Assembly (NCBI RefSeq): GCF_000021945.1
Contig: NC_011831.1
Coordinates: 1,935,353-1,999,352 of the forward strand
Length of the DNA stretch: 64,000 nucleotides
Origin: Chloroflexus aggregans DSM 9485
GTDB taxonomy: Bacteria; Chloroflexota; Chloroflexia; Chloroflexales; Chloroflexaceae
Direction: 5' to 3'
Position numbers and translations under genes: made by a program. Of this stretch, positions 1 through 64,000 are shown one piece after another (the stretch's first letter is position 1; each line of letters begins with the position of its first letter). The notes under the pieces are model-generated. The model saw nothing but the letters and a program-made list of their open reading frames with translations, searched no databases and had not been told where the DNA came from.

Positions 1-2
1 GG

Positions 3-371
3 GCTCAATACAACGCTATGATCCTCGCCCAACGGCTGCTCGAACATCCTCTGGTCACGTGTGTCCGTTATCCGGGATTGCCATCCCATCCGACGCACAC
101 TACCGCCAAGCGGCTGTTAAAAGGATTTGGGACGATCATTTCGTTTGATGTCGCCGGTGGAGCGGCTACCGCCGATGCCGTTTGTCGGCATGTGCGACTG
201 ATCCGCCACGCAACCAGCTTAGGGGCAGTTGAGTCGACGATGGAACGGCGCGCAGCAGTTGCCGGTCAAGAGCATTTACCACCATCACTACTACGACTCA
301 GTGTGGGGATCGAAGACGTTCATGATCTGTGGAACGATCTCGATGCGGCTATTCGCGCTACAATTACATGA
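3..371 (+). CDS. Cys/Met metabolism PLP-dependent enzyme, C-terminal fragment
   Basis: Only the last ~123 codons are inside the window; the frame is open from base 3, so the internal ATG at 18 is not the real start. The fragment matches the C-terminal domain of the trans-sulfuration family (cystathionine gamma-synthase, cystathionine lyases, methionine gamma-lyase). The diagnostic stretches are a SLGAVES-type loop near residue 75 and the ending LLRLSVGIEDVHDLWNDL. The PLP-binding lysine lies upstream of the window. Which reaction it catalyses (synthase or lyase) cannot be decided from this end. It converges on the minus-strand HD gene 23 bp away. Confidence 0.85.
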   Translation, partial: AQYNAMILAQRLLEHPLVTCVRYPGLPSHPTHTTAKRLLKGFGTIISFDVAGGAATADAVCRHVRLIRHATSLGAVESTMERRAAVAGQEHLPPSLLRLSVGIEDVHDLWNDLDAAIRATIT

Positions 372-394
372 TACGGTGAGCGTACCCAACACGA

Positions 395-973
395 TTACAC
401 ATCTGGATCGGGCTGCCACTGTAGTTTGGCACGCTCGGCTCGGAGATGGGCAGCCAACGCTTCAACCGGCGGAAACTCGGCTGCCCAGTCGTCATTAGGC
501 GGCCAAAATTCGTCAAGCCCACGCGCACCGACTCGCTCGTAGGCTATGGCTTGCGCCATCAATTCGAGTCGGTCGACGGCCTTCACCAAACGCGCTTCGC
601 GGGATGTCCCGTCCGTGTATTCCTCCCATAACGCCAGATATTCATCTGCCTGCGGTAAATGGCCGATCAGGCTCACTAAACCATCTCGCTCAGCCTGGCG
701 CTTCGTCGCTTTACCCAACAACCGTGTTGCTGTAGCCGGCAAATCACCGAGCAGCGACTCGGCTAAATCGTGCAATAGCGCAATTGCCAGCAAGCGCCCC
801 CGATCAATACCCTCGATTTGATCACCGATGAGCAAGCAGAGTACGGCAACACTATACGAATGCTCAGCAATGCTCTCGACATCACGCACACCGCGCTGAA
901 GCCAACCGGTGCGTGGCAGCAGTTTCAACGACAACAAACGGGGGAGAAATGCGCTCAGATCGGGCTGATCCAT
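395..973 (-). CDS. HD-domain metal-dependent phosphohydrolase (HDDC2/YfbR-like)
   Basis: 192 aa. HD-superfamily signature residues are visible: H in AEHSYSVA (~residue 38), HD in ALLHDLAES (~68) and a later D in KAVDRLE (~133). This order is typical of HDDC2/YfbR proteins, which remove phosphate from deoxynucleoside 5'-monophosphates. Length and layout fit that family, but substrate is an inference. The ATG at 973 has a good AAAGGAAG ribosome site. Upstream is a hairpin that separates it from the response regulator gene on the same strand. Confidence 0.75.
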   Translation of the reverse strand: MDQPDLSAFLPRLLSLKLLPRTGWLQRGVRDVESIAEHSYSVAVLCLLIGDQIEGIDRGRLLAIALLHDLAESLLGDLPATATRLLGKATKRQAERDGLVSLIGHLPQADEYLALWEEYTDGTSREARLVKAVDRLELMAQAIAYERVGARGLDEFWPPNDDWAAEFPPVEALAAHLRAERAKLQWQPDPDV

Positions 974-1048
974 ACATACTTCCTTTGTTTCCGTTGGTAG
1001 ATAATCGGTTAACGGGTCGATTTGGGTAACTTTTGCTACGATGATAAT

Positions 1049-1066
1049 GGGGCGCGTATACGCCCC
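1049..1066 (-). terminator. Hairpin after the orphan response regulator
   Basis: GGGGCG / CGCCCC arms around a 6-nt loop lie between the response regulator stop (1103) and the HD gene start (973). On the minus strand it is followed by an AT-rich stretch but no strong U run. A terminator is plausible, not certain. Confidence 0.4.
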
Positions 1067-1102
1067 GCCGCTATCAAGTAAATCACATGTGCTCGAATAC
1101 GC

Positions 1103-1756
1103 TTACTCATAGCCGATCTCCGCGGCTGATTCACCTCCACTTTCACGCAAGGCAAAGAGGCGGAGTGTTCGGATCGTTGTCACGTGCTGAGCAACCGTCT
1201 CTGCCATCCGCACGATCCGATCAAGGCTGCTCAATAACGATGCATCGGTTACTTCTGCTCGCACCAGTTGTGCTTCCCCCATGATCGCCGTCAGCGCTTG
1301 GCTAATAGAATGCGCCACCTTCCGTACCGTGATAGATGCCTCTTCTATCTCGGTCTTGAGTTGCTCATACTCACGCACCTGCTGACGAAGCTGGTCATAA
1401 CTCACCGCGCGACGCAACGTGTACCGCAACGTCTCGTGATTAATCGGCTTCGTAAGATAATCAAACGCACCGAGCGACAGCGCCTCCAACGCTGCCTTCG
1501 GCGAGTCGTTAGCCGTGGTCACGATGATCAATGGTCGATCCGGTTCCGTTGCACACGCTTTGAGAATATCAATACCGCTGCCATCGGGCAAACCGAGATC
1601 GAGCAACACAATTCTCGGCCGACGAGATACAAGTGCTAGCCGAGCTTCAGATACGTTACGCGCTGTATCAACAGCATATCCCTCGCGACGAAGGATGGTG
1701 GCTAGCGAAAATTGTAAAATGTAATCATCTTCGACGAGCAGAATTGGCTCTTGCAC
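1103..1756 (-). CDS. Response regulator with C-terminal dimerisation-like helices
   Basis: 217 aa. Residues 1-120 form a receiver domain: acidic pair EDD near residue 9, phospho-acceptor D in LLDLGLPDG (~53) and K in LTKPIN (~103). After a coiled-coil linker (~121-145), residues ~148-200 resemble the HisKA/DHp two-helix hairpin (KVAHSISQALTAIMGEAQL), including the His, but no HATPase domain follows and there is no DNA-binding domain. It therefore may not act as a transcription factor; it could dimerise or engage a kinase. GTG start at 1756 with a GAGAGGG ribosome site. No cognate kinase gene is adjacent. Confidence 0.8.
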   Translation of the reverse strand: MQEPILLVEDDYILQFSLATILRREGYAVDTARNVSEARLALVSRRPRIVLLDLGLPDGSGIDILKACATEPDRPLIIVTTANDSPKAALEALSLGAFDYLTKPINHETLRYTLRRAVSYDQLRQQVREYEQLKTEIEEASITVRKVAHSISQALTAIMGEAQLVRAEVTDASLLSSLDRIVRMAETVAQHVTTIRTLRLFALRESGGESAAEIGYE

Positions 1757-1833
1757 GTAATTACCCTCTCACGCAGAACGTTTGGTATCCCAATCTCCTC
1801 GTGTCGTGCTTGTATTGTACATAGGTATATTCG

Positions 1834-2661
1834 CTACTGCACCAACACTTGACACAATGGGCAGAAAAAGGTGCTACGTTGCGCCACTACAATCCGTTCG
1901 ATCGCAGTTTGACAACGAGGACACGGTTTTCCTACCCGATCGTAGACATTGAAATGCTCTTGATAGTTGCCACGACGACCATATCCATCACGATAGTTGC
2001 GCAGCGAGCTACCCTGATTGGCAATAGCGTCGGCTAACACGAGCCGAATCGCGTGGTGTAATGCAGCAATCTGATCTACCGTCAGTGTACCGCCCGGCGT
2101 CAGCGGATGAATCCCGGCTAACCAGAGCGCTTCATTGGCGTAGATGTTGCCAATCCCGGCGATCAACCGCTGATCGAGTAAGAGCGCTTTGATCGGTGCC
2201 TGCCGATTGCGCAGGCGTTCGGCCAGTACCGCCGGAGTAAAATCGTCTGTCAACGGTTCGGGGCCATGGGCTGCGTCAAGCGCCAGCAAGCCGGTACTAT
2301 CGAGCAAATGGACTCGGCCAAACTTACGCTGATCGTCGAAAATGAGGCGTCGGCCATCATCAAGATCGAGCGCAAAATGTACATGCGGAGCATCGGCAGC
2401 CGCCGGCTCGGCAACGAGCAAATGACCCGACATCCGCAGATGAATCGCCAGCGTCCAACCGGCATCGAGGGTCAGCAGCAACCACTTGGCACGCCGCCCA
2501 ACCGCTTCGATCCGACGTCCGGCCACCAGCGCTGCAAATTCGGGCGGCGGTGGGGTCAACATCCGGGGCCAATCGAGTTTTGCCAACCCAACAATCGTGC
2601 GACTCAACAGTTGTGGTGCTAACGAACGAGCGACGGTCTCAACTTCGGGCAATTCGGGCAT
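1834..2661 (-). CDS. mutM: Formamidopyrimidine-DNA glycosylase (Fpg/MutM)
   Basis: 275 aa. It removes oxidised purines such as 8-oxoguanine and nicks the abasic site. The mature N-terminus PELPEVE carries the catalytic Pro2 and Glu3. The Lys of the beta/gamma-lyase loop is in HLRMSGHL, the H2TH motif is in the middle (LIAGIGNIYANEALW), and the C-terminal zinc finger has two CPxC pairs (CPRC ... CPLC). Full family length. It is the last gene of a tight minus-strand series (moaE ends 11 bp upstream) that begins with photolyase genes, so two DNA-repair functions share one cluster. Confidence 0.95.
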   Translation of the reverse strand: MPELPEVETVARSLAPQLLSRTIVGLAKLDWPRMLTPPPPEFAALVAGRRIEAVGRRAKWLLLTLDAGWTLAIHLRMSGHLLVAEPAAADAPHVHFALDLDDGRRLIFDDQRKFGRVHLLDSTGLLALDAAHGPEPLTDDFTPAVLAERLRNRQAPIKALLLDQRLIAGIGNIYANEALWLAGIHPLTPGGTLTVDQIAALHHAIRLVLADAIANQGSSLRNYRDGYGRRGNYQEHFNVYDRVGKPCPRCQTAIERIVVAQRSTFFCPLCQVLVQ

Positions 2662-2672
2662 CGCATCCTCAC

Positions 2673-3086
2673 CTATTCACGCCACTCGGCTGAACCGTCG
2701 GCCCAATGTTCTTGCTTCCAGATCGGAGCAATCTCTTTGATCCGATCCATAATATAGGCTGCGGCAGCAAAGGCTGCATCACGATGCGGAGCAGCGACAA
2801 CGACGAGCACTGCCGTTTCACCAATTTCCAGCCGCCCCACCCGGTGATGAACACAGACGCGCCCAATCGGCCATCGTGCCCGCGCTTCATCGGCAATTTG
2901 ACGCAGCACCGGTATCGCCATCTCGGTGTAGGCCTCGTAGACCAAAAATGCCGTCGGCCGACCACCAAAATGATTCCGCACCACACCGCTAAACGTCACG
3001 ACTGCACCATCATCGGGTGTCTGCACCGCAACGACCAACGGTGCCGGATCGAGCGGTTCGGTTGTGATCACAAATGGTTCAACCAT
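2673..3086 (-). CDS. moaE: Molybdopterin synthase catalytic subunit MoaE
   Basis: 137 aa, normal for MoaE. It transfers sulfur from the MoaD C-terminus to precursor Z (cPMP) to form the molybdopterin dithiolene. Family signatures: an FSGVVRNHFGG-type N-terminal loop, HRVGRLEIGE in the middle, and the catalytic-lysine segment DRIKEIAPIWKQE near residue 115-127. Ribosome site GAGGATGGGG precedes the ATG at 3086. It lies directly after moaD, its obligate partner. Confidence 0.93.
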   Translation of the reverse strand: MVEPFVITTEPLDPAPLVVAVQTPDDGAVVTFSGVVRNHFGGRPTAFLVYEAYTEMAIPVLRQIADEARARWPIGRVCVHHRVGRLEIGETAVLVVVAAPHRDAAFAAAAYIMDRIKEIAPIWKQEHWADGSAEWRE

Positions 3087-3132
3087 ACCCCATCCTCAAC
3101 GAATCTGCGCTGATCGCACTCGCAGAACGCTG

Positions 3133-3381
3133 TTATCCACCACTGACCGGCGGAATAAATGCGACTTCATCACCATCAGCGAGCACCGTCGCCGGCTGAC
3201 CAAACTGCTGATTAACGGCAAACAACAACCGGCCGGTATATCCGGCCAAGCGCGGGTAGTCGGCAACCAACAGCTCCCACAACTGACCGACAGTCGTACC
3301 GTTGGCCACGGTATACTGGGCTGTTGCCCGTCCCACAATATCGCGATGACCGGCAAAAAAACGTACTGTCACCGTAATCAT
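3133..3381 (-). CDS. moaD: Molybdopterin synthase sulfur-carrier subunit MoaD
   Basis: 82 aa ubiquitin-fold protein ending in the required Gly-Gly, which is adenylated and thiocarboxylated before giving sulfur to MoaE. I chose the ATG at 3381: it has a strong GAGGAGG site about 5 nt upstream and gives the standard MoaD N-terminus (MITVTVRFFAG). The frame stays open to 3450, but that extension overlaps the upstream SDR gene and is not MoaD-like. It lies 25 bp after the SDR and 46 bp before moaE. Confidence 0.92.
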   Translation of the reverse strand: MITVTVRFFAGHRDIVGRATAQYTVANGTTVGQLWELLVADYPRLAGYTGRLLFAVNQQFGQPATVLADGDEVAFIPPVSGG

Positions 3382-3406
3382 CGCCGACCTCCTCGTTATT
3401 CGATGC

Positions 3407-4177
3407 TTACAATCGTGCTTCCCAGCCGCCATCGGCAGTAATAACCGCACCGGTCAGGTACCCAGCCGTCGGGCTGAGCAAGCAGAGGATCACCGCAGCA
3501 ACCTCTTCCGGGGTTCCTAAGCGACCAAGCGGTACCCGACGGGCAAACGCTCGCAACTCCTCATCGGGGCGCTGGGTGTTGACGAGCGCCGCATTTGCCC
3601 GTAGAAGAGATGTATCGATCAAGCCGGGACAAACACAATTCACGCGAATACCGTCAGGAGCGCCATCGAGCGCCATTGCCCGGGTTAAGGCGATCACCCC
3701 GCCTTTTGAGGCGGCATACGCTGCCCACCCTGCTTCGGCCCGCAACCCATAGACCGAAGCCACGTTGACAATGGCTCCTCCACCGCGCCGTCGCAACTCA
3801 GGCATCACAAAGCGTGAAACTAAAAAGACGCCGGTCAGGTTGACATTAATGATCTCTTGCCAAAGTTGTAAAGTCGTACTTTCAATGGTACCCGGCTGTT
3901 GAATACCGGCATTATTGACCAACAGATCGATCCCACCGAATTCCAAGACTGTATCGTTGGCAATGCGAGCTGCATCGCTCTCATCGCTGACATCGGCGAT
4001 AACGGCGAGTGCGCGGCCTCCCCATGCATTGATCCCCTCGACCAACGCCGTTGTCGCCGCAGCATCGCGGTCAGCGATGACAACCGCAGCCCCTTCGCGC
4101 GCCAATGCTAGTGCGGTAGCCCGCCCAATGCCTTGTGCGCCGCCGGTGACAATTGCGACTTTGCCTTGAAACTCCAT
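3407..4177 (-). CDS. Short-chain dehydrogenase/reductase
   Basis: 256 aa classical SDR. It has the NAD(P)-binding TGGAQGIG motif (residues 11-18), NNAG near 88-91, a catalytic Ser in VNVASVYG and YxxxK in YAASKGG. An acidic residue after beta-2 (ADRD) hints at NAD preference. Substrate is unknown; annotations such as 3-oxoacyl-ACP reductase or glucose dehydrogenase would be guesses. Its ATG overlaps the stop of the photolyase N-domain gene by one base (TAATG), indicating translational coupling. Confidence 0.88.
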   Translation of the reverse strand: MEFQGKVAIVTGGAQGIGRATALALAREGAAVVIADRDAAATTALVEGINAWGGRALAVIADVSDESDAARIANDTVLEFGGIDLLVNNAGIQQPGTIESTTLQLWQEIINVNLTGVFLVSRFVMPELRRRGGGAIVNVASVYGLRAEAGWAAYAASKGGVIALTRAMALDGAPDGIRVNCVCPGLIDTSLLRANAALVNTQRPDEELRAFARRVPLGRLGTPEEVAAVILCLLSPTAGYLTGAVITADGGWEARL

Positions 4178-4674
4178 TATTCCACCTCGTGAGCGTCAGG
4201 CAACACCGGACCCGGCCCGGTCGGATGTAATGCCTCGGCTGCCACCCGACGCCAGAAGACGCTAAATCGGCGGGGCGGTTCACCGTGCCACGAGACGAAA
4301 GGTGGCAACGGATGCACCACAACCGTCAAACCGGCAGCCTGCAACTCGGCCACATACCGGCGAAAACGTGGTGCAACACTCGCCGTGACATGCACCACCG
4401 TCGCTCCGTATTCCGCCGCAAAGGCACGCACCTCTTCAACAACGACTCCGCGCCGAATACTTCCGGTCCGACCGGCAATGGCCTCTAGCGCACACTCGTA
4501 CAGAAAGAACAGCCGCTTGAAACTGAGCTGCATGGTGCGCAACAGTGGCTCATCAAAGACAAAGATTACCGGCGTAGCAGGGTTCGCCAGTAGCGCCGGA
4601 TCGGTAGGACTAAGACTGTCGCCGTGTAACCAAACAATACCGTTACTCATACCTCGGTCACCGGTGGTTGACAT
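4177..4674 (-). CDS. Stand-alone photolyase N-terminal (antenna-type) alpha/beta domain
   Basis: 165 aa (or 157 from the ATG at 4650, which begins MSNGIVWLHGDSLSP). The sequence follows the Rossmann-like N-terminal domain of DNA photolyases: WLHGDSLSP strand, VIFVFDEP strand, a helix beginning FKRLFFLYE, the VVVEEV and GATVVHV segments, and a closing FSVFWRR that resembles the FTPFWR linker of full-length enzymes. There is no FAD domain in this frame; that domain is the next gene upstream (4738-5553). The two proteins probably assemble as one photolyase-like enzyme. Start choice between 4674 and 4650 is open because neither has a good ribosome site. Confidence 0.75.
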   Translation of the reverse strand: MSTTGDRGMSNGIVWLHGDSLSPTDPALLANPATPVIFVFDEPLLRTMQLSFKRLFFLYECALEAIAGRTGSIRRGVVVEEVRAFAAEYGATVVHVTASVAPRFRRYVAELQAAGLTVVVHPLPPFVSWHGEPPRRFSVFWRRVAAEALHPTGPGPVLPDAHEVE

Positions 4675-4737
4675 TATGGTACCACTGTTGAACCGTGATC
4701 GCCCAAGCGTTGGCCGTATCGCAGCACAACCAGGCGT

Positions 4738-5553
4738 TCATCGTCGCCCCTCCAGTTCGGCTAAGGTTACTCCAAACAGACGACGGGCGAGTTGTTCATA
4801 GCTCTCATCAAACGGACAACCACCGTTAGCAAGTGGGCAGCGGTTACAGAACGTACCACCACTAAACCGTTCAACGTTTTGGCGATTAAAGATGTACGGC
4901 TTGTGGCTGAAGGTACTACCCACCCATTGCCACGACAGACTATTCGAAGCCGGATCACCGTCGAGCAGATGACGGTAAAAAAGATCCGCCCCCTCTCGCC
5001 AATCCACACCGAGCCAGTGTTGCAGGTAAGCGGCAACCCACATGCGTGCGTGGTTGTGCATATAGCCGGTTGTGTACAACTCCTGCAACGACTCATCAAT
5101 ACACACAAGACCGGTCGTCGCGGTGAGCACTTCGGGCGGAAGCGAACGACGCGCCACGCGGGAGCGATGCTTTGCCGGCTCAAGATCGTGATGAATCCGC
5201 TCACCAAGATGGGCATAGACGATTTGCCAAAATGCACGCCAGGCTAATTCGTTGACAAACTTTTCAGTATCGGGTGTATGACCGAATCGGTTCAGGATCG
5301 AATCGCGTACTTCGGCAAGGGTGAGAACGCCGTGACGAAGGTATGGCGAGAGCTGTGAGACAGTACGCCGCGCTACATCGTTACGGGTCCGCGCATAGTT
5401 GCGCACATCAAAGGCACGTAACCGCCGCAACGCGGCCCACCGCCCACCACGGATCGGTGACGGGGTGGCCGGTCCCTGGTACAAGCCGGCAAGCGCATCG
5501 GCGAGATAGGCTGCTTGTTCGGTGCGTGTCGTCAGATCGGTACGGAGTTGCAT
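4738..5553 (-). CDS. Stand-alone photolyase/cryptochrome FAD-binding domain with Cys motif
   Basis: 271 aa, all-helical FAD domain of photolyases without the N-terminal domain. Hallmarks: RTRNDVARRTVSQLSPYLRHG (FAD phosphate loop), NELAWRAFW, TGYMHNHARM, DGDPASNSLSWQW and the IFNRQN segment. The C-terminus replaces the usual ending with three Cys, C236-x2-C239-x6-C246; another Cys is at 151. This could be a metal or Fe-S site. I start at the ATG at 5553: a GGGGATAGG site precedes it and the likely -10 box lies inside the longer GTG-initiated frame (to 5589). First gene of the split-photolyase/SDR/moaDE/mutM cluster. Confidence 0.85.
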   Translation of the reverse strand: MQLRTDLTTRTEQAAYLADALAGLYQGPATPSPIRGGRWAALRRLRAFDVRNYARTRNDVARRTVSQLSPYLRHGVLTLAEVRDSILNRFGHTPDTEKFVNELAWRAFWQIVYAHLGERIHHDLEPAKHRSRVARRSLPPEVLTATTGLVCIDESLQELYTTGYMHNHARMWVAAYLQHWLGVDWREGADLFYRHLLDGDPASNSLSWQWVGSTFSHKPYIFNRQNVERFSGGTFCNRCPLANGGCPFDESYEQLARRLFGVTLAELEGRR

Positions 5554-5579
5554 TGCTTTGCCTATCCCCATTTCTAACG

Positions 5580-5585
5580 AGTATA
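5580..5585 (-). promoter_or_regulatory. Extended -10 promoter of the split-photolyase cluster
   Basis: Minus-strand TGGTATACT (extended -10). The predicted start of transcription is ~20 nt before the ATG at 5553. No convincing -35 at the right distance. It supports the shorter start of the FAD-domain gene. Confidence 0.5.
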
Positions 5586-5589
5586 CCAC

Positions 5590-6025
5590 GAGTTAGCCGA
5601 CGATCTTTCGGCAAATTATCTAACCGAACAAATATTCAGGTCGAGAAATACCGTCTTGATCCGTTGCTCACATGACAAGCAGAAAGCGACCGGAATGCAG
5701 ATGATTTGTTAGGCGCACAGCCAAATGTTGCTAAAACCAAGCGTTTCAAGATCAACCGATACCTTACTGGCAGATAGATGAGGACAAATCACCTACGCAT
5801 GGCATTGCATTAGGTGGGCAATGACCTATCGATCTAGCGTCTTAGCGTCAGTAATCTGCCACTTTTCCTGAACCTATCTATGCTCTATCGTCATATCTCT
5901 GAAGATACATTTGTTACGTTATCGGTGAATGACTCAACGCCGATGACCACCCTTTTTTTCTTTTGCCCTCGTCGCACACCGGAGGTACGTTCTGACAACT
6001 CGCTGAAAATACACACCTGTTCGTT
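5590..6025. other. 436-bp intergenic stretch without a gene
   Basis: AT-rich compared with its neighbours. I found no coding frame with a ribosome site, no tRNA and no repeat. The only structure noticed is a weak dyad, CACCTA ... TAGGTG at 5790-5816, which could end the transcript of the minus-strand gene stopping at 6026. Confidence 0.5.
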
Positions 6026-8080
6026 CTATTTTATCCCGAACAGTGCTGCCTGCGCGGACAGATCGACCCGATAGATCGGCTGCAATGAGCTAATTAACGC
6101 GCGCAGTTCATCACGATGAAAACCGAACACATCAAGTGCGAGACGTCCGCCATCGCCACCGCGGCGCTGTCGTGTGTTGCTCTCTATTGCCACCCGATAC
6201 CGCTGACCGCGCATTGGTTCAATCTGCACACGCCACGGTCCGATGATTTCAACCGGGATCGACGCATCAACGCCGGGTAACCGATCAAACGCGATCACCA
6301 ATCGCTTTCCAGGGCCACTGTAGATCGCGCCATTCAAAGTCGGCCCCTGCAACCGTAGCAGCATTGCATGCTCAATGCCCGGTGGTGGATCAGCCGGGAT
6401 GATTTGCGAATCACGCAGAACATTACCAAACGACCCGTTCTGACCGCTACTCGGCGATGGATTACCACCATCCGATAAGATCGGTAACACCACATATCCG
6501 GCACGCACTAACGGCCATGCAGGGTCAAACAGGTCTTGCACCGATCCACTCGTCGCTTCGGCCCGCCCGTTCCACACCCGTACAAAGGTAAACGCATCGC
6601 GGATCTGTTCACCGCTCACCAGCCAATTAAACTCAACGAGTCGCCAGACAACCCGACTCGTCTGTGTTCCACCGGGTGGGCCGATCAATTCGGTCACGCT
6701 GAGCACGTGACCATCTTGCTCACCGATAGCCATCAGAACGGTAACCGGTTCCGCCTCATCAGGCGGTAGATCAACCGGACTAATACCACGAAAACTAACG
6801 ATGTAGGCCAACCGCTCACCGATGCGCTGCCGCCCCAACAAGCGCAGATCGGGTGCAGCAGCAGCCTGGTGCAGATAGTTCGGCACGATTGACCATGGGC
6901 CGGTTGTTCGGCGGGCGTGAAAAGCAACCTGCTGCTCGGTCGGATCAAGATCGGCGACTACTAACTCTGGCTCGTTGGGTAAGGCGCGTATCGGTAGATC
7001 GCCGTAGAGAGAAGGGGCATACGCCCCATCAATGGCATAATACAAACGGCGCAAACCATCACCCAACTGAAACTCATACGGCGCACCACCTTCGATGTGG
7101 CGTAATTGCAAGCGATGACGCGCCGGATTATCACGGTCGTGCCAGATTTCGGCATAGAGCGGAGCAACCGTGCGATTGTTGAAATACCAGATGGTCTGGT
7201 AACGGGCATGCCATACCGGGGGTCCTTCAGGTTCGGGAATGCCACCGTGCATGAGCGCTCGTGCTACCAATTCAGCAGCACTCACGGTTGGTTCGGCAGC
7301 ACCGGTCGCGATCACGGTAAACGGCTTCCTGAATAAGCCGGGCAGCACAATGACGGTAATCAACCCGACGAAGGTGAGCAGTTCGACCAGCGGTGCCAAT
7401 TGTCCTAGCCGCGTTCGGGGTGCTGTCGTTGCTTGCAGCAACCGTTTGAACTCGGCTGCCGGTAGCGGTGTCGCCTGAACCAACCGACGCAGCGCCGCTC
7501 GCAACGAGCGCATCGTTTCTTGCCATTCACGCTCGAAGATGCGGCAGTGGGGACACGTTTGAAGATGCTGCCGAACCTTCTCAAACATCATCAGATAGTG
7601 CGGCGGATCGAGGAAGGCACGGTGGATGACCTGGCATTCAGAACGGCTAACATCGGCAGAAAGGGTATGACCGATGGCAGGAGCCAACTGTCGTACTGCT
7701 TGTTCAAGGAGTGAGAGCGCTTCATCGGCTTCGAGGCCAACGATCCGTGCCAGACGTGTATGTTCAGCGCCTAACACGCTATACACCAGCACGACCATCC
7801 GTTGCGGGAGTGACAGAGCGCGGAGTGGGCCAAGGAGTGGTGTTGCCGGCGGCGCCGGACGGCGCGGCACCGGCTGCGTGAACATCGCCGTCGCCACCTG
7901 ATAAAGCCGCGTCAACAGCTCATCATCGTTCCACGTATTGGGCGGATGTGAACGCAAAGCAACCGCCCATTGCCGCAACAACCTGCGTGCTGCCCGTTCA
8001 TCAGGTGCTAAGACCAATGCAAAGCCGTAGAGTTCGTCACCCGTTTGAGTCAGCCACTGCGACAGTCGATTCGTTATCAT
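6026..8080 (-). CDS. Membrane protein: ECF-sigma-like domain fused to anti-sigma zinc domain and large extracytoplasmic domain
   Basis: 684 aa. Residues ~10-65 resemble sigma region 2 and ~85-135 resemble region 4 (PLRALSLPQRMVVLVY, then an HTH-like IVGLEADEALSLLEQAV). Next comes an anti-sigma ZAS/zf-HC2 signature, H172-x3-C176-x2-C179 with C149 as a candidate further ligand. One transmembrane helix lies at ~229-250, and ~430 residues beyond it have no domain I recognise. It overlaps the small upstream gene by 44 bp and lies downstream of moxR. Inference: a one-polypeptide sigma/anti-sigma relative sensing the cell envelope, or a degenerate derivative no longer able to bind RNA polymerase. 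Confidence 0.7.
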   Translation of the reverse strand: MITNRLSQWLTQTGDELYGFALVLAPDERAARRLLRQWAVALRSHPPNTWNDDELLTRLYQVATAMFTQPVPRRPAPPATPLLGPLRALSLPQRMVVLVYSVLGAEHTRLARIVGLEADEALSLLEQAVRQLAPAIGHTLSADVSRSECQVIHRAFLDPPHYLMMFEKVRQHLQTCPHCRIFEREWQETMRSLRAALRRLVQATPLPAAEFKRLLQATTAPRTRLGQLAPLVELLTFVGLITVIVLPGLFRKPFTVIATGAAEPTVSAAELVARALMHGGIPEPEGPPVWHARYQTIWYFNNRTVAPLYAEIWHDRDNPARHRLQLRHIEGGAPYEFQLGDGLRRLYYAIDGAYAPSLYGDLPIRALPNEPELVVADLDPTEQQVAFHARRTTGPWSIVPNYLHQAAAAPDLRLLGRQRIGERLAYIVSFRGISPVDLPPDEAEPVTVLMAIGEQDGHVLSVTELIGPPGGTQTSRVVWRLVEFNWLVSGEQIRDAFTFVRVWNGRAEATSGSVQDLFDPAWPLVRAGYVVLPILSDGGNPSPSSGQNGSFGNVLRDSQIIPADPPPGIEHAMLLRLQGPTLNGAIYSGPGKRLVIAFDRLPGVDASIPVEIIGPWRVQIEPMRGQRYRVAIESNTRQRRGGDGGRLALDVFGFHRDELRALISSLQPIYRVDLSAQAALFGIK

Positions 8081-8270
8081 AAGTATTCGCCGTCTGCATC
8101 ATTGCAGCATCGGTGCGCAACTGCTGTTGGAGACGCCACATTGTTTTGATCCTAGCCCGCTGCCATGCAGCACTCTTCGGGCCGGTCTCACGCAACAACA
8201 CGATCCGTTGCAAGGCGAGCCGCAAAACCTCTTTGCGACGATCACCCGCCTCGTTCGGCGTATCAGCCAT
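8037..8270 (-). CDS. Small hydrophilic helical protein, unknown function
   Basis: 77 aa, rich in Arg, Leu and Gln in its first 55 residues, predicted mostly helical, without membrane segment or Cys. A strong CCGGAGGT ribosome site stands 7 nt before the ATG, which argues that it is real. It sits 24 bp after moxR and its 3' end overlaps the sigma/anti-sigma-like gene by 44 bp, so the three are probably translated from one mRNA. I do not recognise a family. Confidence 0.65.
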   Translation of the reverse strand: MADTPNEAGDRRKEVLRLALQRIVLLRETGPKSAAWQRARIKTMWRLQQQLRTDAAMMQTANTYDNESTVAVADSNG

Positions 8271-8294
8271 CGTTGCTACCTCCGGTAACCCTTC

Positions 8295-9272
8295 TCAACC
8301 GGCAATTGCCCGCTCAAACCGACGGCCGGCTCGCGCTCCCGGCACCGGTACTGATGTGAGCACTTCTTCAATCACTGCCTGGGCGGTTACATTACGTACC
8401 CGCGCCGCCGGGCTAACAATCAGGCGATGGGCGAGCACCGGCATCGCCAGCGTCTTGATGTCGTCGGGGGCAACGTAATCACGCCCGTTGAGCGCAGCCC
8501 AGGCTTGGGCCGCACGATAGAGAGCTAACGCACCTCGGGTGCTGGCTCCTAGATACACATCCGGATGATTGCGCGTCGCCGTTGTAAGCGCCACAATGTA
8601 CTCGACGATAAGATCATCAACATGGACTTGCTTGATCGCCGCTTGGAGGGCCAACAGTTCGTCAATTTCAACGACCTTAGATAAAGTCTCTAGTGGATGA
8701 CCTTCCCTTTGCCGCTTGAGGATAGCAATCTCATCGAGACGGTCGGCATAACCGAGATGGACACGCAAGAGAAATCGGTCGAGTTGCGCTTCCGGCAACG
8801 GAAACGTTCCTTCGTATTCGATTGGGTTTTGCGTCGCCAACACGACAAACGGTTGCGGCAACGGATACGTAATGCCGTCCACAGTAATTTGCCGCTCCTC
8901 CATTGCCTCGAGCAAGGCCGATTGTGTCTTCGGCGTGGCCCGATTAATCTCATCGGCTAACACAATCTGGGCCATAATCGGGCCGGGCCGGAATTCAAAC
9001 TCACGTGTCTGTTGATTGAAAATCGATACACCGGTGACATCACTCGGCAGCAGATCGGGAGTACACTGAATACGCTTAAAGCTCGACCCGATTGAGCGGG
9101 CAATGCTCTTCGCTAACATCGTTTTACCGGTACCGGGAACATCTTCAATTAACACATGGCCGCGACAGAGCAACGCGACCAACACTAATTCGACGATCTG
9201 ACGTTTGCCGATAATCACCTGTTCGACATTCGTCACGATACGCGCAGCAAGTTGCTGAACATGCTCCAACAT
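8295..9272 (-). CDS. MoxR-family AAA+ ATPase
   Basis: 325 aa. Walker A is EDVPGTGKT (residues 43-51), Walker B is VLADEIN (D107, E108), and sensor-1 is in the VLATQNP segment. A C-terminal AAA lid follows. MoxR proteins are chaperone-like ATPases that usually act with a VWA-domain or DUF58 partner; none is encoded nearby, which is unusual. Instead it is followed by the small helical protein and the sigma/anti-sigma-like membrane protein. Ribosome site GAGGTG before the ATG at 9272. Confidence 0.92.
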
Positions 9273-9312
9273 ACACCTCAGATAGGATGGTTATTTTGCG
9301 GAATGCACAAGC

Positions 9313-9318
9313 AGTATA
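9313..9318 (-). promoter_or_regulatory. Extended -10 promoter of moxR
   Basis: TGGTATACT on the minus strand, 40 bp before the moxR start codon; no good -35 box. Confidence 0.45.
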
Positions 9319-9408
9319 CCACGATCACTATTGGCAAGTCAGGTCGTTCTCGCCACCGACTCGTTTCTATGGTATCCTGATGCAAACAACGTGAACGGAG
9401 GTTTCGGA

Positions 9409-10239
9409 ATGTTAGAGCGCGTGGCGGTTTTGTACAATCCGCTAAGTGACGCCTCGATCAAATTATCGCGTGAATTGACCGATTGGTTGATTGCACGTGG
9501 TATCAAAACCAGGCGGGGTGTTTCACAAGAGTTTCGCGATCAACCACAATTGGTCGCCGATTGTGACCTCATGATTGCCTTGGGAGGCGATGGAACCGTT
9601 CTGCGTGCCGCCCGTCTCTGTTTTCCCCATAACATCCCCGTCTTGCCGGTTGCCCTTGGTCATCTGAGTTTTATGGCCGAAATCGGGCCGGAAGAGGTCT
9701 ATAGCGGCTGCGAACAAATTATGAACGGTGGCGGCTGGTTTGATGAGCGGACACTAGTCCGCGCACAACTCTGGCGTAACGGTCAAAAGCTCGGACAGCA
9801 CACTGCCCTCAATGAGGTGGTCATTTCGCGGAGCGATATTAGCCGGATCGTCAACGTTCACGTTACCATTGACGATAGCCCCCTAACGACGTATCACGCC
9901 GACGGGGTCATTGTCGCTACTGCCACCGGCTCGACGGCGTATGCACTGGCTGCCGGCGGGCCAATCGTTGATCCTCGCTCACAGGCGTTGGTGTTAGTGC
10001 CGATTGCAGCCCATCTCACCAATATTCCGTCAATGGTGTTACACGAAGACGCAGTAGTGACCATGCAGTTACGCTCTCGGCACCATGCCCTGCTCGCGGT
10101 CGATGGTCGTGAGAACATTGATTTGATAGAAGGAGATGAGGTGGTTGTTCGCCGCAGCCCACAAGTCTGTACATTCGTGCGTTTGCGCCCGAGCAATCAA
10201 TTCTATACTCAATTAGTGGCACGTCTGCGCCGTTCGTGA
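9409..10239 (+). CDS. nadK: NAD kinase
   Basis: 276 aa. It phosphorylates NAD to NADP. The kinase motif GGDGT is at residues 59-63 and the second family motif, TGSTAYALAAGGP, is at about 165-177. Length is typical. The start at 9409 is chosen because GGAGG lies 7 nt upstream; the open frame to 9331 is upstream extension. It diverges from moxR. Confidence 0.95.
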   Translation: MLERVAVLYNPLSDASIKLSRELTDWLIARGIKTRRGVSQEFRDQPQLVADCDLMIALGGDGTVLRAARLCFPHNIPVLPVALGHLSFMAEIGPEEVYSGCEQIMNGGGWFDERTLVRAQLWRNGQKLGQHTALNEVVISRSDISRIVNVHVTIDDSPLTTYHADGVIVATATGSTAYALAAGGPIVDPRSQALVLVPIAAHLTNIPSMVLHEDAVVTMQLRSRHHALLAVDGRENIDLIEGDEVVVRRSPQVCTFVRLRPSNQFYTQLVARLRRS

Positions 10240-10345
10240 GTCGGTGCAACCGACCTGCGGTACACTATCCGTAGACTATTTACGCCCTATCGCCTATCGG
10301 TTTTGTCACCCTTTCATGGAGTTATGTAAGGAGATACGAAAGAGT

Positions 10346-10966
10346 ATGATTCGGTATACTGGCGCCTCTGTAAGCGGACGCATCAATGCCCCGGTCGAAT
10401 CTATTTGGGAATTGGTGAGTGATGTTGAGCGCCACCCACAGATTGCCGGCAGCGGTGAAGTGCAAGCCGTGACGATTCGGGGCAATCAACCGCTGCACGT
10501 GGGAAGTGTGTTTGAGTCACAACAGTTGATGCGTGGCATTCACTATGTTACTGCTAATCGCGTTGTGATTTGGGATCCACCCTACCGTTTTGCGTGGCGG
10601 GTTGGCTTACCGAGCGCTCCTGGTATTGCCCAAGCATGGATATTTGCGTTGCAACCCGAAGCCAACGGGACCCGCGTGACCAACGGCGTGGCGCTCATCT
10701 ATGCGTTACCCACATTCTTCCCGTTCTCGTTGCTGCGTAAGCAGATTGCCCAAGGCTACGCGAATTCGATCATTCCAACACTCGATAATTTGGCCCGCCT
10801 CGTCAATGCACCGCCGCCGGAGGATGTACGGGTTGTGACCGAGCCACCGGCCGAATTAACCGCTCTGTTCCCACCACTGATCATCCCCGGCACCACGATA
10901 GTAGCCGCAGCGATTGCCGCCGTTGCCGGCGTATTAGCGCTCCGGCGGCGCTTGCGAAAATCGTGA
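10346..10966 (+). CDS. SRPBCC/polyketide-cyclase-like ligand-binding protein with C-terminal membrane anchor
   Basis: 206 aa from the ATG at 10346 (AAGGAG site ~12 nt upstream). Residues ~5-150 follow the START/SRPBCC pattern: ASVSGRINAPVESIWELVSDVERHPQI, then a hydrophobic cavity-forming fold, ending in NGVALIYALP. A hydrophobic helix near 178-198 followed by RRRLRKS looks like a C-terminal membrane anchor with positive residues inside. The ligand is unknown. It probably follows nadK on the same transcript. Confidence 0.75.
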   Translation: MIRYTGASVSGRINAPVESIWELVSDVERHPQIAGSGEVQAVTIRGNQPLHVGSVFESQQLMRGIHYVTANRVVIWDPPYRFAWRVGLPSAPGIAQAWIFALQPEANGTRVTNGVALIYALPTFFPFSLLRKQIAQGYANSIIPTLDNLARLVNAPPPEDVRVVTEPPAELTALFPPLIIPGTTIVAAAIAAVAGVLALRRRLRKS

Positions 10967-10971
10967 TGACA

Positions 10972-11024
10972 AGGCGCAGAGCTGTAAAGCGGATGCGCGC
11001 GCTACAGCTTTACGCTTTGCGCCT
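10972..11024. terminator. Bidirectional hairpin between convergent genes
   Basis: Outer arms AGGCGCA / TGCGCCT and inner arms AGCTGTA / TACAGCT form a long imperfect stem immediately after the SRPBCC stop and 15 bp before the stop of the convergent amidase gene. Confidence 0.6.
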
Positions 11025-11038
11025 CTCGCCCGTGCTGC

Positions 11039-13438
11039 CTACGGTAATGGAATACCAAGGGCCGTACTACCACCGCGTACACCACCACCAGGGAAGAGCG
11101 ACCGTTCGGCAACAATCGGCTGGTTGCTCCGCACAATCACCGTCACCGCAGATTCGTTGGGAAATGCTTCGTGCAAGGCTAGCGTATAGCGAGCACCGGC
11201 AGGGATACGTACACCGAGTTCCGTTTTCGTACCATCGCCGAACGCTGTCTCAATGGTCACCATTGCCGAGAGCGGACTGACATTACTCAGACACAGATAA
11301 TACGTCGCGTCACTCGTCCGACCGTCAATGAACGCCCAGCGATAGGCCGGCTCACGCGCACCGGCCCCGATCGTTCCCACATTACCACCGGCAAATCGCA
11401 TCGCACGTTCAACGGCTACCGGTCGGTCAGCTTTCACTTCAGTCGCAAAACCGAGATGCGGCACCACTTCGTTCACGTCAATCGCCAATTGAGAGCGAGG
11501 CGGGATCGCATAACGGCGCGTTGCCACCACACCCTGCGGACCACGAAAGATCGCTTCGACATTAGCCGGTTGGCTATTCGGATTCAACACCAACAACTGA
11601 GTACGAAACTCGCCTTCGGTCGTACCTTCAGCGAAGAACCATTGCCGACCGAGCTGATCGATCCCGCGACCGGTGTGCAAACCACTTCCACCAGGACCAA
11701 ACCGCATTGTCCGCTCAACAGCTACCGGCAGATTAGCAATCACCCGCATCCCGAAGTTGGTATTGGCTAACGGACGTGTACCGTCGGGCAAGGTAATGTC
11801 GTGTACCGCAACCACCAGCCGATTACGCGCACCGATCTGCACATCCTGCGTAAAGACCGTCCCATCGCGTCGCATATAGGTAATTTGCGCACTCGCATCA
11901 TTCGGCTGCGGATTAAAGATGATCAGATAGGTCTGGGTCTGTTCGGTGGTACTCCCGTCGGCAAAGTACCACACCCGCGACAACCGATCGACACCGGGAC
12001 CGCTATCGATGTCACTCGTCAAGGCCATCGATCGCTCGGCGAGGATCGCTTCATTCGCCTCTACTATTGCCGGTAGTGCATTCGCACCGGGCACAAGCTC
12101 GTTCACATTTAGATCGGCGCGTCCACCACCGGGAACTTGCAATTCACGCACAACCGGCTGCCCCACCTCGGGGAAGAGCGTAATTCGTGCCGTTGTCGGA
12201 CGGCCGGCCGGATTATAGAAGCTCAGCCGTTGGCTGTAACCGGCGGTATTCCCTTCAGCGAAATACCAGCGTGCGCGCACCGTTGCCGTATCGACTTGCG
12301 TGCGCAGGGTTGGCAAGCGATCGCGGAACGCCGGGTACGGATCGAGTGCTGTTGGGTTGACCTCATAATGACCGGCAATCGTTGGTCGTAGCCCATCACC
12401 ACCGGCTAACGGCCGCTGACCGGTCGGGGGTATGTTGTAGGTCTGCGTTAGCCATGCGAGCAACGCCGTCAGGCGAGCTTGTGCCGCCAGGGTCGGCGGC
12501 TGATCGACCGGGGTCAACAGCGCAATCTGCACATCGGCGACACTACCCTCAACCAACCGTACCGGCGATGTCGGCCCACCAAGACGACCTTCAAACAGAT
12601 TACCCTCGCTATCGATGATATAGTGATAAATCAGATCATCCCAATCAAGAATGCTCGTCTGATAGACCAGCAACGCGCGCAGATAAGCTAACGTCGCCGA
12701 CGACGGCACATCAACCGGAATCTGATGAATCACAACCCCACGTGGATCGCGCCGCTCGAGACGAGCGGCGGCCGGCTCGGCCCAATCGGCACGAGCAATT
12801 TGTAATGGGCGTTCGGTCAGCACCGGCTGACCAAACAAGATTGGGCGCTGCGGCAGACCGGCAGCGAAGATTGGCGGTGAGACTTGGGTGGCGATATACG
12901 AGACGGTCACCTCATCGAGAATGGCAGAGGCACGCGGTATCTGGCTGGTGAACGTTGCCCGCAATTGCAGATAGCGCGTATCGTCGGGCAATGCCAACGG
13001 CACGGCTGTCGTCAACGCATCAGGGTCAGCAGCCGGCGGTTTATCGGCCACGACCAGTGGTAGCCACGACCCCCACCCCGCGTCGTTATCACCCGGCGGA
13101 GTTGCACGTGCCCGTAATTCAAGGCGCACGTCGGTTCCGGGAATCACCTCGGCGCGCCACACCGCACCGGCTGCATTCGCGGCAAATGCCGTCTCAAACG
13201 GTGCCGAGACAAAGGTACCCATACTGGCCTCGGCAGCCAACCGTAACTCGCCGCCGGCATTATTCATCACCAACAGATCGGAGATCGAGCCGGCCTCCCA
13301 ATCACGCACACTGCTCAATCGCCAACTCGAAACTTGTGCGGCTAGTGTGCTTGGCCGCGCTGCAACCGGTAATGTTGCCGCGAGGATTCCGGCGAACACG
13401 AGAAGAAGACCAATCCGCAGCGCTTTGTGTTGGATCAT
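11039..13438 (-). CDS. Exported PGRP/amidase_2-like protein with four WYFAEG repeats
   Basis: 799 aa with an N-terminal signal peptide (~1-34). Residues ~210-375 resemble N-acetylmuramoyl-L-alanine amidase/PGRP: candidate zinc ligands H238 (VVIHQ), H357 (GHYEVNP) and D366, where many PGRPs have Cys but AmiD-type amidases have Asp. The YHYIID...EGRLGG segment matches the PGRP core. The C-terminal half carries four ~100-residue beta-rich repeats that begin W-Y/F-F-A-E/D-G at residues 391, 490, 600 and 701, as in exported proteins of Actinobacteria and Chloroflexota. Likely surface-located, acting on or binding peptidoglycan; catalysis is not proven. Confidence 0.8.
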   Translation of the reverse strand: MIQHKALRIGLLLVFAGILAATLPVAARPSTLAAQVSSWRLSSVRDWEAGSISDLLVMNNAGGELRLAAEASMGTFVSAPFETAFAANAAGAVWRAEVIPGTDVRLELRARATPPGDNDAGWGSWLPLVVADKPPAADPDALTTAVPLALPDDTRYLQLRATFTSQIPRASAILDEVTVSYIATQVSPPIFAAGLPQRPILFGQPVLTERPLQIARADWAEPAAARLERRDPRGVVIHQIPVDVPSSATLAYLRALLVYQTSILDWDDLIYHYIIDSEGNLFEGRLGGPTSPVRLVEGSVADVQIALLTPVDQPPTLAAQARLTALLAWLTQTYNIPPTGQRPLAGGDGLRPTIAGHYEVNPTALDPYPAFRDRLPTLRTQVDTATVRARWYFAEGNTAGYSQRLSFYNPAGRPTTARITLFPEVGQPVVRELQVPGGGRADLNVNELVPGANALPAIVEANEAILAERSMALTSDIDSGPGVDRLSRVWYFADGSTTEQTQTYLIIFNPQPNDASAQITYMRRDGTVFTQDVQIGARNRLVVAVHDITLPDGTRPLANTNFGMRVIANLPVAVERTMRFGPGGSGLHTGRGIDQLGRQWFFAEGTTEGEFRTQLLVLNPNSQPANVEAIFRGPQGVVATRRYAIPPRSQLAIDVNEVVPHLGFATEVKADRPVAVERAMRFAGGNVGTIGAGAREPAYRWAFIDGRTSDATYYLCLSNVSPLSAMVTIETAFGDGTKTELGVRIPAGARYTLALHEAFPNESAVTVIVRSNQPIVAERSLFPGGGVRGGSTALGIPLP

Positions 13439-13605
13439 AACCCATGCCTCGCCGCCAGAGCGACTATTGCCACTCGGCCCAGATTAGGCTGCAATGTCCA
13501 TGACCATTGAACGTTGTCATACCGATGATTATACCGGTACCTACGAGTATCATCCATCGGACAGCCGGCGACGATGATCTGGAAACGCGCTGTTACAACA
13601 ACGCC

Positions 13606-15687
13606 CTATGGCGCCGGACGCACTGCACCGTTGAATGCACCCTTATAGATATTTGCCGAGTCGTACAAAATCCAACCACTCGCCGCCTCTGGCTGCTCTT
13701 CGGTGGCATCGATCTGGGCACGCACTTCCACCGGGCCGTACTCAACCACGACCGGCACCCACGGATCGGTATGATCTTGCAGCCACGGCCGTTGCTTAGC
13801 ATAGCTTGCCATCATCTGCCGACCCCCATTGCGAACGGCTATTTTAATCGTCTCGTAGGGGAATTTCACCGGCACCGCAATGTTCTCCAATCCACCCCAC
13901 CACAACGACGGGTAAGGCATTGGACAGATATAATCGGTAAATTCACCCATGCGGGTCATATCTTGGGCAATCGTCAGTGAAGGGCCATTGACCACCCGCC
14001 CAAAGACATCGATCGACATAAACGCACCGGCAGCGTTAACTGCGCTGTGAGCCCGCTGCATAAACTCAAGGATCACATCGTACATTCGACCGGGGTTCGT
14101 CACCGGATCAATCGGCTCACTAAAGAGCAGCTTTTCGCTGAATTCACTATAAGGCCCAAACCAATCGGGGAAGCGGATATAATCGAAATTGATCTCATCG
14201 AAACCCATTTGCGCCGCCTCAACCGCCAACGCAATGTTGTAATCCCACACATTCTGGTTGGTCGGGTCGAGGTATGCGTACCGAATCCCCGGCCCCGGAT
14301 AATCGGCATACACCTCACCGGTCGAACGTAGGCGGATTGACCACTCAGGGCGGGCATCGGAGAGCGCATTATCGTGCGAAAAGAGTTGGACGCGGGCAAT
14401 AGTATAGATGCCACGCTCTTTTGCCTTCGCCAAGATGGAAGCAAAATCGACCCGTGGTGTACTCAGACCTAGTTCGCGGGCTAACGGCACTTGTGAATCG
14501 TAATAGACAACGCCCAGATCATCGCGTAAATCGCTCTTGATATCGATTACCAGCGTGTTCAACTCGGTACGATCGATCAGGTCGAGAAATTTGTCAACGA
14601 GACTCGGCACCGACGCCACTGCCGCCGTGATGTAGATGCCACGCACGTAGAACGGCTCAAGCTCAATCCGATCGGGCATCTTCCCCGGTTCAATCGGAAT
14701 CACGCGCTTCGCGTAACCCGGCGCCAACACCTGCACAAAGCCACGTTCAGGCAGATTCGGCAGGCGAAACCGGCCTTCAACACTGTCGTTAATCCGCACA
14801 AAAGCAACGGCGGTCGAGGTGAGCGTCTCTGTGGCGATGATCGCTGCGTTGGGCACCGGCTTGCCGGTGGTAGCGTCGATCAGTTGACCAAACAGAGTAT
14901 CAGGCCGAAGGGCGACATCGAGCGTCGTCGTGCGCGTAAACGGCTGTGTCACAGAAGCAAACCCATCGGCGGTCACCGTAATCTCGCCGCTTTCCGCCGG
15001 CACGTCACGCAACAGATACCGGCCGGTGTCATCCGTCGTCGCACTAATTGCACCAAGCGTGACCTTCGCTCCGGCCACCGCCTCACCGGTGTAACTATTA
15101 GTAACGATACCGCTCAGCGTGTTCGGACGCAGCCTCATATCGAACACCGTAACCCGCGCCACTTGCTCGGTAACAGGCGCATACTGAGGAGCGCTGACCG
15201 TCACCGTAAACGCTTCGGGTACATTCGTCAGCGTATACCGACCGCTCTCATCGGTGACGGCACTCATCCCGTCATTACCGGCGATCCGCACCTCAGCCCC
15301 ACCCACCGGTTGACCGGTATACATATCGGTGATCGTACCGCTCAATACATTCGGACGCAGAGCGGTTGTGATTGTTACCGTCAGCACCCCGCTCTTACCT
15401 ACTCTGGGCTGATCGACCAATGGCATTTCGAGCGGCTCATAAGCCGGTGCTTTGAGCGATAAGGTATCCTCTGGACGCCAGCGTTCTGTCTGAAACCGAC
15501 CTTGATCATCGGTGGTAAGCGTCTGCTCACCGATTGTGACCGTCGCCCCAACAACCGGTTGACCGGTATATGCATCGGTAACGACGCCGGTTAGGATAAC
15601 CGGTTGTGTCGTACAGCTCACCAATACTCCTGCGATCAGACAACAGAATAGCCAAAAGCGAGCGATTCGCCGCACAGACAACCCCAT
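13606..15687 (-). CDS. Lipoprotein with Ig-like (carboxypeptidase regulatory) repeats and DUF4015 glycoside-hydrolase-like domain
   Basis: 693 aa. A lipobox LVSC puts the acylated Cys at residue 25. Four repeats with the pattern G-x-V/I-T-x-x-YTG-x-P/A-V (starting near 33, 116, 194 and 270) are CarboxypepD-regulatory-like beta sandwiches. From ~350 the sequence matches the putative glycoside hydrolase family DUF4015/PF13200: VRGIYITAAVAS, LVIDIKSD, ARVQLFSHD, EINFDYIRFPD and YICPMPYPSLWW. The D/E residues in EINFDYIRFPD are good candidates for catalysis. Expected on the outside of the membrane, possibly remodelling polysaccharide. Strong AGAGGGG ribosome site. Confidence 0.82.
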   Translation of the reverse strand: MGLSVRRIARFWLFCCLIAGVLVSCTTQPVILTGVVTDAYTGQPVVGATVTIGEQTLTTDDQGRFQTERWRPEDTLSLKAPAYEPLEMPLVDQPRVGKSGVLTVTITTALRPNVLSGTITDMYTGQPVGGAEVRIAGNDGMSAVTDESGRYTLTNVPEAFTVTVSAPQYAPVTEQVARVTVFDMRLRPNTLSGIVTNSYTGEAVAGAKVTLGAISATTDDTGRYLLRDVPAESGEITVTADGFASVTQPFTRTTTLDVALRPDTLFGQLIDATTGKPVPNAAIIATETLTSTAVAFVRINDSVEGRFRLPNLPERGFVQVLAPGYAKRVIPIEPGKMPDRIELEPFYVRGIYITAAVASVPSLVDKFLDLIDRTELNTLVIDIKSDLRDDLGVVYYDSQVPLARELGLSTPRVDFASILAKAKERGIYTIARVQLFSHDNALSDARPEWSIRLRSTGEVYADYPGPGIRYAYLDPTNQNVWDYNIALAVEAAQMGFDEINFDYIRFPDWFGPYSEFSEKLLFSEPIDPVTNPGRMYDVILEFMQRAHSAVNAAGAFMSIDVFGRVVNGPSLTIAQDMTRMGEFTDYICPMPYPSLWWGGLENIAVPVKFPYETIKIAVRNGGRQMMASYAKQRPWLQDHTDPWVPVVVEYGPVEVRAQIDATEEQPEAASGWILYDSANIYKGAFNGAVRPAP

Positions 15688-15859
15688 GGTTACGTTACCC
15701 CTCTAGCATAAAATAAGCCGGGAAATCATCTTACCGGTTGCGGGTATCTTAAAGGGTTGACAAGAACCTGTCAAGAAAAGCCTCTGTATGATGTTTTTCA
15801 ACAAGTAGTGTCAGATTAATTCGTAAAAAGCGAACGAGTTCTTCATTCAACCAGAAACA

Positions 15860-18805
15860 TCAACGGGCCAGCGAGGTACGCACCATCTGATCAAGCACCA
15901 CCTCGTAAATCATGTGTTCTTCCTGTTTTCCCTTCAAGCGGGTCACACCCAGTAATCGCAGCGGGTAAGGCGATTGTTCACCGAGGACACTCGCCAACTG
16001 TGATGAGACAATTATCTGACCGGCCTGCGCAATCCCACACAAACGTGAGGCTGTATTGACCACATCGCCGATCAGCGTATAATCTTGGCGCTGCGCCGAA
16101 CCGACATTACCAACAACGGCCGTACCATAGCCGATCCCAATCCCCATCCCGATCCGCAGATTCAGCTCCTCCTGCCACTGTTTAGCCAGCTTGGCAAAGG
16201 CTCGCTGCATCGACACCGCCGCTCGAATCACTCGTTGTGGATCATCAGGATGGGCAATAGGTGAACCAAACACACCGATCAGCCCATCGCCGAGAAACTT
16301 GTCAATCGTGCCATCGTAAGCGTAAAGCACTTCGGTCATAGCGGTGAAATAGCGATTGAGAATCCGCTCGACCAACACCCGTGCATCGATTTGCTCGGTC
16401 AGGGTGGTAAAACCGCGCATATCGGCGAACAGCACCGCCACAGTACGCTCGGTTGGTGCTCCAAAATCACTCCCGGCACTCAACAACCGTTCGGCGACCT
16501 GCGGTGAAACGTAGCGACGGAAGACACTGCGCACCCGTTCACGCTCTTGCCGTTCGAGTTGTTTGATCGCACTGATGTCGCGAAAGACGACAACGCGGCC
16601 AATCTCTTTGTTATCCACACCTCGCACCGGCGCAATGCTGACGCTAAAAATGACGTTCGGCTTCGGCTCGATCTCAACCGTCGTCGGACTATCCCGATCA
16701 AGGAACGGCAACACAGCACGCAACGCCGGAAATTGATCAACCGGCTGATCACGGTGAACGACCGGATCGATCTGCAAGCGCTCGTGTGCTGCCGGATTCG
16801 ACAAGAGCAACCGCGCATCAGTATCTATCAGTAAAATGGGGTCGGTTGCGCTCCGCAAGACTGCATCGAGGGTTGAACGCTCATCATTCACCACTCGGTA
16901 CAGCCGAGCATTTTCCAAAATCTGCACGATCAGGCTGGCGACGGTCGAGGCCATCTCTAATTCCGTCTTCTCCAGCACCCCCCGTCGAGTAATATCCAAC
17001 GCCAGAATACCCTGCGCTTGACCGGTGACAATGAGTGGAACGATCACGATTGACCGAATCCCACGGGCGGCAAAGAACGCTCGCAGCGGAGCTAATATAT
17101 CGTGCGCGTCCAAATCGGTATATTGTTGTGGCTGCGCCAATTTGGCGACATAGGTAGCCAGCAAGGCATGGTTGCTGACAAAATTGATGAGATCGTTATC
17201 GTGTGGTGAGGCCGGCCCACTCATTACGACAACCGTCTCACTAGGCTGAATACCAAATAACACCATTGCTGCCTGGTCTACCTGAAAGATATGGGCAACC
17301 GCTTCGACCGTGCGTTGGAGATTATCAGGTGCCGTGAACTGTGCGGTCAGGGCCAGCGACAATCGGTTGATCTCGCTAAGTTGGGCAATCCGCCGTTGCT
17401 CATTTGCAAATAAGCGGGCATTGTAAATCGCAATCGCCAACTGATTGGCAATCGCCGATACAATAGCTTCATCGTTCGGACTAAACGCAGCAAGCTGCGG
17501 ACTACGCAGCTCAATGGTGCCTACCACCCCTTCGCGCGGCAACAGCACCGGCACACTCAACGCCGACCGCATCCGCGCTTCATCGGGCAAGCAAGGGATA
17601 AAGCGGGCATCTTGGGTCACATCGTCGATCCGCAACGGTTTGCGGTTACGACACACCCACCCACTGATACCACTCTCGGCGCCGATCACGACCTTGCCCG
17701 TCTCAAACTGCTGAGTGCCGGCAACGGACTGCACCACAAGTTGTTCGGCTTGACGCAGCACCAGCGCCACCAACGGGTATCCGAATTGGTGGTGGAGCAT
17801 CTGCACCAACAAGCGCCCCAGTTGATCGATCTGCATCAACTCCGACAAGAGTTGATTGATCTCGTTGATCTGACGTAATTCTTCGGCCCGTCGCGCGAGC
17901 AGCTCTTTCTGTTGCTCACTCAACCGGTACAGACGCGCACTCTCTAATGCTACTGCACTTTGGGCTGCCACCGAAGCTAACAATTCTAAATGTTCTGAGG
18001 TAAAATAGCCCGGTGTATGGTGAACGAGGGTGATCACTCCCCATACCCGATTGTCACGGATAATCGGCATCGCCACGACCGACCGCACATCGTTATGGAC
18101 CGGCGAGGTGACCAACCAGCGCTGATCGAGCCGCGTATCGGCAATCAAAATCGGGCTGCGTTCACGCAAGGCCAAACCGGCCACTCCGTAACGCACAATA
18201 TCTTGCAACTCGGCAACTGCCGGATAGCGACTACTTGAGTAGAGCAAGATTTTATCTTCGACAAAACCGGTCAGAATAATGCTCGCCCGTACTGCGCCAA
18301 CAGCATCGGCCAAATGGTTGAGAAAACCGGTGAGTAATACATCGAGATCGATGCTCGATCCTAGATCGCGAGAGAGGTGGAGCAATAATTCCGTTTTGCG
18401 CTGCTCTTGCTGCAAACTACGTTGTGCCCGTTGCAGACGAAGCAAAGCGCGTACCCGTGCCAGCAAAAGGTTGAAATCAACCGGCTTGACCAGTACATCA
18501 TCGGCGCCGGCATCGAGATTACTAACGCTTGTATCGAGATCGGCGTGGGCCGAAACGATAATCACCGGAATGAAAGGCTTCGAGCGATCCGACTTAATTC
18601 GCCTGGTTACTTCATCCCCACCAATACCGGGCAAAGCTAAATCAAGTAAGATTAAATCCGGCGTAATCAGTTGCAGAAAACTTAACGCCTCTTCGCCTGA
18701 ATTGACAATTGAGACGCGAAAGCCGTCACGGGAGAGTACCGCTTGAAAGATTCGCCGAATATCGGGGTCGTCTTCAACGACCAAAATATGTGCCGGTTCG
18801 GTCAT
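15860..18805 (-). CDS. REC-GAF-GAF-GAF-PAS-adenylate/guanylate cyclase hybrid
   Basis: 981 aa. The receiver domain (1-120) has phospho-acceptor D55 and K107. Three GAF domains follow (~135-290, ~315-460, ~475-635), then a PAS domain (~640-745) and a class III cyclase domain (~775-960). The cyclase has the metal Asp in FADMRGF, the KFLGDG segment with the second metal Asp and a Lys for purine recognition, and DVVNTASRL with the transition-state Asn and Arg, so it looks active. It would make cAMP (or cGMP) in response to phosphorylation and small-molecule or redox input. The partner kinase is not in the window. Confidence 0.9.
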   Translation of the reverse strand: MTEPAHILVVEDDPDIRRIFQAVLSRDGFRVSIVNSGEEALSFLQLITPDLILLDLALPGIGGDEVTRRIKSDRSKPFIPVIIVSAHADLDTSVSNLDAGADDVLVKPVDFNLLLARVRALLRLQRAQRSLQQEQRKTELLLHLSRDLGSSIDLDVLLTGFLNHLADAVGAVRASIILTGFVEDKILLYSSSRYPAVAELQDIVRYGVAGLALRERSPILIADTRLDQRWLVTSPVHNDVRSVVAMPIIRDNRVWGVITLVHHTPGYFTSEHLELLASVAAQSAVALESARLYRLSEQQKELLARRAEELRQINEINQLLSELMQIDQLGRLLVQMLHHQFGYPLVALVLRQAEQLVVQSVAGTQQFETGKVVIGAESGISGWVCRNRKPLRIDDVTQDARFIPCLPDEARMRSALSVPVLLPREGVVGTIELRSPQLAAFSPNDEAIVSAIANQLAIAIYNARLFANEQRRIAQLSEINRLSLALTAQFTAPDNLQRTVEAVAHIFQVDQAAMVLFGIQPSETVVVMSGPASPHDNDLINFVSNHALLATYVAKLAQPQQYTDLDAHDILAPLRAFFAARGIRSIVIVPLIVTGQAQGILALDITRRGVLEKTELEMASTVASLIVQILENARLYRVVNDERSTLDAVLRSATDPILLIDTDARLLLSNPAAHERLQIDPVVHRDQPVDQFPALRAVLPFLDRDSPTTVEIEPKPNVIFSVSIAPVRGVDNKEIGRVVVFRDISAIKQLERQERERVRSVFRRYVSPQVAERLLSAGSDFGAPTERTVAVLFADMRGFTTLTEQIDARVLVERILNRYFTAMTEVLYAYDGTIDKFLGDGLIGVFGSPIAHPDDPQRVIRAAVSMQRAFAKLAKQWQEELNLRIGMGIGIGYGTAVVGNVGSAQRQDYTLIGDVVNTASRLCGIAQAGQIIVSSQLASVLGEQSPYPLRLLGVTRLKGKQEEHMIYEVVLDQMVRTSLAR

Positions 18806-18836
18806 AAGCGCTCCCTGATGTGCCTGACTTGTGTTT

Positions 18837-18842
18837 AGTATA
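18837..18842 (-). promoter_or_regulatory. Extended -10 promoter of the hybrid cyclase gene
   Basis: TGCTATACT on the minus strand, 31 bp before the start codon at 18805. No matching -35. Confidence 0.4.
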
Positions 18843-18918
18843 GCACGTCTGAAAGCGCTTATTTAAAGCAAGCCTTTTTACCAAACGTATCCTTTGTACC
18901 TTATATCGTAACGTCTAT

Positions 18919-19695
18919 CTATGTTACCTTCCCGATCATCAGGATCGTACCGGTTGGACCCGGACTACCGGGTGCCGGTTCGGCAGTCACCGCCAGCGTT
19001 GTACCACTCATCGCGCTCGTCGTTGGCAACCGCAGCAGACCGTACCCGCTGACATCAACGGTAAAGACACCACCACTCACCGGTGCAGTCTCACCTTCGA
19101 TGAGCCAGAGTTGGTATACTTGATCGGCAGGCAACGGCGGCAAGACGGCCACCACGACGATCTGACCCGTCGTGTCACGAAAGACTACGCCCTGCCCACC
19201 GTCACCGGCGAGTGTCGCTACCGGTTCGGACGACGTGAAGAGAGTTGCTAATTGCCGGGCAGAGGCCTGCACGGTTGCTGCCAGCGCTTGTGCCCGATCA
19301 CGCTCTTGAATGGCAAGCGATAGCTCTTGGCGCAAACTGTTCAGATACACCATCGCTACGACCAATCCGATGAAGAGGACGGTCGTTACACTGCTCCAAG
19401 CTACCCTCAATAGACTCCATCGACGGGATAAAGCGATGGGAGGCCCTTGCTCGTTCCGTCGGCGCCGACCAACCGCATAATCAATCGTGCGCTGCCGTAG
19501 TTCGGGTGGCAATACCGGACGATCAAGGCTGTGCGGCAATAGATCGGCAGCCGCGCGTAATTCGGTGAGCATCTGCTGCAATTCGGGCCGTTCGGTCAAC
19601 AATCGCTGTACGCGCGTCCGTTCTGATGGGTCAAGCGCATCGAGCGCATATGCAGTCAACAGCTCCGTTATTTCTTCTTCCGACGGTTGTTCCAT
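18919..19695 (-). CDS. RskA-type transmembrane anti-sigma factor
   Basis: 258 aa. The cytoplasmic domain begins EEEITELLTAYALDALDPSE, typical of RskA-family anti-sigma factors; it has no H-x3-C-x2-C zinc motif. One membrane helix at ~97-119, then a short coiled segment and an extracytoplasmic RskA domain (GQIVVVAVLPPLPADQVYQLWLIEG). It should hold the adjacent ECF sigma factor at the membrane until proteolysis. The ATG at 19695 follows the sigma stop by 4 bp and uses a GGTGGAG site inside the sigma gene; the longer frame to 19725 is less likely. Confidence 0.9.
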   Translation of the reverse strand: MEQPSEEEITELLTAYALDALDPSERTRVQRLLTERPELQQMLTELRAAADLLPHSLDRPVLPPELRQRTIDYAVGRRRRNEQGPPIALSRRWSLLRVAWSSVTTVLFIGLVVAMVYLNSLRQELSLAIQERDRAQALAATVQASARQLATLFTSSEPVATLAGDGGQGVVFRDTTGQIVVVAVLPPLPADQVYQLWLIEGETAPVSGGVFTVDVSGYGLLRLPTTSAMSGTTLAVTAEPAPGSPGPTGTILMIGKVT

Positions 19696-19699
19696 ACGA

Positions 19700-20293
19700 T
19701 TACTCCACCAGCGAACGTAGTACATCGCGTAATTTCAACAAACCGAGCCGTAATCGCGTTTTGATCGTACCCAATGGCTCGCCAAGCTGTTCAGCAATTT
19801 CGCTTTGCGTCAAACCACCATAGTATGCCATTTCAATTGCCTGTCGTTGAGCTGGTGGGAGATCGGCCAGAGCTGCTCGTACCGTCTCACGTAACATGCG
19901 TTGTTCGAGAACGCTTTCGACACCGGCAGGTAACAATGTGCCAACATCGACTCCCGTCACCTCGCGACGCCGCACCCGTTCTCGTTTGCTACGCAAGGCA
20001 TCAATTGCGCGATGCCGACTTATTCCGATCAGCCAATGTACAACCAAACCGGCCTGCCGACGGAATCCACCTGCCGTTTGCCAAATGTTGTGAAACACGT
20101 CTTGCATCACTTCCTCGGCAGTCTGTCGGTCACCGGTGATCCGAAGAGCAATGGCATACACCAAAGCAGCGTAGCGATCGTACAGTTCACCCAACGCTGC
20201 TTCCTCCCGCTGCACAATCAAATCGATCAGAAACTCATCACTCAGATCGCGCAACCTACTCTCTGAAGGCTGTTCTAGAGGCATCGAATGCAA
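19700..20293 (-). CDS. ECF-family RNA polymerase sigma factor (SigK-like)
   Basis: 197 aa. Region 2 at ~25-95 (ALGELYDRYAALVYAIALRI, then TAEEVMQDVFHNIWQ) and region 4 at ~135-190 (LPPAQRQAIEMAYYGGLTQSEIAEQLGEPLGTIKTRLR, with a clear helix-turn-helix). It is paired with the RskA-type anti-sigma gene 4 bp downstream. The Tat-exported ferritin-like gene lies 184 bp upstream on the same strand, so it may be a target or part of the same regulon, by context only. Confidence 0.93.
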   Translation of the reverse strand: MHSMPLEQPSESRLRDLSDEFLIDLIVQREEAALGELYDRYAALVYAIALRITGDRQTAEEVMQDVFHNIWQTAGGFRRQAGLVVHWLIGISRHRAIDALRSKRERVRRREVTGVDVGTLLPAGVESVLEQRMLRETVRAALADLPPAQRQAIEMAYYGGLTQSEIAEQLGEPLGTIKTRLRLGLLKLRDVLRSLVE

Positions 20294-20477
20294 GACCTTC
20301 TCTTTAAGCGGACAATCGAGCTATATAGCCAGGCGAGCCTTGAACAAAAAAAGCGCTCGGTTTACTTATGGTAGCATCTTGTAACACTTTGGCAGCAGCA
20401 TTGAACAGACAAGGGAGCGCCGGACGGTCGAATATGCAAAGGCTGAACCGGCCGGCGCATCTTTGCTCAGAGAGCGT

Positions 20478-21218
20478 TTAGAACACTTGCGTGTAGGGCT
20501 TCGTTGGGTCAGACTTGACCCCACCAAGGACCGCCATAATCTGTGCCGCCGTCGGTGCCATTACCGGACCGATAAACCCTTGCCCGCCTTGCAAGAACGG
20601 CGCTAGAGTTGGCACCGCATCTGAAACGTTGTAATAAATCGGTAACGGCAGTGCCAGATTATTGGGCACAAAGCCACCGATCTCGCGGATCAATGCCAGA
20701 TGTTGCGCTTCGCTGCACGCATGCTGGGCCGTCGTACCGGCAATCCGATCTACCCCCAATTCGGCAAAACGGCGTGTGGCCGCTAAATACGCCCCGACAA
20801 ACGCCGTCTCAGCATCGGCCCCTACTTGCACAAAGAGTGCTGGATCACTGAGCAAGTTCGCCGGAACATAAAACTGGTTGGTCAGCGCCCGCCCACCGTT
20901 AGCTACCAGAAAATCGAGATGGTACTTCTCAGCGTCCAATGCAAATTTGAGGTAACGAACATCGTCGTCAGCAAGTGTGAATTTGGCAGAAGTTAATGCC
21001 GCATAGTAGAAGGTTGTCGCCAACGTCTCAGCAGTAGCAGCCAAATTCAAGATCAATTGTGGATCGTCCTTGCGATCATGGCCGGCTGATGCCGTTTGAA
21101 TCCCAAACAGACCGGCAAAGCTCGCAACCATCAACCCTCCCCCCAAACTTGCTGCTCCTTTGATCAGACTTCGTCGCGAAAAGACGCCCTGCTTGGTGTT
21201 TTCGGTTGTCACTGTCAT
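20478..21218 (-). CDS. Tat-exported ferritin-like domain protein
   Basis: 246 aa. Twin-arginine signal with R15-R16 in FSRRSLIKGAASLGG, a hydrophobic core, and probable cleavage after ASA. The mature protein is a four-helix ferritin-like domain: ETLATTFYYAAL, DAEKYHLDFLVANGG and a later CSEAQHLALIREIGG give Glu/His pairs that could bind a di-metal centre. This exported family is widespread in bacteria without an assigned function. It precedes the ECF sigma/anti-sigma pair, suggesting an envelope or oxidative stress role, which is inference. Confidence 0.8.
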   Translation of the reverse strand: MTVTTENTKQGVFSRRSLIKGAASLGGGLMVASFAGLFGIQTASAGHDRKDDPQLILNLAATAETLATTFYYAALTSAKFTLADDDVRYLKFALDAEKYHLDFLVANGGRALTNQFYVPANLLSDPALFVQVGADAETAFVGAYLAATRRFAELGVDRIAGTTAQHACSEAQHLALIREIGGFVPNNLALPLPIYYNVSDAVPTLAPFLQGGQGFIGPVMAPTAAQIMAVLGGVKSDPTKPYTQVF

Positions 21219-21331
21219 TCCTCCGCTAGCAGATGTATCGTCGGTACAGACCCTTGCATGTACCCTTCACCACATCTATGCGAAGGTTTTGTGATAACGG
21301 ATCTATTGAAGTTCAGGATTCTACGATGTAG

Positions 21332-22231
21332 CTACAAGTGTCCCAACGACGCAGCGGCCACCGTATGGGCATGAATATCGACCGTATCATTGATCTGGCG
21401 CGCATACCCGCCGGCCATTGTTACCGCCACCGGCACACCCGCCGACCGACAATAGCCAAAAACGAGTCGATCACGTTCGGCTAAACCGGCCTTGGTCAAA
21501 CTCAATCGCCCCAAACGGTCATCGTAGTAAGGGTCGGCACCGGCTAAATAGATCACCAGATCGGGTTTGGCCGTAGCAAAGGTCTGCCGCAGGCCCCACT
21601 CGAGTGCATCGAGGTAAGCAGCATCGCCGGTTGCATCGGGTAACGCAATATCAAGATCGCTTTGCTGTTTGCGAAAAGGAAAATTATGGGCACCGTGGAT
21701 TGAGAATGTGAAAACGGTCGGATCGTCGGCAAAAATCGCTGCTGTACCATCACCTTGATGCACATCACAATCGATAATCGCAATCTGACGCACACGACCC
21801 TCGGCCTGCATCGCTCGCGCTGCCACCGCTGCGTCATTAAAGACACAATAGCCGGCTCCGGCATCGGCAAACGCATGGTGCGTGCCGCCGGCCAAATTCA
21901 CGCCTACCCCTTCTTGCAATGCCACCCGGCACGCAGCAATCGTCGCTCCCGCCGACCGGCGCGAGCGCTCAACCATCTGTGGCGACCATGGAAAACCGAT
22001 CCGGCGTATCTCGGCGCCTGTTAACCGACCGGTCATCACCCGTTCGATGTACGCCGGTGTATGAACCCGGACCAATTCATCAACACTAGCCGGTTCGGGC
22101 ACGTGGAGCCGATCGAGCGAGACAATGTTTTCGGCTATCACCCGCTCGCGCAGCAACGCATACTTCTCCATTGGAAAGCGGTGCCCCGGCGGTAACGGTA
22201 AGACAAAGGTGTCAGAATAAAAGACGCGCAT
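21332..22231 (-). CDS. Histone-deacetylase-family zinc amidohydrolase
   Basis: 299 aa. Class I/IV HDAC-like core: GGTHHAFADAG with the catalytic His pair, D and H zinc ligands in IDCDVHQGDG, third zinc Asp in AGADPYYDD, and the transition-state Tyr in MAGGYA. Bacterial members act on acetylated lysines, acetylpolyamines or acetoin-related substrates; substrate here is unknown. The start codon abuts the antiporter stop (TAGATG), so the two are co-translated. Confidence 0.92.
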   Translation of the reverse strand: MRVFYSDTFVLPLPPGHRFPMEKYALLRERVIAENIVSLDRLHVPEPASVDELVRVHTPAYIERVMTGRLTGAEIRRIGFPWSPQMVERSRRSAGATIAACRVALQEGVGVNLAGGTHHAFADAGAGYCVFNDAAVAARAMQAEGRVRQIAIIDCDVHQGDGTAAIFADDPTVFTFSIHGAHNFPFRKQQSDLDIALPDATGDAAYLDALEWGLRQTFATAKPDLVIYLAGADPYYDDRLGRLSLTKAGLAERDRLVFGYCRSAGVPVAVTMAGGYARQINDTVDIHAHTVAAASLGHL

Positions 22232-23314
22232 CTACTCAGCTACATCGGTCATTTGACGCAATCGACGCTCTTCACCCAACCAGCGCAATGCGCGAACCAC
22301 CAACAACACAACCGTCAGCGGTACCAGCACTAAGCCGACGACCGTATTATACAGTGGCAATTCGTCATTCTGACTAGCACTGAGGATCAAGTAGAGCGTA
22401 TAACTGAGATAATATACTAACAGCAAGCTACCTTCACGTTGCGAAACCATGCGGCGGGTAAAGAAGATAGGGAGACACACAAGGGCGGCCCCAACCATCA
22501 CCGGCAGATCGAGCTGAACCGTCTCGACGGGCACGGCAATCGGCTGTGGCGACAAAACAATCGTCAGCGCCAGTACGAGTAACAGATTAAGAATATTACT
22601 GCCGATCACATTCCCCACTGCAATATCACGTTCACCCCGCAACCCGGCAATCACCGAAGTGGCAATTTCAGGTAACGATGTGCCAACAGCGACTATCGTT
22701 AACCCGATAATCAGTTCGCTCACGCCAAACCACGACGCAAAGGCAACTGCGCCATCGACCAGCCAATTCGCCCCAAGAACGAGTAGGGCAAGACCACCGA
22801 CCACCATCGCCAGTTGTAACACTACGCCCCGCCAATGTTGCTGATGGTGATGGTGCGAAACCGATGTCTGTTGGGTCTCTTCACGCGGCCAGATCGCCCA
22901 AATGTACCCTAGTAGACCCAAGAGCATAATAACTCCATCGACTCGTGACAGTTCACGGTCAAAGGCAAGCAGCAACGTCAACAGTGACGCACCGATCATT
23001 ACCGGCAAATCACGTCGGAAGATCTGTCGATCTACCGGCAGTGGGCCAAACATTGCGGCCACGCCCAAGATCAGCATCACATTAGCAATATTACTCCCTA
23101 CGATATTTCCAAGCGTAATAGCACCTTGTCCTTGGAAGGCAGCCTGCAAACTCACCGCAATCTCCGGCGAACTCGTCCCAACGGCCACGACCGTCAACCC
23201 GATAATCAACGACGAGACGCCCATACTGGCGGCCAAACTTGCAGCACCACGGACTAACAGATCGGCCCCGAACACTAACAACACGACCCCAACAAGGAAG
23301 AGGATGACCGTCAT
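22232..23314 (-). CDS. Calcium/sodium antiporter, CaCA family (YrbG/CaxA-like)
   Basis: 360 aa membrane protein with the family's inverted duplication. The alpha-1 repeat has VAVGTSSPEIAVS and GNIVGSNIANV; the alpha-2 repeat has VAVGTSLPEIATS and GNVIGSNILNL. The Glu in each GTSxPE motif is the ion-binding residue. About ten membrane helices, with a His-rich cytoplasmic loop (SHHHHQQH) in the middle that could bind metal. The C-terminus adds two helices and a basic tail. It starts only 21 bp downstream of the hairpin that ends the RRM gene. Confidence 0.9.
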   Translation of the reverse strand: MTVILFLVGVVLLVFGADLLVRGAASLAASMGVSSLIIGLTVVAVGTSSPEIAVSLQAAFQGQGAITLGNIVGSNIANVMLILGVAAMFGPLPVDRQIFRRDLPVMIGASLLTLLLAFDRELSRVDGVIMLLGLLGYIWAIWPREETQQTSVSHHHHQQHWRGVVLQLAMVVGGLALLVLGANWLVDGAVAFASWFGVSELIIGLTIVAVGTSLPEIATSVIAGLRGERDIAVGNVIGSNILNLLLVLALTIVLSPQPIAVPVETVQLDLPVMVGAALVCLPIFFTRRMVSQREGSLLLVYYLSYTLYLILSASQNDELPLYNTVVGLVLVPLTVVLLVVRALRWLGEERRLRQMTDVAE

Positions 23315-23334
23315 GGCTGAATCCTACACATGAG

Positions 23335-23361
23335 CTACCCCCTGTCGCTGACAGGGGGTAG
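23335..23361 (-). terminator. Strong hairpin between the RRM gene and the antiporter
   Basis: Perfect 12-bp arms CTACCCCCTGTC / GACAGGGGGTAG with a 3-nt loop. No U run on the minus strand. It follows the RRM gene stop by ~50 bp and stands just before the antiporter start, so it may partially terminate or protect a 3' end rather than fully isolate the downstream genes. Confidence 0.6.
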
Positions 23362-23412
23362 AGCAATTCCGCACGCGAGCCAGTTGAGGCGCGACCGGCC
23401 CGATGGGAAGCG

Positions 23413-23724
23413 TTAATAACGCCGACCGCCGAAGCCGCCGCGATCTCCGCGGTCACCGCCGGAACGAGGGCCTCGCGAACCCTTATCCTCCGCCTCGTTG
23501 ACCCGAATCTCACGCCCGTTGATCGGCTGACCGTTGGTTTGGCTAATGACCTTCGCAACGTCGGTAACGTCCATCTCGACAAAGCCAAATCCACGCGATC
23601 GACCGGTCTCACGATCGTTAATTACCCGCGCGCTACGTACATCACCGTAAGCTTGGAAGAACTGCTCGAGGGTTGCATCATCGACACTCCAAGCCAAATT
23701 GCCGACAAAGAGCTTCACGTACAT
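23413..23724 (-). CDS. RNA-recognition-motif protein (Rbp, cold-shock type)
   Basis: 103 aa single RRM. RNP-2 is KLFVGNL at ~4-10 and RNP-1 is SRGFGFVEM at ~44-52; after the RRM comes a Gly/Arg/Asp-rich tail ending GGFGGRRY. This matches the cyanobacterial-type Rbp family, RNA chaperones often induced by cold. I use the ATG at 23724 (GGAGGGAG site ~10 nt upstream) instead of the in-frame TTG three codons earlier. A long structured leader precedes it. Confidence 0.92.
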   Translation of the reverse strand: MYVKLFVGNLAWSVDDATLEQFFQAYGDVRSARVINDRETGRSRGFGFVEMDVTDVAKVISQTNGQPINGREIRVNEAEDKGSRGPRSGGDRGDRGGFGGRRY

Positions 23725-24040
23725 CCGGTCCAACTCCCTCCGCGTTGCTTAGCCAACGCAGTCACTCACGGGGCTACTGCCCACAAACCACGCCTCCGAA
23801 CCTACGACACCACACGCTTCGCCTCAGAGCGGGCGGCGGCTCACAGCGTCGCGTGCTGTTCCTCAGGCGTGGAGGTCTTGCGGACAGGGGAGTCGATCGG
23901 GCCACAAACGGACGAACAGACTCTCGCGGCGACGTGACGCTGTGTAACGGCTATAGTGTAACACATTCGCCGCAAGATGAAAAGACGTTTGAGGCTTCAG
24001 TTAATAAGTTGTTGAGCAGTGTGTTGATCTGACAACACTC
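23725..24040 (-). other. Structured leader of the RRM gene
   Basis: 316 bp without a credible gene. From a probable promoter near 23955 the mRNA leader would be ~220 nt. It can form a long-range stem, CCACGCCT (23788-23795) with AGGCGTGG (23865-23872), enclosing an inner CACGC / GCGTG stem. Long folded leaders are common in cold-responsive RNA-chaperone genes, so autoregulation or thermo-sensing is a reasonable inference. Confidence 0.45.
23955..23960 (-). promoter_or_regulatory. Probable promoter of the RRM gene
   Basis: Minus strand: TTTTCA, 17-bp spacer, TACACT with a TGT extension. Confidence 0.4.
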
Positions 24041-25078
24041 TTACGCTTGTCGCCCGATGAGACTCTGGGTGAGCGCATGCAACCGTTCCCGTGCAGCCAC
24101 CGCCGCCGGTGTCGGTGATTGCACGGCAGCCAGTGCAGTAAACGCCGCCTGATGATGTTCGTTGGCTATGGCCGCACAATACGCACGCGAACCGGCGTGA
24201 TCGAGAATGGCCAACACCTCGGTCACTGCCGCATCGTCGAGGGTGGGTCGGCGATAGAGTTCGGCCAATCGCTCACGATCAGGACTATGGGTTAGCGCGT
24301 GTACAATCGGTAAGCTGACCTTCCGCCGGTACAGATCGGCGGCAAAAGGCTTACCGGTCCGTTCGGGTGCTCCCCAGATACCAAGGATGTCATCTTCGAT
24401 CTGAAAGCCCAGCCCCAACGCGCGACCAAACTCGGCCAGCGCGGTAACGGTTGCCTCTGGAGCACCGGCAACCCGCGCACCAAGCTCGGCTGCCCCGGCA
24501 ATAAGGGCAGCAGTTTTGCCGCCGATCATCGTGAGATAATCGTCGGGCGTAATACTCAGATCCCCCTCGAAGCTAAGATCGAGATACTGCCCTTCACAAA
24601 TCCGTAAAATCACTTCATCAAACCGGCGCAAGATTGCCAATACGCGCTCAGCCGGAACCCCCACGTCAGCCAGACGATGAATGGCGAGATGGGCAATCAC
24701 AAACATCGCATCGCCCGCATTTATGCCGTGTGCCAACCCCCAGATGTGCCATAGCGTCCGACGACCACGCCGCATGGCGCTGTCATCTTCGATATCGTCG
24801 TGAATTAGGGAAAAGTCGTGGAGGAGCTGGATACCGGCTGCCAGGGGTAGCGCCTGTTGCGGATCACCACCGGCTGCCGTACAGGCCAATAGTACCAGTT
24901 GGGGCCGAATGAGCTTGCCCGGATCGGCTATCGCCGGTGTCAGATCTTCGTTACGCCAGCCAAGGTGGTATTCCTGCATGGCGTAGAACCGACTCAATCG
25001 CCCTTCGACTACCGGAAATGCAGCGCGCATTTCCGCCTGAATCTGCGCTTTAACGTCATTTTCCGCCATCATACACAT
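24041..25078 (-). CDS. Polyprenyl (geranylgeranyl/farnesyl) diphosphate synthase
   Basis: 345 aa trans-isoprenyl diphosphate synthase. First Asp-rich motif LIHDDIEDDSAMRRG (residues ~92-104) and second motif FQIEDDILGIWG; KLIRP carries the IPP-binding Lys/Arg. In a phototroph the product feeds carotenoids, quinones and the bacteriochlorophyll side chain; chain length cannot be read with confidence. Start is uncertain: ATGs at 25078, 25072 and 25069 are close together (MCMM), and the frame is open to 25111. The gene diverges from a BlaI-type repressor gene. Confidence 0.88.
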   Translation of the reverse strand: MCMMAENDVKAQIQAEMRAAFPVVEGRLSRFYAMQEYHLGWRNEDLTPAIADPGKLIRPQLVLLACTAAGGDPQQALPLAAGIQLLHDFSLIHDDIEDDSAMRRGRRTLWHIWGLAHGINAGDAMFVIAHLAIHRLADVGVPAERVLAILRRFDEVILRICEGQYLDLSFEGDLSITPDDYLTMIGGKTAALIAGAAELGARVAGAPEATVTALAEFGRALGLGFQIEDDILGIWGAPERTGKPFAADLYRRKVSLPIVHALTHSPDRERLAELYRRPTLDDAAVTEVLAILDHAGSRAYCAAIANEHHQAAFTALAAVQSPTPAAVAARERLHALTQSLIGRQA

Positions 25079-25098
25079 TACAACTTCATTACAATACG

Positions 25099-25127
25099 CG
25101 AATATCCACACAAAACACGGTTATCAA
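25099..25127 (-). promoter_or_regulatory. Possible promoter of the polyprenyl synthase gene
   Basis: Minus strand TTGATA, 17-bp spacer, TATTCG. The -10 ends 20 bp before the ATG at 25078. Confidence 0.4.
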
Positions 25128-25189
25128 ACACTATTAAAGATTTTTTGAGTTTTTACGACATTTAATCGTAGAAGAACCTTGTAATAGTA

Positions 25190-25215
25190 CTACATGTCAT
25201 CATCGTGTAATGTAG
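25190..25215. promoter_or_regulatory. Candidate BlaI-type operator 1
   Basis: Inverted repeat with outer arms CTACAT / ATGTAG in the divergent AT-rich region upstream of the BlaI-family gene. BlaI/MecI operators are built around TACA/TGTA half-sites, so this is a good candidate for autoregulation. Confidence 0.45.
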
Positions 25216-25235
25216 ACATCTTCTCGAATTACATA

Positions 25236-25246
25236 GTATGACATAC
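25236..25246. promoter_or_regulatory. Candidate operator 2
   Basis: Dyad GTATG-A-CATAC, ~60 bp before the start of the repressor gene. Confidence 0.35.
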
Positions 25247-25304
25247 ACTCACATTAAACAAAGTAACAAAAACCTGTCATCGAAGTAATGAACGAGGTGT
25301 TGTC

Positions 25305-25724
25305 ATGGCCTTCAATCTGCGCTTTCGCTTTAGCCCCACCAAAGATGGTCTGGTCAAAGTACTCGGCCCACTCGAGACGGAAATTATGCAAATCCTCTGG
25401 CAAGAGGGTTCAAGCACGGTAAAAAAGGTGCATCGCAAGCTCGCTCAGCAGCGCGATATTGCCTACACGACCGTTATGACTACCATGAGCCGGCTCGCCG
25501 AAAAGGGTGTGCTTCATCGTGAGCGCGACGGGCTGGCGTATGTGTATACCCCGGTCATTAACGAAGATGAGTTCGTCAATCTGGTCGTGCAACAGGTCCT
25601 CGATGGATTGCTCGATGACTACAGTGATACCGCAATTTCGTACATGGTCGATTATCTTGCCAAGAACAACCCCTCTGAATTGCGGCGTCTGCAACGCGAG
25701 ATTACCAAACGCTTGAATCTATGA
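25305..25724 (+). CDS. BlaI/MecI/CopY-family transcriptional repressor
   Basis: 139 aa. N-terminal winged helix: LGPLETEIMQILWQEGSSTVKKVHRKLA, then the recognition region AYTTVMTTMSRLAEKGVLHRERDGLAYVY, both typical of the family; the C-terminal helices dimerise. Family members are usually inactivated by cleavage through a BlaR1-type sensor protease (M56), but no such gene is adjacent. The divergent neighbour encodes the polyprenyl synthase, which may be a target given the dyads in the shared region. GAGGTG ribosome site. Confidence 0.92.
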   Translation: MAFNLRFRFSPTKDGLVKVLGPLETEIMQILWQEGSSTVKKVHRKLAQQRDIAYTTVMTTMSRLAEKGVLHRERDGLAYVYTPVINEDEFVNLVVQQVLDGLLDDYSDTAISYMVDYLAKNNPSELRRLQREITKRLNL

Positions 25725-25759
25725 TCGGTTCGCCTTGTACCGAATCGACAGAGTAAGCA

Positions 25760-25781
25760 GGGCGCACGCACAGGTGCGCCC
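25760..25781. terminator. Hairpin repeat between convergent genes
   Basis: GGGCGCAC / GTGCGCCC arms with a 6-nt loop, followed by CTACA. It lies between the stops of the repressor (25724) and rimO (25841). Its layout (GC arms then CCTAC) resembles the repeat units at 38 kb and 42 kb, so it may be a dispersed element serving as a terminator. Confidence 0.5.
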
Positions 25782-25840
25782 CTACAATGGCGAGTAAAAA
25801 ACCCCTGCTTCCCTCCTATCCCGGTCATCAACAGACCCGA

Positions 25841-27211
25841 TCACACAGCGACTTCGCCCCACAGATCGTAATCGGTAGCCTGCATCACTCGTACCGATAC
25901 CATACTTCCAATAGGGTGCGTTCCCCATACAAACACTTGCCCGTCAATTTCAGGTGCATCCCGGAATGAGCGACCCACACTCAGCGGTTGACCATCATCG
26001 GTCGCACCATTCCCTTCGATCAAGACGGTCAGTGTGCGGCCAACCCAGCGTTGATTACGCGCACGTGAAATCATTTGCTGCACTCGCATTAACTCATGCC
26101 AGCGCCGTTCGATCACGTGTGGCCGTACCTGAGCGGGCAACTCGGCAGCAGGTGTACCCGGTTCACGCGAATAGCGAAAAGCGCCTACCCGGTCGAGTTG
26201 GGCAGTATGGAGAAACTCGATCAGGGCATTGAACTCGGCCGTCGTCTCACCGGGATAACCGACAATAAACGTTGAGCGGATGGCAATATCAGGCATTGCC
26301 GAGCGCAATTCGGCAATCAACCGCAAGGTACGATCGGTATCGGGTGGCCGCCGCATCCGACGCAGCGTGGCCGGGTGGGCGTGTTGCAACGGCATATCGA
26401 GATAGTGGCAGATCTGCGGATGGCTGGCCATTGTGGCAATCAAGCGCTCGCTAATTCCGTGGGGGTAAGCGTACATCAGCCGGATCCAGATATCCGATGG
26501 TGTCACCTGGCACAGTTCATCGAGCAAGATAGCCAGGCCATCGCGCAACCCTAGATCACGACCATAATCGGTCAGGTGCTGGGCAACCAGCACAATTTCA
26601 CGCACACCCTGCGCAACCAACTCTTGTGCTTCAGCCAATACTGCCCCAACCGGTTTCGAGCGCATATCCCCCTTGAAACTAGGAATTGTGCAGAACGCGC
26701 AGCGCAAGTTACAACCATCAGATATTTTAAGATAGGCAGAAGGTGTGTGGCGCGTGCGTCGGATCTGCGTCGTGCGCCAGTCGGCATACGAAACAGGCTG
26801 GGCGCCGTTCGTGGTCGGCGTGAGAGGAATCGTATGGGTCGGCTGAGTCACGGTTAGCGGAATAACCGGCTGGGCCGGTTGGTTCACGACTGCGCCGATC
26901 TGCGTCCATTGCTGCGTACCGACCGTACCATCAACACCTTGCACCCCCATCACTTCAGCCGGATGACTTTGCGCCATACAACCGGCGGCGATCAGCCGCT
27001 GACCGGGCCGCTTGCGCTCGGCCAATGCTTGCAAGACACCGAGCGTTTCGGCGCGTGCAGCGGCGATAAAACTACATGTGTTAACGATAATCACGTCAGC
27101 CTCATCGGCTGAAGTAACGGCCTGATGTCCTTCGGCGCTGAGTAGTCCGTCCATCCCTTCACTATCAACGGCGTTCTTCGGACAACCCAGCGTAACAATG
27201 TGATATTTCAT
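25841..27211 (-). CDS. rimO: Ribosomal protein S12 methylthiotransferase RimO
   Basis: 456 aa radical-SAM enzyme that methylthiolates Asp of ribosomal protein S12. N-terminal MTTase cluster Cys at C10, C46 and C78; radical-SAM Cys C167-x3-C171-x2-C174 (CNLRCAFC); C-terminal TRAM domain. The extended loop (~110-150) between the first two domains is rich in Pro/Thr. The features point to RimO rather than MiaB (MKYHIVTLGCPKNAVDSEGM start). Preceded by yajQ and the RodZ-like gene, with a hairpin between. Confidence 0.92.
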   Translation of the reverse strand: MKYHIVTLGCPKNAVDSEGMDGLLSAEGHQAVTSADEADVIIVNTCSFIAAARAETLGVLQALAERKRPGQRLIAAGCMAQSHPAEVMGVQGVDGTVGTQQWTQIGAVVNQPAQPVIPLTVTQPTHTIPLTPTTNGAQPVSYADWRTTQIRRTRHTPSAYLKISDGCNLRCAFCTIPSFKGDMRSKPVGAVLAEAQELVAQGVREIVLVAQHLTDYGRDLGLRDGLAILLDELCQVTPSDIWIRLMYAYPHGISERLIATMASHPQICHYLDMPLQHAHPATLRRMRRPPDTDRTLRLIAELRSAMPDIAIRSTFIVGYPGETTAEFNALIEFLHTAQLDRVGAFRYSREPGTPAAELPAQVRPHVIERRWHELMRVQQMISRARNQRWVGRTLTVLIEGNGATDDGQPLSVGRSFRDAPEIDGQVFVWGTHPIGSMVSVRVMQATDYDLWGEVAV

Positions 27212-27336
27212 GAGCTGCTCGTATAGTACGGATACGCTAGTAAATGAGTCGTTTCAACTACACATTGCCAGACGATACACTACGTGATCGGCCAGCACCG
27301 GCTGCTTTCATTATAGATCGAGTTATGCACACAATC

Positions 27337-27367
27337 GGCGGGAACGGCGCCCGCTGCCGTTCCCGCC
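27337..27367 (-). terminator. Perfect GC hairpin after yajQ
   Basis: 12-bp arms GGCGGGAACGGC / GCCGTTCCCGCC with a 7-nt loop, 20 bp beyond the yajQ stop. No U run follows on the minus strand. Confidence 0.55.
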
Positions 27368-27387
27368 GTCCACCATCCACCTTAACG

Positions 27388-27885
27388 CTAACGATAGTTT
27401 GTCATTTGCAACGGCACCGGAATTTCACTCTCCCGTTCACGCAAAAAGGCAATCACCGCTTGCAACTCATCACGACTCTTGCCTGTCACCCGTAACGCAT
27501 CACCCTGAATCCGCGGCTGAACCTTAGGGAAGCGATCGCGGATCATTTTGGCAATCTTTTTCGCCAGTTCACTATCAATGCCGCGCCGCAACGTCACCAC
27601 CTGCCGCACACGGCCACCGCTGGCATCGGTCGGCTTACCATAATCGAAAATTTTGAGCGAGAGTTTTCGGCGTAGGGCTTTGGTCTCGAGCACATCACGT
27701 ACACTGCGCAATGCCATCTCGCTATCGGCTTCGATAATCAATTCTGTTTTGCTTAAGGTCAGCGTCACACCGGCATCTTTGAGATCGTAGCGCGTCTGCA
27801 CCTCGCGCAACGTCTGATCAACTGCATTTACCAACTCTTGCTGATCAAAATCCGAGACAATATCAAAGCTATTTTCACCTGGCAT
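27388..27885 (-). CDS. YajQ-family nucleotide-binding protein
   Basis: 165 aa. It begins with the family's NSFDIVSDFDQQELVNAVDQ and has the YDLKDAG and RQVVTLRRGIDSELAKKI segments. Members bind cyclic di-GMP in some proteobacteria and bind nucleotides or RNA elsewhere; the role in Chloroflexota is not known. Strong AAAGGAG ribosome site. It lies 11 bp after the RodZ-like gene, in an operon with it. Confidence 0.92.
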   Translation of the reverse strand: MPGENSFDIVSDFDQQELVNAVDQTLREVQTRYDLKDAGVTLTLSKTELIIEADSEMALRSVRDVLETKALRRKLSLKIFDYGKPTDASGGRVRQVVTLRRGIDSELAKKIAKMIRDRFPKVQPRIQGDALRVTGKSRDELQAVIAFLRERESEIPVPLQMTNYR

Positions 27886-27896
27886 ACACTACTCCT

Positions 27897-28709
27897 TTAA
27901 TTTGGCGGCCACGACCAATTCACCGGTTGACCGGGCACAGTTCCAAGTGGTCCTTGCTGCAAACCGTTCACCGTCACCTCTACATCGGTCGGATTGCCGG
28001 CGCGAATAAAGACGCGCCGTTGCGCCGTAAAAACACGTTGCTCACCGGCACGCATAATCGCTTCAAACACCGTATTGCCGTCAGTTTGGACCCGGACCCA
28101 CGAGGCTTCATTCCCGCGCACATTCGGTACCCGTACCTCGATCACGATCGGTGCAATTGGTGTTGGGCTTGGTTCTGGCGTTGTTACCACAACAGGTGTC
28201 GGCGCGAGTGGAGACGACGTTGGTGTAGGCGGGGCGATAACACCGGTCGGCAATAGGCTTGGTGTTGGGAGGGGTGATGGTGGTACAATGGTTGGCGAGG
28301 GCGCAACGCCGGCAGAAGGCGTAGCACGTTCGCCGATTCGGCCTAACGCACTTAACCCGACGTAAGCCAAACCGACAAGAACCAAGGTGATAAAGAAGAT
28401 GGCAAAAAAACTCGGCAAAACGTACATACGGGTGCGTGGGGGATTTGTGGCCGGTACAACTCGAATCTTATCGGTCGCCCCACGTTCACGCCGGTAGAGA
28501 TCGATCATTTCATCGGGAGGTAAACCGAGGTATTGCGCGTAGTTACGAATAAATCCGCGAGCAACGACATCACTTGGTAACCGCTCAAATGCCCCCTCTT
28601 CTAGGGCCTGCAACGATTGTAACAGAATACGTGTCTCAGCCGCAGCCTGCGCTAGTGAAATACCATTTGCTTCTCGCGCCCGCCGGAGACGCGCACCTAA
28701 CTCACTCAT
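27897..28709 (-). CDS. RodZ-like cell-shape protein (HTH, membrane helix, RodZ_C)
   Basis: 270 aa. Residues 1-75 form an HTH_25/Xre-like domain (MSELGARLRRAREANGISL ... LEEGAFERLPSDVVARGFIRNY). A membrane helix is at ~96-120, a Pro/Thr/Ser-rich linker follows, and a C-terminal beta domain (DUF4115-like) runs from ~190. RodZ links MreB to the elongation machinery in rods. The ATG at 28709 is chosen because GGAAGG is just upstream and it gives the standard N-terminus. Confidence 0.88.
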   Translation of the reverse strand: MSELGARLRRAREANGISLAQAAAETRILLQSLQALEEGAFERLPSDVVARGFIRNYAQYLGLPPDEMIDLYRRERGATDKIRVVPATNPPRTRMYVLPSFFAIFFITLVLVGLAYVGLSALGRIGERATPSAGVAPSPTIVPPSPLPTPSLLPTGVIAPPTPTSSPLAPTPVVVTTPEPSPTPIAPIVIEVRVPNVRGNEASWVRVQTDGNTVFEAIMRAGEQRVFTAQRRVFIRAGNPTDVEVTVNGLQQGPLGTVPGQPVNWSWPPN

Positions 28710-28799
28710 AACGCAACCTTCCACTCCCTCTGTAGCGTTACCACCCTCCCTATGGTAGTATCAGAAATCTTTAATGATAGATGCCTAACATCCCAATAC

Positions 28800-28805
28800 A
28801 GTATA
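28800..28805 (-). promoter_or_regulatory. Extended -10 promoter of the RodZ-yajQ operon
   Basis: TGGTATACT on the minus strand, ~90 bp upstream of the RodZ-like start. Confidence 0.45.
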
Positions 28806-28940
28806 CCACACCCCTCATCGGCACTCACAATTAGCCGAGATTGGGTGAAACGAAAGAGGGTTCACGTTCGTATTATTTGCGAAATATTATCGGTCATCGT
28901 ACTCCCCGTCCCACCATAACACCCAGAAAGGACGGCCACA

Positions 28941-29129
28941 ATGATGAGCGCTATGGTAATTATTGCAATCGTGATTGCCGGGTTGATCATCGTCGCTCTT
29001 ATCGGATCAGGCATCTTCTGGTTCCTTGTCCAAATCGGTGTCATCGTGCAAAAAGCTGTTGAGCCGCCGACCAAAGACTTCGGCAGCTACTCACTCGATC
29101 AAGGTCGTGATGTAGATGAACGTCGGTAG
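28941..29129 (+). CDS. Small single-span membrane protein
   Basis: 62 aa: a hydrophobic segment of ~25 residues (positions 5-38, Ile/Val/Gly-rich) followed by a charged tail ending in ...GRDVDERR. AAAGGA ribosome site 8 nt before the ATG. No family recognised. It is followed 11 bp later by another tiny membrane-protein gene, so the two probably work together. Confidence 0.7.
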   Translation: MMSAMVIIAIVIAGLIIVALIGSGIFWFLVQIGVIVQKAVEPPTKDFGSYSLDQGRDVDERR

Positions 29130-29140
29130 TGAGGATACCT

Positions 29141-29305
29141 GTGCTGAGCAAGCGTGAACGTGAAGCAATCATTGTGGGGAGTGCGGTTGGCGTAACCGCT
29201 TTCGTCATCAGCGTAATATTGGTTGGCCAACCGCTCTGGATCAATCTACTGGTCGTGGTCGTAGTTGGGAGCGCCTTGTGTGGTCTTGCAACGCTCTTCG
29301 ATTAG
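29141..29305 (+). CDS. Tiny two-span membrane protein (GTG start)
   Basis: 54 aa, starting GTG at 29141 with a GAGG ribosome site 6 nt upstream. A charged N-terminus (LSKREREA) is followed by two hydrophobic stretches, about residues 10-28 and 33-52, joined by a GQPLW turn. Its stop directly abuts the stop of the convergent amidohydrolase gene. No family recognised. Codon use and the ribosome site make it credible in spite of its size. Confidence 0.6.
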   Translation: MLSKREREAIIVGSAVGVTAFVISVILVGQPLWINLLVVVVVGSALCGLATLFD

Positions 29306-30643
29306 CTACGCATCGGTTCTGGCTTCAGGATACACTGCTATCCGCTTATCGAGCTGATACTGCGTGAGGCGCTCTATCCGTGCAACCACCTCACGCAGCA
29401 CTCGCGGCTTATCGATGGTGAGCAAAACGCGATCACGCATCAAGACGCGACCATCCACAATCACGGTACGCACATCGGCGGGCTGACTACTGTAGAGGAG
29501 CGCTGCCGCCGGATCGTGTACCGGCTGGGTATGCGCGGTAGCATACTGTATCAAAGCTAGATCGGCACGCGCACCGGGTTGTAAAACACCAATCCCTTCC
29601 CAGTGCAAAGCCTGCGCACCGGCAACAGTCGCCAACTCGAGCACCGTTCCAATCGGCATAACTCGGGCATCGCCGGTGCGCAGTTTTTCGAGCAGTGCGA
29701 GTAACCGCGCCGATTCGAGCACATCGTAGGTATTGTTACTCGCCGCCCCATCACTCCCCAAGGCAACCGTTACCCCTGCTGCCCGCATGGTTGTCACCGG
29801 TGCAACACCGATCCCCAGCTTCATCTCGGTCTTCGGCGTGACCGCAACCGCCACCCCATGCGTCGCAAGGACGGCAATATCTTCTGGTGAGACATGAGCA
29901 ACGTGGGCAGCCAGGGCCGGCCCGGCAAACAATCCCGCATCATACGCTACCATCACCGGCGAACGACCATAGGTCGCGATACTCTGTGACACTTGACCGG
30001 CCGTCTCGGCTAAATGAATGTGAATTCCTACTCCCAGTTCACGCGCGGTTCGCGCGATACGGCTCAAGAACGAAGGAGTACAGGTATAAGGCGAGTGTGG
30101 TCCCATCCAAACCCGAATGCGATCACCGGCAGTACCATGCCACTGCTCGGTAAATCGGCGTGCGCTGTTAAGCTGGGTATCCTCATCGGCGCCGGAAAAG
30201 AGCGTCCACGCCAACAATGCACGCATTCCCGATTCCTGCACCGCCTGAGCGATAGCATCCGTCGCAAAATAGTGATCGGCGACGCATGTCACCCCGGCTT
30301 CGATCATCTCGGCCAGACCGAGTAACGTACCCCAATACACATCTTCCGGGGTCAGATTCGTTTCGAGTGGCCAGATAAAGCGGTTAAACCACTCTTCAAT
30401 CGGTACATCTTCAGCTACCCCCCGAAAGAGGCTCATTGCGGTATGGGCATGGCTATTGATCAGACCGGGGATGGCTAGATGCCCCTCACCGTCAATCACC
30501 TCACGGGCGAGGCCGGGACTAATCGCCGGAGCGATTGCGCTAATGCGTCGATCGGTGATGGCAAGGTCGTGGCGAGGCAGAATGGTAGGAGCGCCATTGG
30601 CGATCTGGAGAACATCAACGTGCTGAATGAGAAGATCGTACAT
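29306..30643 (-). CDS. MtaD/TrzA-type amidohydrolase (5'-methylthioadenosine/S-adenosylhomocysteine deaminase-like)
   Basis: 445 aa metal-dependent deaminase. NSHAHTAMSLFRG (HxH metal ligands), HIHLAET (third His), HVAHVSPEDIAVL (fourth His region) and GSDGAASNN (metal Asp) match the MtaD/SsnA group, which deaminates MTA, SAH or related adenosine compounds. The exact substrate is inferred. It has a good two-box promoter and diverges from the unknown gene at 30831. Confidence 0.88.
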   Translation of the reverse strand: MYDLLIQHVDVLQIANGAPTILPRHDLAITDRRISAIAPAISPGLAREVIDGEGHLAIPGLINSHAHTAMSLFRGVAEDVPIEEWFNRFIWPLETNLTPEDVYWGTLLGLAEMIEAGVTCVADHYFATDAIAQAVQESGMRALLAWTLFSGADEDTQLNSARRFTEQWHGTAGDRIRVWMGPHSPYTCTPSFLSRIARTARELGVGIHIHLAETAGQVSQSIATYGRSPVMVAYDAGLFAGPALAAHVAHVSPEDIAVLATHGVAVAVTPKTEMKLGIGVAPVTTMRAAGVTVALGSDGAASNNTYDVLESARLLALLEKLRTGDARVMPIGTVLELATVAGAQALHWEGIGVLQPGARADLALIQYATAHTQPVHDPAAALLYSSQPADVRTVIVDGRVLMRDRVLLTIDKPRVLREVVARIERLTQYQLDKRIAVYPEARTDA

Positions 30644-30680
30644 AGCGTGCCATTTCTTGCATCAGCGTGGGCCTAGAGTT

Positions 30681-30709
30681 ATTGTAGCCGGAAAGCAGTA
30701 TCTTGACAA
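30681..30709 (-). promoter_or_regulatory. Two-box promoter of the amidohydrolase
   Basis: Minus strand TTGTCA, 17-bp spacer, TACAAT: a close match to the housekeeping consensus, 38 bp upstream of the start codon. Confidence 0.65.
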
Positions 30710-30721
30710 ATCGACCAAAGC

Positions 30722-30750
30722 TTGCCAAAATTGAACATATGTGCTATAGT
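30722..30750 (+). promoter_or_regulatory. Two-box promoter of the gene at 30831
   Basis: TTGCCA, 17-bp spacer, TATAGT, with an added TGC extension. It is arranged back to back with the amidohydrolase promoter. Confidence 0.65.
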
Positions 30751-30830
30751 TAGTCCAGCGCCGGCACTGCACCAATAGACAGGCATCGGGCGCAATGGGA
30801 CGAGAGAGTACGGAGAATTGGAGGATCATC

Positions 30831-31490
30831 ATGCCGGCCAAAACCACCCCGCCCAGTGAACGCAGCGTCACTCGCACCTATCGCACCGCCATTAAACTCG
30901 GTGACGATTTCATCACCATTGAAGAGACGATTACGCTTCCACTCGACGCAAGTCCCGAAGACGTACAGCGAGCTGTGGACCTCGGCTGGCGTATTTTCCA
31001 GCAGCAACGCGAAGCCGTCGAGCAGCAGATTGCCCAGATTCGCGAGCACCATCCAACTTCGACGCCGATAACCGTGCGCGATCCAGATGCACCTGCCAGC
31101 GAACGGCAACGTAACTTCATTGCCTCTTTACAACAAACGCTCGGCTGGTCGAATGAACAATTAGCCGCATTTGCCCATCAGCTCGGCTACGATTTAGTAT
31201 CGCTCAGCAAAGGCCAAGCCTCAGCTTTTATTGATGAGCTACGTCGCCAACAAGAAGAACAGCAGCGACTGACTGTAGCCGAAGAGCGCGCCCGTTATGC
31301 CCACCAGCCGATCAACGATCGGCAACGCAACGCTATCACCAACCTCGCCCGTGAACTCGCCCTTGATACCAATGCCGAAATCCAACGCCGGTTCAACGCT
31401 TCGCTCGACCAATTAACTAACGAACAGGCGGCAATCCTGATCAATGAATGGCAAGCTATGCAACGCGCTTCCCGTGATACTCGGCGCTGA
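30831..31490 (+). CDS. Unknown protein with a duplicated helical domain
   Basis: 219 aa from the ATG at 30831 (GGAGG site 6 nt upstream). N-terminal ~1-72: a short beta segment (RTYRTAIKLGDDFITIEETITL), then a helix. Two internal repeats follow, at ~88-141 (ASERQRNFIASLQQTLGWS ... LVSLSKGQASAFIDELR) and ~160-212 (INDRQRNAITNLARELALD ... LDQLTNEQAAILINEWQ). Both share the pattern xRQRNxIxxL ... L(S/T)xxQAxxxIxE. Similar helical modules occur at the C-termini of phage-type recombination or ssDNA-annealing proteins, but I cannot assign a function. Soluble, highly charged, with its own promoter. Confidence 0.75.
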   Translation: MPAKTTPPSERSVTRTYRTAIKLGDDFITIEETITLPLDASPEDVQRAVDLGWRIFQQQREAVEQQIAQIREHHPTSTPITVRDPDAPASERQRNFIASLQQTLGWSNEQLAAFAHQLGYDLVSLSKGQASAFIDELRRQQEEQQRLTVAEERARYAHQPINDRQRNAITNLARELALDTNAEIQRRFNASLDQLTNEQAAILINEWQAMQRASRDTRR

Positions 31491-31656
31491 TCAACGGTCT
31501 GACGCAAACATACATGTGATGAAAACTATCGTGCCCCGTCTTGCACAGGGTGGTCGGGGCGACCCGCTGGGTCAACCTATCCCCGAACACCCCACCAGCC
31601 GCCGAACACCGTCGCTCCCCACGCTCGGCCCGTGCATCTCTGCACGATCCGCTACC

Positions 31657-31685
31657 TTGACATCACTTCCACATCGCGTTAGACT
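31657..31685 (+). promoter_or_regulatory. Consensus -35/-10 promoter of vanW
   Basis: TTGACA, 17-bp spacer, TAGACT. The -10 ends only 9 bp before the ATG at 31695, so transcription should begin almost at that codon. Confidence 0.6.
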
Positions 31686-31694
31686 GAAGCTACA

Positions 31695-33566
31695 ATGAGC
31701 GCTCACCGCATTGCAATGCCTTACGAGACTGCAATGGATCAGCCGTTGCCGACCAGAATAGTACCTACCCGCCGGACGTGGATGTGGCGCATCCTTGAGT
31801 GGCTACTGGTACTGTGTACATTGGCCGGGCTGGTTGCTGTCATTGGCTATGGCATGCTCCTGTTCGGCAATCAAGTATTTGCCGAACGCATCTATCCCAA
31901 CATTAGCGTGCGCGGGTTACCAATTGGTGGTATGACACGGGCGGAAGCACGCACGGCCCTCCAACGTCGCTACGCCGATTTCTTAGCCGCGCCGGTAACG
32001 CTCAGCTTCGATGGGCAACTCTGGCGACCGGCAGCCGAAGACCTTGGCCTCAGTTTGGCCATTGATGAGGCACTCGACACTGCTTTTGCACTCGGTCATC
32101 AGCCCGATTGGGAAGCTAATCTCCGTCTCGCTGCAGCAACGTGGCAACACGGGATTGATTTGCCTTTGCACCTGCAATTTGATCAGCGCGTAGCCCAGAT
32201 CACGCTGCGTGCTATCGCTGCCGAAATCGATCGAGCACCTATCGATGCCAGTGTCGAGCTGCGCAACAATATTATCATTGTCGGTACTGAACAGTGGGGT
32301 CGCCAAACCCTTATCGATGAAACTATCGCCGATATTGCCGCCGCCGTACAGAGTCTCCAGCCCCAAGAAGTACCGATTCGTACCAGACAGCTCGAACCAC
32401 GAGTACGCGACACCGATCTTGCACCAACGGTCACCGAGCTTCGTCTCCTACTTAGTGGCCCGATTTGGCTAGAGGGACGTGGCGGTCAATGCCCAAACGG
32501 ATGCCGTTGGGAATGGCCTGTCACCCAGATCGCGACGTGGATCAAACTACGCAATCTGACGGCCGTCGATGGCCGCCCGGCAGTGGCCGTTATGGTGGAC
32601 CAAACGGCGATCCGCGCAGCACTCACTCCTATCGCTACGGCTCTGCGGGAAGAAGGTGGCCTACCGCGAGTTGACTGGAATAACGGAAATCCACGTATTC
32701 GCACCCCCGGCACACCCGGCCGTGGCCTTGCCGTCGAAGAAGCGCTGGCCCGCATTAATGGCGCCCTCTACGGCAACGAACGCACTATCCTCCTCCCCAT
32801 GCGCGAATTGCCACCACCGGTAAACCCTGATAACCTTGCTGCACTCGGTTTGAGCGAACCGGTCGGGATCGGGATCAGTTCGTTCCGTGCCTCTGCTGAA
32901 TATCGGATCACCAACATTCTGGCCGGCGCTCGGCAGATGGATGGTGTCCTGATTCCACCCGGTGCCACCTTTTCGTTTAATACGACGCTTGGTCCGGTGA
33001 CCCCCGAACGTGGCTTTGTAGAAGGTTTGGCGATCGTTGACAATCGCACCCAGAAAGAGTGGGGTGGTGGCCTTTGCCAGGTAAGTACTACCGTTTTTCG
33101 CGCTGCATTCTTCGCCGGTTTACCGATCAGCGAGCGTCACGCCCACTCATTCCGCATCAGTTGGTATGAAGAACTTGGTGAACCACCCGGTCTCGACGCG
33201 GCAATCTTCACCGGTGTGCATGATCTGCGCTTCGTGAATGATACTGGCGGCTGGCTTCTCCTCACCAGCAAGGTCGATCTGCGTCGCCAACAATTAACGA
33301 TGATCTTGTACGGGCCGCCGAGTAACCGCCGGGTTGAATACTCGTACCGTATTCTTGAGCGCACACCAGCTCCTACTCAACCATTGTATATCGACGATCC
33401 TTCCCTCCCATCTGGCGTTATCCGCCAAACCGACACAGCCCGCGGTGGTCTGCGGGTCGAGATCTATCGGACGGTGTACACCAATGGCGAAGTCAGCCTA
33501 CGAGACACCATCCCGACCACCTTCCAGCCGTGGCCTAACATCTTTGTGCGTGGTACCGGTCGGTAA
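31695..33566 (+). CDS. VanW family protein with peptidoglycan-binding-like domains
   Basis: 623 aa. Short cytoplasmic N-terminus, membrane helix at ~33-56, then an extracytoplasmic part with PF12229-like regions (YPNISVRGLPIGGMTRAEARTALQ) and a VanW domain (~385-540: ILAGARQMDGVLIPPGATFSFN, GYVEGLAI-like VEGLAIVD, GGGLCQVSTTVF). A Cys pair in GGQCPNGCRWE may form a disulfide. VanW domains are common in cell-wall-related proteins; biochemical function is unknown. Start is uncertain: 31695 would be nearly leaderless given the promoter; ATGs at 31716 and 31734 are alternatives. Confidence 0.88.
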   Translation: MSAHRIAMPYETAMDQPLPTRIVPTRRTWMWRILEWLLVLCTLAGLVAVIGYGMLLFGNQVFAERIYPNISVRGLPIGGMTRAEARTALQRRYADFLAAPVTLSFDGQLWRPAAEDLGLSLAIDEALDTAFALGHQPDWEANLRLAAATWQHGIDLPLHLQFDQRVAQITLRAIAAEIDRAPIDASVELRNNIIIVGTEQWGRQTLIDETIADIAAAVQSLQPQEVPIRTRQLEPRVRDTDLAPTVTELRLLLSGPIWLEGRGGQCPNGCRWEWPVTQIATWIKLRNLTAVDGRPAVAVMVDQTAIRAALTPIATALREEGGLPRVDWNNGNPRIRTPGTPGRGLAVEEALARINGALYGNERTILLPMRELPPPVNPDNLAALGLSEPVGIGISSFRASAEYRITNILAGARQMDGVLIPPGATFSFNTTLGPVTPERGFVEGLAIVDNRTQKEWGGGLCQVSTTVFRAAFFAGLPISERHAHSFRISWYEELGEPPGLDAAIFTGVHDLRFVNDTGGWLLLTSKVDLRRQQLTMILYGPPSNRRVEYSYRILERTPAPTQPLYIDDPSLPSGVIRQTDTARGGLRVEIYRTVYTNGEVSLRDTIPTTFQPWPNIFVRGTGR

Positions 33567-33619
33567 AACTCACCTGTCGCCTAACATTCTGACTACGCCG
33601 CTAGATCGTCAAACTCTGC

Positions 33620-33625
33620 TATACT
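33620..33625 (+). promoter_or_regulatory. Extended -10 promoter of the CBS gene
   Basis: TGCTATACT. A short dyad, AGTTGC-4 nt-GCAACT (33633-33648), covers the expected transcription start and could be an operator or a 5' stem. Confidence 0.45.
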
Positions 33626-33693
33626 AAGACAGAGTTGCCTGTGCAACTAATCTCGTGAATACTATCACGAACAATAATGAAAGGTGTAGGGGA

Positions 33694-34161
33694 ATGAAAG
33701 CGCGCGAGATCATGACCCGTGATGTGATCTGCATCGCCGATGATGCCTCTATTGAAGATGCCGCTCGCCTGATGGCACGCAACCGAATCAGCGGCCTACC
33801 GGTGATCAACAGCCATGGCATGCTCATCGGTCTCGTCACCGAACACGATCTGATCGCGAAAGAAGGGCGCACGGTGAAAGAAATTATGACCCGTAGCGTC
33901 ATTAGCGTCAGTGCCGATACCGAGGTGGAACAAATCCAACACCTGCTCACCAACCAACGTATCCGGCGAGTACCGGTCGTGGAAAACGGCAAAGTTATCG
34001 GTATTGTCAGCCGGTCTGATCTAGTTCGCCAGATCGCAATGCGTTGGGTTTGCGGGGTCTGTGGTGAGATCGTCCGCTCACTCGACGCACCCAAACACTG
34101 CCCACGTTGTGGCGCTGATGCTAACGCTTTTACGCACGAAGTCGTGCCACCGGGGATGTAA
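33694..34161 (+). CDS. CBS-pair protein with C-terminal zinc ribbon
   Basis: 155 aa. Two CBS motifs (~1-55 and ~60-112; each begins with an IMTRDVI/IMTRSVI segment) bind adenine nucleotides or SAM. A rubredoxin-like C-terminal ribbon, C120-x2-C123 ... C136-x2-C139, should bind zinc or iron. No enzyme domain, so it probably acts as a regulatory module on a partner. The ATG at 33694 has an AGGTGTAGGGG site; the upstream frame lacks one. Confidence 0.88.
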   Translation: MKAREIMTRDVICIADDASIEDAARLMARNRISGLPVINSHGMLIGLVTEHDLIAKEGRTVKEIMTRSVISVSADTEVEQIQHLLTNQRIRRVPVVENGKVIGIVSRSDLVRQIAMRWVCGVCGEIVRSLDAPKHCPRCGADANAFTHEVVPPGM

Positions 34162-34383
34162 AGAGAAAGCAGGAGAAGGGGAATACGAAGCACGTGATCG
34201 GTGACGCGCCATGGGAGGAGAGCGCAGCACCTCACACGAAGAGAGTAAGATTAAACAAGCAATGAGAGGAGCGGGAGACATCACTCGATCGCACTGACAC
34301 CCGTAACTCTATCCCTTTACCTCTCTTCTCACATCTTGTTTTCTTCTTACTCCGTCCCCTTCACCATGCACGTGACTGCATAT

Positions 34384-34417
34384 TGGGCACGCATCAGCAC
34401 CTCTGGGAACGTGCCCA
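34384..34417 (+). other. Leader hairpin upstream of pdhA
   Basis: TGGGCACG / CGTGCCCA arms separated by 18 nt, ending ~10 nt before the AAAGGAG ribosome site of pdhA. It could affect mRNA stability or translation. The rest of 34162-34383 holds nothing I can assign. Confidence 0.35.
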
Positions 34418-34439
34418 GCATCTGAAAGGAGACCCACTT

Positions 34440-35507
34440 ATGACCAATGTAGCCGAAACGGCTCAGCCTCTGCTCGAGCGCGCAACCGCCGATGAGCTAA
34501 AGCATTACTACTACCAAATGCTACTCATCAGACGATTTGAAGAGCGCGCCGGTGAAATGTACGTCAAAGCCAAAATTGGCGGATACTGCCACCTCAATCT
34601 TGGTGAAGAGGCCACCATTGTCGGCCTCATGGCTGCCCTCACTCCAGACGACTACATTTTTACTAATTATCGCGAACACGGTTACATTATTGCCCGCGGT
34701 GTCCCTCCCCGTCCGGTCATGGCCGAACTGTTTGGTAAAGAGACCGGTGTCTCCGGTGGACGCGGCGGGTCGATGCACTTATTTGACCGCAAGACCAACT
34801 TTATGGGTGGGTATGCGATCGTTGGTGGTCAAATCCCACTCGCCGTCGGTGCGGCCTATGCGTTGCGCTATCAGGGCAAACCCGGTGTGGTCGTCGCGCA
34901 AATGGGTGACGGAACAACCAACATTGGTGCCTTCTACGAGTCGCTCAATCTGGCGAAATTGTGGAAGTGCCCGGTTCTCTTCTTTATCGTCAATAACGGC
35001 TACGGTATGGGCACCTCTGTTGAAGCCGGTTCATCGGAACCAGACTTATGGAAGAAGGGCGCATCGTTCCGCGTGTATGGCGAGCGTGTCGACGGCACCG
35101 ACGTCCTTGCCGTGCGCGATGTTGTGCGTCGTTTACGTGCCCGCGCCGAGGCCGAAGGTGAACCGGCCATTATCGATGCGGTTAGCTTCCGTTTCCGCGG
35201 TCACTCGGTGATCGACGCCGACCGTTATCGCGATCCTGAAGTTGTACGCCGTGGACGTGAGCTGTACGATCCGATCCGCAAATTCGCGGCACTCCTGCTC
35301 GATCATGGGGTCATCGACGATGAATGGCTGAAGAGCATGACCGAACGGGTAGAGCGTGAAGTGCAAGAAGCCATCGATTTCGCGAACAATAGCCCCGATC
35401 CTAAGTTCGAGGATCTCTACAAGTATATGTATGCAACGCCGGTACCCAATACGCCAACCGCCGAGGATGCGATTCGCGCGGTCAAAATTAACCTCGGTGA
35501 GTTTTAA
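34440..35507 (+). CDS. pdhA: Pyruvate dehydrogenase E1 component, alpha subunit
   Basis: 355 aa. Thiamin-diphosphate-binding motif MGDGTTNIGAFYESLN in the middle, preceded by GGSMHLF and followed by NNGYGMGT. The YRGHSVIDADRYRD-like segment (FRFRGHS ... YRDPEV) carries the phosphorylation-loop region of E1alpha, without known kinase here. It decarboxylates pyruvate with E1beta. Start at 34440 has AAAGGAG 8 nt upstream. First gene of pdhABC; no E3 (lpd) follows. Confidence 0.93.
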   Translation: MTNVAETAQPLLERATADELKHYYYQMLLIRRFEERAGEMYVKAKIGGYCHLNLGEEATIVGLMAALTPDDYIFTNYREHGYIIARGVPPRPVMAELFGKETGVSGGRGGSMHLFDRKTNFMGGYAIVGGQIPLAVGAAYALRYQGKPGVVVAQMGDGTTNIGAFYESLNLAKLWKCPVLFFIVNNGYGMGTSVEAGSSEPDLWKKGASFRVYGERVDGTDVLAVRDVVRRLRARAEAEGEPAIIDAVSFRFRGHSVIDADRYRDPEVVRRGRELYDPIRKFAALLLDHGVIDDEWLKSMTERVEREVQEAIDFANNSPDPKFEDLYKYMYATPVPNTPTAEDAIRAVKINLGEF

Positions 35508-35564
35508 CGGTCGGTTCGGCATTAGTACGAAATCAAGGATGTCTGAAAGCATAACGAGGTTGCT

Positions 35565-36563
35565 ATGCCTGTGATTACCTATCGTCAGGCGCTGAATGAT
35601 ACGCTTGGCGAAGAATTAGCTCGCGATCCGAACGTCCTTCTCATGGGTGAAGAGATCGGCGTCTTTCAAGGTTCGTATCGCGTGACCGAGGGATTACTCG
35701 CCGAGTTCGGTCCCAAACGAGTAGTCGATACGCCGATTGCCGAAGAAGGTTTTGTCGGGGTCGCCATTGGTGCTGCCATGCTCGGTCTGCGCCCGGTGGT
35801 CGAGATTATGACCATCAACTTTATCCTGGTAGCCATCGATCAGGTCGTCAATCATGCCTCGAAAATCCACTATATGTTCGGTGGTCAAGTGAGTGTACCG
35901 CTCGTGATCCGCACCCCATCCGGCGGTACCGGCCAATTGGCGGCTACCCACTCACAGTCGTTCGAGAACTGGTTTGCCTACTGCCCTGGTCTGAAGGTCG
36001 TTGCACCGGCAACCCCCTACGATGCCAAGGGATTGCTACGGGCAGCCATTCGCGACGACGATCCGGTGATCTTTATCGAATCACTGGCACTTTACGATAC
36101 GAAAGGCGAAGTGCCCGAAGACAGCGATTATGTTGTGCCAATCGGTGTCGCCGAGGTCAAACGACCGGGGACCGATGTGACGGTCGTGTCGTATTCGCGA
36201 ATGACGGCAATCGCGTTGCAAGTCGCGCAGCGTATGGAGCAAGAGGGTATCAGTGTCGAGGTCGTAGACTTGCGTTCGCTACGCCCACTCGACCGCCCAA
36301 CCATCATCGAATCGGTGAAGAAGACCAACCGCGCTGTCGTTATCGCGGAAGATTGGTACTCCTACGGCGTCACCGCCGAGATTGCAGCAACGATCCAAGA
36401 AGAGGCATTTGATTACCTCGATGCACCGGTCTACCGAGTAGCCGGTCTCGAAGTACCGCTCCCTTATGCGAAGGAATTGTCAGCCGTCTCGAAACCAAAC
36501 GCTAATAGTCTGATTTACGCTATTCGACAAGTCATGCGCGGTACGAAGCGCATGCGAGCATAA
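35565..36563 (+). CDS. pdhB: Pyruvate dehydrogenase E1 component, beta subunit
   Basis: 332 aa. Typical opening TYRQALNDTLGEELARDPNVLLMGEEIG with the Glu that activates thiamin diphosphate, then IAEEGFVGVAIGAAM, and the C-terminal transketolase domain (SYSRMTAIALQVA, VVDLRSLRPLD). It forms the alpha2beta2 E1 heterotetramer with PdhA. GAGG ribosome site; 57 bp after pdhA. Confidence 0.95.
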   Translation: MPVITYRQALNDTLGEELARDPNVLLMGEEIGVFQGSYRVTEGLLAEFGPKRVVDTPIAEEGFVGVAIGAAMLGLRPVVEIMTINFILVAIDQVVNHASKIHYMFGGQVSVPLVIRTPSGGTGQLAATHSQSFENWFAYCPGLKVVAPATPYDAKGLLRAAIRDDDPVIFIESLALYDTKGEVPEDSDYVVPIGVAEVKRPGTDVTVVSYSRMTAIALQVAQRMEQEGISVEVVDLRSLRPLDRPTIIESVKKTNRAVVIAEDWYSYGVTAEIAATIQEEAFDYLDAPVYRVAGLEVPLPYAKELSAVSKPNANSLIYAIRQVMRGTKRMRA

Positions 36564-36587
36564 ATGTGCAATGAAACGGGAGGCTCC

Positions 36588-37895
36588 ATGGGTGAGATAA
36601 CCATGCCTCGTCTCTCCGACACCATGTCGGAAGGTACGGTAGGCCGCTGGTTGAAGAAAGTCGGCGATCAGATCGCGGTTGGCGACATCATCGCCGAGAT
36701 CGAAACCGACAAGGCCACAATGGAATTGGAAGCGTTCGAGTCCGGCGTGCTTCAGCAGATTTTGGTACCCGAAGGACAAACGGTACCAATCGGTCAGCCT
36801 ATCGCGATTATCGGCGATGGTTCGGCGCCGATAGCCACGCCTCCAACCGCACCACCGGCGTCAACCACTCCTCATTCGTCACCGGCGCCGGCTCCAGCAA
36901 CCGCTGTTGCCAGTCCGCCGGCGATCAGCACCGATGACAATGGCCGCATTAAAGCATCACCGGTTGCCCGCCGGCTTGCCGAGGAATTGGGCATCGACCT
37001 CCGCCAAGTGGTCGGTACCGGTCCCGGCGGTCGTATTATCAAAGAGAATGTTGAAGAGTTCGCTGCGCGCCGCGGCGTTGTGACACCTGCAACGGCACCC
37101 ACTTCAGCACCGGCGCCTACCCCCGCCCGGGCACCCACTCCAGCACCGGCGCCTACCCCCGCCCCGGCCCGTCCCGCTACACCCGTGACAACACCGGCGC
37201 CTACCTTGGCCGGCGCCGAACCGTTGAGCCGGATGCGCAAAGCCATTGCTCGTGCTATGAACGAGAGTAAGCCGGGTGTACCTCACATCTACCTCACAAT
37301 AGAGGTCGATGTTGATGCGCTGATGGCGCTGCGTGAGCAGATCGCGGCAAGTGGTACGCGCGTCTCCGTCAACGATCTCGTTGTCAAAGCGGCAGCCAAA
37401 GCGTTAGCGAAAGTGCCGGCTATCAACGTCAGCTTTAGCCAGACTGCAGACGGTCAGCCGGGCATTGTGCGCCACAGCCAGATCAACATCGGGGTCGCCG
37501 TCGCTCTCGATGATGGTTTGGTCGCACCGGTCGTGCGCGATGCCGATAAGAAGAGCGTGAGCACGATCAGCGCCGAGATCCGCGATATGGCACTCCGGGC
37601 ACGCGAAGGAAAAATTAAGCAGAACGAGCTTGAAGGTGCCACCTTCCAAGTCACCAACCTTGGTATGTTCGGCATCATCGAGTTCGGCTCGATCATCTCG
37701 GTGCCACAAGCTGCCTCGCTTGCAGTGGGTACGGTTCGTAAAGTACCGGTCGTGCGTGACGACCAGATCGTGATCGGACAGGTGATGAACCTAACACTCA
37801 GTGCCGATCACCGTGTGATCGACGGTGCAGTCGGTGCGCAGTATCTGCAAGAGCTGCGAAAGTTGCTCGAATCACCGGTGAGCATCATCGTCTAA
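36588..37895 (+). CDS. pdhC: Dihydrolipoamide acyltransferase (E2) of pyruvate dehydrogenase
   Basis: 435 aa from the ATG at 36588 (GGGAGG site). One lipoyl domain (1-78; lipoyl-lysine K42 in ETDKATME), an Ala/Pro linker, a peripheral-subunit-binding domain (~125-165, SPVARRLAEELGIDL ... GTGPGGRI), a second Ala/Pro/Thr linker built from short near-identical repeats, and a catalytic domain with H408-x3-D412-G (DHRVIDGA). The E1 genes just upstream point to pyruvate, though branched-chain substrates are not excluded by sequence alone. Confidence 0.92.
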   Translation: MGEITMPRLSDTMSEGTVGRWLKKVGDQIAVGDIIAEIETDKATMELEAFESGVLQQILVPEGQTVPIGQPIAIIGDGSAPIATPPTAPPASTTPHSSPAPAPATAVASPPAISTDDNGRIKASPVARRLAEELGIDLRQVVGTGPGGRIIKENVEEFAARRGVVTPATAPTSAPAPTPARAPTPAPAPTPAPARPATPVTTPAPTLAGAEPLSRMRKAIARAMNESKPGVPHIYLTIEVDVDALMALREQIAASGTRVSVNDLVVKAAAKALAKVPAINVSFSQTADGQPGIVRHSQINIGVAVALDDGLVAPVVRDADKKSVSTISAEIRDMALRAREGKIKQNELEGATFQVTNLGMFGIIEFGSIISVPQAASLAVGTVRKVPVVRDDQIVIGQVMNLTLSADHRVIDGAVGAQYLQELRKLLESPVSIIV

Positions 37896-38394
37896 GTGAA
37901 GGTGAACGCAACGGCGCATCGATCTCACACAACTCGCTGCGCCGTTGCGTCAGTGGGGCACGGCGGGGCCGTGTTCCTACAGCCCTTCGTGGGGGCACGG
38001 CGGGGCCGTGTTCCTACGGATGGCACGCTGTGCATCAACACCTTCGCGATCTTTGCCGCCTTTGCAGTCTTTGCGTCAGCAGCTTTGCGTCCTTCGCGCC
38101 GTTGCGTCAGTGGGGCACGGCGGTGCCGTGCCCCTACAGCCCTTCGTGGGGGCACGGCGGGACCGTGTCCCGACGGGTGGCGCGCTGTGCATCAACACCT
38201 TTGCGATCTTTGCCGCCTTTGCGGTCTTTGCGTCAGCAGCTTTGCGTCCTTCGCGCCCTCTGCGCCTTTGCGTCAGCAGCTTTGCGTCCTCCGCGCCCTC
38301 TGCGCCTTTGCGTCAGCAGCTTTGCGCCCTCTGCGCCTTTGCGTTAAAATCTTTTCGTCCTTGGCCTTCTCAGCGCCTTTGCGTTAGCCCCCAG
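37896..38394. repeat. Intergenic hairpin/TTTGCG repeat array after pdhC
   Basis: About 500 bp of repeats. Four copies of a GGGGCACGGCGGGGCCGTG-type inverted repeat followed by CCTAC (starting near 37956, 37984, 38114 and 38146) alternate with tracts of GCCTTTGCGTCAGCAGCTTTGCG. The two halves (roughly 37950-38100 and 38100-38270) are near duplicates. All six frames stay open by composition; none has a ribosome site or family match, so I do not call genes. Confidence 0.8.
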
Positions 38395-38423
38395 CCCCCG
38401 CACCCACACGGTGGGCGAGGGGG
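38395..38423 (+). terminator. Hairpin between the repeat array and the rhodanese gene
   Basis: CCCCCGCACCCAC / GTGGGCGAGGGGG arms with a central mismatch; the GGTGGGCGAGGGG side is shared with the pufM terminator, suggesting a dispersed terminator-type element. Confidence 0.4.
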
Positions 38424-38485
38424 CGATAAAAAAGTCTTTTGTGCCTTTGCATCCGCTGCACCTTTGTCTATCAGGAAGGACATCT

Positions 38486-39361
38486 ATGACACTCACGCTT
38501 CCAGCCGGACCACTCGTCGAAACCGATTGGCTAGCCGCCCATCTCGATCACCCACGCCTACGCATTGTCGATATGCGTGGTACAGTCTTACCACCCACCG
38601 CCCCGAAACCCCACTACTTTGCCCGTCATGAAGACTACGCTAAAGGGCACATCCCCGGCGCCGTCTATATCGACTGGACCCGCGATATTGTCGATCTCGA
38701 CGATCCGACACCGGTACAAGTCGCCCCACCGGAGAAAATTGCTCATGAGCTAGGTAAACGCGGCATCGGCGACGATACGGTGGTTGTCGCCTACGATGAC
38801 TGGTACTCAATGTTCGCCGGACGACTGATGTGGGTACTGCGCTATTACGGGTTTGAAAACGTGCGGATTCTCAACGGTGGGTTAGTCAAATGGATGGCCG
38901 AGGGGCGTCCACTCACGACCGAAGTACCCAATTATCCTCCGGCCACATTCACGCCACGACCACAACCTCACCTCCGCAAAACTGCCGATCAGGTCTTACA
39001 GGCTCTCGGCAGCGATCTACTCTTGATTGACGCCCGTAGTGAACAAGAATATCGCGGGTTGGAATCACGAGCTGCCCGCGGTGGGCATATTCCCGGCGCC
39101 CGAAACATCTTCTACCAGAGTCTCGTGAGCGGACCACACCAGACCTATCTCTCTCCCGACCAACTCCGCGAACGTTTTCGCGCTGCCGGCATCGATCCCG
39201 ACACTATCGGTGATCGCGAGGTCGTTGCATACTGCAATGGCGGTGTCTCGGCAACACCGACAGCCATCGCCTTCGAGCTGATAAGCGGTCGCCGCGTCGC
39301 TATCTACGATGGTTCGTGGAACGAATGGGGGAACGATCCCGACAAACCCCTCGAACAGTAG
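38486..39361 (+). CDS. Sulfurtransferase with two rhodanese domains
   Basis: 291 aa, typical of thiosulfate/3-mercaptopyruvate sulfurtransferases. N-terminal inactive rhodanese domain (~10-140) and C-terminal active domain with catalytic C250 in YCNGGVSA. The loop CNGGVSA differs from the CRxGxT/CGSGVTA forms, so donor preference (thiosulfate or mercaptopyruvate) is not predicted. The ATG at 38486 has an AGGAAGGA site 5-6 nt upstream; the upstream open frame is repeat-derived. Confidence 0.9.
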   Translation: MTLTLPAGPLVETDWLAAHLDHPRLRIVDMRGTVLPPTAPKPHYFARHEDYAKGHIPGAVYIDWTRDIVDLDDPTPVQVAPPEKIAHELGKRGIGDDTVVVAYDDWYSMFAGRLMWVLRYYGFENVRILNGGLVKWMAEGRPLTTEVPNYPPATFTPRPQPHLRKTADQVLQALGSDLLLIDARSEQEYRGLESRAARGGHIPGARNIFYQSLVSGPHQTYLSPDQLRERFRAAGIDPDTIGDREVVAYCNGGVSATPTAIAFELISGRRVAIYDGSWNEWGNDPDKPLEQ

Positions 39362-39390
39362 TTCCATACGACGAAGCTTTACGATGAGTT

Positions 39391-39407
39391 ATAGTATGGT
39401 ATACTAT
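39391..39407 (+). promoter_or_regulatory. Extended -10 promoter within a perfect dyad (SDR gene)
   Basis: ATAGTAT-GGT-ATACTAT: the right half contains the TGGTATACT extended -10. A repressor bound here would block the promoter of the SDR at 39455. Confidence 0.5.
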
Positions 39408-39454
39408 CGTACTATTCGTGTGACAACTTCTTGCAGATCATTGGAGCACGTAGT

Positions 39455-40216
39455 ATGACAAACAAACCGTTTGCAGGTAAAGTCGCACTCGTCACCGGTG
39501 CAGCATCAGGTATCGGGCGAGCCAGCGCACTAGCGTTCGCTCAGCAAGGGGCAAAAGTTGTCGTGGCCGATGTTAATGTGAGCGGAGGTGAAGAGACGGT
39601 TCGCATGATCGTAGATAACGGCGGAGAAGCGATCTTTGTCGCCACCGATGTCTCGCGAGCAGCGGAAGTAGAGGCGTTAGTCCGACAAACCATTGCCCAA
39701 TTTGGCCGGCTTGACGTCGCTCACAATAATGCTGCCATCGAAGGGGCTTTAGCGCCAACTGCCGCCTATTCCGAAGAAGATTGGGATCGCACCATCAACG
39801 TAAACCTAAAGGGCACATGGCTCTGTCTGAAATACGAGATTTTGCATATGCTCCAACAAGGTGGTGGTGCGATTGTCAATACTGCTTCAGTTGTCGGATT
39901 GGTAGGCACAATCGGGCTACCGGCATACTGCGCCGCAAAAGGTGGTGTCGTCCAACTAACCAAAGCTGCTGCTCTCGAATATGCAAAAGCCGGCATTCGC
40001 ATCAATGCGGTCTGTCCCGGTGCCACCCACACGCCAATGCTCAACCGTCTCATGGTGCAACCGGGAGCCGAAACCGGGATGCTGGCGACCATCCCTCTGG
40101 GTCGGATCGGTAATCCCGAAGAGATAGCCGCAGCAGTGGTCTGGCTCTGTTCAGATGCCGCATCGTATGTCACCGGTCACATTATGGTGGTCGACGGCGG
40201 TATGATCGCTCAATAG
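39455..40216 (+). CDS. Short-chain dehydrogenase/reductase
   Basis: 253 aa. TGAASGIG cofactor motif (~14-21), VADVN after beta-2 suggesting NAD, NNAA (~91), catalytic Ser in NTASVVG and YCAAKGG for YxxxK. C-terminal YVTGHIMVVDGG is typical of the classical family. Substrate unknown. Start at 39455 (GGAG site); the frame extends upstream to 39431 without support. It has its own promoter and a terminator after it, so it is a single-gene unit. Confidence 0.88.
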   Translation: MTNKPFAGKVALVTGAASGIGRASALAFAQQGAKVVVADVNVSGGEETVRMIVDNGGEAIFVATDVSRAAEVEALVRQTIAQFGRLDVAHNNAAIEGALAPTAAYSEEDWDRTINVNLKGTWLCLKYEILHMLQQGGGAIVNTASVVGLVGTIGLPAYCAAKGGVVQLTKAAALEYAKAGIRINAVCPGATHTPMLNRLMVQPGAETGMLATIPLGRIGNPEEIAAAVVWLCSDAASYVTGHIMVVDGGMIAQ

Positions 40217-40323
40217 CAACTCGCCACCACTGTGTACCAGGCGAGTGCGAGAAAACAACTACATACGGCACTCACCGTTACCAACACCACCTAACGGTAA
40301 CAGGCCGATCGCATTCTATTAAC

Positions 40324-40359
40324 AAACCTCCCACACCTAATTTGTAGGGTGGGAGGTTT
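40324..40359. terminator. Strong bidirectional terminator
   Basis: AAACCTCCCAC / GTGGGAGGTTT arms (11 bp) with a 14-nt loop and flanking T/A runs, between the convergent SDR gene and nuoN. Confidence 0.8.
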
Positions 40360-40413
40360 TCATCATCGTATCGTCCCACTGCCAACAACCGGGAACGGCA
40401 ACCGTGGGGATCA

Positions 40414-41997
40414 TCACACCCGTTCTAAGACACTCAAGATCACATTAGGGAAAACACCCAACACCAACACGCCCACCACAGCGATACCTAATGCTGCCGC
40501 AATACCTCGTGGCATTGTAACCGGTGTCGGATCAATTGCCGGCTCGATAAACATCACCTTCAGCAAACGCAGATAATAGTACAAACTGATGATGGTGGTA
40601 ATCACGGCAATAATCACCAGCCACGTCGCCCCACTCTGCCAACCCGCCATAAAGATGTAGAACTTAGCGAAGAAACCACCAAGCGGCGGAATACCGGCCA
40701 GCGAGAGAATACAGACGGTAAACAGCAGTGCCAGCGGTAAGTTACGGCGCGAGAGACCACGCAGGTGGTCAAAATCATCACCCCCGGTCTGGTGACCGAT
40801 CAAGGCTAACGCACCGAACGCACCCAAATTCGTCAGGCTATAGATGATCAAGTAATACAGCAACGCCACCAACCCTTGCTCACGGTCGAAGGTTTGCGCC
40901 GCCGCCCACGCGAGCAATCCCAGTACAACAAATCCGGCGTGCGCAATGCTCGAATAGGCCAGCAGTCGCTTTGCGTTCGTCTGTGGCAATGCCGCCAAAT
41001 TCCCGATCACAACCGTCAGCAAGGCCAGCACCGCCAACACCCCCGTCCAACCACCGGCTTCATCTCCAAACACCGGCGCGCCAACAATTGCCGGGAACGT
41101 CTTCGTCAACAGACGGAACAGCAGAATAAACCCTGCCGCCTTCGACGCCGTCGAGATAAAGGCCGTAATCGGCGTTGGTGCGCCTTCGTACACATCAGGC
41201 GACCACCCATGGAAGGGAACGATCGCCAACTTATAGCCCATCCCCGCTACGATGAAGAGCATCGCCAGGGTTATCGAGCCACCACTAGCCGTAAAAGCAC
41301 CAATCCGATCAAACCGGGTCAGATCATTGAAATTGGTCACTCCACTCACGCCGTTCAGCGCCGCACCAAATGCCAGACTCATCCCATACAACAAGATTGC
41401 CGATGAAACAGCCCCAAACAAGAAGTATTTCAAACCTGACTCTGCCGACCGTGCATCATTGTGGAAGTAACCCGCCAACAGATACAACGGGATAGAGGTC
41501 AGCTCGATTGCCAGATAAGCCAGCAGAAATTCATTTGCCCCGACCATCAAGCACATACCAAGCGTAGCAAAGATAATCAGAGCATAAAATTCACCCGGAT
41601 GCGCATTTGGCCGCACATCGGTGCAGAGCAAACTCGTCAGAAAAGCAGCACCAATAATGAGCAGGCGTGACACCATTGTCAGATGATCGGCGACAAAGAC
41701 ACCGGCAATCGCATCATCACGTGGCCCACCACCTTGTAAATTACGGATCAGATTGGTGAAGAAGTTAACCGGCGCTGTCTCCGGCAATTGGTAGACGTAA
41801 CCGCTCTGCAAGAGAGCGACAACAAACACCATACCCAACCCTATAGCCGTCAGCGACGCCGATGACTTAACCCGCTCTTGTTGCGCTTCCGGCGTGCGTC
41901 CCCACCGTTCAAGGATGTCAGATCCTAGCACCAACAGAGCTAGTACCAACAACAGTATCTCCGGCAAGAGACGCGGGATGTCGGCCAGTTGAAACAT
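40414..41997 (-). CDS. nuoN: NADH-quinone oxidoreductase subunit N
   Basis: 527 aa antiporter-like membrane subunit with about 14 helices. Conserved Lys/Glu/His-bearing helices are visible ([17 protein letters not shown] with the key Glu; [32 protein letters not shown]). It is the quinone-side pump of complex I. Good GAGGG ribosome site. Last gene of the operon, but cut off from nuoM by a 684-bp repeat array. Confidence 0.96.
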
Positions 41998-42681
41998 ACG
42001 TCCCTCATTGCTCTATCTAACAACCAATCGCAAATCTATGCCTTTGCCCGCTTGGCGCCTTTGCGTCCGCACCCTTTGCCCTTCGTGGGGGCACGGCACC
42101 GCCGTGCCCCTACAGGTGGCGCGCTGTGCGTCAGCGCCCTTTGCGCCTTTGCGTTATTGCCCTTCGTGGGGGCACGGCACCGCCGTGCCCCTACAGGTGG
42201 CGCGCTGTGCGTCAGCGCCCTTTGCGACCTTTGCGCCCTTTGCGCCTTTGCGTCCGCACCCTTTGCCCTTCGTGGGGGCACGGCACCGCCGTGCCCCTAC
42301 AGGTGGTGCGCTGTGCGTCCGCACCCTTCGCGTCTTTGCGCCCTTTGCGCCTTTGCGTTATTGCCCTTCGTGGGGGCACGGCACCGCCGTGCCCCTACAG
42401 GTGGCGCGCTGTGCGCCAACGCCCTTTGCGACCTTTGCGCCCTTTGCACCCTTTGCCCTTCGTGGGGGCACGGCACCGCCGTGCCCCTACAGGTGGTGCG
42501 CTGTGCGTTAACGTCTTTGCGCCCTTTGCGCCTTTGCGTTATTGCCCTTCGTGGGGGCACGGCACCGCCGTGCCCCTACAGGTGGTGCGCTGTGCGTTAA
42601 CGTCTTTGCGCCCTTTGCACCTTTGCGTTAACGTCTTTGCGCCCTTTGCCCCCTCTGCGTTCTTTGCGTCAGCGCCTTTTT
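41998..42681. repeat. Tandem hairpin repeat array inside the nuo operon
   Basis: Six copies of a unit starting CTTCGTGGGGGCACGGC, forming a GGGGCACGGC / GCCGTGCCCC hairpin and ending CCTACAGGTGG, at 42081, 42162, 42268, 42366, 42458 and 42547 (spacing 81-106 bp). Between them are tracts of (GCC)CTTTGCG. It lies between the nuoM stop and nuoN start. Long open frames occur on both strands but are composition artefacts. Confidence 0.85.
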
Positions 42682-44193
42682 CTACCTGAATGCCACCGCC
42701 ACCTCACTCAACCGCGCAGCCAACGGACGCACCGCCGTATCGATTAACTCCGTCATCCACGACGGGTACAAACCCAACCCCACCAACACCACAGCCAAGA
42801 TCAGAGCACCGCTATACTCCTGCCACGTCAGCTTCGGCAGATGCAAAAACTCCGGGTTCTTAACCTCATCGTAGAAAACCGACCACACCGCACGTAGAAT
42901 ATACGCCCCGGTAATCGGAATACTCAGGGCAGCGATCACCGCTACCAACGGATACCGCTCCCAGACTCCGATGAAAATATTGAACTCGGCCCAGAAACCG
43001 GCCAATCCCGGCATACCCATCGACGAAAGCCCACCGAGAATGAACATAGTCACGGCAAACGGCATCACCCGACCCAAACCACCCAACTCCGGCAACTGGC
43101 GGGTATGGGTACGGTCGTAAATCATCCGGCCCACCACCGCAAAGAAGAGCGCCGTCATAATTCCGTGAGCAAACATCTGCAAGACGGCACCCATCAGAGC
43201 AATTTGCGTACCGGAAGCGAGCGCCATCACCACCAGACCCATATGGCTTACCGACGAGTAGCCAATGATAAACTTAGCATCGCGCTGCACCATCGCAATA
43301 CTGGCACCGTACACGACGTTAAAGATGGTGAAGATCACGATAATCGGCAACCAATCACGGGCACCCACCGGCATCAACCACATCGCCGCCCGCAGACAAC
43401 CATACGCACCGAGCTTCATCAACACGCCGGCGTGCAACATACTCACCGCCGTCGGTGCCGCCACGTGACCGGTCGGACTCCACGTATGAAAGGGGAACAT
43501 ACCGGCCAGCACGCCAAACCCGATAAACAGTGCCGGGAAGAGTAACCGTTGCAGATCACCGGCAATGAAACCCTGTTCGGCCAGTACCAGCATATTAAAC
43601 GTGCGCAAACCGCTGCCGAAGTACAGGCCGATCATACCAATGATAACCAATGCGCTACCGGCCATCAGAAAGAGGGTCAGCTTCATCGCACCGTATTCTT
43701 TGCGCGTACTGCCCCAAATACCGATCAGCAAATACATCGGCAAGACGGCCAATTCGTAGAAGACAAAGAAGAGAAAGAGGTCGAGCGCACTAAACACGCC
43801 ATACACACCGGTAGTGAGTAACAACAACCAAACCCAATACTCCTTAGTGCGCTCTTCAATATTCCAACTCATCAGCGCACCGGTAAAAATAACGATACCG
43901 TTGAGCAACAGCATCGGCAAACTAATCCCGTCGGCGCCGAGCAAATAGCTTATACCGAGCTGGGGAATCCAGTCGAGCTGTTCAACAAACTGGAAGCCGC
44001 CTTTGACCGGATCGTAAGCCAAAAAGACCAGCAGTGACAAGATCAGCGAAAGCAGTGCAAAGCCGGTCCCGACAATGCGCATCACATCCGGGTAACGGTC
44101 TGGAATGAAAGCGATAATGACGGCCGGAATCAACATACTGAGCCAGATCAAGCTCAGCCACGGCACATCAGCGGCAAGCGTTATCAGCCCCAT
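42682..44193 (-). CDS. nuoM: NADH-quinone oxidoreductase subunit M (second copy)
   Basis: 503 aa antiporter-like proton-pumping subunit. Family residues: Glu in FVFYELAVLPMYLLIGIWG, Lys/His segments AGMFPFHTWSPTGHVAAPTAVS and KFIIGYSSVSHMGLV. ATG at 44193 with AAAGGTG; the frame extends upstream without support. It is the second of two adjacent NuoM paralogues and is clearly different in sequence from the other, so it is not a recent duplication. Confidence 0.94.
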   Translation of the reverse strand: MGLITLAADVPWLSLIWLSMLIPAVIIAFIPDRYPDVMRIVGTGFALLSLILSLLVFLAYDPVKGGFQFVEQLDWIPQLGISYLLGADGISLPMLLLNGIVIFTGALMSWNIEERTKEYWVWLLLLTTGVYGVFSALDLFLFFVFYELAVLPMYLLIGIWGSTRKEYGAMKLTLFLMAGSALVIIGMIGLYFGSGLRTFNMLVLAEQGFIAGDLQRLLFPALFIGFGVLAGMFPFHTWSPTGHVAAPTAVSMLHAGVLMKLGAYGCLRAAMWLMPVGARDWLPIIVIFTIFNVVYGASIAMVQRDAKFIIGYSSVSHMGLVVMALASGTQIALMGAVLQMFAHGIMTALFFAVVGRMIYDRTHTRQLPELGGLGRVMPFAVTMFILGGLSSMGMPGLAGFWAEFNIFIGVWERYPLVAVIAALSIPITGAYILRAVWSVFYDEVKNPEFLHLPKLTWQEYSGALILAVVLVGLGLYPSWMTELIDTAVRPLAARLSEVAVAFR

Positions 44194-44250
44194 GCGGTCA
44201 CCTTTGCGCAATCCATCCGTCCTCAACGGGTGGTTCGACTCAATGATGGT

Positions 44251-45918
44251 TCATCCTGCCAGTACTCGCGTAAAGATCGCCACCAACTGCGTGGCTGCGG
44301 CATTACCCAACGCCATCAGCGGGCCGGGATACACCCCGATTGCCAACGAGAGGGCCAAAATCGGCGCCATCGTCCAGAACTCTTGCGGACGCAGATCGGT
44401 AATGGTGCGTGGCATCCCAACAGCCGGACCAAGAAAAATGCGCTGGAACATCAACAGCAGCGCAAGTGCAGTCACAACCAACCCTACCACGGCCAGGGCG
44501 GTAAAGAAAGGCAACGTCGCCCATGCGCCACGGAAGATGAAGAACTCGCCGACAAAACCGGCCAAACCGGGCAAGCCAAGATTGGCGAAGAGGGCAATCC
44601 CCATCACACCGGCAAAGGTCGGAGCACCGGTCCGCAAACCACCTAATCCACTCAATTCCCAACGACCGGTACGCTCGTGCAGCGCGCCGGCAAGGTAGAA
44701 CAGCGCACCGGTACTGAGACCGTGAGCTACCATCTGAACCAATGCACCGTTGATCGCACTCGTGCGCGCATCGATCCCCGCTTCACCCGCTGCGGCAGCG
44801 CCGGCAATCGCCAGCATCACATAACCCATGTGGTTGATCGACGTATAGCCGATCAATCGCTTTACGTCGCCGTCGACCTGCCCCAACGCACCGAAGGCAC
44901 CTGCTACAACGCCCACTACCGCCAACGCAGCCAGCGCTGGAGCAAAGTATTGGGCTGCATCGGGCGTAAAGGGGAGCAGGAGCCGCAGCATACCATACGC
45001 TCCCATCTTGCTCATCACCGCCGAAAGTAGAATACTGGCCGCAGTCGGCCCTTCGGCATAGGCATCGGGGAGCCACGTGTGGAACGGCCAAACGGCAAGC
45101 TTGATGGCGAAGGCGATAAAGATGGCCCACATCGCAATGCTGTTGTAAAGCAGTGGATAACGACCAAGCACATTCGTTACCCCAAGCTGGTCGAGATAGG
45201 CAAAGAGAATATCTCGCAAGTTACCGGTTACCCCCTCGACCGGCAAGCCCTGACCCAACCGTCCGAGCGCGATCAGGTCGAAGGTCGGATAACCGGCCTG
45301 CCGCATTGCCAGATATATCACCTGGAAGAGTAACAACATGCCCAGCGAGCCGGCCATCGTATACACAAAGAACTTAAAGGCAGCATAGCGACGCTGTTCA
45401 CGCCCCCAGTTTTGGATTAAGAAAAAGGCCGGTACTAGACTAAACTCCCAGAAGATGAAGAAGAAGAAGAAATCGAGCGCGACGAAGTAGCCCAGCATCG
45501 CCGCCTCGAGCAATAGCAGTAACGCCAAATGAGCATGCACCCGCTCACTTACGCGCCAACTCGCAACGACTGCCACCGGCGTCATCACTGCCGTCAGCAA
45601 TACCAAGGGCATACTCAGCCCGTCAACCCCGAGAAAGTAATCAACCCGTACCGCCTGTATCCACGGCACTCGCTCAACCAACTGTACGACACCTTGCCCA
45701 CTCGCTACCGCTTGCGGATCAAACCGTGCCCAGATCAAGCCGGCCAAGAGCAACGGCACCCCCGTCCACGCCAGTACCCCCGCTTTGACCGTCCGTTCAT
45801 CGAGCTTCATCAACCACGCCAAACCGATTAGCGCGATCCCAACCAATGGCGACAACACCAGTAGCGTCAACCACGGCACACCATCGGCGGCAGGAACGAG
45901 ATACTCCGGCAGATTCAT
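44251..45918 (-). CDS. nuoM: NADH-quinone oxidoreductase subunit M (first copy)
   Basis: 555 aa antiporter-like subunit. Key Glu in FIFWEFSLVPAFFLIQNWG, KLAVWPFHTWLPDAYAEGPTAAS and KRLIGYTSINHMGYV. Longer than the usual ~490-510 residues of NuoM. It starts 4 bp after the nuoL stop; the ATG at 45918 is preferred to an upstream in-frame TTG at 45933 that overlaps nuoL. With the other NuoM it would add a fourth antiporter-like subunit to the membrane arm. Confidence 0.94.
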   Translation of the reverse strand: MNLPEYLVPAADGVPWLTLLVLSPLVGIALIGLAWLMKLDERTVKAGVLAWTGVPLLLAGLIWARFDPQAVASGQGVVQLVERVPWIQAVRVDYFLGVDGLSMPLVLLTAVMTPVAVVASWRVSERVHAHLALLLLLEAAMLGYFVALDFFFFFIFWEFSLVPAFFLIQNWGREQRRYAAFKFFVYTMAGSLGMLLLFQVIYLAMRQAGYPTFDLIALGRLGQGLPVEGVTGNLRDILFAYLDQLGVTNVLGRYPLLYNSIAMWAIFIAFAIKLAVWPFHTWLPDAYAEGPTAASILLSAVMSKMGAYGMLRLLLPFTPDAAQYFAPALAALAVVGVVAGAFGALGQVDGDVKRLIGYTSINHMGYVMLAIAGAAAAGEAGIDARTSAINGALVQMVAHGLSTGALFYLAGALHERTGRWELSGLGGLRTGAPTFAGVMGIALFANLGLPGLAGFVGEFFIFRGAWATLPFFTALAVVGLVVTALALLLMFQRIFLGPAVGMPRTITDLRPQEFWTMAPILALSLAIGVYPGPLMALGNAAATQLVAIFTRVLAG

Positions 45919-45922
45919 AGCA

Positions 45923-48124
45923 CTATCGTCCAACTACATACAGCCAGAACACAACCAGCGCCAGCAGACCACTAAAGACATAGATCAGATAATCTTGCGC
46001 TTTACCGGTCTGCAACCGACGCGCCTGACGGCCACTCCCCTGCGTACCACTCGCCAGTCCGTCCGGTCCATCATTGAGCAACGTATCGTCAATGATGAAA
46101 TTGACCTTACCCAAACCAAAGGTAAACCGACCTACGCCATCAACAAGCCCATCAATGAGCCGCCGGTCGAGCAATGCCCATGCAGCAGCAAGGCTGGCTG
46201 TCAACCGACCAAAGGTTGCTGCATACAGTTCATCGATCCGATATTTCGTATGTAGGACAGCAAACAGCGCAGGGGCACGTACTTCAAGCGGATCGCGTTC
46301 ATCGGCGCGCGCAAAGGCACTGCGATAGCCATACCAACCTACGGCGATCCCGGCCAGCGCAATCAACAACGAGAGACCGGCCACGATCGGATCAAGCTTC
46401 GCCGCCTCTTGCCCCCATAGCGTTGCCAGCCGGTGACCAAACGGGCCATCGAACGGCAGATTCAATGCACCGGCAGTAAGTGCAAAACTCGCCAAAATAA
46501 CCAGTGGGGCAATCATTCGCGGATCTTCATGCCAATGTTCACCGTGATCATCGTGATCATCTGGATGATGAGCAGAGCCATGATCATGAGCGGCGTGGGT
46601 TAACGACGCATCAGGATTGACAAACACCACCGGATGCGCACCACGATACTCGCCGAAGAAGACCAACCACCACTGGCGAGTCATGTACACTGCGGTCAGA
46701 AACGCGGCTGCACTCAGGGTCAGATAGACGGCCAGATTGTGCTTGAAGGCGTCCAGCAAAATTTCATCTTTACTCCAGAAACCGGCAAACGGCACGATAC
46801 CGGCCAGCGCCAGATAACCGGCAGTATACGTCCAGAACGTCCACGGCAAGCGGGTGCGTAGCCCACCCATATTGCGAATGTCTTGCGCCGTCTGCTGAGC
46901 GGCATACTCATCGGTGTGATGGATACGCTTTATTGCCGGTTGCTCCTCCATTGCGTGAATAATCGAACCCGACCCAAGAAAGAGCAGAGCCTTGAAGAAC
47001 GCATGGGTAATCAGGTGGAACATTGCCGCGACCCAGCCACCCACACCAAGTGCCGCCACCATAAATCCGAGCTGCGAGAGCGTACTATAGGCCAGAATAC
47101 GCTTAATATCAAACTGCGCCAGTGCAATCGTCGCCGCAAAGAGCGCGGTAAATGCCCCGATAAAGGCTACTACTCCCAACGACGTCGGATCGGCAGTAAA
47201 AATGGGAAACGTGCGTGCAACCAGAAATACACCGGCGGCCACCATCGTCGCCGCGTGAATGAGGGCTGACACCGGCGTCGGACCTTCCATTGCGTCGGGT
47301 AACCAGACGTGGAGCGGGAATTGGGCCGACTTACCGACCGTACCGCCAAAGATCAAGAGCGCAATCCCGGCAGCATGGCTCAAACCAAGGGTACCGGTTT
47401 CGGTCGCCAACCGTTCGAGGAGTGGTGGAAAGAAGATGCCCCCCTCCTCATTGCCGAAGAAGATTCCACCGGCTTGGGCATAGAGATAGACAATACCGAG
47501 CAAGAGTAACACATCACCGATGCGCGTCGTGATAAATGCTTTCACCGCCGCGCGGGCAGCACTGGGTCGCTCATAGAAAAAACCGATCAACAGATATGAG
47601 CAGAGACCCATGATCTCCCACGCCATAAAGAAGAGGAGGAGATTATCGGCCATGCTCATCAGCAGCATTGCCGCCGTAAAGAGCGCGATAAAGCTAAAGA
47701 AGCGACTCTGACGGGGATGAGAGGCCATATAGCCGATGGAGAAGAGGTGAATACACGTCGAAGCAATGGTGACCATCGCTAACATTGCCGCTGCCGCCCC
47801 ATCGATGTAGATGCCCATCTGCAACACCGTATCACCGGTCGGCGCCCACGCCCATCGCTGCACCACATTCGGTTCGGGAAACGCAAATGCGCCGTGTTCA
47901 CCGTGGTGTCCGGCTAGTTGCACCAGTTGACCATCATGGAAGGCCCAACCACCGGCCACCGCAGCCAATAATCCCAAGGCCAGCACGGTCGCTCCCATCA
48001 TCAGCCCGGTCGCCAACCAGGCACTGGCCATCGCTTGGCGCCGTATCGGGGTCAGCGTAATAATGGCACTTGCCACTAACGGCAACAGTGGAATCAGCCA
48101 AGCATTCTGTAGAAAAAATGCCAT
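45923..48124 (-). CDS. nuoL: NADH-quinone oxidoreductase subunit L, enlarged
   Basis: 733 aa, compared with ~610 in E. coli. Core pump motifs: FFMAWEIMGLCSYLLIGFF (Glu), KSAQFPLHVWLPDAMEGPTPVSALIH and KRILAYSTLSQLGFM. The extra length includes a very His/Asp-rich loop at residues ~508-534 and a longer C-terminal lateral-helix region with a Gly/Asp-rich insert. It is the distal pump, with the amphipathic arm that clamps the other antiporter subunits. Confidence 0.95.
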   Translation of the reverse strand: MAFFLQNAWLIPLLPLVASAIITLTPIRRQAMASAWLATGLMMGATVLALGLLAAVAGGWAFHDGQLVQLAGHHGEHGAFAFPEPNVVQRWAWAPTGDTVLQMGIYIDGAAAAMLAMVTIASTCIHLFSIGYMASHPRQSRFFSFIALFTAAMLLMSMADNLLLFFMAWEIMGLCSYLLIGFFYERPSAARAAVKAFITTRIGDVLLLLGIVYLYAQAGGIFFGNEEGGIFFPPLLERLATETGTLGLSHAAGIALLIFGGTVGKSAQFPLHVWLPDAMEGPTPVSALIHAATMVAAGVFLVARTFPIFTADPTSLGVVAFIGAFTALFAATIALAQFDIKRILAYSTLSQLGFMVAALGVGGWVAAMFHLITHAFFKALLFLGSGSIIHAMEEQPAIKRIHHTDEYAAQQTAQDIRNMGGLRTRLPWTFWTYTAGYLALAGIVPFAGFWSKDEILLDAFKHNLAVYLTLSAAAFLTAVYMTRQWWLVFFGEYRGAHPVVFVNPDASLTHAAHDHGSAHHPDDHDDHGEHWHEDPRMIAPLVILASFALTAGALNLPFDGPFGHRLATLWGQEAAKLDPIVAGLSLLIALAGIAVGWYGYRSAFARADERDPLEVRAPALFAVLHTKYRIDELYAATFGRLTASLAAAWALLDRRLIDGLVDGVGRFTFGLGKVNFIIDDTLLNDGPDGLASGTQGSGRQARRLQTGKAQDYLIYVFSGLLALVVFWLYVVGR

Positions 48125-48204
48125 ACGCGCTCCGGTTCAGATCAACCACACTCTTTAATGATTCACCCGACTGACCAAGCACCAACGCCACTGCCCGCAG
48201 GTGT

Positions 48205-48223
48205 GCGCCAACGCCGTTGGCGC
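48205..48223 (-). other. Hairpin between nuoK and nuoL
   Basis: GCGCCAAC / GTTGGCGC arms with a 3-nt loop in the 103-bp gap after nuoK. No U run. It could be an internal processing or stability element that changes the subunit ratio. Confidence 0.45.
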
Positions 48224-48227
48224 GCTA

Positions 48228-48551
48228 TTAGCCGCGCAATCGATCAACTTCATCGGCATTGACCGTCACATAATGGCGATAGACAGCAATAACCATCGCC
48301 AACCCCACGGCCGCTTCAGCGGCAGCCACTGCAATAATAAAAATCGCAAAGGTCTGGCCGGTAATATAGCGTGGCTCAAAATAACGCCAAAACGCAACCA
48401 GGTTAATATTGACGGAATTGAGCATTAGCTCAACCCCCATCAACACACCTATCAGATTACGCCGCGACAGCGCTCCAAATAACCCAATGCAGAATAGTGC
48501 GGCGGCCAGCGTTAGCACCGCCGGCAATGGCACTGCGTTCAGCATGTTCAC
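48228..48551 (-). CDS. nuoK: NADH-quinone oxidoreductase subunit K
   Basis: 107 aa, three membrane helices. It has the family's two buried Glu: GVLMGVELMLNSVNINLVAF and the later AAAEAAVGLAMVIAVYR. Overlaps nuoJ by 4 bp. Confidence 0.96.
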   Translation of the reverse strand: MNMLNAVPLPAVLTLAAALFCIGLFGALSRRNLIGVLMGVELMLNSVNINLVAFWRYFEPRYITGQTFAIFIIAVAAAEAAVGLAMVIAVYRHYVTVNADEVDRLRG

Positions 48552-49201
48552 ACCTCATTCGCCGGACGTGTCTCGCGTGCTACCGGCTCAGCTTCAACCG
48601 GTTCGGGAAGCGGTGGTTGGGTAGCTCCCGCCCGCAAACGCTTCAATTCCAACTCTTCAGCTAACGTTAGTACACGCCGCCGTCGCGCCCGCTCTTCAAA
48701 AGCGATCACGATGGCTCCGATCAGCGCTACCGTCAACAACACACCGACAACCTGGAATTGGAGCAAAAACTCATTGACAAAGCCACGCCCCAACTCAGCC
48801 GGTCCGGCAATTGGTTCAGGCGTCCCTAATGGCGGTGCAGGCGGCACATTCCACTGCTGGTTGATAAGAGTCGGCGCCATAACCGTCGCAAAGAGTAAGA
48901 CGGAGATCGCCAATACAATCGGCCAGCGCGTCGTAAGTTGGCGCACCCCTTCACCACTGATCTGGCGGGTCAGCATGATCGCAAAGAGGATCAGCACCGA
49001 CACGGCACCGACATAGACCAATACCTGTACAACGGCCAAAAATTCGGCTTGAAGCAGCATGTACAGTGCGCCGACACCAAAAAAACAAGCGATCAGCCAC
49101 AGTGCCGAATGGATAACATTCCGCACTGACACAACCATCACTGCTGCAACCAGAATGAAGAGGGCGATGATCCCAAACACAATTTGCACAACGACTTCCA
49201 T
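48548..49201 (-). CDS. nuoJ: NADH-quinone oxidoreductase subunit J
   Basis: 217 aa from the ATG at 49201. Five membrane helices in ~1-170: VQIVFGIIALFILVAAVMVV, NVIHSALWLIACFFGVGALY (the helix that forms a pi-bulge near the quinone site) and VLVYVGAVSVLILFAIML. A charged cytoplasmic C-terminal tail (~175-217) is longer than in E. coli. ATGA overlap with nuoK. Confidence 0.94.
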   Translation of the reverse strand: MEVVVQIVFGIIALFILVAAVMVVSVRNVIHSALWLIACFFGVGALYMLLQAEFLAVVQVLVYVGAVSVLILFAIMLTRQISGEGVRQLTTRWPIVLAISVLLFATVMAPTLINQQWNVPPAPPLGTPEPIAGPAELGRGFVNEFLLQFQVVGVLLTVALIGAIVIAFEERARRRRVLTLAEELELKRLRAGATQPPLPEPVEAEPVARETRPANEV

Positions 49202-49255
49202 CTCTCGTTCCCGCTGTCTGAATTGCGTAACGGACAAGCATGTACGTGAGGCAAT

Positions 49256-50578
49256 TTACACTGCCGCACTCAGCTCTTCCAGCTCGGCCCGACGCCGTTC
49301 GGCCTGTGACGCCGCATAGACCTGTGTCAACCACAGATAGACTCCAAGATTGATCGCCAGCGTGACCACAAACGCTGCCAGCCAGCGCAGTACCGGCGAC
49401 CACCCGGCTGTGATCAGCATTCCTTCTGCCGGCCCCCAGCGAATAAATGCGACCCACAGCGCAGCACAAAAGAGGTTAGCCAGCGTGAGGGGAATGAGGA
49501 ACTTCCAGCCGAAATCCATCAACTGGTCAATACGCAAGCGCGGGAATGCACCACGCAACCAGACCATAACGAAGAAGAAGACGTAGGTCTTGAGCAGGAA
49601 GTAAAAGACGCCCAACACACCGGCTAAAACGTTAAACACACCGTTACCATTAGGGTTTGCCGGCGTTATCGCTTGCGCGTACAACCAGTTGACTCCCGGT
49701 CCCTGCCAGCCTCCAAAGAAGATGATCGCCGTAATCGCACAAAGTAGGAAATTCAACACATACTGAGCGAGGTAGAACAGGCCGAACTTCATGCCACTAT
49801 ATTCGGTCATATAGCCGGCAACGATTTCTGAGTCGGCTTCGGGAATATCAAAGGGGGTGCGTTCACCTTCAGCCAGTGCGGCAATAAAGAATGCGATAAA
49901 GGCTACGAACCCAACCGGCGTAAAGACAAACCAACCGAGGCCAAGATCGGGGATGCCGGGTAGATCACGATTGCTGATCAATAATCCCGACTGGTAGGCA
50001 ATGATCTCATTTAGCGAGAGCGAGCCGACAATAATGACGATGGCAATTAACGATAGCACCGCCGGTATTTCATACGATACCATCTGTGCCACCGCCCGCA
50101 TAGCCCCAAGGAGTGAGAACTTGTTATTACTGGCCCAACCGGCCATCATCAGTCCGACTGCGCTAATCGACGACACAGCAAAGAAGAAGAGCAAACCGGT
50201 TGGCAGATCGACCGGCGTCATCCCCGGTCCCCAGGGCACGACTGCGAACATTAGGACAGTTGGGGCAACAACCACACACGGGGCGAGAAAATGCACGATC
50301 CGATCGGCGGCTTGGGGCACGATGTCTTCTTTGGTAAACATCTTGACGCCATCGGCGATTGGCTGCCAGATGCCTTCGGGGCCAACACGGTTAGGACCGA
50401 TCCGATCCTGCATGCGCGCAATGACGCGACGCTCATAGTAGGTAAAGAAGAGCATCTGCAGTGGCGCAACGATCAATACAATGGTGACGATCAAGATGTA
50501 GCTTAGCAGGCGCAATACCCACTCTGGCCATCCCCAGCCAAACGTACCGTTGATCAAGGCGGCAAGTATATCGTACAT
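49256..50578 (-). CDS. nuoH: NADH-quinone oxidoreductase subunit H
   Basis: 440 aa, eight or nine membrane helices. It forms the quinone-binding channel with NuoB and NuoD. Diagnostic: ARMQDRIGPNRVGPEGIWQPIADGVKM, then DIPEADSEIVAGYMTEYSGM (acidic loop) and the later LRIDQLMDFGWKFLIP. Longer than usual by ~100 residues at the C-terminus, which carries two extra hydrophobic stretches. ATG at 50578 with GGAG. Confidence 0.95.
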   Translation of the reverse strand: MYDILAALINGTFGWGWPEWVLRLLSYILIVTIVLIVAPLQMLFFTYYERRVIARMQDRIGPNRVGPEGIWQPIADGVKMFTKEDIVPQAADRIVHFLAPCVVVAPTVLMFAVVPWGPGMTPVDLPTGLLFFFAVSSISAVGLMMAGWASNNKFSLLGAMRAVAQMVSYEIPAVLSLIAIVIIVGSLSLNEIIAYQSGLLISNRDLPGIPDLGLGWFVFTPVGFVAFIAFFIAALAEGERTPFDIPEADSEIVAGYMTEYSGMKFGLFYLAQYVLNFLLCAITAIIFFGGWQGPGVNWLYAQAITPANPNGNGVFNVLAGVLGVFYFLLKTYVFFFVMVWLRGAFPRLRIDQLMDFGWKFLIPLTLANLFCAALWVAFIRWGPAEGMLITAGWSPVLRWLAAFVVTLAINLGVYLWLTQVYAASQAERRRAELEELSAAV

Positions 50579-50639
50579 CGATACTCTCCGTAACAATTTT
50601 TATTGATGTTGACTGCCCAATGCTGCAAACGGTGTGCTA

Positions 50640-51920
50640 CTACGATGATGATTCATCACCCGATTGTTGTTTCTTCGCCGCATTGGCCGCCCGGATCGCA
50701 GCCAGCCGCGCTGCTTTGTCGGTCGGTGGCGCCGCCGAAGGCTCCGCCGGTGGCTCCGTCGCCGCAGGTGTTGTCGACTCGCCCGCTGCCGCCCGCTTCG
50801 CCGCATTGGCCGCCCGGATCGCAGCCAGCCGCGCTGCTTTGTCGGTCGGTGGCGCCGCCGGAGGCTCCGTCGCCGCAGGTGTCGTCGACTCGCCCGCTGC
50901 CGCCCGCTTCGCCGCATTGGCCGCCCGGATCGCAGCTAATTTCGCTGCTTTGTCGGTCGGTGGCGCCGCCGGAGGCTCCGTCGCCGCAGGTGTCGTCGAC
51001 TCGCCCGCTGCCGCCCGCTTCGCCGCATTGGCCGCTCGGATCGCAGCTAATTTCGCCGCTTTGTCGGTCGGTGGTGCAGATTCGGTAGCCGGCGATGCGC
51101 CATCACCGGCCTGCGCTCCCTTGGCGGCACGGATAGCGGCTAGCTTGGCTGCCTTCTCTTCCGGTGTCAACTTGCGACCTTCTGTCGTCGGTGGTGTTGC
51201 CTGATCTGACGGTGCTACCGGTGTAGTTTGGGCGGCTTGTGCCGCCAACTCAGCCCGTCGCGCCGCAATCCGTTCGGTCAGGTGAGGTGCAATACCGATC
51301 ACATCAGGGCGACGACGGATATTGCCTTGCAATTTCTTCAACGCACTTTCGCGCACCTCAGCCCACATTGTAGGTGCAATCTTGGCATAATAGCTGATCG
51401 GACGATTGAGCTGCTCTTTATGCACCGTTAACCGAGCGTGATCGTCAGTTGAAAGTTCAAACTCGTGATCCATCTTGATCGCGTCGAAGGGACAGACTTC
51501 GGCGCAGAAACCACAACTCATACAGGCATCGTACTCGATAATGAACTCCGCCACTGCCGGCACCGGTTTACCGGTAGCCGGATCTTTCGCCTGCGTCATA
51601 TGGATTACCTGTGGCGGACAAATTCGCTCACATTGAAAACATGAGGTGCAGAGTTCGTGGCCGGTCTCATCGTCGTAAAGGAGGATCGGCATGTTGCGAT
51701 AGGTTTCGGGAATACGTGCCCGTTCCTCTGGGTACTGAATAGTAAACGTACCGTGGATCTGGCTATAGCTCCGGTTGAGCTTAAAAGACTCTTTCCAGTG
51801 CTTCCAAATCACGGCCATCCCACGCAGCAAGCCACCACCGCGCCGCACCCGCGTATCATCACGCTGCACCTCTATCACACGCCCGTGCGGTATCTCTATC
51901 TCAAATGGAGGTACCGTCAT
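50640..51920 (-). CDS. nuoI: NADH-quinone oxidoreductase subunit I with long Ala/Lys repeat tail
   Basis: 426 aa, versus ~160-220 usual. The N-terminal ~205 residues are a normal NuoI with two 4Fe-4S clusters: C91, C94, C97, C101 and C133, C136, C139, C143. After a Pro/Thr linker, residues 256-426 consist of five repeats with the core KAA(K/R)[16 protein letters not shown] followed by a Pro/Thr/Glu spacer; the full unit is 37 aa and three of them are nearly identical. The tail is predicted to be basic helices on flexible linkers, on the cytoplasmic side. Start overlaps nuoD by ATGA. Confidence 0.93.
50643..51155 (-). repeat. In-frame tandem repeat (about 111 bp) in nuoI
   Basis: Five units encoding the Ala/Lys helices. 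Units 2-4 are near identical at DNA level; unit 4 has a 12-bp insertion (four codons), unit 1 is shorter and more divergent, unit 5 is truncated at the stop. Length variation between strains is likely. Confidence 0.9.
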
Positions 51921-53026
51921 CGATCCACCTCCCCCATCACAATATCAATGCTGCCAAGGATGACGACAATATCGGCAACTTTGTAGCCACGACACATATC
52001 GGCCAGCGGCGTCAGATTGATGAACGACGGTGCGCGCACTTTGTAACGGTACGGTCGCGTACTCCCATCGCTGACCAGGTAGAAACCAAGCTCACCCTTC
52101 GGCGACTCGATACGGGCGTAGGCATCGCCAACCGGCGGACGGACATTCTGGCGTGCTTTCGGATTAATATGCCCACCCTTGGCATCGGGTAACTGCTCGA
52201 GCACCTGCTCGATGATTCGCTTGCTCTGGCGCATCTCTTCGATCCGCACCAGAAAGCGGTCGTAGACATCACCAACCTTCCCAATAGGAATATCAAAATC
52301 GAACCGGTCGTAGACACTGTACGGCTCGGCTTTACGTACATCGTAGGGAATACCCGAACCACGCAGCACCGGGCCACTCACCCCATACGACAGGGCCACT
52401 TCGGGTGGCAAAATGCCGATCCCCACGGCGCGTTGCAACAAAATCTCGTTGTCGCGCAACAATCGCTCTAGCTCGTCGATATATGCCGGGAGGGCACGCA
52501 GCAGTTCGCGAAGGTTGGGGATGAATTCTGGGGGCAAATCGCGCACGACCCCACCGAAGCGGAAGTAGTTGCACATCAACCGGGCACCGCTCGCCATCTC
52601 AAACAGATCGAGAATCTTCTCACGTTCGCGCATACCGAAGGCCAGCGGCGTTTGCCATGCCCCCATATCGTTGATCATAAAGCCGACCGCACTCGCGTGA
52701 TTCAGAATACGGGTCAGTTCAACCATCAACACCCGGATGTACTCAGCCCGCTCAGGAACTTCGATCCCGGCCAACCGCTCGACCGCCATCGCATAGGCGT
52801 GATTGTTCGCCATGGAATTAAAATAGTCGAGCCGGTCGGTATAGGGCATATTTTGCAGATATGAATTAGCCTCGGCGATCTGCTCGTGGTTACGATGCAG
52901 ATAACCGAACACCGGTTTCAGATCAACCACCGTCTCACCGTCAACCGTTACCAACATACGAAACACACCGTGGGTTGACGGATGTTGCGGCCCAATATTG
53001 ACTTGCAGCTCTTGAGTCTGGAGCAT
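51917..53026 (-). CDS. nuoD: NADH-quinone oxidoreductase subunit D
   Basis: 369 aa, 49-kDa subunit of the hydrophilic arm that builds the quinone pocket. [17 protein letters not shown] with the quinone-contacting His, [12 protein letters not shown], and [17 protein letters not shown] near the end. Stand-alone, not fused to NuoC. The [NiFe]-hydrogenase Cys ligands of its ancestors are absent, as expected. Confidence 0.96.
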
Positions 53027-53123
53027 AACGGCACCGGCTGGTAGGTAAAGGTTAGCAAACGAATACCACTACTGTCGGCAAACACGCACCATCATTCTCT
53101 CGACCGGCTCCCCTACCACATCG

Positions 53124-53645
53124 CTACTCTTCAGCGCCGAGATACTTATCACCCTGGCGAGGAAAATCCTTGCGCATCGGGAAGCCTTCGAACTCGTCCC
53201 ACATATAAATGCGGTGCAGATAGGGATGACCGGTAAACACTATTCCAAACAGATCGTAGGCTTCGCGTTCGTGAAAATGTGCCGCCGGCCAATACGGCGT
53301 CAATGACGGTACAACCGGCTCATCGCGTGGTACACGCACCCGCAATACAATACTCGAACCGCCGGCCGGATGGTAAAAGCGATAAACGATCTCGAAACAG
53401 CCGGCGTAGAGGTAATCGACAACTGCGATGTCGGACAAGTAAGCATAGCCAAGCGTATCGCGCACGAAGAGCGCAGCATCAACCAACCGCTGAGGACGTA
53501 CCAACGGATCAGGCGGCGTAAACAGAGCGGCGAAAGGACCATGCTTAGGCGGCGGCGAAATCGCGATCGGTTCGGGTTCGAGCAGCGCATCGGGCAGTGC
53601 CGCAGCCAATTTGGCTTTCAGTTCGGTAGGCGTCAACTCAGGCAT
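53124..53645 (-). CDS. nuoC: NADH-quinone oxidoreductase subunit C
   Basis: 173 aa, 30-kDa subunit. The signature [24 protein letters not shown](Y) ending MRKDFP is at ~127-165. N-terminal ~40 residues are low-similarity. It overlaps nuoB by 8 bp. The 97-bp gap before nuoD holds no gene. Confidence 0.94.
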
Positions 53646-54432
53646 TGCTCACCTCACCTCGCTTGAGATCATCTGCGGCGATTTCCGGTGACACACCGCG
53701 AGCCTTCAACGCATGTTCCAGCTCGACTTCCGGATCCATAATCGGAAACTGACGCACCACTTCAGGATGTTCAATCTGACCTGATCGGTGTTCGCCATGG
53801 CTCGGTGAGGTATAGGGGCTAAGTAACGGCAGGCCACCCACCGGATCGATCAATTTACCATCGATTTCCAAACCTTTGGCGCCAAACGTTGGCACCGGAA
53901 AATCGGTCGTCTGCGGCTTGTCCCCTTCGCCGTACCAACGTACTCGCCCCAACTTCTGGCGGTCGATCTGTTCTTGGAGTGTCATCAGTGCATGGAGCAA
54001 CGCCTCAGGCCGTGGTGGACAGCCGGGCACATAGACATCGACCGGAATCAGCAGATCGATCCCGCGTAATACGTTATAGCCATCGCGAAAGGGACCACCA
54101 GAGGTAGCACATGCCCCCATCGATATGACATAGCGCGGTTCGGCCATTTGGTTGTACAGCCGCACGACCTGCGGCGCCATCTTCTTGGTAACGGTGCCGG
54201 CGACGATCATCAGATCGGCTTGCCGTGGCGACGCCCGAAACAACTCGGCGCCAAACCGCGCCACGTCGTAGCGGCTGAGGCCAAATGCCATCATTTCAAT
54301 CGCACAACACGCCAATCCGAACGCCATCGGCCAGATCGACGAGCGACGGCCCCAATTATAAAACCGATTGACGGTGGTCAACAGGATGCCCTGCCGCTCA
54401 AGTTCGAGCTGGTTTGGATCAATGTCGGCCAT
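53638..54432 (-). CDS. nuoB: NADH-quinone oxidoreductase subunit B with extended C-terminus
   Basis: 264 aa from the ATG at 54432, 2 bp after the nuoA stop. It carries cluster N2, the electron donor to quinone: C42-C43 ([10 protein letters not shown]), then [10 protein letters not shown] and PGCPPRPEA for the other two Cys. The usual length is ~160-220; the extra C-terminal ~85 residues (from ~180) are Pro/Glu-rich and of unknown role. Confidence 0.95.
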
Positions 54433-54434
54433 AG

Positions 54435-54791
54435 TCACACCCACTCCAGAGCGCCTTTGCGCCATTCATAGAGCAAGCCGGCAAATAACATGAGTAGAAA
54501 AATCGTGGCTGCAATGAGACCATACAGGCCTATTGAATTAAATGCTACCGCCCACGGATACAAAAAGACAACCTCAATGTCGAAGATCACGAAGGCGAGG
54601 GCGTAGAGGTAATATTGTACCTTAAACTGAATATGTACATCCCCGATCGCTTCAAGACCGCACTCGTAGGTGCTCGTCTTGAGCGGGGTTGGTCGTTTAG
54701 GGCGCAGGAAGAAGGCCAGCACGAGCGGAATCAGCGGAAAGCTGATTGCAGCAATGAGGAAGATGCCTATCAGAGCATAGTCGGCGAGCAT
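54435..54791 (-). CDS. nuoA: NADH-quinone oxidoreductase subunit A
   Basis: 118 aa, three membrane helices. Family signature [14 protein letters not shown] (with the loop Cys near the quinone tunnel) and [24 protein letters not shown] ribosome site. First gene of the operon. Confidence 0.96.
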
Positions 54792-54834
54792 CGCCTCTCC
54801 TCCCTGGTACGTGAATAGCGTGAAAGCAATGAGA

Positions 54835-54840
54835 AGTATA
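54835..54840 (-). promoter_or_regulatory. Extended -10 promoter of the nuo operon
   Basis: TGATATACT on the minus strand, ~44 bp before the nuoA start. No clear -35. The rest of 54792-55011 shows nothing else. Confidence 0.45.
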
Positions 54841-55011
54841 TCACAAATTGCATCGACAGATATACGCGCTCTGCAACCTAATCAATACTGTTTTGTGAAG
54901 AAATGAATGCACTGATTCGATAGGGATACGCGATGCCGGCGCGCTCCAAACACCGAGACAGCGCTAGGAGAGATTGAACGCTAGCTTAACGAAGATCAAC
55001 TGAAAATTATC

Positions 55012-55461
55012 TTATTCCAACCGTAGCTCAACCCGTCCAACCCGGATAGTATCGCCGGGATGCACTTCGGCCGGGCCGGACACTTCAAATCCATTCAGGA
55101 AGGTACCGTTGGTACTGTTGAGGTCTTCAAGGATCCAGACATCACCTTGTCGGGCGAGACGTGCATGCTCACTCGACAGAAAGTTATCGTTCAGCACAAT
55201 ATCGCAATGCGGGCTGCGTCCGATGAGCGTCACCGGATTAAGTGGAAACACTTTGCCGACCACAACCCCACTCTGACCAGATCGCGTAACGACCAGTTGG
55301 CCGTAGGAGTTAGCGGCTACCGGTGCCGCATGCGGACTGACCAAATCGCGGCGGATAACCTGTACCACTTGCCAGAGAAAGAAATAGAGCAGAAAGACAA
55401 CCGCAACTCGTAGCAAGAGCAAGATAACGCCGATTGAGATGCTGGCGATATCGGAAATCAT
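55012..55461 (-). CDS. Membrane-anchored FHA-domain protein (FhaB-like)
   Basis: 149 aa. N-terminal membrane helix (~8-32), basic linker, and a FHA domain at ~70-149 (LIGRSPHCDIVLNDNFLSSEHARL, LNSTNGTFLNG) with the phosphothreonine-binding Arg and Ser. The same arrangement as FhaB/FipA of Actinobacteria, which take part in cell-wall synthesis under Ser/Thr kinase control. No kinase gene is adjacent. 3 bp after the FhaA-like gene. Confidence 0.88.
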   Translation of the reverse strand: MISDIASISIGVILLLLRVAVVFLLYFFLWQVVQVIRRDLVSPHAAPVAANSYGQLVVTRSGQSGVVVGKVFPLNPVTLIGRSPHCDIVLNDNFLSSEHARLARQGDVWILEDLNSTNGTFLNGFEVSGPAEVHPGDTIRVGRVELRLE

Positions 55462-55464
55462 CGG

Positions 55465-56181
55465 CTAGCCCTCGCGAAAGATCAACTCAAGCCCCCCTAA
55501 TGAAATAACATCACCATCGCGCAACGCACGTTCGGCAATACGCTCACCGTTCACGAAGGTACCATTGGTGCTGCCGAGATCGGTCAACCAGAACCGGCGC
55601 TGACGATAGCGCAACTGCGCGTGTTTACGCGAAACACGAGTATCTTCCAAGATAATATCGTTATCCAGGCCGCGCCCAATCGAGACCATGGTCGTCGCAA
55701 TCGGCAACGCCTGTGACGTATCACCGGTTTGCAGGAGCAAAAACGCACCTGAAGAGCGGCTAGCCGCCTGATCGACCTGCATTATCTTGGTCATATTGGG
55801 CTGATCGACCTGATTGCTCCCCATCTCGGCTACGACCTGAATCGAGCGACGTGGCACTGCCGGGTCTTCGGCCAACACTACCCGCGGCTGTTCAAGCAGG
55901 ACAAAATCACGTTCGGATGCCAATTCGCTGAGGTACGTCGCCAGCTCCTGCTCGATCTGCTGACGTACCGGTTGAAAGGCGGCAAAATCTTGCGGATGGA
56001 GGTACGCTCGGTAGAAACTCGGTACGATCACCCGTTTCACGCTAATCCGTTGGTTACTCTCCATTGCCTTTTCGAGACGGCGGGCAATCTCAACCGGCTG
56101 GATCGAGCTGCGAAACATACGTGCCATCGATCCTTCTACCAGTTGTTCCATAAACTGTTCGAAGCGACGCAGCGCAGACAT
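55465..56181 (-). CDS. FhaA-like protein: DUF3662 plus FHA domain
   Basis: 238 aa. Residues 1-120 match DUF3662 (RRFEQFMEQLVEGSMARMF, PVEIARRLEKAME); a FHA domain occupies ~160-236 (SIGRGLDNDIILEDTRVSRKHAQL, GSTNGTFVNG). FhaA in mycobacteria binds phosphorylated MviN/kinase partners. Here it heads a two-gene unit with the FhaB-like gene and lies downstream of tsaE-tsaB. GAGGAG ribosome site. Confidence 0.9.
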   Translation of the reverse strand: MSALRRFEQFMEQLVEGSMARMFRSSIQPVEIARRLEKAMESNQRISVKRVIVPSFYRAYLHPQDFAAFQPVRQQIEQELATYLSELASERDFVLLEQPRVVLAEDPAVPRRSIQVVAEMGSNQVDQPNMTKIMQVDQAASRSSGAFLLLQTGDTSQALPIATTMVSIGRGLDNDIILEDTRVSRKHAQLRYRQRRFWLTDLGSTNGTFVNGERIAERALRDGDVISLGGLELIFREG

Positions 56182-56210
56182 AGCTCCTCGTAAAACTGTT
56201 CAGCCCGTGA

Positions 56211-56888
56211 TTATGCCCCGGCTACCGGTGCGCGTACCGGTTCGCCCAGATAGATCGGTTCAAGCGTGGCCAGATCATCGTAATGCCGTTCAAGATGACG
56301 CTGCCACGCTAATTCGGCCAAAAAGGAGGGCCGACGCAAACGAGCTGCCGGCGTCGGAAAGACGGCTCGTTCGCCCAGGCCACGTTGCAAGCCGGCGATT
56401 GTCGCCGCGTCAAGATCACCGCAAAAGAACGCCCCCTCACTCACCATAGCACAAAGCTCACTCAGTGTGAGGTTCCGATCCGGACCAAGCCGTTCGAGCC
56501 GATCACGCACGGCAAACGGTGCGGTCGCGTAGCGTTCACGCCCCAAGCGGATCAGAGGATAGACCGGCAGCAGTAAGGGTAGGTACTGATAGGCTAATGC
56601 TTCGAGGGTGGCAATCCCGATCAACGGCAAATCCCCGGCTAACGCCATACCCTTTGCCAGGCTCAACCCAACCCGTAACCCGCTCCAGCTCCCCGGCCCT
56701 AAGCTGACGGCAAGCACGGTTAGATCGGCCGGCGTCGCACCAACATACCGCAGCAGCGTATCAATCTGCGGTAAGAGTTGGGAGGTATGATTACGCCCCG
56801 ATTCCCACACACTTTCCGCAAGCGGACCGTTTGGGCCATAGAGAGCCAAACCGGTCAGCGCAGTAGCTGTATCAATCGCAAGCAACAT
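56211..56888 (-). CDS. tsaB: tRNA threonylcarbamoyladenosine biosynthesis protein TsaB
   Basis: 225 aa, ASKHA-fold pseudo-enzyme partner of TsaD. LLAIDTATALTGLALYG opening, NHTSQLLPQIDTLL, and SLGPGSWSGLRVGLSLAKGMA with the family's core. Its start overlaps the tsaE stop by one base (TGATG). tsaD is not in the window. Confidence 0.94.
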   Translation of the reverse strand: MLLAIDTATALTGLALYGPNGPLAESVWESGRNHTSQLLPQIDTLLRYVGATPADLTVLAVSLGPGSWSGLRVGLSLAKGMALAGDLPLIGIATLEALAYQYLPLLLPVYPLIRLGRERYATAPFAVRDRLERLGPDRNLTLSELCAMVSEGAFFCGDLDAATIAGLQRGLGERAVFPTPAARLRRPSFLAELAWQRHLERHYDDLATLEPIYLGEPVRAPVAGA

Positions 56889-57409
56889 CAGCCGAACGTT
56901 GCCTCCTTAAACGTTGCCAACAGATCACGATAACGCTGACCACGTGGCATCAGGCGCACTTGCCGCTTCGTTTCACTCACATAACTGAGGACAATCTGCA
57001 AATGTTCAGACGGCAATGCCATTGCCACTCGTTCAGGCCACTCGATCAAACAGACACCTTCGGTCATCAACAACTCATCAAGCCCGATGGTCGAAAGTTC
57101 GCGTACTCCATCGAGCCGATACAGATCAACGTGGTAAATCGGTACCCGATGATGGGCAGCGTCGGCGCGATATTCATTGATCAAGACAAACGTCGGACTC
57201 GTGACCGGGCCATCGTACCCCAAACCACGGGCAATCCCCTTGATCAGTTGCGTCTTGCCGGCGCCGAGCGGACCCGATAGCAAGATCAGATCACCGGCAC
57301 ACAAGAGCCGACCAAGGCGTGCGCCGATCCGTTCGGTTTGAGCCGGACTATGACTGATAAAATCGAGATCATGCGGCGTTTGCGCCGCCGGCAATATTTG
57401 ATCGGTCAT
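56888..57409 (-). CDS. tsaE: tRNA threonylcarbamoyladenosine biosynthesis ATPase TsaE
   Basis: 173 aa P-loop protein that energises TsaB/TsaD in t6A synthesis. Walker A GPLGAGKT at ~46-53, TSPTFVLINEY, HVDLYRLDG and LIEWPERV are all family marks. No ribosome site stands before the ATG, and the probable -10 ends 6 bp upstream, so the mRNA seems leaderless. Confidence 0.94.
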   Translation of the reverse strand: MTDQILPAAQTPHDLDFISHSPAQTERIGARLGRLLCAGDLILLSGPLGAGKTQLIKGIARGLGYDGPVTSPTFVLINEYRADAAHHRVPIYHVDLYRLDGVRELSTIGLDELLMTEGVCLIEWPERVAMALPSEHLQIVLSYVSETKRQVRLMPRGQRYRDLLATFKEATFG

Positions 57410-57415
57410 GGCTTT

Positions 57416-57421
57416 ATTGTA
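57416..57421 (-). promoter_or_regulatory. Extended -10 promoter of tsaE (leaderless)
   Basis: TGGTACAAT on the minus strand; six bases then the ATG at 57409. Confidence 0.5.
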
Positions 57422-57564
57422 CCATAGCCACTACCGTACCATTATGCCGGCCATGGGAAGCCTCAACGTGGAAGCAACGTCACGACATTGCAACGCAACG
57501 TTGTGACGCTTGGTATGTCGCAATGGAAGAGGAGCAGGCGACCGAAAGCTGTCGCGAGAACAAC

Positions 57565-57930
57565 TCACCCAATATCGATCACCGGATTCATCCCGGTAGT
57601 GGTAAGCGGAGCTGCCGGCGGCAAATCATTCGTTAGGGTAATTGAGGCAAAACGCAACTCTTGCGCAGTACGACGGGCTTCGGCGCTAAAATCACCATCA
57701 ACCGCGATCAGGAGACCGCGATTCAGACGACGCAGAAAAAGTATCTCGGCAAAATCTTGGACATCAGCCGCAGTCAGCAGTGCCCGACGTTGGATCATCA
57801 CGGCAAATGGCTGAGCAGACGGTTCGGCAAGCACCAACAAACACCGGGTCACACGCAACTGTTCAGCGGCGATAACCTGATAACCAAGCCGGCGAGCATG
57901 GGCGGCAGCTTCACGGGCAGTCACTTCCAT
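57565..57930 (-). CDS. Small Mrr-like endonuclease-fold protein, probably degenerate
   Basis: 121 aa from the ATG at 57930 (GGAGGAGG site). The order of elements resembles a compact Mrr/PD-(D/E)xK fold: FAVMIQRRALLTAADVQDFAEIL, where active Mrr proteins have QxK, then GLLIAVDGDFSAEARRTAQEL, the typical second half. The catalytic Lys appears to be Arg and the Asp of the motif is not obvious, so nuclease activity is doubtful. Assignment is by pattern only. It has its own extended -10 promoter. Confidence 0.45.
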   Translation of the reverse strand: MEVTAREAAAHARRLGYQVIAAEQLRVTRCLLVLAEPSAQPFAVMIQRRALLTAADVQDFAEILFLRRLNRGLLIAVDGDFSAEARRTAQELRFASITLTNDLPPAAPLTTTGMNPVIDIG

Positions 57931-58009
57931 ACTATCCTCCTCCATTGAGGACTCAGGCCTCGTGCGTGAGCAACGGGGCATTACGCTGATGGGGGAGAGT
58001 GATATGCAT

Positions 58010-58015
58010 AGTATA
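58010..58015 (-). promoter_or_regulatory. Extended -10 promoter of the Mrr-like gene
   Basis: TGGTATACT on the minus strand, ~80 bp before the ATG at 57930. Confidence 0.45.
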
Positions 58016-58043
58016 CCATACTTTTAACGATATTTGTACAATA

Positions 58044-59531
58044 TTAGTATGCATTCTCTTGCCGACCGGTGATAAAGTTGATGATCGTGCGCAAAATAAT
58101 CTTGATATCGAAGAGCAGCGACCAATTTTCTACATAATATAAGTCGTAGCGAGTACGCTCTTCGATACTGGTATCACCGCGCAATCCATTCACCTGCGCC
58201 CACCCGGTGAGGCCGGCTTTTTCTTTATGACGGCGCATATAGCGAGGAATCTGCTGGCGGAATTGTGCAACCCAGTGGGCCTGCTCAGGGCGCGGGCCAA
58301 CAATCGACATCTCACCGATCAGCACATTGATCAACTGCGGCAACTCATCGAGGCTCGTCCGGCGGAGCCAACGACCGACCCGGGTCACGCGCGGATCGTT
58401 CTGCACCGTCCACGTCCCAAACTTCTCGGCATCGGGGCGCATCGTCCGAAACTTAATCATCCAGAATGGCTGCCCATCAAGCCCCACCCGTTCTTGTAAA
58501 AAGAAAATAGGACCACGCGATTCGAGCCGGATGGCCAGCGCGATCAGCAACATCAACGGCGCGGCGAAGAGGAGTACCAGCGACGCCACCACCAGATCTA
58601 ACCCTCGTTTGAGTACACGGTTTAGCGGATTATCGAGAGCAGCATTTTTGACGCTTACCAGCGGTAAATCGCGCAAATCGCCAATCGAGACACCGTTGTT
58701 GGTGATCAGTTGGAAGGTGTCAGGGTAAACTTTAATCGCCACCGACTCATCTTCGGCCAGCGCAATCACCTCGACCAAATCTTGGGACGACCGCCCGGAG
58801 AGGGCGATGATCACCTCATCGGCGCGCGTCGCCCGGATAGCGCGACAAATATGTTCGGTGCGTCCCAATACCGGTAAGCCATCAACCACTTCGCCGATCG
58901 GCACCGTATCGGAGAGAAAACCTTGGACGCGATAACCCAATTCCGGTCGCCGTCGGATTGTATTCCACACGAGGCGACCGGGTTCACGCGCACCGACGAT
59001 CAAGACACGGCGGGTATCAATATCAAAATAGCGCCGCAATACGTAGACCATCACCCGATGGATAAACCGGCCAACCAGACAAAATCCTACCGCCAACAGC
59101 CAGCCTTGAAAGAGAATGTCGCGCGTCCACGGCAACTCTTCGCCACCAAACTCACCGATCAGGGCATTAACGAAGATCACCAGCACCAGCGTAAAAGAGA
59201 CGGCGGTCACCACCTTTACCGCTTCATCAAGACGTGAGGCACCGCGCTTCATCTCGTAGAGGCCATGGCTGGCAAACACGATCAGTGCGATGAGGGTCCC
59301 TACGACGGTGAGACGCAACGGCGTGAGCGGATCGGCAGGCGGACGAAAACCGGCAGCGACAAGCGAATCGGCGCCAAGGGCATAGGCCATCTGCGCTGCC
59401 AGATTCAGCGCCACCAGATCGAACACGACTAACAGTAAGCGCAAAAGGGCACGCCATGCGCGCGGACGCAACAGTGTCCGGGTATTAGCCGACGCGGCGT
59501 GCGTTGGGTGGGAGGAGGAGATTGCGGCCAA
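58044..59531 (-). CDS. Polyprenyl-phosphate sugar phosphotransferase (WcaJ/CpsE-like)
   Basis: 495 aa initiating sugar-1-P transferase for exopolysaccharide repeat units. Four N-terminal membrane helices, a Rossmann-like CoA_binding_3 domain (~165-290; VLIVGAREPGR), and a C-terminal catalytic domain with a re-entrant helix (KRGLDLVVASLVLL), FLQERVGLDGQPFWMIKFRTM, SLDELPQLINVL and the Asp-Glu pair. The start is unusual: a TTG at 59531 inside the end of the glycosyltransferase gene (47-bp overlap); no ATG occurs before residue 48, so the exact N-terminus is uncertain. Confidence 0.9.
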   Translation of the reverse strand: MAAISSSHPTHAASANTRTLLRPRAWRALLRLLLVVFDLVALNLAAQMAYALGADSLVAAGFRPPADPLTPLRLTVVGTLIALIVFASHGLYEMKRGASRLDEAVKVVTAVSFTLVLVIFVNALIGEFGGEELPWTRDILFQGWLLAVGFCLVGRFIHRVMVYVLRRYFDIDTRRVLIVGAREPGRLVWNTIRRRPELGYRVQGFLSDTVPIGEVVDGLPVLGRTEHICRAIRATRADEVIIALSGRSSQDLVEVIALAEDESVAIKVYPDTFQLITNNGVSIGDLRDLPLVSVKNAALDNPLNRVLKRGLDLVVASLVLLFAAPLMLLIALAIRLESRGPIFFLQERVGLDGQPFWMIKFRTMRPDAEKFGTWTVQNDPRVTRVGRWLRRTSLDELPQLINVLIGEMSIVGPRPEQAHWVAQFRQQIPRYMRRHKEKAGLTGWAQVNGLRGDTSIEERTRYDLYYVENWSLLFDIKIILRTIINFITGRQENAY

Positions 59532-60384
59532 GTGCCCACAGCTCCTTTATCGTAATACCAAACTCGATCAAGCGATTCACCAGGGCTGGTGTCGTCGCCG
59601 CGTAATGTTTGCGATGGAACAGCCGCATCGCATCATAAAACGCTCGGATTGACGGAATTGGACGACGACTCGAAGCAGCCCGTTTATAATGATACACCGT
59701 CACGCCCGGATAGTAGACAATTTTCCAGCCATACTGTTTGATCCGGTAGGCCCAATCGAGATCTTCCCCATACATAAAAAAGGCTTCATCGAGCAAACCT
59801 ACCTCGCGTACCACCGCCGTGCGCACCATCATGCATGCACCGACGACCGAATCGACTTCGGTCTCGACATCGGGGTCGAGATACGTCATGTTGTAAGCGG
59901 CGAACCGGCGACTACGTGGGAACAGACGGGCCAGCCCAAAGAGGCGATAAAACGCGACGGTCGGGGTGGGGAAGCTACGCCGACACGCCAGATCAAGTGA
60001 ACCATCGGGCAATAGTAACTTGGGGCCAACCGCACCCACTGCCGGATGCTGTTCGAGATACTCGACCAAACCGTCGATTGCGCCCGGCGGGACCACCGTA
60101 TCGTTGTTCAGGAGCAAGATGTAGTCTGGCGGATCGGGTAAGGCGAGGATTTGCCGCAGGGCGAGATTATTCCCGGCTGAAAACCCACCGTTCACCGGAC
60201 TTTCGATCAGATGTACCCATGCAAAGCGCTCGCGGACAAGCGTAGCACTGCCGTCGGTGGAAGCGTTATCAACGACCCAAACGGAGAGATGACAGCGGGT
60301 GGGAGCGGCTGCAATCGATGCCAGGCAATCGGCAAGCAGATCGGCTCGATTGTAGTTTAAGATCACCACCGCAAGACTAGCCAT
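59485..60384 (-). CDS. Family 2 glycosyltransferase (rhamnosyltransferase-like)
   Basis: 299 aa GT-A enzyme. N-terminal SLAVVILNYNRADLL, VVDNASTDGS (nucleotide binding), LLLNNDTVVPPGA with the metal-binding Asp, and GEDLDWAYRIKQYGW near ~215, all typical of rhamnosyl-type GT2 enzymes. I start at the ATG at 60384 (AGGTGG upstream); the frame to 60489 is excluded because the probable promoter lies within it. It overlaps the phosphotransferase gene, so the two form a polysaccharide unit. Confidence 0.9.
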   Translation of the reverse strand: MASLAVVILNYNRADLLADCLASIAAAPTRCHLSVWVVDNASTDGSATLVRERFAWVHLIESPVNGGFSAGNNLALRQILALPDPPDYILLLNNDTVVPPGAIDGLVEYLEQHPAVGAVGPKLLLPDGSLDLACRRSFPTPTVAFYRLFGLARLFPRSRRFAAYNMTYLDPDVETEVDSVVGACMMVRTAVVREVGLLDEAFFMYGEDLDWAYRIKQYGWKIVYYPGVTVYHYKRAASSRRPIPSIRAFYDAMRLFHRKHYAATTPALVNRLIEFGITIKELWALGRNLLLPPNARRVG

Positions 60385-60426
60385 CATCCACCTGTTGTAT
60401 CCGAGCAAAGACGCCAGCTCTGCTTC

Positions 60427-60432
60427 AGTATA
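60427..60432 (-). promoter_or_regulatory. Extended -10 promoter of the glycosyltransferase gene
   Basis: TGGTATACT on the minus strand, ~43 bp before the ATG at 60384. Confidence 0.45.
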
Positions 60433-60541
60433 CCACAGGTCGCTCTTGTTATATATGCAAGAAGTGAACAGAAGCTGTTCAAGCAGCAACCAACAAGATT
60501 TAAGGCTTCATAATGCAAAATTAAATAACGATACCCGTAGC

Positions 60542-60570
60542 TTGACAATGCCTATTAAGCGTATTATACT
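60542..60570 (+). promoter_or_regulatory. Consensus promoter of pufLM
   Basis: TTGACA, exactly 17 bp, TATACT. The leader would be ~107 nt before pufL. This is the strongest two-box promoter in the window. Confidence 0.8.
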
Positions 60571-60683
60571 GGCCGGAAAGGGCGTAAGATTTTGCTTATC
60601 ATTACACACGGTCAGGATGTGGCAGCGAACCGGCGCAATCTCTCAGCCGATCGTAGTGCCAGCCGCTAGCAGAGGGAGTCGCT

Positions 60684-61619
60684 ATGAGCAGAGCAAAAGC
60701 GAAAGACCCCCGCTTTCCCGACTTTTCATTCACCGTCGTTGAAGGGGCACGAGCAACGCGGGTACCGGGAGGGCGCACGATCGAAGAAATCGAGCCGGAG
60801 TATAAGATCAAGGGGCGCACTACCTTCAGCGCGATCTTCCGTTATGACCCTTTCGATTTCTGGGTCGGACCGTTCTATGTTGGGTTTTGGGGTTTCGTCT
60901 CGGTTATCGGGATAATCTTTGGTTCATACTTTTACATCAACGAGACGATTTTGAAAGGGCCGTACTCCTTCCCGCAAAACTTCTTTGCCGGGAGAATTGA
61001 CCCACCACCGGCCGAACTCGGTCTAGGCTTCGCGGCGCCGGGCGAACCGGGGTTCGCGTGGCAGATGACGGTGCTATTCGCAACTATCGCCTTCTTCGGC
61101 TGGATGATGCGGCAGGTGGACATTAGCATGAAGCTCGATATGGGCTACCACGTGCCGATCGCCTTTGGCGTCGCCGTCTCGGCCTGGACGGTGCTCCAGA
61201 TCATCCGCCCGATTGCCCTGGGAATGTGGCACGAAGGATTTGTCCTCGGTGTTATGCCACACCTCGACTGGGTATCGAACTTTGGCTACCGCTACAATAA
61301 CTTCTTCTACAATCCGTTCCACGCCATCGGAATTACCGGTCTGTTTGCCTCGACATGGCTACTGGCCTGCCACGGTTCCCTCATCCTCAGCGCTGCCCAG
61401 TATCGCGGCCCGGAAGGTGGCGACATCGAGAACGTATTCTTCCGCGATGTACAATACTATTCGGTCGGTGAAGCCGGTGTGCATCGCCTTGGGTATATCT
61501 TCGCTATCGGTGGTATTTTGTCGGCCGATCTGTGCATCTTACTATCGGGCTGGCCAGTGCAGGATTGGGTGAGCTTCTGGAATTTCTGGAACAATCTCCC
61601 TTTCTGGAGCGGCGTCTAG
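60684..61619 (+). CDS. pufL: Photosynthetic reaction centre L subunit
   Basis: 311 aa type-II (quinone) reaction-centre L subunit, five membrane helices. H193 in MPHLDWVSN is the accessory bacteriochlorophyll ligand, H213 (NPFHAIG) binds the special pair, and H230 and H267 bind the non-haem iron. The hydrophilic N-terminal ~50 residues before the first helix are longer than in purple bacteria, as in Chloroflexus. AGAGGGAG ribosome site. It forms the heterodimer core with PufM; Chloroflexus reaction centres lack an H subunit. Confidence 0.97.
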   Translation: MSRAKAKDPRFPDFSFTVVEGARATRVPGGRTIEEIEPEYKIKGRTTFSAIFRYDPFDFWVGPFYVGFWGFVSVIGIIFGSYFYINETILKGPYSFPQNFFAGRIDPPPAELGLGFAAPGEPGFAWQMTVLFATIAFFGWMMRQVDISMKLDMGYHVPIAFGVAVSAWTVLQIIRPIALGMWHEGFVLGVMPHLDWVSNFGYRYNNFFYNPFHAIGITGLFASTWLLACHGSLILSAAQYRGPEGGDIENVFFRDVQYYSVGEAGVHRLGYIFAIGGILSADLCILLSGWPVQDWVSFWNFWNNLPFWSGV

Positions 61620-61635
61620 AGAGGAGTACGTTGGT

Positions 61636-62550
61636 ATGGCAACCATGGACATGATGCCGGGCGATCTGGAACTGGGGCGTGATCGCGGACGAATCGGTAA
61701 ACCGATTGAAATTCCGCTCCTCGAGAACTTTGGCTTCGATAGCCAATTAGGCCCGTTCTACCTCGGCTTCTGGAATGCAGTTGCGTACATCAGCGGCGGT
61801 ATTTTTACCTTCATCTGGCTGTTTGTCATGCTGTCGCAGGTGAACTTTAACCCGGTGGCGTTTATCAAGTATTTTGTCGTCCTGCAAATCGATCCGCCAT
61901 CGTCACGCTATGGATTGAGCTTCCCGCCGCTGAATGAGGGTGGCTGGTGGCTGATTGCTACCTTCTTCCTTACCCTGTCGATCTTCGCGTGGTATATGCA
62001 TATCTATACTCGCGCGAAGGCGCTCGGTATTAAGCCCTATCTGGCTTACGGCTTCACCGGCGCAATTGCGCTCTACCTGGTGATCTATATTATCCGTCCG
62101 ATCTGGATGGGTGATTGGTCGGAGGCTCCGGCCCACGGGATTAAGGCGCTGCTCGACTGGACGAACAACGTGAGCGTGCGTTACGGTAACTTCTACTACA
62201 ATCCGTTCCACATGCTCTCGATCTTCTTCCTGCTCGGCTCAACCTTACTGTTGGCGATGCACGCCGGCACAATCTGGGCATTGGAGAAGTATGCGGCCCA
62301 CGAGGAGTGGAATGAGATTCAAGCTCCCGGTACCGGTACCGAGCGCGCTCAGCTCTTCTGGCGCTGGTGCATAGGCTTCAATGCTAATGCGTACTCGATC
62401 CACCTGTGGGCGTTCTGGTTTGCGTGGCTATGCGGAATTACCGGCGCACTCGGTGTCTTCTTCTCGATGCCTGATTTCGTCAATAACTGGTTCCAGTGGG
62501 GTGTCGAGGCCGGGATTGCGTATCCACAAGGACCGACACCGCTACCGTAG
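61636..62550 (+). CDS. pufM: Photosynthetic reaction centre M subunit
   Basis: 304 aa, five membrane helices. H192 (NPFHML) is the special-pair ligand; H209 and H256 with E224 bind iron. Residue L172 in ALLDWTNN stands where purple bacteria have the accessory-bacteriochlorophyll His, so a bacteriopheophytin occupies that site, as known for Chloroflexus. It ends without the cytochrome-binding extension. GAGGAG ribosome site 16 bp after pufL. pufC, pufA and pufB are not in the window. Confidence 0.97.
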   Translation: MATMDMMPGDLELGRDRGRIGKPIEIPLLENFGFDSQLGPFYLGFWNAVAYISGGIFTFIWLFVMLSQVNFNPVAFIKYFVVLQIDPPSSRYGLSFPPLNEGGWWLIATFFLTLSIFAWYMHIYTRAKALGIKPYLAYGFTGAIALYLVIYIIRPIWMGDWSEAPAHGIKALLDWTNNVSVRYGNFYYNPFHMLSIFFLLGSTLLLAMHAGTIWALEKYAAHEEWNEIQAPGTGTERAQLFWRWCIGFNANAYSIHLWAFWFAWLCGITGALGVFFSMPDFVNNWFQWGVEAGIAYPQGPTPLP

Positions 62551-62581
62551 TGGTTCATTGAATACCCTTCCTTCCTCCCGC

Positions 62582-62611
62582 CCCCTCGTCCACCATCTGG
62601 TGGGCGAGGGG
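62582..62611 (+). terminator. Strong terminator of pufLM
   Basis: 14-bp arms CCCCTCGTCCACCA / TGGTGGGCGAGGGG with a 2-nt loop, followed by TGTGTTTTG. Confidence 0.85.
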
Positions 62612-62639
62612 TGTGTTTTGTAGCAGAAGGGAGAGCCAC

Positions 62640-63257
62640 TTAACGTGGGGGGAACTCGTTCACCCGCTCGACCGACACGCTCAAGGCGAGCGCCATAGCA
62701 TTCACCAGCGGTTGTAGGGCTGCCGGCACGACGGCACTATCAATGATCCATACTTCGTCGCCTACGATCATTTCGAGTGCCAATACCGGCTGTAAGCGAC
62801 GAATAAACCCACCGGTCACTATCCGGTAAGGACGTAGCCGCAACCCTTGAATACTGGCCCGGTCAATCCGCTGCTCGCGTGGCCGTCCAACCCGGCTGGT
62901 CTGACGGATGGTGAAGGTTTCGGCATCGAGTATGATTTCGTTGGTCGTCGTTGCAATTGCATACCCACCAACGAGACGTTGAATGGCTAACCCGCCAAAC
63001 AGCCCACCAACGGCGGCACTCAGACCGGCAGTCGCAAACCCTAGCTCTTGCACGGCGGCCAGGACACCGGCAATGAGCGTAACCGCAGCGATGATCATCA
63101 GTACACCACCACTCACCAACAAAGGAATTGCTGCACTGCGATTGGCCTGCGGGTACGATAGTAGATGGAGTCGCTCCGGTTCGGCATGGATCACCTGATA
63201 GTAAGGAACTGGGCCAAGACGGCGACCAAGACGCTGGCGGAACGGTGAAGCGGTCAT
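62640..63257 (-). CDS. Uncharacterised membrane protein
   Basis: 205 aa. Basic N-terminus, a cytosolic stretch to ~42, two hydrophobic helices (~43-68 and ~74-95), and a C-terminal beta-rich domain (~100-205) of the YcxB/PH-like type (TTTNEIILDAETFTIRQTSRVGRPREQRIDRASI). I cannot name the family. It converges on pufM, with the terminator between, and is probably monocistronic. Confidence 0.65.
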   Translation of the reverse strand: MTASPFRQRLGRRLGPVPYYQVIHAEPERLHLLSYPQANRSAAIPLLVSGGVLMIIAAVTLIAGVLAAVQELGFATAGLSAAVGGLFGGLAIQRLVGGYAIATTTNEIILDAETFTIRQTSRVGRPREQRIDRASIQGLRLRPYRIVTGGFIRRLQPVLALEMIVGDEVWIIDSAVVPAALQPLVNAMALALSVSVERVNEFPPR

Positions 63258-64000
63258 TGCTACAATCCGTCTCTCTAGCTTGTCGGGCGAAGCTGCCGCA
63301 CTACCGGCGGCAACGCTGCTATGTCAATCCTACCACACTTGCACAAGAACAACGAAGGTGCGGACAGTCCGTTCAAGCGCAGCACAGGCCTCCTGTCATG
63401 TCAAGCGCAGCACAGGTCTCCTGTCATTTCGAGCGCAGCACCGGCCTCCTGTCATGTCAAGCGCAGCACAGGTCTCCTGTCATTTCGAGCGCAGCACCGG
63501 CCTCCTGTCATTTCGAGCGCAGCGAGAAATCGCCAGATTGCGCGGGTGCCGGTGCGCCCGCACAAGAACAACGGAGGTGCGGACAGTCCGTTCAAGCGCA
63601 GCACAGGTCTCCTGTCATTTCGAGCGCAGCACCGGCCTCTGTCATTTCGAGCGCAGCACCGGCCTCCTGTCATTTCGAGCGCAGCGAGAAATCGCCAGAT
63701 TGCGCGGGTGCCGGTGCGCCCGCACAAGAACAACGGAGGTGCGGACAGTCCGTTCAAGCGCAGCACCGGCCTCCTGGCATTTCGAGCGCAGCACCGGCCT
63801 CCTGTCATGTCAAGCGCAGCACCGGCCTCCTGTCATGTCAAGCGCAGCACAGGTCTCCTGTCATTTCGAGCGCAGCACCGGCCTCCTGTCATTTCGAGCG
63901 CAGCACCGGCCTCCTGTCATTTCGAGCGCAGCGAGAAATCGCCAGATTGCGCGGGCGCAGGTGCGCCCGCACAAGAACAACGGAGGTGCGGACAGTCCGT
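63258..64000. repeat. Nested intergenic repeat array, continuing past the window
   Basis: The first ~80 bp are unique. From ~63340 a higher-order block starting GCACAAGAACAACG recurs at 63341, 63560, 63722 and 63969 (spacing 162-247 bp). Inside each block are variable numbers of ~26-bp units of the form TGTCATTTCGAGCGCAGCA with CCGGCCTCC or CAGGTCTCC, and a closing GCGCAGCGAGAAATCGCC variant. No coding sequence; a long minus-strand frame (63452-63808) simply translates the repeats. Confidence 0.85.

Follow-up and report, generated by a model that had tools for sequence, protein, structure and literature searches.

When a membrane receptor fuses a sigma-like part to an anti-sigma part, genome annotation treats it as a transcription switch made of one protein. 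Is the sigma-like head of such a receptor in Chloroflexus aggregans DSM 9485 a releasable sigma factor, or does it serve the receptor in another way? The protein in question has 684 residues and is encoded on the minus strand at 6026..8080 of the window, the 64,000-nucleotide stretch of contig NC_011831.1 that we analysed. Upstream of it, on the same strand, lie a gene for a 77-residue helical protein (8037..8270), which overlaps the start of the 684-residue ORF by 44 bases, and then a gene for a 325-residue MoxR-family AAA+ ATPase (8295..9272), assigned from the locus survey and from its AAA_3 (E = 2.7e-66) and AAA_lid_2 (E = 7.8e-28) domains in a Pfam scan. A sequence-only reading had placed these three genes here, and we confirmed all three ORFs.

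The same reading saw sigma-like, anti-sigma, membrane and extracytoplasmic parts in a single polypeptide, and profiles, alignment and hydropathy agree with it. Helices resembling sigma region 2 occupy residues 6-70 (7871..8065; all parts on the minus strand) according to profiles and an AlphaFold2 (AF2) model, and a helix-turn-helix resembling region 4 occupies residues 84-138 (7667..7831) according to profiles and fold matches. Alignment and Pfam/NCBIfam matches place a zinc anti-sigma (ZAS) domain at residues 145-190 (7511..7648), with C149, H172, C176 and C179 (7544..7636) as predicted zinc ligands. The hydropathy peak begins near residue 228 and indicates one membrane helix, at about residues 228-250 (7331..7399), followed by an extracytoplasmic region of about 430 residues (255-684; 6029..7318). 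Sigma part, zinc finger, membrane helix and extracytoplasmic region thus stand in one chain, which is the ECF48/52/53-type layout.

Of 41 Chloroflexaceae genomes, 31 have a relative of the 684-residue protein, and all five regions tested of its gene are under purifying selection (dN/dS 0.02-0.47, four pairs); the ORF is therefore a real gene. The alignment of close relatives keeps 19 of the 31 family loci, the other 12 being near-duplicates, truncated at contig ends, masked in stretches, broken, or extended by long extra tails. From another 22 ORFs, 18 were added to give a wide set of 37 rows; L153, L154, L162 and L166, which are broken, cut, partial or ZAS only, were left out. In one of the 31 genomes, G004, the relative is present only as a C-terminal fragment and was kept out of the sequence sets.

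The sigma region 2 plus region 4 fold in residues 6-138 is real, but it lies below standard single-sequence detection. A Pfam scan of the 684-residue protein gave no sigma family match. The NCBIfam scan gave a PhyR-family match at E = 0.081 over residues 56-135, within the sigma-like part, and 4 of the 19 relatives also match this family; six of the 19 match Pfam Sigma70_r4_2 (best 9.9e-5). In profile-profile comparison with hhalign, the head matched the eight ECF sigma factors of its own genome at 95.7% (E = 9.6e-9, 132 columns), and a head profile built from the 37 diverse rows matched them at 97.7% (E = 1.6e-12). Searched against the PDB, the head profile found SigL (E = 2.9e-4), SigH (3.1e-4), the RsbN-BldN complex 6dxo (1.8e-3) and the PhyR structure 9cb6 (0.013); sigma factors or PhyR make up 17 of the 21 PDB sequences listed up to E = 10. 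An hmmsearch with the head profile against 412 ORFs from selected loci of the genome also ranked true ECFs at the top (best 4.3e-6), to which we give no weight because sigma matches had been the criterion for selecting these loci. The AF2 model of residues 1-230, built on four sequences (pLDDT 70, pTM 0.67; pLDDT 52-63 across residues 141-170), matches anti-sigma-bound RpoE (5uxx_C, Z 11.7 with an rmsd of 2.6 across 140 residues), PhyR (4qic_A, Z 11.3) and SigW-RsiW (5wuq_B, Z 11.2). Those mycobacterial RNA polymerase (RNAP)-bound sigma factors whose alignment extends over both domains lie at rmsd 28-29 from it, and Foldseek with this model returned no match at E = 0.001 or better.

The missing Pfam match, an overall identity to ECFs of about 14% and the failure of the head profile to match seven near-identical tandem ECFs of the same genome (0.9% and 0.5%) might suggest a chance similarity of helical sequences. 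We discarded this explanation as extremely improbable. Forty column shuffles stayed at or below 0.7%, and neither the reversed profile nor any of 11 decoy families (two of them thin, with one and three rows) exceeded 0.6%, against 96-98% for the real comparison; moreover, the PDB search, which is unbiased towards sigma factors, is dominated by them, and the fold matches span both domains. The sigma-like similarity proposed for the N-terminal part therefore stands.

The fold has lost most of the residues that mark a working sigma factor. In region 2 the canonical D/E, Q, W and N are replaced by R33, R36, R58 and A65, and in the recognition helix the K/R positions are L122, L124 and Q127. In the wide set, D/E33 is kept in 2/37 rows, Q36 in 3/37, W58 and N65 in 0/37 each and D69 in 0/23, whereas the ECFs of the same genome keep these five in 7, 6, 8, 6 and 6 of 8. 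Likewise, K122, R124 and R127 are kept in 1/37, 8/37 and 2/37 rows and in none of the 19 close relatives at any site, as against 8, 5 and 6 of the eight ECFs; 14/37 rows have Arg at the K122 position, a conservative swap. Scaffold positions are unevenly kept in the head (P90 in 19/37, L114 in 18/37). Compared with six relatives of the genus, the head is 51-59% identical and the external part 68-75%. A control ECF from the same window shares 74-79% identity with six orthologues, and for its anti-sigma neighbour the figure is 57-65%, so that the head diverges faster than the external domain while the order is reversed in the control sigma/anti-sigma pair of the same genomes. Because the contact residues are mostly lost and the head evolves faster, it is probably, as judged from sequence, a pseudo-sigma, a mimic of the PhyR kind, in one chain with a receptor of the ZAS anti-sigma type, rather than a releasable sigma factor. 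The suggestion that a functional sigma fragment is set free is not supported by these data: most relatives lack the residues that ECF sigmas conserve for contact with the RNAP core and the -10 and -35 elements, and conservation of the head falls short of that of the external domain. We had also considered the anti-sigma contact positions as a means of telling a mimic from a sigma factor and dropped them, since the surfaces partly overlap: class I anti-sigma contact positions are described as coinciding in part with RNAP- or DNA-contacting ones (PMC7406223). It follows from this overlap that the same residue losses could also weaken binding of the ZAS domain.

The canonical anti-sigma zinc motif noted earlier is well founded: H172-x3-C176-x2-C179 is invariant in 19/19 aligned relatives, as is a further cysteine, C149, 23 positions ahead of the histidine. 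Residues 145-190 are accordingly a predicted ZAS anti-sigma domain, with predicted zinc and sigma binding. With E values of 1 or lower accepted, NCBIfam antisigmaE is matched by all 19 members (best 1.2e-4; the 684-residue protein at 0.02, below the cut-off). Pfam zf-HC2 is matched at E up to 1 by 9/19 relatives (best 2.3e-4), and the 684-residue protein misses its curated cut-off (14.5 bits vs 22.2). A search of the PDB with the ZAS profile found nothing (best E = 0.098). The ZAS part has a dN/dS of 0.02-0.14 and is the lowest region in two of the four pairs; together with the invariant C-H-C-C, this indicates that the anti-sigma part is still selected. In the wide family, H172, C176 and C179 are each absent in 7/37 rows and C149 in 10/37, and the sigma-like head persists. 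Loss of the ligands while the head stays is at odds with an obligate mimic-ZAS pair.

Outside the membrane, residues 255-505 are the best-conserved part of the protein, both inside the genus (seven of its eight rows used) and in comparisons with other genera, and residues 506-684 are variable. No Pfam or NCBIfam family was found for the extracytoplasmic domain in scans of the 684-residue protein and its relatives, and its best PDB match (E = 0.2) is not a convincing relative. Profile comparison with DUF4367/LolA was not significant (0.8%), LolA-like comparison of residues 255-505 gave 0.2-0.6%, and the AF2 model of the external part has a pLDDT of 39.5, too low to be of use. In the long forms, the additional tail reached 34% against a LolA/DUF4367 set, a lead only.

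We then compared the neighbourhoods. MoxR adjoins the 684-residue-type gene in 23 of 31 family loci, and four of the other eight are untestable, so that it lies upstream in 23 of 27 testable loci. The 77-residue gene is present at 16/31, so that conservation of the three-gene unit is partial. A different family of the same order has the 684-residue-type gene without an adjacent MoxR (0/7 loci, five with more than 5 kb upstream); there it lies directly behind an M66-like peptidase gene in 5/7 loci. This peptidase has an N-terminal export signal, judged by eye. The MoxR gene had also been described as lacking its usual VWA/DUF58 partner. Near the locus there is indeed no DUF58 gene, the closest match in the genome being more than 1 Mb away, and neither DUF58 nor VWA occurs among the flanking genes that were scanned, namely those for NAD kinase and a photolyase-like protein (Pfam); the description holds over this range.

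The 77-residue protein has a near-invariant core, LxxxVLLRETGPKSAAWxRARxxTxWRL, in the alignment of all 16 copies found at family loci. Among 82 genomes of the order, 42 contain it. At L230 and L232 its gene lies behind an aroB-like gene (by eye), with neither MoxR nor the 684-residue-type gene nearby, and at L216 behind a glycosyltransferase-4 gene (Pfam). At L226 it forms the front part of a fusion with an M20 peptidase (Pfam), and at four further loci of the same genus (L225, L227-L229) its motif sits in long ORFs that resemble that of L226 by eye. Two genera whose MoxR adjoins the 684-residue-type gene yielded no copy of it. We therefore rejected the 77-residue protein as a dedicated partner of MoxR or of the receptor, as it occurs without both and in the M20 fusion.

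What, then, does the head do? The reading that we favour, at a little less than an even chance, is a transmembrane anti-sigma-type receptor that carries its own sigma mimic in its cytoplasmic half, mimic and ZAS forming a partner switch. The N-terminal domain would keep the ECF fold without the residues that contact the RNAP core and the promoter, and would not start transcription. The tethered ZAS domain could occupy the head in cis, as NepR occupies the sigma-like domain of PhyR, and sensing by the external domain may shift the mimic on or off it. The position of the mimic would then decide whether ZAS is available to bind a genuine ECF sigma factor produced by another gene, and the linked MoxR ATPase would probably be a remodeller of the switch in Chloroflexaceae. 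The complete scheme, a self-contained membrane partner switch in which a PhyR-like mimic and its own ZAS share one receptor, MoxR remodels them, and the mimic competes as a decoy with a genuine ECF sigma for ZAS, is rather unlikely to be right in every part, and we offer it tentatively.

Two other readings were weighed against the partner switch. The first, in line with the sequence-only reading, takes the protein for a genuine ECF sigma fusion like ECF52 or IutY, whose head would be freed by proteolysis or by MoxR and direct transcription. Its domain order is the same as in ECF48/52/53 (PMC8999054), its sigma fold is real, and Prc and RseP processing is described as able to free and activate the IutY fusion (PMC5411451); but the conserved D/Q of region 2.2, the region-2 W and N and most recognition-helix K/R are gone, and the external domain is better conserved than the head, which makes an active sigma improbable. 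A stronger competitor, to which we give appreciable weight although well short of an even chance, is a vestigial head reused for docking or as a scaffold: the envelope job would be the main one, and the cytoplasmic part would recruit MoxR or some other machinery independently of any sigma factor. Within-genus conservation peaks outside the cell, and divergent relatives keep the external domain and the sigma-like head while losing zinc ligands (7-10 of 37); the MoxR linkage within Chloroflexaceae and the M66-like peptidase gene directly ahead in the other family would suit it too. The invariant C-H-C-C of the 19 close relatives and the low dN/dS of the ZAS part argue against it. A Chloroflexales family whose sigma half no longer has its working residues, with the zinc inhibitor half retained among close relatives, would bring PhyR-like sigma mimicry to the membrane and caution against the annotation of such fused heads as active sigma factors. 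It would also give a MoxR ATPase that lacks a neighbouring DUF58 gene a defined candidate client.

Parts of this locus resemble several known systems. RavA-ViaA and NorQ-NorD are MoxR-VWA chaperone pairs, and the present locus likewise has a MoxR-type AAA+ ATPase, but there is no DUF58 gene near and the MoxR neighbour is a sigma-like/ZAS membrane protein. In RsrA the zinc ligands are arranged as H-x3-C-x2-C, and ZAS anti-sigmas of the RsiW/RsrA type share this motif with the 684-residue protein; their sigma partner, however, is a separate functional protein. PhyR has a correct ECF structure with degenerated RNAP and promoter regions (PMC8103513), like the head described here, and is among its top fold matches. 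On the other hand, PhyR has a receiver domain, which Pfam scans did not find in the 684-residue protein or its relatives, and binds NepR in trans, whereas here a single covalent chain holds the mimic and the membrane ZAS, the head being followed by ZAS, membrane and external domains. ECF48, ECF52 and ECF53 proteins (for example, SCO4117 of Streptomyces) also combine a sigma part, a zinc-finger anti-sigma, one or more membrane helices and a long extracytoplasmic part in one chain (PMC8999054, PMC5826349). The sigma domain of SCO4117 (ECF52) is recognised by the standard model TIGR02937 and is among its best-conserved parts (sigma and zinc-finger domains 86% similar each, carbohydrate module 74%), and its knockout affects transcription, as reported in PMC5826349; the head of the 684-residue protein, in contrast, is degenerate, and the external part is better conserved than it. 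ECF52 has been described as confined to Actinobacteria, whereas the present protein belongs to Chloroflexales and comes with MoxR. IutY of Pseudomonas putida (ECF243) similarly fuses a sigma domain to a membrane anti-sigma, but Prc/RseP processing renders its sigma domain active, and the account in PMC5411451 presents its anti-sigma part as a cell-surface-signalling regulator with a periplasmic domain and describes no ZAS domain. Sigma-ZAS-membrane fusions have thus been described before, as has IutY (PMC8999054), and the fusion architecture is not new.

The N-terminal head of the 684-aa protein (region 2-like residues 6-70, region 4-like residues 84-138) has a sigma fold. A Pfam scan of this protein detected no sigma domain, and its sole sigma-type match among the NCBIfam models was the PhyR family (E 0.081, residues 56-135); Pfam's Sigma70_r4_2 was matched by six of its 19 close relatives (best 9.9e-5). 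Among the 21 PDB sequences listed to E 10 for a profile of the first 145 residues, 17 were sigma factors or PhyR, and the best were SigL (2.9e-4) and SigH (3.1e-4). Compared by hhalign with eight ECF sigmas of its own genome (a single contig of 4,684,931 bases), the head scored 95.7% across 132 columns (64.7% for region 2 and 88.5% for region 4 taken separately), and 97.7% (E 1.6e-12) after 18 distant relatives were added, versus at most 0.7% for every control (the profile reversed, its columns shuffled 40 times, and eleven unrelated families). This bears out the sigma-like N-terminal part proposed in the sequence-only reading. Seven near-identical tandem ECFs of the same genome were unmatched by the head profile (0.9% and 0.5%). 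Outside the window (G000:C1:2813232-2819513), the genome carries ECF-type sigma genes arranged head to tail, roughly 0.7 kb apart, with eight region-2 and ten region-4 matches; the seven copies compared are 86-96% identical. An AlphaFold2 model of residues 1-230 from four sequences (pLDDT 70.2, pTM 0.67) retrieved nothing at E <=0.001 in Foldseek, and its eleven best matches (E 0.017-0.1, probability 0.99-1.0) were all PhyR or ECF sigma chains. VIA-align placed RpoE-NepR (5uxx_C) on top (Z 11.7, rmsd 2.6 over 140 residues), followed by PhyR-NepR and then SigW-RsiW; helical folds can reach such Z values without kinship, so the claim of sigma homology rests on the sequence evidence.

The head is followed by a zinc anti-sigma domain (ZAS, residues 145-190) and a single membrane helix, as the same reading had proposed. 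C149, H172, C176 and C179 are invariant in all 19 close relatives. The zf-HC2 score of the 684-aa protein (14.5 bits) lies under the Pfam cut-off of 22.2, and at E up to 1 all 19 members match the NCBIfam antisigmaE model, the best at 1.2e-4.

Hallmark positions were mapped by profile alignment in 37 heads (the close and distant relatives together) and the eight own-genome ECFs. Some scaffold positions are common to both, with A31 and R94 in 37/37 heads, L59 in 31, Y18 in 29, L89 and A111 in 25 each, P90 in 19 and L114 in 18. In region 2.2, the D/E is kept in 2/37 heads versus 7/8 ECFs and the Q in 3/37 versus 6/8, its site mostly holding Arg, Lys or an aliphatic residue instead. The region 2.3 W (8/8 ECFs) and N (6/8) occur in 0/37 heads, and the D after this N in 0/23 versus 6/8. 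The recognition helix retains its K in one head (R in 14) versus 8/8 ECFs, its first R in 8/37 versus 5/8 and its second R in 2/37 versus 6/8. What these positions do is well established for sigma-70 factors and agrees with passages of one study in which regions 2.1-2.2 bind the clamp helices (PMC7406223). Judged by these residues, the head would be no working sigma.

The window also contains a conventional ECF sigma gene (about 19703-20320, minus strand) adjacent to an anti-sigma-like membrane protein gene, which served as a control pair. Compared with six genus relatives, the 684-aa protein is 51-59% identical in the head and 68-75% in the external part (residues 255-684). This pattern is inverted relative to the control pair, in which the sigma is 74-79% identical to six orthologues and the anti-sigma 57-65%. 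In SCO4117, according to part of the published account, similarity is highest in the sigma and zinc-finger domains, at 86% each (PMC5826349). Averaged over all pairs of the seven genus rows (with dN/dS from four pairs in brackets), the first and second sigma-like halves share 56% (0.15-0.31) and 58% (0.04-0.47) identity, the ZAS 63% (0.02-0.14), residues 255-505 80% (0.06-0.12) and residues 506-684 56% (0.14-0.34). All five regions are under purifying selection, so the gene is not decaying.

Relatives of the 684-aa protein occur in 31/41 genomes of its family, and 50/82 genomes of the order have some match, weak and partial ones counted. In a phylum sample with up to three candidates scored per genome, 62/301 genomes had a match. 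Matches spanning most of the protein were restricted to the 18 genomes of the same genus or family and G064 of the same order; in G051, also of this order, the match covers model positions 269-679, and the remaining matches are short, mostly to the sigma-like or zinc part. A third family of the order has related ORFs of about 1,050-1,120 aa, in tandem pairs at two loci (L158 and L157), each with an extra C-terminal part of ~400 aa. This tail shows a weak likeness to LolA/DUF4367 proteins (34%), and a related one is found in four own-family ORFs (L034, L041, L042 and L049; 99.4%).

At the locus, a MoxR AAA+ ATPase gene (9272-8295), a 77-aa gene (8270-8037) and the 684-aa gene (8080-6026) follow one another on the minus strand, and the end of the second overlaps the start of the third by 44 bases, confirming the overlap read earlier. 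The proposed three-gene unit held in part across 31 family loci (30 genomes): at 23 of them, including 8/8 of the genus, a same-strand MoxR gene stands no more than 1.4 kb upstream, and the 77-aa gene is present at only 16. MoxR is absent from four loci whose upstream sequence extends for 3.8 kb or more (L036, L040, L041 and L044), and four contigs are too short for the test (L028, L038, L049 and L050). The 77-aa family, found in 42/82 genomes of the order, has no MoxR beside it at several loci, and in one genus it precedes an M20 peptidase within a single fused protein. From these counts and contexts, MoxR and the receptor are the better conserved pair, and the 77-aa protein leads an independent life. 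It is a small domain with the core RETGPKSAAWxRAR in shifting contexts across the order (window 8037-8270; L216, L226, L230 and L232), and the window's copy matched no Pfam family. MoxR here lacks a nearby DUF58 partner, as had been noted: the genome has five MoxR genes and eight DUF58 matches, with one pair side by side near 258 kb, and none of the eight lies near this locus. In another family of the order, neither MoxR nor the 77-aa gene was found at seven loci, of which five have more than 5 kb of upstream sequence. At five of the seven, the gene just upstream codes for a protein whose N-terminus carries what looks by eye like an export signal, or has a tblastn match to such a protein; that of L151 matches Peptidase_M66 (E 4.4e-8). 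The receptor gene directly follows an M66-like metallopeptidase gene at L148, L149, L151, L152 and L147, as judged by Pfam in L151 and by tblastn in the others (only 116 aa at a contig end in L147).

We favour the interpretation that the 684-aa protein is a membrane receptor that contains its own sigma mimic. Since mimic and ZAS share one chain, in the simplest form the mimic would occupy the ZAS; once a signal, or MoxR, had parted the two, the freed ZAS could bind a real ECF sigma; a switch of the opposite sign is equally possible. The analysis itself shows the architecture, the fold, the loss of hallmark residues, the selection and the linkage to MoxR; binding in cis, the target sigma, the action of MoxR and the signal are inferred. 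The main rival is that the head is a scaffold without any sigma partner. The zinc ligands are lost in 7-10 of the 37 rows (C149 is kept in 27, and H172, C176 and C179 in 30 each), which favours the scaffold in the distant relatives.

The fusion architecture of this receptor is known. As in the 684-aa protein, the ECF48/52/53 groups combine sigma, zinc finger, membrane and external domains in one chain, according to portions of a published survey (PMC8999054), and excerpts of two papers present IutY as an experimentally studied fusion (PMC5411451; PMC8999054). Among the open-access titles and abstract openings examined, none concerned the 684-aa protein or a ZAS receptor fused to a degenerate sigma head. 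The precedent for a sigma mimic is PhyR, described in part of one article as having a correct ECF fold with degenerated RNAP and promoter regions and titrating the anti-sigma NepR (PMC8103513); in the 684-aa protein, the putative mimic and the ZAS lie in a single chain.
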